Of a stretch of 26,352 bases of DNA, positions 1 through 26,352 are shown piece by piece. Made by a program: the position numbers and the translations under genes. Source of the DNA: a bacterium (GTDB lineage Bacteria; JALSQH01); assembly GCA_026985515.1 (NCBI GenBank), contig JALSQH010000228.1:1-26352 (forward strand), written 5' to 3'. The notes under the pieces were generated by a model. It did not search any database. It saw nothing but the letters and a program-made list of their open reading frames with translations, and had not been told where the DNA came from. Numbering within the stretch: the first letter of the stretch is position 1; every line of letters starts with the position of its first letter.

Positions 1-69
1 CCCATACAGGAAAGTTGCAGGCACAAGAAACAACAGGGTCCAGAGTAACAAACTTTTTCTCCTTCTCAT
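1..69 (-). CDS. Exported protein, N-terminal fragment cut by window edge
   Basis: Only the first 23 codons are inside the window. The visible start is a run of Arg/Lys (MRRRKS) followed by a hydrophobic stretch rich in Leu, Val and Phe, so it looks like a signal peptide or first membrane segment. A strong ribosome site (AAGGAGGT) ends four bases before the ATG at 69. The gene lies after the amtB terminator on the same strand and has its own sigma54-like box just upstream, so it is probably a separate unit, perhaps linked to nitrogen supply like its neighbour. The product cannot be named from this fragment. Confidence 0.6.
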   Translation of the reverse strand, partial: MRRRKSLLLWTLLFLVPATFLYG

Positions 70-99
70 AATACCTCCTTCCTGAGTTCTCTGTTAAAT

Positions 100-115
100 T
101 TCAATGGATGTGCCA
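100..115 (-). promoter_or_regulatory. Sigma54-like (-24/-12) promoter for the left-edge gene
   Basis: Read on the minus strand this is TGGCACATCCATTGAA. It matches the RpoN consensus TGGCACR-N4-TTGCW at every defined position except the C of the -12 GC, which is A. The predicted start of transcription is near 90, giving a leader of about 20 bases that holds the AAGGAGGT site before the ATG at 69. The geometry is right; the altered -12 base is the main doubt. Confidence 0.4.
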
Positions 116-197
116 GAACCAGATTAAGAAAATCAGAATGAAAAAAAGGATATCAGACCAGTAAATGTACAGAAGGGAAAATAGTTGGTGAAAAAAT

Positions 198-219
198 GTG
201 CAGGGTAGACACCCTGCAC
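198..219 (-). terminator. Rho-independent terminator of amtB
   Basis: A perfect 9-bp stem (GTGCAGGGT with ACCCTGCAC) closes a 4-base loop, starts 3 bases after the amtB stop codon, and on the minus strand is followed by ATTTTTT. This is a textbook intrinsic terminator separating amtB from the next minus-strand gene. Confidence 0.9.
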
Positions 220-222
220 GAA

Positions 223-1512
223 TTAGAGATCAAAGGATTTCTCACCATGAAATGCCTGATCAAGTCCCTCAATCTCGATCTCTTCACTGACTCTCCACCC
301 TGCGGTTAAGATCCTGGACAGATACGCAAGAACAACGGTCAGGACCACCACAAAGATAATCACAACGACTATCCCGATGAGCTGATTTACAAAAAGTTTA
401 CCTCCTCCGTAGAACAATCCTGCCTTCCCATTGATGGAAGGATCAGCAAATAACCCTGCAGCAAGTGTACCCCAGATTCCATCAATTCCATGAACTCCAA
501 ATACATCAAGTGAATCATCATATCCTAATTTTACCTTCAACCAGGTAACTGCATAGAATCCAAAAATGCCAGCAAAAAGACCAATAATAAGTGCTCCCCA
601 GAAATTCACATAACCTGAGGCAGGGGTAATGGCGGCCAGTCCTCCAATAGCACCAGATACAAGGCCCAGAAGTGTGGGTTTACCCTCGCTGATCCATTCA
701 AGAAGCATCCAGGTTAGAGCTGCTATAGCACCGGAAGTATTGGTGGTAATAAAGGCATTAACAGCTACCCCATTTATTGCCAGTGCACTTCCCGCATTGA
801 AACCGAACCATCCAAACCAGAGGAGTGCTGCACCAAGAGCGGTTAAAAGTACACTGGAAGGAAAGAAGGGTTCTTTCATATAATTCTTTCTTTTTCCAAT
901 TAAGAGGGCAAGGGTTATTCCAGTTATTCCGGCCGTAATGTGAACAACAATTCCACCGGCAAAATCTATTACCCCCAATTTGCTTAAAAATCCGCCACCC
1001 CACACCCAGTGAGCAACAGGTGAGTAGACAAAAGTCAGCCAGAGGATAGAAAATATAATCCACCAGCTGAATTTTGTTCTTTCAATGATCGATCCAGCCA
1101 CCAGGGCTATGGTAATGGCAGCAAAGGTCATCTGGAACACTGCAAAGAGGAGAGTGGGTATTGTACCGGTTACATCATTTATTCCTATTCCACTTAAAAA
1201 AGCATTCCTCAAGTTTCCAATTATGGATCCATTACCGCTGAATGCCAGGGAGTAACCCCAGAACATCCATATGAGACTGCCAATTACATAACTGATAAAA
1301 ACCATTGCATAAGTATTGAGCAGGTTCTTATTCCTGACCATCCCTCCATAGAACAGAGCAAGCCCAGCCGGAGTCATGAACATAACAAGGGCCGTGGCAA
1401 CAATTAACCACGCTGAATCAGCTTTGTCCATTCCCGTTGAAGCAAAGAGATTGCCAGAAACAAAAAAGGTTGTGAGTAAAAGATAGGCAGTTAAAAGTAG
1501 TTTCTTTTTCAT
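223..1512 (-). CDS. amtB: Ammonium transporter, Amt family
   Basis: Inner-membrane channel for ammonium/ammonia uptake. The 429-residue protein has a signal peptide (about residues 1-24, cleaved near LFA-S), as in E. coli AmtB, then about eleven membrane segments. The family twin histidines of the pore are present as H191 (in GGIVVHITAG) and H341 (in DVFGVHGIDG). The tail ends with a conserved-looking GLDQAFHGE stretch, the part that binds PII protein GlnK in this family. No glnK gene lies next to it, which is unusual because amtB commonly sits beside glnK. A good ribosome site (AGGGAGG) precedes the ATG. The upstream region holds promoter candidates and an inverted repeat; a strong terminator follows. 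Confidence 0.95.
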   Translation of the reverse strand: MKKKLLLTAYLLLTTFFVSGNLFASTGMDKADSAWLIVATALVMFMTPAGLALFYGGMVRNKNLLNTYAMVFISYVIGSLIWMFWGYSLAFSGNGSIIGNLRNAFLSGIGINDVTGTIPTLLFAVFQMTFAAITIALVAGSIIERTKFSWWIIFSILWLTFVYSPVAHWVWGGGFLSKLGVIDFAGGIVVHITAGITGITLALLIGKRKNYMKEPFFPSSVLLTALGAALLWFGWFGFNAGSALAINGVAVNAFITTNTSGAIAALTWMLLEWISEGKPTLLGLVSGAIGGLAAITPASGYVNFWGALIIGLFAGIFGFYAVTWLKVKLGYDDSLDVFGVHGIDGIWGTLAAGLFADPSINGKAGLFYGGGKLFVNQLIGIVVVIIFVVVLTVVLAYLSRILTAGWRVSEEIEIEGLDQAFHGEKSFDL

Positions 1513-1545
1513 TTAGAATCCTCCCTTTCAATTTTTTCATGTGTT

Positions 1546-1561
1546 ATCAATTGAAATACCA
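1546..1561 (-). promoter_or_regulatory. Weak sigma54-like box upstream of amtB
   Basis: The minus strand reads TGGTATTTCAATTGAT, with TGG and TTG spaced exactly as in RpoN promoters. It has the same TTGA in place of TTGC seen at 100-115, but a poorer -24 element. It would start transcription near 1536, 24 bases before the amtB ATG. Nitrogen control by RpoN is common for amtB in other bacteria. The competing sigma70-like candidate lies at 1575-1605. Confidence 0.28.
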
Positions 1562-1563
1562 CT

Positions 1564-1600
1564 TTTTAAACATGATTATCAGCTTTTCCAGTGTTTAAAA
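1564..1600. repeat. Inverted repeat in the amtB promoter region
   Basis: Two 9-base arms, TTTTAAACA (1564-1572) and TGTTTAAAA (1592-1600), form a perfect inverted repeat with a 19-base spacer. One arm lies between the candidate -35 and -10 boxes and the other near the expected start site of the sigma70-like promoter, so it could be a regulator binding site. The arms are AT-rich, so chance remains possible. Confidence 0.4.
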
Positions 1601-1605
1601 GTCAA
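1575..1605 (-). promoter_or_regulatory. Sigma70-like promoter candidate for amtB
   Basis: On the minus strand TTGACT (1605-1600) is followed after 19 bases by GATAAT (1580-1575). The boxes are good but the spacer is longer than the ideal 17. It overlaps the inverted repeat at 1564-1600. Confidence 0.3.
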
Positions 1606-1670
1606 AAAATGTGCAAAGCTTAAAATTGTTGATTAAAAATTGGTCATATAAGCATCTCTTAAAATTTTTT

Positions 1671-1699
1671 TTGATTTAAACCAATTAAAAAAGTATAAT
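1671..1699 (+). promoter_or_regulatory. Sigma70 promoter for the diguanylate cyclase-nfi operon
   Basis: TTGATT (1671-1676) and a perfect TATAAT (1694-1699) are separated by exactly 17 bases. Transcription would begin near 1706, giving a leader of only about ten bases before the ATG at 1716, so the AGGGAT ribosome site at 1705-1710 would sit at the very 5' end of the message. Confidence 0.6.
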
Positions 1700-1715
1700 T
1701 AAGTAGGGATGTTTT

Positions 1716-2798
1716 ATGAACTTTTTTACAAAAAAGAAAAAAATGACAAAGCTAACAGTTATTCTTTTTATTCTAAATTTCACCTTCACCACACTTCTCC
1801 TTTCTGGTATTGTCCTGAAAGAATCACGGGAGATGATATTTACCCTTCTAATAACCGCACTGCTGATTTTAAGCATGAGTCTGGCAATTTTTCATTCAAA
1901 AAAACAATCTTTTTTCACATTCACATTTCTTTTTATTGCACTTATTTCTTTTCCACTAATCTGGTTTCTTGACAACGGAATTGATGGTCCTGCTCCCTTC
2001 ATGTTCACAGTTATTTTTCTTATCGGTGTGATATCTTTCAGAAAAAGAATGAGAATTTTTCAGTTAACACTGCTCATAACCATTTTTGTAACCTTAATAA
2101 CTCTGGAAAAATTAAGGCCTGATCTTTTATACAGGTGCTCCTCTCTCTCCTGTGTGAATACTAACAAGCTTGCCGGACTGATAATCTTCACTTTTGCCAT
2201 AATCTTTGTTTCATTCACATTTTTCAGGAGACTGGAAAAAGAAGAGGAAAATTCAAGCAGATATGCATATTATGTGAGCAGAGAAAACAGCAAATTAAAA
2301 GAACTGGCAAATACCGATCAACTAACCCAGCTGCCAAACAGGAGAAACATTGAAGAAAAAATAAGGTATCAGTATAAAGTTTCCAGGAGAAAAAAGAGAA
2401 AGTTTTCATTTATGATGATTGACATAGATGATTTCAAGCAAGTAAACGACCGTTATGGACATCTGGCAGGTGATTTCATTTTAAAAGAAATTGCAAAAAT
2501 AATAAAAAGAAACATAAGGGATCAGGATACACCATCCAGATGGGGAGGAGAAGAATTTCTTATTCTCCTTCCCGAATGTAATGCCAGAAGATGTGCAACA
2601 ATTGCTGAAAGAATCAGAAAGGCAGTTTATGATCATTCTTTCATTTACAGGAATATGGTGATAAAATTAACCGTGAGTATTGGTGTTTCGGAACATGATT
2701 TCAGATATCCCAACCCCAGAAAGTATATTGAAAGAGCTGATAGAGCAATGTACATCAGCAAAGCAAAAGGGAAAAATATGGTAACGGTGGTAGCATGA
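1716..2798 (+). CDS. Membrane-bound diguanylate cyclase (GGDEF)
   Basis: Predicted to make cyclic di-GMP from two GTP at the inner membrane. The 360-residue protein has about six hydrophobic segments between residues 13 and 170, a short charged linker (about 171-198) and a GGDEF domain from about 199 to the end. The domain is intact: DQLTQLPNRR entry motif at 201, metal-binding DIDDF around 236-240, and active-site GGEEF at 277-281. The inhibitory I-site RxxD (R268-D271) sits five residues before it, so product feedback is likely. No EAL or HD-GYP domain is present. The membrane part has no named sensor domain that I recognise. The stop codon overlaps the start of nfi by four bases (ATGA), so the two are translationally coupled. 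Confidence 0.92.
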   Translation: MNFFTKKKKMTKLTVILFILNFTFTTLLLSGIVLKESREMIFTLLITALLILSMSLAIFHSKKQSFFTFTFLFIALISFPLIWFLDNGIDGPAPFMFTVIFLIGVISFRKRMRIFQLTLLITIFVTLITLEKLRPDLLYRCSSLSCVNTNKLAGLIIFTFAIIFVSFTFFRRLEKEEENSSRYAYYVSRENSKLKELANTDQLTQLPNRRNIEEKIRYQYKVSRRKKRKFSFMMIDIDDFKQVNDRYGHLAGDFILKEIAKIIKRNIRDQDTPSRWGGEEFLILLPECNARRCATIAERIRKAVYDHSFIYRNMVIKLTVSIGVSEHDFRYPNPRKYIERADRAMYISKAKGKNMVTVVA

Positions 2799-3472
2799 AA
2801 TTAACTCCTGATATGCCAGATCCCAAACAGGCAGTAGAATTGCAAAATATTCTCCGGGAAAAGATTATTCTTGAAGGATTCAGCAGGATTCCAGCCATAA
2901 TTGGAGGAACTGACATATCCTACGATAAGAGAAGTGACACACTCTTTGCTGGAATCGTAATATTAAAACTCCCTGAATTACATGTTATTGACTCTGCATA
3001 TTTTACGGGAAAAGTGACATTCCCCTACATCCCTGGTCTGCTTTCTTTCCGGGAAGTACCGGCACTTTTTGAGGCCTATCAAAGGTTAAAAATTAAACCA
3101 GAATTGCTTATGGTGGATGGCCAGGGTTACGCTCATCCAAGGAGAATCGGTCTTGCTTCTCACCTTGGACTTGTTTTAAACATTCCCACCATAGGTGTGG
3201 CAAAGAAAAAATTAATAGGCACATATGAAGAACCACCCCTCACTAAAGGAAGCTATTCACCACTTTATGACAATGGAGAAATGATCGGATACGTACTTCG
3301 CACAAAGGATAACACAAGACCTGTTTTTGTCTCTCCGGGCCACCTGATAAACTTTGAGTGGTCACTGAAAATAACACTTCATACTTTAAAAGGGTATAAA
3401 ATACCCGAACCCACCCGCCAGGCCCACATTTTTGTCAATCAGATAAGGAAAAAGTATCTGGAAGAAACCTAA
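2795..3472 (+). CDS. nfi: Endonuclease V (deoxyinosine 3' endonuclease)
   Basis: DNA repair enzyme that nicks one base 3' of deaminated adenine (inosine). The length of 225 residues is normal for the family. The catalytic acids are visible: D40 in GGTDISYD, E87 in GLLSFREVP, D108 in MVDGQGYAHPRR, together with the PYIPGLLSFRE wedge motif and the lysine in GVAKKKLIG. It starts in a 4-base ATGA overlap with the diguanylate cyclase gene, with GGTGGT just upstream as a weak ribosome site. Its stop overlaps the convergent biotinyl protein gene by four bases. The link to c-di-GMP synthesis seems to be one of shared transcription only. Confidence 0.95.
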   Translation: MKLTPDMPDPKQAVELQNILREKIILEGFSRIPAIIGGTDISYDKRSDTLFAGIVILKLPELHVIDSAYFTGKVTFPYIPGLLSFREVPALFEAYQRLKIKPELLMVDGQGYAHPRRIGLASHLGLVLNIPTIGVAKKKLIGTYEEPPLTKGSYSPLYDNGEMIGYVLRTKDNTRPVFVSPGHLINFEWSLKITLHTLKGYKIPEPTRQAHIFVNQIRKKYLEET

Positions 3473-3693
3473 CACCCCCCTTCATCGATTTCAGCAACCA
3501 CATCTCCTTCATTAACAGTCTGATCAAAAGTTACATGAATTTTAGTTACTTTTCCTGATACTTCGGCCTCAATAGGTATTTCCATTTTCATTGATTCAAT
3601 AATGATAATCGGATCCCCTTCCTCCACACAGTCACCCTCATTTGCAACAATCTTCCAGACCTTACCCACCATTTGAGCCACTACCTCTGCCAT
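3469..3693 (-). CDS. Small biotinyl carrier protein of an acyl-CoA carboxylase
   Basis: A 74-residue protein that is essentially one biotinyl/lipoyl domain. The biotin-accepting lysine is K36 inside ESMKME, the signature of biotin carriers (lipoyl domains have DKA instead). It would swing biotin between the biotin carboxylase encoded two genes upstream and a carboxyltransferase. The much longer AccB of fatty acid synthesis has an N-terminal extension that is absent here; stand-alone 70-residue carriers are typical of propionyl-, methylcrotonyl- and similar carboxylases. A strong ribosome site (AGGAGGAG) precedes the ATG, and the 57-base gap upstream contains its own promoter candidate. Its last four bases overlap the convergent nfi gene. 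Confidence 0.88.
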   Translation of the reverse strand: MAEVVAQMVGKVWKIVANEGDCVEEGDPIIIIESMKMEIPIEAEVSGKVTKIHVTFDQTVNEGDVVAEIDEGGC

Positions 3694-3719
3694 CTAACTC
3701 CTCCTGTGTTTTTCTAATT

Positions 3720-3748
3720 TTTATAGTATACTTTCCGAAAATTGTAAA
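3720..3748 (-). promoter_or_regulatory. Sigma70-like promoter for the biotinyl carrier gene
   Basis: The minus strand has TTTACA (3748-3743) and TATAAA (3725-3720) separated by exactly 17 bases, five of six matches in each box. Transcription would start near 3713, giving a 20-base leader with the AGGAGGAG site. It could raise the carrier protein level above that of the upstream enzymes. Confidence 0.5.
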
Positions 3749-3750
3749 GG

Positions 3751-4545
3751 CTATCTGCCCTTCCATTTTGGCTCTCTTTTTTCAAAAAAAGCTCGTATTC
3801 CCTCCATGGCATCTTCTGTACTCAATACTTCCATCAATTTACCATGGAGATACTCAATCGACTCCATATATTCTCTGTCCATAATGTCATAATACGCATT
3901 TCTGCCCATGCGAATTATAAGAAGACTCATCTTTGCAATTTTCTTTGCTATTTCCATTGTTTCCTCTCTCAATTTTTCATAAGGAACAACCTTATTGACA
4001 AATCCCAGTTGATAAGCCTCCTGGGCTGTAATTGGCTCACCCGTCAGGATCATTTCCATTGCCTTCTTACGAGGAACATTTCTGAAAATTGTTGCCATTA
4101 TCATCATGGGCCACAAGCCCCTCTTTATTTCCGGTGTGGCAAACTTGGCGTGTTCAGCGGCTACGATCATGTCGCATGCCAGCGCCACACCAAAAGCACC
4201 TGCATAACAGTAACCATTTACCATTGCAATTATTGGCTTACCCAGTTTTCTTATATTGTCAAACAACTTTACAAAATTATCCCTTGGATCACCATCATCC
4301 GGAACATTCACATCTGTCTGAAAGCCCCCTGCAAGGTCGCCACCAGATGAGAAAGCCTTCTCTCCTGCACCTGTGAGAATCAAGGCTCCAATACTATCGT
4401 CATCCCTGACTGTTCTCAAAATATAATTAATTTCCATCAATACACCCTGAGAAAGAGCATTTCTTGCCTCTGGCCTGTTAATGGTTATAATCCCCACCCT
4501 GTCCTCAACCTCCCACAGAATATTTTTGAATTCAGGCATCTTCAT
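3751..4545 (-). CDS. Enoyl-CoA hydratase/isomerase family (crotonase) protein
   Basis: Crotonase-fold enzyme of 264 residues acting on a CoA thioester. The CoA-binding and oxyanion-hole segments are clear: AFSSGGD at 64-70 and the glycine around 116 in GYCYAGAFG. Of the two catalytic glutamates of mitochondrial enoyl-CoA hydratase, the one in TPEIKRG is kept (E139), while the other (E144 of the rat enzyme) aligns with glycine 119. It may therefore be an isomerase, lyase or a one-glutamate hydratase such as methylglutaconyl-CoA hydratase rather than a standard hydratase. It lies between biotin carboxylase and biotinyl carrier genes; the AGGAGGG ribosome site overlaps the upstream TAG stop, so translation is coupled. 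Confidence 0.88.
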   Translation of the reverse strand: MKMPEFKNILWEVEDRVGIITINRPEARNALSQGVLMEINYILRTVRDDDSIGALILTGAGEKAFSSGGDLAGGFQTDVNVPDDGDPRDNFVKLFDNIRKLGKPIIAMVNGYCYAGAFGVALACDMIVAAEHAKFATPEIKRGLWPMMIMATIFRNVPRKKAMEMILTGEPITAQEAYQLGFVNKVVPYEKLREETMEIAKKIAKMSLLIIRMGRNAYYDIMDREYMESIEYLHGKLMEVLSTEDAMEGIRAFFEKREPKWKGR

Positions 4546-4554
4546 TTCGCCCTC

Positions 4555-5904
4555 CTATTTTGATTTTTTCCACTGAAAAAATCTTTCAATTACATGTGTA
4601 TCATACCTTCCCTCAACAAATTCGGGAAACTCCATCATCTCTCTCAGAAATGGGATATTGGTTTTCGGCCCCTCAATGATAAAATTATCCAGCGCGTACT
4701 TCATTCTCTCAATAGCTTCGTCTCTCGTTTTCCCCCAGACTATCAACTTTGCTAACAGGGGGTCGTAATACATTGGTACTTTAAAACCTTCATAGACACC
4801 GCTATCCACTCTTATATTTTCCCCTGATGGTTCGCTGTACTTTTTTATCAATCCTGGTGAAGGATAAAACCTTACGGGGTCCTCAGCATAAATTCTGCAC
4901 TCAATAGCATGCCCCTCACGCTTAATCTGTGGCTGTGAAAGGTTGAGTTTCTCACCTGCGGCAATTCTTATCTGCCACTCTACCAGATCTATTCCTGTGG
5001 TCATTTCTGTTACAGGATGCTCAACCTGGAGTCGGGTGTTCATCTCGAGGAAGTAGTGGTTTTTCTTATCATCAACCAAGAACTCAATTGTACCGGCATT
5101 TTTATAATTTACTGATCTGGCAGCCCTGATAGCACTCTCACCCATTTCCTCAACTTTGTTTATGTCAATAAAAGGAGAAGGGGTTTCTTCAATAACTTTT
5201 TGATGTCTTCTCTGCACTGAGCATTCTCTCTCAAATATATGAATCGTATTGCCATAATTATCTGCCAAAATCTGAATCTCAATATGATGAGGATTGGAGA
5301 CATATTTTTCAATGTAAACCGTAGCATCGCCAAAGGCCTGCTTCGCCCTGTTCTGTGCCTCTTCAATAGCCGATTCGAGATCTTCACGGCGATTGACGAT
5401 CTTCATACCGATTCCACCACCTCCACTGGCAGCTTTTATTATCACCGGGAAACCAACCTTCTCAGCAAATTCCACTGCTTCATGAATACTTTTTATATCC
5501 TCCGTTCCGGGAACAATGGGAACACCTGCTTCCGATACATGTTTTCTTGCCCTTGTCTTGTTTCCCATAGTTTCTGATGCAAAGGGATCTGGACCAATAA
5601 AAACAAGGCCTGCTTCCTGAACCTTCCTGGCAAATTCAGGGTTTTCCGCCAGAAAGCCATACCCTGGATGAACTGCCTCAGCTCCGGAATCAATGGCCGC
5701 TTTAATAATTGCCTGCATATTCAAATATGAACTCACAGGTGGTGGATCCCCTATGCAGTAGTGTTCATCTGCCATCTTAACATGAAGTGCATCCCTGTCT
5801 GCGGTGGAACAGACTGCAACTGACTTAATATTCATCTTTCTCAGAGTCCTGATAATCCTGACTGCAATCTCGCCTCGATTTGCAATCAATACCTTCTTAA
5901 ACAT
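4555..5904 (-). CDS. Biotin carboxylase subunit of acyl-CoA carboxylase
   Basis: ATP-dependent carboxylation of biotin on the carrier protein. The 449-residue length is that of stand-alone AccC-type subunits. Visible signatures are the N-terminal KVLIANRGEIAVRI, GYGFLAEN at 81-88, the ATP-grasp glycine loop GGGGIGMK at 161-168, RRHQKVIEE at 232-240, and the catalytic FLEMNTRLQVEHPVTE block with E274, E287, N289 and R291 in the expected places. It is the first gene of an operon with the crotonase and biotin carrier genes. Fatty-acid AccC usually sits beside accB, so this copy more likely serves propionyl-CoA, methylcrotonyl-CoA or a related carboxylase; no carboxyltransferase gene is nearby. 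A GGAGGGAGC ribosome site precedes the ATG. Confidence 0.93.
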   Translation of the reverse strand: MFKKVLIANRGEIAVRIIRTLRKMNIKSVAVCSTADRDALHVKMADEHYCIGDPPPVSSYLNMQAIIKAAIDSGAEAVHPGYGFLAENPEFARKVQEAGLVFIGPDPFASETMGNKTRARKHVSEAGVPIVPGTEDIKSIHEAVEFAEKVGFPVIIKAASGGGGIGMKIVNRREDLESAIEEAQNRAKQAFGDATVYIEKYVSNPHHIEIQILADNYGNTIHIFERECSVQRRHQKVIEETPSPFIDINKVEEMGESAIRAARSVNYKNAGTIEFLVDDKKNHYFLEMNTRLQVEHPVTEMTTGIDLVEWQIRIAAGEKLNLSQPQIKREGHAIECRIYAEDPVRFYPSPGLIKKYSEPSGENIRVDSGVYEGFKVPMYYDPLLAKLIVWGKTRDEAIERMKYALDNFIIEGPKTNIPFLREMMEFPEFVEGRYDTHVIERFFQWKKSK

Positions 5905-5922
5905 GCTCCCTCCTTTTTTGTT

Positions 5923-5936
5923 AGTAAGTCTTTACT
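5923..5936. promoter_or_regulatory. Candidate operator of the carboxylase operon
   Basis: AGTAA (5923-5927) and TTACT (5932-5936) form an inverted repeat around four bases. It lies at the expected transcription start of the adjacent promoter candidate (5944-5972), the place where a repressor would act. The arms are short, so this is suggestive only. Confidence 0.28.
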
Positions 5937-5943
5937 TATAAAT

Positions 5944-5972
5944 ATTAAAGCAAAAAGAGGGAAAAGATGCAA
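5944..5972 (-). promoter_or_regulatory. Sigma70-like promoter of the carboxylase operon
   Basis: On the minus strand TTGCAT (5972-5967) is followed after 17 bases by TTTAAT (5949-5944). The -10 box is good and the -35 box weak. Transcription would begin near 5937, about 33 bases before the biotin carboxylase ATG. Confidence 0.35.
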
Positions 5973-5984
5973 GGAATGGGAAAG

Positions 5985-6006
5985 GGAGGGGATGATAACC
6001 CCCTCC
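5985..6006 (-). terminator. Possible terminator hairpin after the lipoprotein gene
   Basis: A 7-bp GC stem (GGAGGGG with CCCCTCC) with an 8-base loop begins 4 bases after the lipoprotein stop codon. On the minus strand it is followed only by CTTTCCC, so the U-tract is poor; it may end transcription weakly or protect the message end. Confidence 0.4.
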
Positions 6007-6010
6007 GTTT

Positions 6011-7924
6011 TCATCTTATCAGGCGATCAATGTGATTCCAGATATAAAGAATCAAATCATACTCATTTCGCATCGCACAGTTGACTATGCCGTTGATTTT
6101 TATCTGATCAAGAGTTACCTCGTCATATGAAGAATCCATTGCAGGCCTGCAGTTATCAGGAAATTTCGTTTCATCAATTTCCAGGAAACCCCACAATGTG
6201 GGTTCCTGCCAGTCAAAATAAAAGTAATAAAGTTCCGAATCATCAGATGTCTCGGGTAACAGGTTATCGGGTGGTAATATTACAAGATTATCTGTGAATG
6301 CATCGGTGGGGTAAAGTACATTGTAAACAAAGGCACTATTCAACTGACCTGTACCGGAGAGAAAAAGAGTAAAGTGACCAGGATCATCAAAAAGGTTATC
6401 CAGTATCAGAAGAGGAGGAGTATTTTCAAATTCTTTTCCATTGACACTTCCCCAGCATGAATTACCAATACAATATTCAAACTCCCAGAGCATAATATAA
6501 TCAAAAGGCTTATCATTAACATCAACATCCATTCTGTAGAAACCAGTTGTTCTCGTTACACCTCCATTGTAAATCCACGCTGGCAAAAGAGATCTGAGCC
6601 CTGTAAAATCATAATTATCAACAACCCGGTAAAGTGCACCAAAATCTGCCAAAACAAAACCATCAGGGAAACTGAAATTTAATTGATCCCCTGTATAGCC
6701 TGTTTCCCTACCTATTGAATTAAGCACATCAGAAAAAACCTTTCCAAGATCGAAATCTGGTTGCGAACTGGTGAAATTTTCAAGCTGTGAGAGGATCTTC
6801 TTTCCTTCACTTTTCAATTCTGCAAGGACCTCTTCAGAAAAGGGATTGATGATGAACCCCTCGTCACTGCTCCCGGCATTTTTGTATGCACTTTTAATTC
6901 CATTAATAGCAATCAAATCTCCCCTGGAGAGTTTTCCATTTCCATCGCTATCAATTACATAAATATACCAGGGTGGATTTTGACCACTTTTTACAAGTCT
7001 CGAGTTCAGCATCTCTATCAGCCCCTCTCCCGCTGCTGCAATCTCTGTTGTACCGGATGGATATGTTACTGCTTTTTCACTTCCAAAAAGGTTGGCAAGC
7101 ATCCCCTCAAAAAATATTCTGCTCTTCCTGTAATATTCTCTGCCATTTTTATCCCATGTGAGGAGATCCCTGTAATTACCCAGTATATGTGCGATGAAGT
7201 GTGGCCATGGTGGAATAAGACCTACATAGGATTCTCCCACCATTCGATTGTTATAATCTCCAATAATATTTCCCCAATCTCCCAGAGTTCCAAGGTCCTG
7301 GGAAGCAAGCACTTCCCACAATCCATAAAGAGCTGAGAAGAGGAATCCTGCCAATCTCAATTCAGGCATCCCCCACCTTCCCTTCAGGGAAATTACCACA
7401 GTAGAAGTATCCAGGGAGCTAAAAAGTTTTCTCAACATATCTCCCTTCCAGACGATATTAACACTTCCCACATCAATGGTGACACTACTGGCAGGGAAAC
7501 TGCTTATGAACTGTATTCTTTTGAAAGCATCATCTATATTTTGAAAAACTTCTCCCATAATTCCTGAAAGGTTTCCCTTAATTCCGGTTGTAGGAAGATC
7601 TGCTTCTGTATTGAAAGCTCCAGGGGCAAACTGGTTACTGCCACCCAGCCCCAGCAATTTTCCCATGGAATTACCTGCATTGTAAATATCTCTTACAAGT
7701 AAATACTCATTTCTTTTTAGCTCAAGATTTTTGTCATTGAATTCCACATCAAGACAGTACTCTTCAGCATCCCTGATCCCGGTAACAGTAACAGGATACT
7801 CCTCAATTGCATTTCTGCATAACTGTTCTTCTGTTGGTTTTTTACTTCTTTCACTTTTGTTATGATGACACGAAACAAGCAGGAGAAGTAACATAATAAA
7901 AGGAAATAAAAGGACTTTTCTCAT
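6011..7924 (-). CDS. Large lipoprotein of unknown function with an EF-hand-like loop
   Basis: I do not recognise the family. The 637-residue protein begins with a lipoprotein signal: basic start, a Leu-rich core and lipobox LVSC, making C19 the lipidated residue, followed by a hydrophilic His/Asn/Lys/Ser-rich tether. Residues 325-336 (DSDGNGKLSRGD) match a calcium-binding EF-hand or dockerin-type loop, with D325, D327, N329, S333 and D336 at ligand positions. Further cysteines occur at 36 and 57 and in a CIGNSC segment in the C-terminal third. The middle is rich in Gly, Leu and aromatic residues without clear membrane spans, so the body should lie in the periplasm or outside the cell, anchored to a membrane. 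AGGAGGGAGG precedes the ATG. The 106- and 130-base gaps on either side suggest a single-gene unit. Confidence 0.8.
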   Translation of the reverse strand: MRKVLLFPFIMLLLLLVSCHHNKSERSKKPTEEQLCRNAIEEYPVTVTGIRDAEEYCLDVEFNDKNLELKRNEYLLVRDIYNAGNSMGKLLGLGGSNQFAPGAFNTEADLPTTGIKGNLSGIMGEVFQNIDDAFKRIQFISSFPASSVTIDVGSVNIVWKGDMLRKLFSSLDTSTVVISLKGRWGMPELRLAGFLFSALYGLWEVLASQDLGTLGDWGNIIGDYNNRMVGESYVGLIPPWPHFIAHILGNYRDLLTWDKNGREYYRKSRIFFEGMLANLFGSEKAVTYPSGTTEIAAAGEGLIEMLNSRLVKSGQNPPWYIYVIDSDGNGKLSRGDLIAINGIKSAYKNAGSSDEGFIINPFSEEVLAELKSEGKKILSQLENFTSSQPDFDLGKVFSDVLNSIGRETGYTGDQLNFSFPDGFVLADFGALYRVVDNYDFTGLRSLLPAWIYNGGVTRTTGFYRMDVDVNDKPFDYIMLWEFEYCIGNSCWGSVNGKEFENTPPLLILDNLFDDPGHFTLFLSGTGQLNSAFVYNVLYPTDAFTDNLVILPPDNLLPETSDDSELYYFYFDWQEPTLWGFLEIDETKFPDNCRPAMDSSYDEVTLDQIKINGIVNCAMRNEYDLILYIWNHIDRLIR

Positions 7925-7952
7925 AACCTCCCTCCTTTCTGTTACTGGAAAA

Positions 7953-7981
7953 ATTTTAATTCAATTTTCCTCAAAAAACAA
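7953..7981 (-). promoter_or_regulatory. Weak promoter candidate for the lipoprotein gene
   Basis: On the minus strand TTGTTT (7981-7976) and TAAAAT (7958-7953) are separated by 17 bases. The region is AT-rich and other hexamers exist (for example CATAAT further upstream), so the assignment is tentative. Confidence 0.25.
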
Positions 7982-8054
7982 ATCCAGTTGTTTAACTCAA
8001 TGATTATGCCAAATTTTACAGGAAAAAACGAGACAGAAGACCAGAAAGGTAGCT

Positions 8055-8282
8055 CTACTTCAACCGGTCAATTTCCTCAATGGCTTTTTCTATTTTCTTT
8101 AAGGCCCTGTCTCTTAAACTCTTAATATACTCGATTTCTTTTCTGCACTTGACGAGGTAGGATCTGAGGTATTGATTTTCATCTTCCAGTTTTTTCTTCT
8201 CTTCTCTCAATCGCTTATTTTCCTCAACGAGGATGGCGAATTTTTCAATGAGTTCATTTATCCTGCTCAGGTTGTCTTCCAT
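8055..8282 (-). CDS. Small coiled-coil protein
   Basis: A 75-residue, highly charged protein that is almost entirely heptad-like: Leu/Ile spaced among Glu and Lys from about residue 4 to the end. There is no signal peptide or membrane segment, so it is cytoplasmic. The size and composition resemble ZapB-type division-associated coiled coils, but such composition alone cannot prove homology. Its first 16 bases overlap the end of the LD-carboxypeptidase gene, and no strong ribosome site precedes the ATG, so it probably depends on re-initiation from that gene. A peptidoglycan or division role would fit its upstream neighbour but is inference. Confidence 0.7.
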   Translation of the reverse strand: MEDNLSRINELIEKFAILVEENKRLREEKKKLEDENQYLRSYLVKCRKEIEYIKSLRDRALKKIEKAIEEIDRLK

Positions 8283-9157
8283 ACTCTGAAGACCCTGTTT
8301 AATGTGTCAATTTCAGCCATGTAACCAAAGGGCAGGGTAAAAAAGGGTACTGTATGACCGGCTGGAAAATTGGTAACAATGGGAATGTTCCACCCTTTGA
8401 AAAATTTACTGATAAAATCGTTTGCCTCATATGAGTTGTAACCTGCCATTGTGATAATAAGACCTCTTGCTTTGTTTAATTTTCCCGAAAGAACAAGCTG
8501 GGTGAGCATCCTGTCCCATCTGTAAAGAGGCTCGTTCACATCTTCCAGAAATACAATTTTTTCATCAAAGTCTGGCTCAAAGGGGGTACCAATAAGGGAT
8601 ACAATCAGACTGAGACACCCACCTACAAGAATTCCCTCCCCTCTTCCATGATGTGCAATGAGGAGATCTCCAACGGGATACTCATATTCATCTGGCAGTG
8701 CCATAATTTTTTTCAGCACCCGCATGTTGGTCTCATCCTCTGCAACACCGAAATCCCCATCCACCATTGGACCATAGAGGGTCACAATCCCCACTCTGAA
8801 ATTGAAAAATAGATGGAGAGCTGTGAGATCACTGCTTCCAATAAATAACCTGGGATTTTTTTTGAAATCTTCTTCTCTCAAATAGGGAAGAAGATGCATG
8901 CTGCCATATCCACCCCTGATAGCCATAATAGCTTTTACACTCTCATCCTCATAAAGAGTCTCAAGATCAATCAGCCTCTGTCTCACATCACCAGCAAGGT
9001 AGTCATTTTTCTGGAAAATATTCTCTCCCTCTTTTATGTTAAAACCCTCTTTCTTTAAAACCTCAATTCCTTCTCTGTACCTTTCCACATCAAAGGGGCT
9101 CGCGGGAGCTATGACTCCAATGGTATCCCCGGGATTTACAGGAGACGGAAGTATCAA
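8267..9157 (-). CDS. LD-carboxypeptidase, peptidase family S66
   Basis: Predicted serine peptidase of the LdcA/MccF family, which removes the terminal D-Ala from tetrapeptides in cytoplasmic murein recycling; MccF relatives instead cleave microcin C-type compounds. The 296-residue length is typical. The catalytic triad can be placed at S109 (in GSSDLTALH), E205 (in FLEDVNE) and H268 (in FPAGHT), with the family motif IRGGYG at 80-85. There is no signal peptide, matching the cytoplasmic location of LdcA. The start is TTG at 9157, supported by AAGGAGGTG six bases before it; the TTG overlaps the TGA stop of the upstream gene. It belongs to the four-gene suhB-like operon. Confidence 0.9.
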   Translation of the reverse strand: MILPSPVNPGDTIGVIAPASPFDVERYREGIEVLKKEGFNIKEGENIFQKNDYLAGDVRQRLIDLETLYEDESVKAIMAIRGGYGSMHLLPYLREEDFKKNPRLFIGSSDLTALHLFFNFRVGIVTLYGPMVDGDFGVAEDETNMRVLKKIMALPDEYEYPVGDLLIAHHGRGEGILVGGCLSLIVSLIGTPFEPDFDEKIVFLEDVNEPLYRWDRMLTQLVLSGKLNKARGLIITMAGYNSYEANDFISKFFKGWNIPIVTNFPAGHTVPFFTLPFGYMAEIDTLNRVFRVWKTT

Positions 9158-9444
9158 TTTACACCTCCTTCAAGAGGTAATTTTTTCTGGTCAACCTTAA
9201 TTTCCCCAAATGTCTGTTCATACTGCTTTATACTGTTCTCAAGAATCATGAGAAACCTCTTGGCATGAAAAGGGGTGGTGGCAACCCTGGCAACTATTTC
9301 TGCCACAGGTTCCTGGGGCTGAAAAAAACCGAAATCAAGGATAAATTCACTTTCGTTAACATGGAGGAAAAGGACATTGGAAAAAACGGGAATCTTTTTT
9401 TCTTCATTTACCTCTACCTTAACTTTCTTTTCATTTCTCTCCAT
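9154..9444 (-). CDS. DUF3467-like small protein
   Basis: A 96-residue cytoplasmic protein. The central part has the features I associate with the DUF3467 family: a FLHVNESEFILDFGF segment, a PVAEIVARVATTPFHAKRF segment and a helix ending in YEQTFGEI. Family members are widespread short bacterial and archaeal proteins with no established function. The start ATG has GAGAGGAG just upstream and lies inside the last 14 bases of the inositol-phosphatase gene; its stop overlaps the TTG start of the LD-carboxypeptidase gene. Tight coupling suggests co-production with both, but gives no direct functional clue. Confidence 0.75.
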   Translation of the reverse strand: MERNEKKVKVEVNEEKKIPVFSNVLFLHVNESEFILDFGFFQPQEPVAEIVARVATTPFHAKRFLMILENSIKQYEQTFGEIKVDQKKLPLEGGVN

Positions 9445-10225
9445 CTTGCTCCTCTCTTGCTTTTTTCAGAACCTCTATCATTTCACCATGTATTTTACCA
9501 TTACTTGCCAGAATTTCATAACTTCCAATTTTATACTCTCCGCCACTCATATCCGTTACTCTGCCTCCCGCCTCTTCAACTAAAAGCACCCCTGCAACCA
9601 CATCCCAGGGTTTAAGACCATATTCCCAGAAACCGTCAAACCTTCCCGCTGCAAGGTAGGCAAGATTAAGGGCGGCAGAACCATCTCTTCTAACCCCCTG
9701 AACGGTCAGAACAAAGTGCCTGAACTCGCTCAGGTTTTTTCCTGTGACTTTCACATCATAGGTAAAACCTGTGGCAAGGAGGGCGACCTGCAGGTTGCCA
9801 ATTTCACTGACTTTAAGTTTCTTACCATTTAAAAAAGCCCCCTTTCCCCTTTCAGCATAGAACAACTCGTCAAGGAGTGGATCATAAATGACCCCTATTT
9901 TTATAACTCCATCCTCAACATATCCAATTGAAACGGCAAACTTTGGATAATCGTGGGCAAAATTTGTCGTACCATCAAGGGGGTCAATAATCCATACATT
10001 CCCACCTGTTCCACTCTCACCAGACTCTTCAGCAAGAATCTTATCATCAGGGTATTTACCCTTTATCTGCGAAATGATAAATTTTTCACTTTGAAGATCC
10101 ACATTTGTTACAAGATCAATTTCCCCTTTGAAGTTGATTTCCTTACTCTTTCCGTAATTTTCTCTCAGAATTTTTCCCGCACCTCTGGCGACCTCAATGG
10201 CAAACTCCAGCTTTTCTGAAAACAT
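9431..10225 (-). CDS. Inositol monophosphatase family protein (SuhB-like)
   Basis: Mg-dependent sugar or inositol phosphatase, 264 residues. Metal ligands are visible: E66/E67 in ILAEESGE, and the DPLDGTTNF motif with D81 and D84. The second family motif, WDVVAGVLLVEEAGG, lies near the C-terminus. Family members cleave inositol-1-phosphate, fructose-1,6-bisphosphate or NADP, so the substrate is open. I chose the ATG at 10225 rather than one 11 codons upstream because AAAGGAGGTGACTGG lies directly before it. It is the first gene of an operon whose four genes overlap at each junction, and it is divergent from the GntR regulator. Confidence 0.92.
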   Translation of the reverse strand: MFSEKLEFAIEVARGAGKILRENYGKSKEINFKGEIDLVTNVDLQSEKFIISQIKGKYPDDKILAEESGESGTGGNVWIIDPLDGTTNFAHDYPKFAVSIGYVEDGVIKIGVIYDPLLDELFYAERGKGAFLNGKKLKVSEIGNLQVALLATGFTYDVKVTGKNLSEFRHFVLTVQGVRRDGSAALNLAYLAAGRFDGFWEYGLKPWDVVAGVLLVEEAGGRVTDMSGGEYKIGSYEILASNGKIHGEMIEVLKKAREEQDGEK

Positions 10226-10240
10226 CCAGTCACCTCCTTT
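10226..10240 (-). promoter_or_regulatory. Strong ribosome site fixing the SuhB-like start
   Basis: The minus strand reads AAAGGAGGTGACTGG immediately before ATG 10225. This near-perfect anti-16S match decides against the upstream in-frame ATG at 10258, which lacks such a site. Confidence 0.85.
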
Positions 10241-10329
10241 GTAAATAATATAACACATTGGGGAGGGGGAAGAAAGGGAAAAGAAGGAGACATTTGTGAT
10301 GATAAAATTGTATCCCCTTCATATCCCCC

Positions 10330-10358
10330 TTGACCTCACCAGTCTCATCTGGTATACT
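10330..10358 (+). promoter_or_regulatory. Sigma70 promoter of the GntR-FAO operon
   Basis: TTGACC (10330-10335) and TATACT (10353-10358) are separated by exactly 17 bases, five of six matches in each box. Transcription should begin near 10365, only about seven bases before the ATG at 10372. The boxes are interleaved with FadR-like half-sites, so the gene is probably self-repressed. Confidence 0.75.
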
Positions 10359-10370
10359 GGTATTACCAGT
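10338..10370. promoter_or_regulatory. FadR/GntR-type operator, two overlapping palindromes
   Basis: ACTGGTATTACCAGT (10356-10370) is a perfect palindrome with 7-base arms around one base, and very close to the E. coli FadR site core ACTGGTCNGACCAGT. Upstream, ACCAG (10338-10342) and CTGGT (10349-10353) form a second inverted repeat spaced by six bases. Together they cover the promoter spacer, the -10 box and the expected start site, the position for repression by the regulator encoded directly downstream. Confidence 0.75.
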
Positions 10371-10371
10371 T

Positions 10372-11082
10372 ATGGGGAAGAAAGAGTTTGAACCTATTGA
10401 GAAGAAGAGGGTTTCTGATCAGATCATAGAAAAGATAAGGGAGAGGATTCTCAATGGTGACTTCAAGCCAGGAGAAAAACTTCCTTCAGAGAGAGAACTT
10501 GCCAGAATTTTCAATGTAACCAGGATACCGATCAGGGAAGCTCTAAAGGCTCTCGAAAAGATGGGGTTTATTGAGATAAATCCCGGTGGTGGTTCCATTG
10601 TGAGAGATATCTTTGGAGAGGGTAACTGGCAGATTCTTCCCTACCTTTTAGCAAAAAGCAATGCTGTGGGAGGAGCTTTTCTGAAGTCTGTTCTGGAATT
10701 CAGAATCCTTGTGGGGGCGGATATGGCCAAGAAAGCAGCCATCAGAAGAGGGAAAGAATTTATAGGAGAACTTCGTCAGGTGATAGAAAAAGAGAAGGAA
10801 ACTGACGATATTTCTCAACTTCAAAAACAGGATCTCAGATTTTTTGAAATTTTAGCTGACGCCTCGGAAAATATTCTATACAGGTTTCTGCTGAACTTCA
10901 TCTCTGATTTCTACATTGAAAACCAGGATATCTTTGAGGACCTGATTGTATCAAAATCCTTCCTCATCGAAACCCACGAGAAAATTCTCAAAGCCATTGA
11001 AAATGGAGACAGTAAAAGTGCCTTTGAAACTGCAGAGGAATATCTGACCAGGGGGATGAAACAACTTTTAAAGGAGAATTAA
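10372..11082 (+). CDS. GntR family transcriptional regulator, FadR-type
   Basis: A 236-residue repressor-type protein. Residues about 8-76 form the GntR winged helix: [13 protein letters not shown], the hallmark [16 protein letters not shown] and a recognition helix in [19 protein letters not shown]. The remainder is an all-helical FCD-like effector domain. Most metal-binding histidines of that domain appear replaced (FFEILA where FH is usual, EEYL where HL is usual), leaving one in THEKILKAI, so a metal-bound carboxylate ligand is less likely than an acyl-type ligand. I prefer ATG 10372; the longer frame from TTG 10330 would start within the -35 box. It heads an operon with the split fatty alcohol oxidase genes, one base before the next ATG. 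Confidence 0.88.
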
Positions 11083-11083
11083 G

Positions 11084-11518
11084 ATGAAAATCTGCAAGAA
11101 AAAGAGAAGATTTGCCAGAGGTTTTGTCTGCAGAACAGTGATTGCAATTTCTGAGGTGGTCATACCTGAAGGAGAAGGAATAGATGTACCACTTGACAAA
11201 GAAGAATTGATTGAAGAGGTGGACACCTTCCTCCTTCTTGTGGGACCACTTAAAAGATTTTTCATAAAACTTCTCCTGTGGTTCATCAACTATCTTCTTC
11301 CTATTCTCTTCTTAAGATTTAAGCCTTTCTCAAGACTTTCATTTGAAACCAGATACCGCATCATGAAGAGAATTCATGATAGCAAAATCTTCTCAATTCG
11401 CGGGATATACATTCTCACATCGATGCTCATTCTTCCCTATTACTACTCCAGAAACAATGTCCTCAACGCAATAGGATACCCTGTCAATAGATTTAAAAGC
11501 AAAAGTGAGGCAGCGTGA
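11084..11518 (+). CDS. Small subunit resembling the N-terminal domain of fatty alcohol oxidase
   Basis: A 144-residue protein with a basic start, an acidic middle and a hydrophobic stretch around residues 58-78. From memory of the family, it resembles the helical region that precedes the flavin domain in plant and fungal long-chain fatty alcohol oxidases and the gluconate dehydrogenase subunit 3 group: an early ISEVVIPEGEG segment, FSRLSFETRYRIMKRI, a hydrophobic helix, and the ending YYYSRNNVLNAIGY. In those eukaryotic proteins this region is fused to the GMC enzyme encoded by the next gene here. AAGGAG lies seven bases before the ATG. The stop overlaps the next ATG (TGATG), so a one-to-one complex is likely. 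It may hold the enzyme to the membrane. Confidence 0.65.
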   Translation: MKICKKKRRFARGFVCRTVIAISEVVIPEGEGIDVPLDKEELIEEVDTFLLLVGPLKRFFIKLLLWFINYLLPILFLRFKPFSRLSFETRYRIMKRIHDSKIFSIRGIYILTSMLILPYYYSRNNVLNAIGYPVNRFKSKSEAA

Positions 11519-13041
11519 TGATTATTGATGGAAGAAAAGTTGAAAAAAATATTAAGATTGACGCAGATGTGGTAATTATTGGATCAGGGGCAGGTGGAGC
11601 ACCTGCCGCATACAGGCTTGCGAAAAATGGGAAAAAAGTAGTGGTTGTAGAAGAGGGTGGCCACTTTACAAAAAATGTATTCAATGGCGATTCTTACGAA
11701 ATGGTCAAACTGATGTACCGTGACGCAGGTTCTGTCCTTACTCTGGGAAACACAGGGATCCTGCTTCCTCTTGGAAGAACTCTTGGAGGGACCACAACAA
11801 TAAATTCTGGAACCATGTTCAGGACCCCCAACGAAGTTATAGATGAGTGGAGAAGGGACTACGGGATTAAAACAATAACTTCCGACCTTCTCAAACCTTA
11901 CTTTGAAGAGGTGGAAGAGATAACCCATACAATGGAAGTTCCCTGGGAACTGATGGGCAGGAATAACCAGTTATTTGCAGAAGGGGCACAGAAACTGGGG
12001 CTTCACGGCTTCCCTCTCAAAAGAAACATGAAGGATTGCAAGGGCAGCGGGGTCTGTCCATTTGGTTGTCCTGAAGATGCGAAACAGGCCATGCATGTTA
12101 CTTACATACCCAGATCAGAACAGTATGGAGCCATTTACTACACATATGCACATGCAGAGAAAATAATTATAAAAAACTCACGCGCCATTGGTATTAAAGG
12201 ACACTTCATGAAGGGGAAATATGGTGTTGAAAAGTCAATCTACACTTTTGAAATAAGAGCCACTGTGGTGATTGTTTCTGCAGGGGCAATCTATACCCCC
12301 GTGATTCTGAAGAGAAACGGCATAGGAAGACATAACAATATGGTGGGTAAAAATCTAAGAATCCATCCCGCAGCAAAAGTAATGGGTTATTTCGACGAAG
12401 AACTCAGCAGCTGGTATGGAATACCCCAGGCCTACTGTGTTGATGAATTTGCAGATGAGTGGATCATCTTTGAGGGATTCTGGTTGCCACCTTCAATGTT
12501 ATCAATTGCTTTACCCTCTTTTGGAAAAGATATTAAAAAAATGATGCTTGACTACAACCATCTGGCCGGCTTTGGAATCATGGTTCATGACTCCTCATCT
12601 GGAATGGTAAAAGTTGCTGGTGAAACTCCACTTCTCTTCTATAACATGAACAAAGAAGACCTTGAAAAATTCAGAAAAGCAATAAGAATAGCCAGTGAAG
12701 TCTACTTTGCAGCGGGAGCAAAAAAAATCTACCCACCCATTTTTTCTCTGGAATCTATCAATTCTCCTTCGCAACTATCAAAAATTGACACCATAAAACT
12801 CAAACCAGACATGCTTGAACTCTCAGCTTTCCATCCCATGGGTACAGCAAGGATGGGTTCCGATCCAAAAGAAGCAGTCGTAAATGAGGAACTTGAAACA
12901 TTTGATGTCAACAACCTCTTCGTAATTGATGCCAGCATATTCCCCACTTCTCTCGGAGTTAATCCACAGGAATCCATTATGGCTTTCTCATCCTATGCAG
13001 CGGACAGAATCATTGCAAGGTGGGATTCACTGAGCAGGTAA
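11518..13041 (+). CDS. GMC-family flavoprotein oxidoreductase, fatty alcohol oxidase-like
   Basis: FAD enzyme of about 507 residues, predicted to oxidise a primary or lipid alcohol. The dinucleotide loop IGSGAGG is at 21-27. A conserved GGTTTINSGTMFRTP segment follows. The cysteine-rich block CKGSGVCPFGCPEDAK near 174 is typical of the long-chain alcohol oxidase and cholesterol oxidase side of the family. The C-terminal GMC domain keeps the catalytic histidine (about 439, in FHPMGTARMG) and a late asparagine (about 482, in GVNPQES). ATG 11518 overlaps the upstream TGA; GTG 11515 is an alternative. The FadR-type control and the small partner gene favour fatty alcohol or another lipid as substrate; electrons could go to a quinone or cytochrome instead of oxygen. 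Its stop abuts the convergent permease stop. Confidence 0.88.
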   Translation: MIIDGRKVEKNIKIDADVVIIGSGAGGAPAAYRLAKNGKKVVVVEEGGHFTKNVFNGDSYEMVKLMYRDAGSVLTLGNTGILLPLGRTLGGTTTINSGTMFRTPNEVIDEWRRDYGIKTITSDLLKPYFEEVEEITHTMEVPWELMGRNNQLFAEGAQKLGLHGFPLKRNMKDCKGSGVCPFGCPEDAKQAMHVTYIPRSEQYGAIYYTYAHAEKIIIKNSRAIGIKGHFMKGKYGVEKSIYTFEIRATVVIVSAGAIYTPVILKRNGIGRHNNMVGKNLRIHPAAKVMGYFDEELSSWYGIPQAYCVDEFADEWIIFEGFWLPPSMLSIALPSFGKDIKKMMLDYNHLAGFGIMVHDSSSGMVKVAGETPLLFYNMNKEDLEKFRKAIRIASEVYFAAGAKKIYPPIFSLESINSPSQLSKIDTIKLKPDMLELSAFHPMGTARMGSDPKEAVVNEELETFDVNNLFVIDASIFPTSLGVNPQESIMAFSSYAADRIIARWDSLSR

Positions 13042-13854
13042 TCAGAGGATTACCCTTTTCTTTGGATTAACTGCAAGAACGATCAGGAACAGGAAGGTTA
13101 AAGTAACGACAATTGTCGCCCCTGAGGGGAGATTGAACCAGAAGCTTGCAAAAAGTCCGAGAAGTACCCCTGCAATTGCAAACAGGACAGATAAAATTGT
13201 TAAAAGAAGAAAATCGTAAGTTATCATATATGCAGTGGCCCCAGGTATGACAAGCATCGCAGAAATCAGAATTATTCCAACCATTTTTATAGAAATCACA
13301 ATTGTGAGAGCAACAATTGAAAGGAACATGTAGAAGAGAAAGGCCACCGGGATACCATTTACCACTGCAACCTCCTCATCAAAAGCGGCAAAAATCATTC
13401 TTCTGAAAAAAATTGCAAGAAAAAGCAGTATCAACACCCCAACAGCAACAGCAAGATAGATGTCACTATCAACAAGAGAAAGGATATTACCGAAGAGGTA
13501 CCCCATAATATCCACATTATAATTTTTCGCAAGAGCAATAAATATCACTCCAAGGGCCATGGCAGTGGCAAAGAGGATCCCTATGGAGGTATCTTCATGT
13601 ATCATCCCTCTTCTGCTTATACTTCCAATAGAAATAGCACCAAGGAGAGCAAAAATTATTGCAGTTACATAGGGATTGATACCCAGCAGAACACCAAGGG
13701 CAACTCCTCCAAAGGCAGTATGAGAAATTCCCACCCCTATGAATGACAATCTCTTCAGCACGATGAAAACCGACAGAACTCCTGCAATCACTGCAAGAAT
13801 CAAACCGCCTGTAATCGCTCTCTGCATAAAGGGCATAGATAATACTTCAATCAT
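13042..13854 (-). CDS. znuB: Zinc/manganese-type ABC transporter permease
   Basis: Membrane subunit of a metal importer, 270 residues, ABC-3 family. It is hydrophobic throughout with seven to nine likely spans and the family-typical segments ISHTAFGGVALG near the start of the second third and MVGIILISAMLVIPGATA later on. I chose ATG 13854: it overlaps the TGA stop of the ATPase gene by one base and has GGAGGGAAG before it, whereas the ATG 33 bases upstream has no such site. It is last in the metal-transport triplet and in the long minus-strand run. The metal cannot be fixed from the sequence; the symbol is by family resemblance. Confidence 0.88.
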   Translation of the reverse strand: MIEVLSMPFMQRAITGGLILAVIAGVLSVFIVLKRLSFIGVGISHTAFGGVALGVLLGINPYVTAIIFALLGAISIGSISRRGMIHEDTSIGILFATAMALGVIFIALAKNYNVDIMGYLFGNILSLVDSDIYLAVAVGVLILLFLAIFFRRMIFAAFDEEVAVVNGIPVAFLFYMFLSIVALTIVISIKMVGIILISAMLVIPGATAYMITYDFLLLTILSVLFAIAGVLLGLFASFWFNLPSGATIVVTLTFLFLIVLAVNPKKRVIL

Positions 13855-14633
13855 CACTTCCCTCCAGAAATGTCGGGGTATCCGCAATTTTCACATTTCT
13901 CATCATGCACAAGAACTCTATCTGCAGCAGGTCCATATACCTTCTTTAATATTTCCGGTTGTGTAAGACACACAGGCGCACCATGATAATGAAGAACTCT
14001 GTTAAGACAGGCAACTTCATGAATATATGATGAAATCACACCAATATCGTGAGAAACCATAACTATGGTGAGATTGAGTTCTCTGTTCAACTTCGTCAGC
14101 AACTGATAAAAATCCTCCTGGGCAACCACATCAACTCCAGTATTTGGTTCATCAAGAAACACAATCTGGGGCTCCCCTGCCAGAACTCTTGCTATGGAAA
14201 CCCTCTGTTGCTGCCCACCTGATAATTTCCCGAAGGGATAATCCTTCCACTCCTCCATGTTAACAAGCTTCAGATAATGCTCAACTCTTTCTTTCCAGTC
14301 AGAGGGCAATTTACCAAACCAGCCCTTAACCATTCCCAGAGCAACAACATCTTTCGCCTTCAATGGAAAATCCGGGTCAAATAAACTTCTCTGTGGCAGG
14401 TATCCCACAATGCCTCTTTTTCTCGCTTCTGCAGGTGAAAATCCAAATATGGAGATTTCACCCTCGTAACTTACAAGCCCTAAAATAGCTTTAAGCAGAG
14501 TCGTCTTTCCCCCTCCATTGGGACCCACAATCCCGAGTATTTTCCCCTCTTCCACATCAAAAGAAATATTCTCAAGAATTCTTCTGCCGGATAGAGTTAC
14601 ATTTAGACCAGAAACCCTCAAAGCTTTTTTCAT
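13854..14633 (-). CDS. znuC: Zinc/manganese-type ABC transporter ATPase
   Basis: ATP-hydrolysing subunit of the importer, 259 residues. Walker A is GPNGGGKT at 37-44, the signature LSGGQ at 137-141, Walker B IVFLDE at 157-162 and the switch histidine H195. The tail carries HDEKCENCGYPD, with H243, C247 and C250, which could bind a metal and sense cytoplasmic zinc; histidine-rich or cysteine tails occur in some relatives but this pattern is worth note. Its ATG overlaps the stop of the binding-protein gene by four bases (ATGA), and its TGA overlaps the permease ATG. Confidence 0.92.
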   Translation of the reverse strand: MKKALRVSGLNVTLSGRRILENISFDVEEGKILGIVGPNGGGKTTLLKAILGLVSYEGEISIFGFSPAEARKRGIVGYLPQRSLFDPDFPLKAKDVVALGMVKGWFGKLPSDWKERVEHYLKLVNMEEWKDYPFGKLSGGQQQRVSIARVLAGEPQIVFLDEPNTGVDVVAQEDFYQLLTKLNRELNLTIVMVSHDIGVISSYIHEVACLNRVLHYHGAPVCLTQPEILKKVYGPAADRVLVHDEKCENCGYPDISGGK

Positions 14634-15469
14634 CTTCCGGTACCTTTCAGTATCTGCTTCAGATTAAACTCCATCATTTCAAAATAGCTGCTCCTATCCT
14701 TACAATCTCTGCATCCAATAGGGTCAAGAAGTATATATCCAACACCTAAATTTTTACATATTTTCTCAAGAAGCTGCCTTCCTCCCACCATTTCACCAAA
14801 GATGACCCTGATGTGATACCTTTCAATTTCCTTCTTTAACTCAAGCATTTCACGGGGTGAAGGCTTGGTCCCAGCACTTTTTATCACAACATCCACTGTG
14901 TTCAGACCATATCTCTTTGCAAGATAATACCAGGCATTGTGAAAAAATATCACATTCTTGTTTTTTATCCTTGATAAATGCTCTCTGTAGCTCTTATCAA
15001 GATTGTCAAGTTTCTCAAGAACCCTTTTTTCATTTTTCAAATAGTAATCCTTTCCATCTGGATCAAGCTTGATTAAAGCAGAAGTCACTGCCACTGCCAG
15101 TTTTTTTACCCTGATCGGATCGAGCCAGAGATGAAAATTGTTGTTTTCCACCGGAACAAGGTCTGAGAATTTTATCACAATAGGTTTTGTGGAAATTCCC
15201 CTTAGAATGCTGCGAAACCATGGCTCTATATGGTCATCCACATACACAGCCACTTTGATATTCTTTAACTTTACCAGATCCACTGGCCTGGGTTCAAATA
15301 TGTGGGGAGAAACATTGGGAGGAAGTATGTTGATAACCTCAACATGACTTCCCCCTATTTCCTCAGCTATGCTTGCAAGAGGAAATATGGAAGTTGCCAC
15401 CCTGATCTGTGCAAGAAGCGGAGAAAACTGAATCAAAATGAACAGGAAAAGAGTAATAACTTTCTTCAT
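14630..15469 (-). CDS. znuA: Periplasmic metal-binding protein of the ABC importer (TroA/ZnuA family)
   Basis: Solute-binding protein of 279 residues that delivers Zn, Mn or Fe to the permease. A type I signal peptide (residues about 1-20, cut near LLA-Q) and no lipobox imply a soluble periplasmic protein. Metal ligands can be placed at H56 (PHIFEP), H113 (HLWLDP), H177 (FFHNAW) and D249 (LLDP). The His-rich loop of many zinc ZnuA proteins is absent, so manganese is also possible. A CRDC motif follows the last ligand. Start ATG 15469 is preferred over one five codons upstream because GGAGGGAAGAA precedes it; it overlaps the upstream stop as ATGA. Confidence 0.9.
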   Translation of the reverse strand: MKKVITLFLFILIQFSPLLAQIRVATSIFPLASIAEEIGGSHVEVINILPPNVSPHIFEPRPVDLVKLKNIKVAVYVDDHIEPWFRSILRGISTKPIVIKFSDLVPVENNNFHLWLDPIRVKKLAVAVTSALIKLDPDGKDYYLKNEKRVLEKLDNLDKSYREHLSRIKNKNVIFFHNAWYYLAKRYGLNTVDVVIKSAGTKPSPREMLELKKEIERYHIRVIFGEMVGGRQLLEKICKNLGVGYILLDPIGCRDCKDRSSYFEMMEFNLKQILKGTGR

Positions 15470-16905
15470 TTCTTCCCTCCACACTTACCCTTTACAAACT
15501 GCCATGAGCCAGGAAATCTGTAATTGATTTCTTCAACTGTGAGACCCTTCTTCAGAAGCCACCTCGTCAGTTCATTCTGAAAAGTTGCAGAGAGATCAAC
15601 CCCGAGACCATTATCAGTAAAGCATGTATAATTGTAAAGTTCTCCCTTTATTCCCCAATTCCATGCCATTTCAAGCATTGCCAGTGGCGGAGAATCAAGA
15701 TGAGGAGTAAGGAAGACACCCCATCCATCAGCCCTTTTTTTCATCATTTCAACTGGATCAGGCTTCTTCAACTGAGGTACAAAAAAATCTTTTTTAGGTT
15801 CAACTCCATCAAGTTTCCCCCTGACCATCTCCACAACATACTCAGCAATAGCCGGCGCAGAGGTGAGTCCGGGAGATCTTATACCTATCACATTTATGAA
15901 ATTGGAAGGTTCATCGTAATCTTCAATTATAAAATCATTTGTACTGGGTTGCGCTCTAATGCCTGCAAAAGTTTTCACAGTGAGTGCAGTGGAAAGGGAT
16001 GGTACAAGTTTTTTCGCCTTCTCAAGAACTTCCTGCAATCCATCCGGAGTGGTAAGGGTATTCTCCCTTTCTGAGTCCTCCAGATTTCTGGCAGTTGGAC
16101 CTATGAGAACATCTCCAGTGACTGTTTTGATAACAAGAACACCTTTAGACACCCTGGTTGGAACCGGAAAAATAACATGGTTCACATCATAATCAGGATG
16201 AGGTTCCAGAAGTATGTATTCACCCTTTCTCGGAATAATTCTGTAACGATCAATCCCTGCCAATGAAGATATTTTGTCTCCAAATACACCTGCAGCATTT
16301 ATGATTATCCTGCCAGAAATTTCTCCACATGTAGTTTCCACATGGGTTATTTTCTCTGCTTCTTTCCTGAAGCCCTTTACTTCGCACGAAAGAAAAGGGG
16401 TTACCCCATTTGCCACTGATGCTCTGAAGAGGAAATTCACAACCTCCATGGGACACACAACTCCCGCTGAGGGAGCATACAACCCAGCAATTGCACTTTT
16501 ATTCAGGTTGGGCTCAAGATCAAAAAGAGCTTTTCCCTCAACAATTTCAAGACCTTCTATTCCCCGCCTTTGACCCCGCTCCATTTCTTCCTTCAGTGTC
16601 TCAACCTCCTCATCCGTAAAAGCAACCACAATGGACCCGATTCTTTTAAAATCAAATCCCAGTTCATCAGCCCACCTGGAATAGAACTGATTCCCCCTTA
16701 CCACCATTTTTGCCCTCATTGAACCATCAGGGTCATCATATCCGGCATGAATTATCCCTGAATTGGCCTTACTGGCACCCTGAAAGGGGAAAGGAGCCTT
16801 ATCCAAAATCGCAATGGAAAGTTGTAATTTGCTCAGTTCATAGGCTATACCGCTTCCTGTTATACCTGCCCCTATTATGACCACATCAAAATTACTTTTT
16901 TCCAT
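15466..16905 (-). CDS. FAD-dependent dehydrogenase, GlpA/LhgO-like
   Basis: Flavoprotein of 479 residues in the DAO superfamily, closest in character to the predicted dehydrogenases related to glycerol-3-phosphate dehydrogenase GlpA and 2-hydroxyglutarate oxidase. The FAD loop IGAGITG is at 11-17, followed by the family motifs SKANSGIIHAGYD and later GIRAQPSTNDFII. The C-terminal 110 residues lack the Cys-rich BFD-type [2Fe-2S] region (CRCE) common in longer relatives and instead hold an unfamiliar segment ending in KGKCGGKK. ATG 16905 is chosen because AAAGGAG lies before it; the upstream frame lacks this. It overlaps the companion oxidoreductase gene by 14 bases, and its stop overlaps the metal-binding protein start. 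The substrate is uncertain. Confidence 0.82.
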   Translation of the reverse strand: MEKSNFDVVIIGAGITGSGIAYELSKLQLSIAILDKAPFPFQGASKANSGIIHAGYDDPDGSMRAKMVVRGNQFYSRWADELGFDFKRIGSIVVAFTDEEVETLKEEMERGQRRGIEGLEIVEGKALFDLEPNLNKSAIAGLYAPSAGVVCPMEVVNFLFRASVANGVTPFLSCEVKGFRKEAEKITHVETTCGEISGRIIINAAGVFGDKISSLAGIDRYRIIPRKGEYILLEPHPDYDVNHVIFPVPTRVSKGVLVIKTVTGDVLIGPTARNLEDSERENTLTTPDGLQEVLEKAKKLVPSLSTALTVKTFAGIRAQPSTNDFIIEDYDEPSNFINVIGIRSPGLTSAPAIAEYVVEMVRGKLDGVEPKKDFFVPQLKKPDPVEMMKKRADGWGVFLTPHLDSPPLAMLEMAWNWGIKGELYNYTCFTDNGLGVDLSATFQNELTRWLLKKGLTVEEINYRFPGSWQFVKGKCGGKK

Positions 16906-17767
16906 ATTCGACTCCTTTCTCAAAGGCAGTTTCATACTGCAGTGCAAAATCAAAGTCTGGCCTGTGAGCATCACCAGTGAGAATCAATCTTTCATCAGGT
17001 GAGATGCCCCTCCAGTTCGTCAGATCCCATGTAATCTTTAACTTTTCCCTCCAGCCTCTCTCAAGGATAAATTTTCCAGCCACCACAAGGGTATCCACTT
17101 CAACAACTTCTCCCGTATCAAGGGTCACATTCTCAAGCCTCAATCCCCCCTTTAATTCTTTTATTCTCCCCATTATGACCTGCATTTTCTCCGTACCCTC
17201 AGGGAGATGATCTCCTTTAAATATCAGTACCGGTTCAAAGCCACAATCAATGGAAAGATAGGCAAGATCAATGGCATACTCATTATCTCCATAAATTGCC
17301 ATCCTTTTTCCGGGAAGAAAATCGTAGTGAACGAGCATCTCCCCAACCTGATACGCGGAAAAAATCCCTGCCCCTCTGTAACCGGCAAGCAAATTATCTC
17401 CATAAATTATCGGGACTCCACCCACCGCCAGCACTATATTCTCACACTCCACTTCCTTCACTTCGCCATTGTGATAATAGCTCACTTTCATTTTTCGGGT
17501 ATCAATGTCAAATACCCTTGCATTTCTCACAAATTTTCCTTCTTCCCTCTTTTTCCTGAGCAACTCATCTCTGAACTCCACACCTGTGTAATCCTTCTGG
17601 AAGATTCCGGAATGTTTTTTCACATGCTTCAACCATGTGAGTGTGTACATGAATTCATCCCTTCCTTCCAGAAGAATAAAATCATCCCTTTTGCTCTCCA
17701 CAAGGCCATCGGCAAATCCCAGTCCCCCCACACCGCCGCCTATGATGCAGAATCCATACTTTTTCAT
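16892..17767 (-). CDS. FAD/NAD(P) pyridine nucleotide oxidoreductase, companion of the GlpA-like enzyme
   Basis: A 291-residue flavoprotein with FAD loop IGGGVGGLG at 9-17 and an ending GDA motif (ILTGDAHRP). The middle matches the short NAD(FAD) oxidoreductases that sit beside GlpA-like genes in anaerobes: AGIFSAYQVGEMLVHYD, then PGKRMAIYGDN. At the site where thioredoxin reductases have CxxC there is SAYQVG, so it cannot act as a disulfide reductase by that route. The second nucleotide loop (YGDNEYA) is also poorer in glycine than usual. It probably shuttles electrons between the GlpA-like enzyme and NAD(P). ATG 17767 overlaps the upstream TGA; GTG 17770 is an alternative. It is shorter than the ~400 residues of many relatives. 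Confidence 0.75.
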   Translation of the reverse strand: MKKYGFCIIGGGVGGLGFADGLVESKRDDFILLEGRDEFMYTLTWLKHVKKHSGIFQKDYTGVEFRDELLRKKREEGKFVRNARVFDIDTRKMKVSYYHNGEVKEVECENIVLAVGGVPIIYGDNLLAGYRGAGIFSAYQVGEMLVHYDFLPGKRMAIYGDNEYAIDLAYLSIDCGFEPVLIFKGDHLPEGTEKMQVIMGRIKELKGGLRLENVTLDTGEVVEVDTLVVAGKFILERGWREKLKITWDLTNWRGISPDERLILTGDAHRPDFDFALQYETAFEKGVEYGKK

Positions 17768-18264
17768 CACAGCCCCCTGTAAAAATTCAAAACTTCTTTC
17801 ATAAAATTTTTTACATTTTCTCCAAAATAGCCCCTTTCAAGTATCTCATTAACCTTTTCAACAGTTTCTTCAAAATCAAGTTTATCTTTCAAAAAGAGAA
17901 GAACGGGGATCATTGGTGAACTGGTAAATAAAATTTCCCTTTTGAAAGCCTCCTTAACTATACGACCATCATCAACGATCATGGGAATTCCTTCACCCAC
18001 AGCAATTCTAACGACATCATCCTCAGCGGGAAAAGAGCAAAAATCTTTTCTCACTTCTATTTTACCCTCTTCAATAAGTTTCTTGAGAACCACACTTTCT
18101 TTGCAACCCTTTCTCAAACTCTCAACCTTCACACTCTCAGGAATAACAACATGCCAGCATTCAAGCACCTTCTCAATTAACCCCGCTCTTGTAAGGTAAA
18201 ACAGGACACTTGTATCTACCACCAGAATTTTACTGGAGGCTATCTTCTCAATTTTTTCAGGCAC
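17767..18264 (-). CDS. PIN-domain protein, probable nuclease
   Basis: About 165 residues when begun at GTG 18264. A PIN-like pattern of acids is seen: D17 in ILVVDTSVLF, E43 or E48 after the second strand, D82/D83 in PAEDDVVRIAVG and D98/D99 in IVDDGRI, the layout of metal-dependent RNases including VapC toxins and DUF3368 relatives. There is no antitoxin-like partner gene beside it, so a classic toxin-antitoxin pair is not supported. The open frame extends back to 18354, but that part overlaps the conserved end of the thermonuclease gene and looks like chance coding; the true start could also be ATG 18303. The stop overlaps the next ATG as TGATG. Confidence 0.65.
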   Translation of the reverse strand: MPEKIEKIASSKILVVDTSVLFYLTRAGLIEKVLECWHVVIPESVKVESLRKGCKESVVLKKLIEEGKIEVRKDFCSFPAEDDVVRIAVGEGIPMIVDDGRIVKEAFKREILFTSSPMIPVLLFLKDKLDFEETVEKVNEILERGYFGENVKNFMKEVLNFYRGL

Positions 18265-18968
18265 CAGTGGGGTTTGTAACCTGCCTCCACTGCCTCCTGC
18301 CATGTCTGGAACCATACACGATTTTTGGGTTTTATCCTCATTGATTCCCTGCAATAGGGGGAGTAAAAATATTTTCCTCTTCTGGAAGCAACATACTTAC
18401 CCAGAATTCTGTCAAACCTGTAGAGTTTTCCGTGCCACTTCTTCTTCCTGTGCTTTTTTCTCTCTTTCAGGTATGGACTGCCAGGTCCCCACAATCCTCT
18501 CCCATGTTCTCTTGCTTCTCTCTCCAGTTTTCTAAAGAGTTCCATATACTTGAACGGGTATCTGGTAAAAGCAAAGGCGTAACCATCTTTGATTATTTTT
18601 GCGTTGAAAAAAGTACCATCAGGGAGGAAAACATAGGCAAGAAGTCTCCCATATTTGTCCCTCAACTGCCAGTCATACTGCAGGTATACAGTTTTACCAA
18701 GGAGATGCTTCTTTGTATATTTTGAAGCCTCCTTTCCAAAATACTGCACCGGTCTTCGGGGATCAACAGTTTCAGGAGTATTTATACCAATTAATCTGAC
18801 TTTCTCATATCTTCCATTCTGGAATCTCACAACAATGGTGTCCCCATCCACCACTCTGACTACTTTGACCTTATCACCTTCAGGTTCAGAATGGAGAGGG
18901 GAAAACGAAAGGAAAAGAGCAACACCGCACAGAAATGAGAGGAAAAGTAGATTTATTCTTTTTGTCAT
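18240..18968 (-). CDS. Exported thermonuclease-like protein with an Ada-like zinc tail
   Basis: A 242-residue protein with a signal peptide (residues about 1-27), then a staphylococcal-nuclease domain at about 33-165. Residues corresponding to the S. aureus enzyme are D41/D43 (D19/D21), R58 (R35), E66 (E43) and R108 (R87); the calcium ligand D40 is replaced by N63 in GINTPE. After a basic linker, residues about 195-240 resemble the small Ada-type metal-binding domain often fused to such nucleases: VASRRGKYFYSPYC, KNRVWFQTWQEAVEAGYKP and HWC, although the usual CxxC pair is HWC here. It likely cuts nucleic acid in the periplasm or outside. It starts 14 bases after the helicase stop, without a clear ribosome site. 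Confidence 0.85.
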   Translation of the reverse strand: MTKRINLLFLSFLCGVALFLSFSPLHSEPEGDKVKVVRVVDGDTIVVRFQNGRYEKVRLIGINTPETVDPRRPVQYFGKEASKYTKKHLLGKTVYLQYDWQLRDKYGRLLAYVFLPDGTFFNAKIIKDGYAFAFTRYPFKYMELFRKLEREAREHGRGLWGPGSPYLKERKKHRKKKWHGKLYRFDRILGKYVASRRGKYFYSPYCRESMRIKPKNRVWFQTWQEAVEAGYKPHWCLKKLRR

Positions 18969-18982
18969 TTCAGATAAATATT

Positions 18983-21103
18983 TTAATCCTTTCCTGCAAT
19001 TTTTTCAACAAATTCCAGGGAAAGAAGTTTCTCTCCAACACTTTCAAAGAGAATGGTAACACGACTTCCATCAATTTTAACAATTACCCCCTTACCCCAC
19101 TTTGGATGGTTGATTATGGTTCCTCCCCTGATTCTCTGGTTATTCATCTCCACCGGTCTCCGGGATTCTTCTCTTCCAGCCAATTGTGATTTTAAAGGAA
19201 CCAGCCCTATTTCTCTCAGAAAAATTGATGGTTCCATTTGCTCTGTAGCACCATAATATGTTCTTCTTGTAGAAGAATAGGAGAGGAAAAGTTTTTCTCT
19301 GGCTCTGGTAATGCCCACATAAAAGAGTCTTCTTTCCTCCTCAAGTTCATCTTCACTCTCTCTGGACCTGACATGTGGGAGTATTCCATCACTGAGTCCC
19401 ACTATGAAAACCACCTGAAATTCAAGTCCCTTGGAGGCATGGAGGGTCATCAGGGAAACACTGTCCTCATCCTTTATTGTGTCGGCATCACTGATGAGAG
19501 CTACTTTCTCAAGATAATCACCAAGTGAAGGAGAATCTGTATTTTCAACATATATCTTCATTGACGCAAGGAGTTCTTCCACATTTGCAATCCTTCCCTC
19601 AGCGTTTTTAGAATCATATCTGTATAGATAATCATCATATTCCAGATCCTCAATCAATTCCATTGCCATTTCATAAACATTCATACTCACTTTTTTTTCC
19701 AGATAACTGGAAATGAGGAAGTAAAAGGGTTGCAACTTTCTTCCTGCAATTCCGCCACCGGATACAAGCAATTCAATGGCTTCCCAGTAGGAAATACCAC
19801 GTGCTTCAGCAATTCTTTTTACTTCCTGAAAAGTTTTTTCCCCTATTCCCCTGGGGGGAACATTGATAATTCGGGAAAGGCTTAAATTCTCCTTTGGATT
19901 GTAAATAACCCTCAAATATGCAATTATATCCTTTGTCTCTTTTCTGTCGTAGAATTTGAGATTCCCCACCACCTGATAGGGGATTCTCCTCCTCACAAAT
20001 TCTTCTTCAAGGACCCTTGACTGATAGTTCATCCTGTAAAACACCGCCATATCTTTGAAACTGTAACCTGATCTGGCAAGGTTCATTACCTGATCAGCAA
20101 CCCATGAGGCCTCCTGAATTTCATCAACATACGCTCTGAGAACAGGCTCCTCTCCCGGTGGATTTCTGGTCCAGAGCCTTTTCCCCATTCTTTTTCTGTT
20201 TTTTGAAATAAGTGTATTTGCAACTTCAAGAATTTTCCCCGTTGACCTGTAATTCTCCTCAAGTTTTATTATTTTTGTTCCCTGAAAATCTCTGGCAAAC
20301 TGGAAAACATTATCCGGTTCCGCTCCCCTCCATGTGTAAATGGTCTGATCCTCATCCCCCACAACACAGATATTTTTATGCTTTCCAGCAAGCATTTTTA
20401 TGATTTCATACTGTATGAAATTGGTATCCTGAAACTCGTCAACAAGTATGTAACGGTAGAGATCCTGATAATACTCCAACACTTTCGGATTTTCCTCAAA
20501 AAGGATGTATGTTCTGAGGAGAAGATCCCCGAAGTCAAGGGCGTTATTCTGTCTCATTTTTTCTTCATAATTTCTGTAAATTCTGACAATATTTGGATCA
20601 AGTTCCTTAACGGAAATGTCATCAGGCAATTTCCCCTCATTCTTGAAACGACTGATCATGTTAACAATGCTACCAGCTTCATAATACTCGGTACTCAGAC
20701 CAAGGTCTCTTATCACTTCCCTTACAAGGCTCTTCTGATCATCCTGATCAAAGATGGTAAAATTGCTTTCAAGCCCTATCAGCGGTGCAGTTTCACGCAA
20801 AATTTTATTGCCGAGAGAATGAAAAGTCATCAGGTTTACATACCTTGCATCTCTCCCACATAGATTCACCACCCTTTCTTTCATCTCCTCAGCAGCTTTG
20901 TTGGTAAAGGTTACTCCCAGTATGCTGGCAGGTGGAACCCCCATTTCATTGATGAGATAGTAGATCCTGTAAGTTATAACTCTCGTCTTCCCGCTACCAG
21001 CTCCAGCAAGGACAAGAAGTGGACCATCCACAGTGGTAACAGCCTCATACTGGGAGGGATTGAGAACCTTCCTGAGATCAACCTTCCTTTCCACTTTCCC
21101 CAC
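18983..21103 (-). CDS. pcrA: UvrD/PcrA-type DNA helicase
   Basis: Superfamily 1A 3'-5' DNA helicase for repair and replication-conflict removal, 706 residues, full length for PcrA/UvrD. It shows the Q-motif LNPSQYEAV, Walker A AGAGSGKT ending near residue 40, VTFTNKAAEEM, the VDEFQDTN box near 221-227, QTIYTWRGA, LEENYRST, LMTLHASKGLEF and the VGITRAREKLFLSYS motif VI. The C-terminus ends in a PcrA-type Tudor-like tail (HPKWGKGVIVKI). The start is GTG 21103 or GTG 21094, the latter with GGTGGGG before it. The first 26 bases overlap the ClC gene, so translation is coupled. pcrA is used by family resemblance; uvrD is equally acceptable. Confidence 0.93.
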   Translation of the reverse strand: MGKVERKVDLRKVLNPSQYEAVTTVDGPLLVLAGAGSGKTRVITYRIYYLINEMGVPPASILGVTFTNKAAEEMKERVVNLCGRDARYVNLMTFHSLGNKILRETAPLIGLESNFTIFDQDDQKSLVREVIRDLGLSTEYYEAGSIVNMISRFKNEGKLPDDISVKELDPNIVRIYRNYEEKMRQNNALDFGDLLLRTYILFEENPKVLEYYQDLYRYILVDEFQDTNFIQYEIIKMLAGKHKNICVVGDEDQTIYTWRGAEPDNVFQFARDFQGTKIIKLEENYRSTGKILEVANTLISKNRKRMGKRLWTRNPPGEEPVLRAYVDEIQEASWVADQVMNLARSGYSFKDMAVFYRMNYQSRVLEEEFVRRRIPYQVVGNLKFYDRKETKDIIAYLRVIYNPKENLSLSRIINVPPRGIGEKTFQEVKRIAEARGISYWEAIELLVSGGGIAGRKLQPFYFLISSYLEKKVSMNVYEMAMELIEDLEYDDYLYRYDSKNAEGRIANVEELLASMKIYVENTDSPSLGDYLEKVALISDADTIKDEDSVSLMTLHASKGLEFQVVFIVGLSDGILPHVRSRESEDELEEERRLFYVGITRAREKLFLSYSSTRRTYYGATEQMEPSIFLREIGLVPLKSQLAGREESRRPVEMNNQRIRGGTIINHPKWGKGVIVKIDGSRVTILFESVGEKLLSLEFVEKIAGKD

Positions 21104-22877
21104 CAGCTTCTGAGTATTTTTGAAGAATTTCCTGATTGTACCTGGCTATCACATCACCACGATTTACAAAACCCACCAGCCTCTTTTTCCCATCTTTATC
21201 AATGGTAACAACTGGCAGTGCTTCAAGATCCTTAATGGCAAACTTCGTCAGAACCTTGTTCAGATCATCGTGTGGTTCAACTGAAATTATATCTTTTGTG
21301 GCAATATCCTCTGCCACGACCAGATTTCCAAGCTCCTCCCCCTCCAGAAGCACACTTCTTATATCCTGAAGTGAAACGATCCCCACAAGTTCACCTTTAT
21401 CATTGATCACGGGAAAATATGGGAACTCAGTTTCTGTGACGAGTCTCAGAATCTCCTTCAGGGGGGTATGTGGAGAAATTGGAACGAAGCCGGGTTTAAC
21501 AATATCGGAAACTTTAATTCCACCGAGAACTCCAACTTCCTTACCGGCCTCAAGGAAAATACCCTTCTTTGCCAGAGCATGGGTATCAATTGAATAGGGA
21601 TGAAGAATCTGAGCAACAATTACACCTATCACACTTGCTATCATGGCGGGAACCATTATCTGATAATCACCAGTCATTTCAAAAAGCAGAAATATTCCAG
21701 TAAAGGGAGCGTGTGTTAAAGCGGCCAGAAAGGCACCAAAACCAACTGTGGCATAGGCTCCAGGGGAAATAGCCGAATGAGTAATGAGATTTAAAAGTCC
21801 ACCATACGCACCACCAACAACTGCTCCTATGAAAATTGCAGGTCCGAACATCCCGCCCATTCCACCGGAATTGAGTGTCAGGGCAGTTGCAATCATTTTG
21901 GTAAAAATGAGTGCAACGAGAAGCCAGAGGCTAATGCCCCCAATCAATGTTTTGTGAATGAAAAAGTAACCTCCACCCAGAACATGAGGTGTAAAGAAAC
22001 CGATTATACCAACCCCTAAAAAACCAAGAATAAGCTTTGCAAGTAAAGATTCAATACCCATTTTTTTCCAGAACTTATCAAGCCACTCCTGAACGCCGTA
22101 GAAAAGCTTTATGAAAAAAACTGAAAAAAAGGCAACGAAGAGTCCCAGACCAACATAGTAAAGAAGCTCGATGGGGTTCTTCATGGTGTACTGGGGTATA
22201 TCAAAAATGGGGTGATTGGCAAAAACCGCCCTTGACATCACGGTTCCCATGGCAGATGCTATAACAATGGCACCAAGGGATTCAAGTTCATACTCACCAA
22301 CTAAAACTATTTCAAGGGCAAAAAATACACCGGCAATGGGGGCATTGAAGTTTGCAGCGATGGCGGCGGCTGAACCACTGGCAACAAACAGCTTCATTCT
22401 TTTACCTGAGGCACCAGTATACTGGCCAATTACTGAACCCACCCCGCCACCAATCCTTGCAGATGGACCCTCAAGTCCAGCAGAACCACCAAAACCGAGA
22501 GTTATGGCAGGACCAATGATCTGTTCAATTATTTCTCTGAATGGAATAACCGCTCCCTTCAGATTAACCTTTTCAAGAAAAAATGGAAAGCCATAACCAA
22601 CACTCTTAACTTTAAAAGCCCTCACAAAGGCATAGAGAACAATTGCACCAACAACAGGCACAGCAATTATCAGGAGCCGCACAGAAATGTTCCCCTCTGC
22701 TGCAGTCTCCAGTGGTATTAAAAAGTGCTTTTCCATACCCTCAACAATGAACCTGAGAATGATGTTTCCCAGAGCAGCCAGAATCCCAATAATGAAGGCA
22801 AAGATTATTGGCTGGGTTTGAGGTGGAAAAATACCTTTCAATTTCAGAGAAGGTCTCTTCACATTTAATGGTTTCAT
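21078..22877 (-). CDS. ClC-family chloride channel/antiporter with CBS domains
   Basis: Inner-membrane anion transporter of 599 residues: a ClC core to about 440, then two CBS domains (about 450-510 and 525-580) that may bind adenine nucleotides. The gating glutamate is present as E136 in GLEGP, and the GMFGP motif matches GxFxP. At the central selectivity site the usual GSGIP is GYGFP (94-98), so the anion-binding serine is tyrosine 95. This makes chloride preference uncertain. There are four bases between the GlmS stop and the ATG, and only a weak ribosome site, suggesting coupled translation. Confidence 0.92.
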   Translation of the reverse strand: MKPLNVKRPSLKLKGIFPPQTQPIIFAFIIGILAALGNIILRFIVEGMEKHFLIPLETAAEGNISVRLLIIAVPVVGAIVLYAFVRAFKVKSVGYGFPFFLEKVNLKGAVIPFREIIEQIIGPAITLGFGGSAGLEGPSARIGGGVGSVIGQYTGASGKRMKLFVASGSAAAIAANFNAPIAGVFFALEIVLVGEYELESLGAIVIASAMGTVMSRAVFANHPIFDIPQYTMKNPIELLYYVGLGLFVAFFSVFFIKLFYGVQEWLDKFWKKMGIESLLAKLILGFLGVGIIGFFTPHVLGGGYFFIHKTLIGGISLWLLVALIFTKMIATALTLNSGGMGGMFGPAIFIGAVVGGAYGGLLNLITHSAISPGAYATVGFGAFLAALTHAPFTGIFLLFEMTGDYQIMVPAMIASVIGVIVAQILHPYSIDTHALAKKGIFLEAGKEVGVLGGIKVSDIVKPGFVPISPHTPLKEILRLVTETEFPYFPVINDKGELVGIVSLQDIRSVLLEGEELGNLVVAEDIATKDIISVEPHDDLNKVLTKFAIKDLEALPVVTIDKDGKKRLVGFVNRGDVIARYNQEILQKYSEAGGESGKEG

Positions 22878-22881
22878 TCTG

Positions 22882-24711
22882 TTACTCTACAGTTACACTC
22901 TTTGCAAGATTCCTTGGTTGATCAACATCTGTGCCACGCAATACAGCAACATGATACGCAAAAAGCTGAAGAGGTATTGAATTTATAACGGGATTTAACT
23001 CCTCGGTTAAATGGGGAAGATAAATTACATCATCAGCAATAGACTTAATTCTTTCATCACCCTGTGTGGCAAGGGCTATAACTTTTCCATTTCTTGCCTT
23101 CACCTCTTCAATGTTACTGAAAATTTTCTCATAAACGGAAGAGCGAGTCGCCACTGCAACCACAGGCATATTTTCATCAATAAGCGCAATGGGCCCATGC
23201 TTCATCTCACCGGCAGGGTACCCCTCTGCATGAATGTAGGAAATTTCTTTAAGTTTAAGAGCTCCCTCCAGTGCAATGGGAAAATTGAGGTGTCTTCCGA
23301 GATAGAGGAAGTTCTGATATCTGTAATACTTCCTTGCAATATTCTCAATCAAATCATCGTTTTTGAGGACCTGCTCCACAAAAGATGGCAACTGGAGTAA
23401 TCTCTCGATCTTTTCTTTAACTTCCTCTTCAGAAACAATCCCTCTAATTTTACCAAGCAAAAGGGCGAGCATGAAAAGGGTTACTATCTGGGTTGTGAAA
23501 GCCTTTGTTGATGCAACTCCAATTTCGGGACCAGCATGGGTGTACAGTACATCATCTGACATCCTGGCAATGGAAGAATCTATTACATTGCATATGGAAA
23601 GAATCCTGGCACCCTTCTCCTTTCCTGCCTTCAGGCCGGCAATGGTATCTGCAGTTTCACCAGACTGGGAGATACCTATAACCAGATGCTTCTTTGCAAT
23701 GATGGGATCTCTGTATCTGAATTCACTCCCAAGTTCCACCTCAACAGGAATTTGGGCAAATTTTTCAAGATAGAATCTTCCAATTAATCCAGCATGCCAG
23801 CTTGTACCACAGGCAACTATGGTTATTCTCTCAATGGCTCTAACAAAATCTTCATCCATGTTGAAAAATTCAAATCTAATCTCTCCAGAATTGGTAAATA
23901 CTCTGCCCGTTAATGTATCTGCAATGGCTCTGGGTTGTTCAAAAATCTCCTTCTGCATGAAATGCTTGTAGCCAGACTTCTCCGCCATACTGGGATCCCA
24001 GCTGATCTTCTTTACCTCTCTATCTACGGGATTACCATCAAGGTCAACAATTCTGTAACCATCTCTTTTCAGCTCCACAACATCTCCATCCTCAAGAAAA
24101 ATCATTTCCCGTGTGTAGGAGAGAATTGCAGGAATATCTGAAGCGAGAAAATACTCACCATCTCCCAGACCAAGCACCAGCGGACTTCCACTTCTTGCAC
24201 CTATTAATCTGTCTGGCTGATTTTCGTTGATAACTGCGATGGCATAGGAGCCTCTTATCTGTTTCAAAGTCCAGAGAACAGCTTCAAGGAAATCTTCCCC
24301 CTTTTTCACACGATCCTCTATGAGGTGTGCAAATATTTCCGTATCCGTCTCCGAGGAAAAGGTGTGACCCTTTTCCTCAAGCCACCTTCTCAACTCAACA
24401 TGGTTTTCAACAATACCGTTATGCACCACTGCAATGGGACCAACTCTGTGGGGATGCGCATTCTCCTCTGAGGGTTTTCCATGTGTTGCCCATCGGGTAT
24501 GTGCTATGCCTATTTTTCCCTTTAATGGCTCCTTCTGTAATATTTTTTCAAGATCCCTTATTTTCCCTTTTGTCCTCTTAATCACAAGCTTTTCTCCATC
24601 ATACACCGCTATGCCTGCAGAATCGTAACCTCTGTACTCCAGTCTCTTTAAACCATCAATCAGTATTTCCTGTGCGTCTCCCTCACCAATATAGCCAACT
24701 ATACCACACAT
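22882..24711 (-). CDS. glmS: Glutamine-fructose-6-phosphate aminotransferase
   Basis: Makes glucosamine-6-phosphate from fructose-6-phosphate and glutamine, the first step to UDP-GlcNAc for peptidoglycan and LPS. The 609-residue length is standard. C2 is the amidotransferase nucleophile once Met is removed (MCGIVGYIG), with RLEYRGYDSAGIAV, THTRWATHG-like AHTRWATHG and HNGIVENH in the glutaminase domain. Two SIS sugar-isomerase domains follow, with CGTSWHAG, ISQSGETADT and the C-terminal DQPRNLAKSVTVE. It starts 10 bases after the rubredoxin stop. No glmS ribozyme is expected or seen, because the upstream sequence is coding. Confidence 0.97.
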   Translation of the reverse strand: MCGIVGYIGEGDAQEILIDGLKRLEYRGYDSAGIAVYDGEKLVIKRTKGKIRDLEKILQKEPLKGKIGIAHTRWATHGKPSEENAHPHRVGPIAVVHNGIVENHVELRRWLEEKGHTFSSETDTEIFAHLIEDRVKKGEDFLEAVLWTLKQIRGSYAIAVINENQPDRLIGARSGSPLVLGLGDGEYFLASDIPAILSYTREMIFLEDGDVVELKRDGYRIVDLDGNPVDREVKKISWDPSMAEKSGYKHFMQKEIFEQPRAIADTLTGRVFTNSGEIRFEFFNMDEDFVRAIERITIVACGTSWHAGLIGRFYLEKFAQIPVEVELGSEFRYRDPIIAKKHLVIGISQSGETADTIAGLKAGKEKGARILSICNVIDSSIARMSDDVLYTHAGPEIGVASTKAFTTQIVTLFMLALLLGKIRGIVSEEEVKEKIERLLQLPSFVEQVLKNDDLIENIARKYYRYQNFLYLGRHLNFPIALEGALKLKEISYIHAEGYPAGEMKHGPIALIDENMPVVAVATRSSVYEKIFSNIEEVKARNGKVIALATQGDERIKSIADDVIYLPHLTEELNPVINSIPLQLFAYHVAVLRGTDVDQPRNLAKSVTVE

Positions 24712-24721
24712 TCAGCATCTC

Positions 24722-24916
24722 CTATTCCAGCGGTTCAAAAGCACTTTTAAGTGCCCCACAGTTGGGGCATGTCCAGTTTTCTGGAAGTTTATCAAAGGGT
24801 GTACCCCAGGGTATCTCACGATCAGGGTCTCCCTCCATGGGATCATAAATGTACCCGCATACTGTACAGCGAAATTTTGGACCAAACTCTTCAAGTCCAC
24901 CTTTTGGATCTTCCAT
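24722..24916 (-). CDS. Rubredoxin
   Basis: Small electron carrier of 64 residues with one iron held by four cysteines, C17 and C20 in [10 protein letters not shown] and C50 and C53 in CPNCG. The aromatic and acidic surface residues typical of the family are present ([14 protein letters not shown]). An N-terminal extension of about 14 residues precedes the first CxxC. It starts one base after the GlcE-like stop codon and may pass electrons from the adjacent FAD oxidases to an oxygen- or peroxide-reducing enzyme, or to another acceptor. Rubredoxins are most frequent in anaerobes. Confidence 0.95.
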
Positions 24917-24917
24917 T

Positions 24918-26054
24918 CTACACCTCCAGAATATGGGGATTTAGAAGATTGTGAGGGTCAAGCTTTCTTTTCAGCTGAGTGAAGATATTGTAAAAAACGG
25001 GAAACTTTTTCTTAAAATCCTTCACCATTGCCTTAATGTCGTAGTGGTATGTCATAGTTAAATCATCAAATTCCTCTCCATCGAGGGGAATAACACCAGC
25101 TCCCTCCACATCACACCCGGAAATTACGATCCTGTGACCACCAAGTTCCTTTATTCTGCTCCACAGTGCACTGTAAATTTTGAGGGCGGGTGATCTTTCA
25201 AAGTGATCAAGGGCTTTTCTGAAAAGATGGGCACTCTCCTCCTCGGGAATCCTCTTTCCTCTTTTTAAGATTTTTTCAACAAATCTCAATCTGAGTTCAC
25301 TCAACTTCTCATCATACACAGGCAATCTTAACAGGACGAGATTTCCATCAGGATGATCATTGCCAAATAAATCATCAAGAACCGCCTCAGGGACAAGGAG
25401 CAAATGATCAGGGGTGGTCCTTCTGGCAAAAATCTCCTTCACCTCCTCTACCAGATCACTCCATCTGTAATAGGAAAATGCCGCTTCAAGGTAGGAAGGG
25501 GGCATCTGATAAACCCTTGTATTCAGCTGAAGGACTATGGCAAGTGTTTCCCATGAGCCCATGAGAAACCTTCCCACATCGGGACCGGCTGCACTTCTCG
25601 GAGTGAGTACAGTTTTAAATCTACGACCATCGGGGAGCATAAAGTAACCCGAGGTGTAAAAATCTCTACTCCGGGAGAAAAATGTTGAATTCTGCAGGCC
25701 GAATCCAATGGCAAAGTACTCTCTCAATGTTTTTCTTCCCGAAGAAAAGAGGGGATAATGACCCCATGTTAAACCTTCTTTAACAAGTTTCCCCTGAAAA
25801 TCGTCCAGTTCAATGTCAAGAGGTGTGGAAACGAGCATGGATGTTTTTTTAATAACAAAGGGCACATCACTGAGAGAGAGATAAACCCATATTCCTCTAT
25901 CTATACTATCATCAACAGGTATGGTGTAGATGGGGAGATTCATTTCTCTGGCAAGGGATAGTAGAGAGGAGAGTTCTTCTATGCTGCTCACCTCAACTTC
26001 AATTTTTTCACCATCATATGTTAATATTTTAAACTCACTGAGTTTGACATTCAT
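24918..26054 (-). CDS. FAD-binding subunit resembling GlcE of glycolate oxidase
   Basis: A 378-residue protein related to PCMH/VAO-type FAD proteins. The N-terminal third has a worn FAD-binding pattern: [20 protein letters not shown], then [20 protein letters not shown] and [18 protein letters not shown], matching the entry helix, the dG motif and the Gly-rich loop of GlcE-like proteins. The C-terminus [14 protein letters not shown] is the standard end of this family. The canonical PxGgGt loop of full FAD oxidases is hard to see (IYTIPVDDS there), so it may bind FAD weakly or serve as a partner of the upstream GlcD-like subunit. Its ATG overlaps the GlcD-like stop by four bases. Confidence 0.75.
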
Positions 26055-26352
26055 AAGCCAAGTTTTCCCGGATTGAATATGTTATTTTCGTCAATGACAC
26101 TCTTCAAACCTCTAATAATTTCAATTCCCCTGCCCCACTCTCTATCCATAAAAGCCGCTTTTAAAACACCAACTCCGTGGTGATGGGTTATTGTACCACC
26201 AAGTTCAGTACACGCTTTCAACGCATCCCTCCAGACTTCTCTGTAGAGCTCTTCTGCCTCTCTCTGGGTATCCCTGAATCCCGCAAATGTAAAATAGATA
26301 TTTGCACCGTCGTAGTAGGCGTGTGAAAAATGAGCCATAACCACCACATGTT
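26051..26352 (-). CDS. GlcD-like FAD-linked oxidase, C-terminal part cut by window edge
   Basis: The last 100 codons of a larger gene that continues beyond the right edge. It carries the closing features of the FAD-linked oxidase C domain: FSHAYYDGANIYFTF, TITHHHGVGVLKAAF with the conserved histidines, and the end [18 protein letters not shown]. Such proteins include glycolate/lactate oxidase GlcD, D-lactate dehydrogenase and alkyl-dihydroxyacetone-phosphate synthase. With the GlcE-like gene overlapping its stop by ATGA, a two-subunit 2-hydroxyacid dehydrogenase is the best guess; the triple-His HHHGVG form also occurs in AGPS-like proteins. Only the C-terminus can be judged. Confidence 0.8.
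   Translation of the reverse strand, partial: HVVVMAHFSHAYYDGANIYFTFAGFRDTQREAEELYREVWRDALKACTELGGTITHHHGVGVLKAAFMDREWGRGIEIIRGLKSVIDENNIFNPGKLGL

Follow-up and report, generated by a model that had tools for sequence, protein, structure and literature searches.

In the analysed 26,352-nt stretch of DNA (the window), an ORF of 144 codons on the forward strand is followed by a GMC oxidoreductase ORF, which ends at position 13041 (Table 1). The two genes are joined by a TGATG junction, in which the TGA of the small gene (11516-11518) and the ATG of the GMC gene (11518-11520) share one base. GTG 11515 is an alternative start of the GMC gene, and the residues of the GMC protein are numbered from this GTG throughout. 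Shine-Dalgarno-like sequences were read from the DNA for both the small gene (AAGGAG, 11071-11076) and the GMC gene (GAGG, 11507-11510). The larger protein was firmly assigned to the GMC oxidoreductases by its matches to PF00732 (GMC_oxred_N; E 2e-48, 165.5 bits versus the cut-off of 23) and PF05199 (GMC_oxred_C; E 4e-23, 82.9 bits versus the cut-off of 24.6), and HPMGTARMG occupies its residues 440-448. An earlier sequence-only reading had described the locus as a 144-residue protein coupled by TGATG to a GMC protein with this motif, and the description was confirmed on the DNA and with Pfam.

The small gene is preceded by the gene of a GntR/FCD-family regulator. The regulator stop codon (11080-11082) is separated from the small-gene ATG by one base, so the three genes run together and form a putative operon with the regulator first. 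The likely start of the regulator is ATG 10372; TTG 10330, which the ORF tool gave as the start, falls on the -35-like hexamer of a -35/-10-like pair (10330-10358) located 5' of the gene. The -10-like box is overlapped by a perfect 15-bp palindrome, ACTGGTATTACCAGT, with the form TGGTnnnACCA, which is that of FadR-family operators. As TGGTnnnACCA alone is expected approximately 0.55 times per window, the support for an operator comes from the position and the longer palindrome. A single perfect copy of ACTGGTATTACCAGT was found in the 2.36-Mb draft genome, and copies with two mismatches were no commoner across the genome than those of the reversed-pattern control, which favours the modest reading of a local autoregulator. 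Judged from its position and symmetry, ACTGGTATTACCAGT is a probable autoregulatory operator of the GntR regulator. Counting the window, GntR-family regulators were observed near the GMC gene at five loci, which belong to different phyla.

Downstream of the GMC gene lies a convergent metal ABC-transporter cluster. No gene of cytochrome c or another electron carrier was detected next to the pair at the locus, and a multihaem cytochrome c subunit is absent from the operon, which is bordered by the regulator upstream and the convergent ABC cluster downstream. Two further proteins of the window, 378 aa at 24918-26054 and 637 aa at 6011-7924, both on the reverse strand, had no Pfam match.

Table 1. 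Coordinates of the features in the window and of the recurring neighbours in related loci (L numbers).
Feature	Position	Strand	Basis or remark
GntR/FCD-family regulator	10372..11082	+	PF00392 E 2.7e-21; PF07729 FCD E 2.1e-10
Perfect 15-bp palindrome ACTGGTATTACCAGT	10356..10370	n/a	overlaps -10-like box
Small subunit, 144 aa, all-helical, Gluconate_2-dh3-like, without Tat signal	11084..11518	+	PF13618 matches of relatives, hhalign, AlphaFold2
GMC-family FAD catalytic subunit, 507 aa from ATG	11518..13041	+	PF00732, PF05199
Cx5Cx3C CKGSGVCPFGC, C175/C181/C185, probable [3Fe-4S] ligands	12037..12069	+	alignment to 6a2u_B
GntR-family regulators near GMC gene	window 10330-11082; L074:2265-2987; L076:4702-5506(-); L101:1333-2038; L106:3034-3720		
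Tocopherol-cyclase-like proteins	L030:5682-6656; L031:3307-4276; L032:7080-8049; L033:5514-6279; L034:2595-3614; L076:139-1243(-); L106:1943-2977		

The catalytic residues H440 and N483 of the GMC protein were invariant in 90 of 90 relatives. The same was determined for the Cx5Cx3C triad within CKGSGVCPFGCPEDAK (residues 175-190), and the triad, H440 and N483 had all been invariant in a preceding set of ten diverse relatives. In the PDB profile search, the top match of the GMC protein was the alpha subunit of Burkholderia cepacia FAD-glucose dehydrogenase (BcGDH; E 1.6e-41), followed by the large subunit of fructose dehydrogenase (E 8e-35). The triad of the window aligns with CCGNNNCMPIC of the Burkholderia FAD-glucose dehydrogenase (6a2u_B) with the same spacing and position. 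In the FAD-glucose dehydrogenase, a 3Fe-4S cluster at the surface is held by Cys212, Cys218 and Cys222 and relays electrons from FAD onwards to the following subunit (PMC6719666). An Fe-S cluster is probably carried by C175, C181 and C185 of the GMC protein as well, and the alignment of the triad with [3Fe-4S] ligands points to an electron-exporting Fe-S dehydrogenase rather than a simple oxidase. The triad is the strongest mechanistic clue at the locus and was absent from the expectations of the sequence-only reading. It favours that reading's proposal of a dehydrogenase not using O2, which is probably right, whereas the lipid substrate and the membrane attachment proposed along with it are unproven. 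Some members of the small-domain family (L132, L150 and L153) miss the full cysteine triad. In two of these, both fused proteins, Cx5Cx3C is replaced by CxxCxxxC (DSCGYCGMGC in L132 and LGCGFCNWGC in L150), and these proteins possibly represent an oxidase-like branch.

The small protein alone gave nothing significant in searches against Pfam, NCBIfam and PADLOC, and no match to PF13618 (Gluconate_2-dh3) was obtained at E 10. PF13618 was matched by 20 of its 62 relatives (best E 3.8e-11). In hhalign, the profile of 23 split small proteins was aligned to that of eight classical Tat-bearing Gluconate_2-dh3 proteins with 95.6% probability (E 1.2e-8, 126 columns). The two groups are bridged by L113 and L114, retrieved with the Pfam model, which have a twin-arginine leader, an adjoining Cx5Cx3C GMC gene and the shared C-terminal signature of the type FxxLSPExRxxYxxxWExS...YY...IGY; YYYSRNNVLNAIGY forms residues 118-131 of the window protein. 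On these alignments, the small protein is most likely related to the small subunits of dehydrogenases of the gluconate and FAD-glucose type but lacks their Tat signal, and a relation to gluconate dehydrogenase subunit 3, for which a profile check had been proposed, is supported. A Tat leader (RR motif with a hydrophobic region) was found neither in the small protein of the window nor in its 61 aligned relatives; consequently, these proteins cannot serve in export in the way of hitchhiker subunits.

The AlphaFold2 model of the small protein, built with 62 sequences, was all-helical (mean pLDDT 92.2), with predicted helices at residues 14-26, 39-52, 55-75, 87-98 and 103-121. Helix 55-75 is hydrophobic according to hydropathy. 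A transmembrane helix or membrane anchor is not claimed at this site, since the helix sits inside the folded domain and its hydrophobicity is much weaker in many relatives. According to a published survey, the hydrophobic tail of gluconate dehydrogenase subunits is part of the gluconate_2-dh3 fold (PMC10924467). PDB profile searches with the small-protein alignments resulted in no match (A1) and in one chance match with an E of 1.2 (A3), and no credible match of the model to BcGDH gamma or any other chain was obtained with Foldseek and VIA-align; a fold shared with BcGDH gamma is thereby neither shown nor excluded.

To survey the pairing, GTDB genomes were scanned with the GMC alignment and the small domain was sought with an iterated profile. 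Of the 80 loci retrieved, 34 were split, with the small gene directly upstream, 40 were fused and six were without a small domain; four of the six end at contig borders, and L060 and L106 apparently lack the partner. The small-domain relative was thus upstream of or fused to the GMC gene in 74 of 80 independently retrieved loci, and its profile had no match elsewhere in the 80 loci. The pairing is far beyond chance, and the sequence-only reading was right about it. Among the 34 split pairs, counted by eye, 16 have overlapping genes (1 or 4 nt), and in ten others the genes are at most 7 nt apart. The closest relative, G001 (GMC identity 79%), has the same TGATG overlap, and 34 other loci are split; on these grounds, a split caused by a frameshift or a sequencing error was rejected. 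In a second set of 30 GMC loci from whole genomes, collected with the Pfam GMC model and including the window copy and G001, the triad and the small domain occurred together in 22, neither in three, the triad only in one, and a small-domain match only in four. Viral contigs gave one distant GMC match only, and the distant GMC matches on plasmids did not cover the small domain in any case.

The fused relatives (for instance L066, L076, L055 and L108) are mostly from Myxococcota, and also from Thermodesulfobacteriota, Chloroflexota and Spirochaetota. They have the small helical domain and the GMC part in one chain of about 630-690 aa, with the same two modules, order and cysteine triad as the window pair, and differ from it in being one polypeptide. 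On the GMC tree, the split/fused label changed eight times, at least five changes being forced by well-supported branches; as the root is arbitrary, the tree gives no direction for the changes. Both states are common and interconvert, which indicates that the two coupled genes are one functional unit. The two-gene state noted at first is therefore real, but it is not peculiar to the genome of the window, since the split is one of two common bacterial states. The distance matrices of the small and large parts correlated with r = 0.81 in split and r = 0.86 in fused loci, values reached by 0 of 2000 permutations, although the correlation partly reflects shared ancestry.

A co-structure of the two proteins had been suggested as a check, and the fused relative L066 (653 aa) served as the substitute. 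Its predicted fold, obtained with 26 sequences, had a mean pLDDT of 89.8 and a pTM of 0.91. Such a pTM for a protein of 150 + 500 residues suggests that the N-terminal small domain would have a settled placement on the GMC part, the interface being judged from the pTM of this one fused relative. The top structural match of the L066 catalytic part was fructose dehydrogenase (Z 43.1, rmsd 2.9, 455 residues).

Among characterised enzymes, the Fe-S FAD-glucose and fructose dehydrogenases come closest to the pair in both sequence and structure. B. cepacia FAD-glucose dehydrogenase gamma-alpha (6A2U, 8GRJ) and Gluconobacter fructose dehydrogenase (7W2J, 8JEJ) share with the window pair the GMC subunit, the Cx5Cx3C ligands and a separate small helical subunit. 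In contrast to these, the small subunit of the window has no Tat signal, is closer to Gluconate_2-dh3 and has no cytochrome c gene nearby; the sequence identity is about 20%. Gluconate 2-dehydrogenase subunit 3 (PF13618) shares the profile homology of the small protein and the place beside a GMC gene, and several of its partners have the Cys motif. The classical members have twin-arginine leaders, whereas the window protein is leaderless and below Pfam detection. The pair is a variant of the FAD-glucose/gluconate dehydrogenase design and not a categorically new system.

A second, divergent pair of small and GMC genes is encoded in the same genome (L017, C82:5723-7679; GMC identity 35%), and contig ends truncate further GMC genes (C234, C124 and probably C107). 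The L017 pair has no regulator gene beside it and adjoins long uncharacterised or phosphoesterase-like genes. Cytochrome bd oxidase is encoded in the assembly and no heme-copper oxidase was found there, which in a draft genome is no proof of absence. This oxidase content is consistent with quinone-linked, low-oxygen metabolism and argues mildly against a peroxide-forming role of the pair. Among the genomes searched, one relative belongs to the same family and the next nearest only to the same taxonomic domain, so the genome comes from a sparsely sampled lineage.

In Bacteroidota, the GMC gene repeatedly has the gene of a tocopherol-cyclase-like protein as its neighbour (PF14249; E 7.4e-7 in L034, with a weaker match in L030), and relatives of this protein were found beside the GMC gene also in one genome each from the Leptospiraceae, the Desulfatibacillaceae and the actinobacteria. 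All these proteins except that of L034 carry the motif YESFF.RANHP..P.AFWIRYT or a similar version of it. The protein is a possible lipid-related partner. Four members of the 11-locus neighbour cluster (L063, L081, L087 and L095) were rejected as low-complexity, noncoding-looking ORFs without the family motif, and the largest neighbour cluster (14 loci), composed of long opposite-strand ORFs overlapping the GMC gene, was discarded as noncoding.

Taken as a whole, the locus is best explained, with reasonable though not high probability, by a two-subunit Fe-S GMC alcohol dehydrogenase. The large subunit, with FAD and the His440/Asn483 active site, would oxidise an alcohol, plausibly a long-chain or lipid alcohol, and the electrons would leave via the surface [3Fe-4S] cluster on Cys175, Cys181 and Cys185. 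The small helical subunit would pack on the large one, where its probable role is to fold, stabilise or cap the Fe-S face and to help the complex dock to the electron acceptor or the membrane. The enzyme would act in the cytoplasm or on the inner face of the membrane, with the quinone pool as the probable destination of its electrons. Its control may lie with the GntR regulator, whose gene opens the operon. We infer the presence of the cluster, the interface geometry, the acceptor and the regulation in this scheme.

The pair could alternatively be a genuine fatty alcohol oxidase divided over two genes, with O2 as the acceptor, a long-chain alcohol as the substrate and the small protein as the membrane-binding part, but this is considered unlikely. 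The single chains of the fused relatives are about as long as long-chain alcohol oxidases, and the hydrophobic helix at residues 55-75 would suit membrane binding; however, the Cx5Cx3C triad is conserved as in Fe-S dehydrogenases, the closest solved relatives are dehydrogenases, and of the two oxidase families searched the host has bd only. The membrane location of the eukaryotic long-chain alcohol oxidases, GMC flavoproteins that reside in microsomes or membranes (PMC4513209, PMC9299179), would also agree with an oxidase. There is similarly little probability that the pair is a sugar or polyol dehydrogenase of the FAD-glucose, gluconate or fructose type which happens to lack export. The Tat signal and the nearby cytochrome subunit gene, both typical of such enzymes (PMC6719666), are missing, and the lipid-associated tocopherol-cyclase-like neighbour recurs in related loci, even though the nearest solved relatives act on sugars and the small subunit is homologous to gluconate dehydrogenase subunit 3. 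It is very improbable that the small protein acts only during assembly, as a chaperone that inserts FAD or Fe-S, instead of being a stable subunit, even though BcGDH gamma is needed for the functional expression of the BcGDH catalytic subunit (PMC6719666): the small domain is permanently fused to the enzyme in half of the surveyed loci (40 of 80), the model of the whole fused L066 is confident, and BcGDH gamma itself is a stable subunit in the crystal.

The relation of the pair to the fatty alcohol oxidases is a lead. Eukaryotic fatty alcohol oxidases have the N-terminal region and the GMC part in one chain, and in the plant sequences the N-terminal region probably has an AIGY-like end and a CxxCxxxC block is probably present. 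The long-chain alcohol oxidases of EC 1.1.3.20 (Arabidopsis FAO3, Candida FAO) are single chains, whereas the window has two ORFs; their layout of an N-terminal helical region followed by GMC is found in the fused bacterial relatives and not in the window pair. The Picea abies alcohol oxidase 8s2y was tried as a plant representative and rejected, as its core is placed among hydroxynitrile-lyase-like GMC proteins and its N-terminus had no match to the small-domain profile. A search of the open literature gave no paper in which fatty alcohol oxidases are connected with Gluconate_2-dh3, though such a paper may exist. We tentatively propose, at somewhat less than even probability, that the eukaryotic fatty alcohol oxidases descend by fusion from a bacterial two-subunit Fe-S GMC dehydrogenase. 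Their N-terminal region would then be a relic of the Gluconate_2-dh3 hitchhiker, the window pair the unfused cytoplasmic Fe-S form, and the fused proteins with altered cysteines (L132, DSCGYCGMGC) the intermediates.

The pair is real, conserved and co-inherited, and is most likely a cytoplasmic two-subunit GMC dehydrogenase containing Fe-S. It is a widespread, under-described bacterial enzyme type and not a one-off oddity, and it joins three things described separately: the Tat-carried small subunits of Fe-S sugar dehydrogenases, the cytoplasmic GMC genes that lie uncharacterised in numerous bacterial phyla and the single-chain layout ascribed to the eukaryotic fatty alcohol oxidases. The small partner escapes Pfam at this locus, and expression screens in which the GMC gene alone is cloned would miss it. 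If the proposed explanation is true, many proteins annotated as "GMC family oxidoreductase" would be Fe-S dehydrogenases with an overlooked partner, and it could be tested where fatty alcohol oxidases come from and how they handle electrons. Should the relation to these oxidases hold, Fe-S dehydrogenases would be the ancestors from which they arose by fusion and a change of the cysteines.
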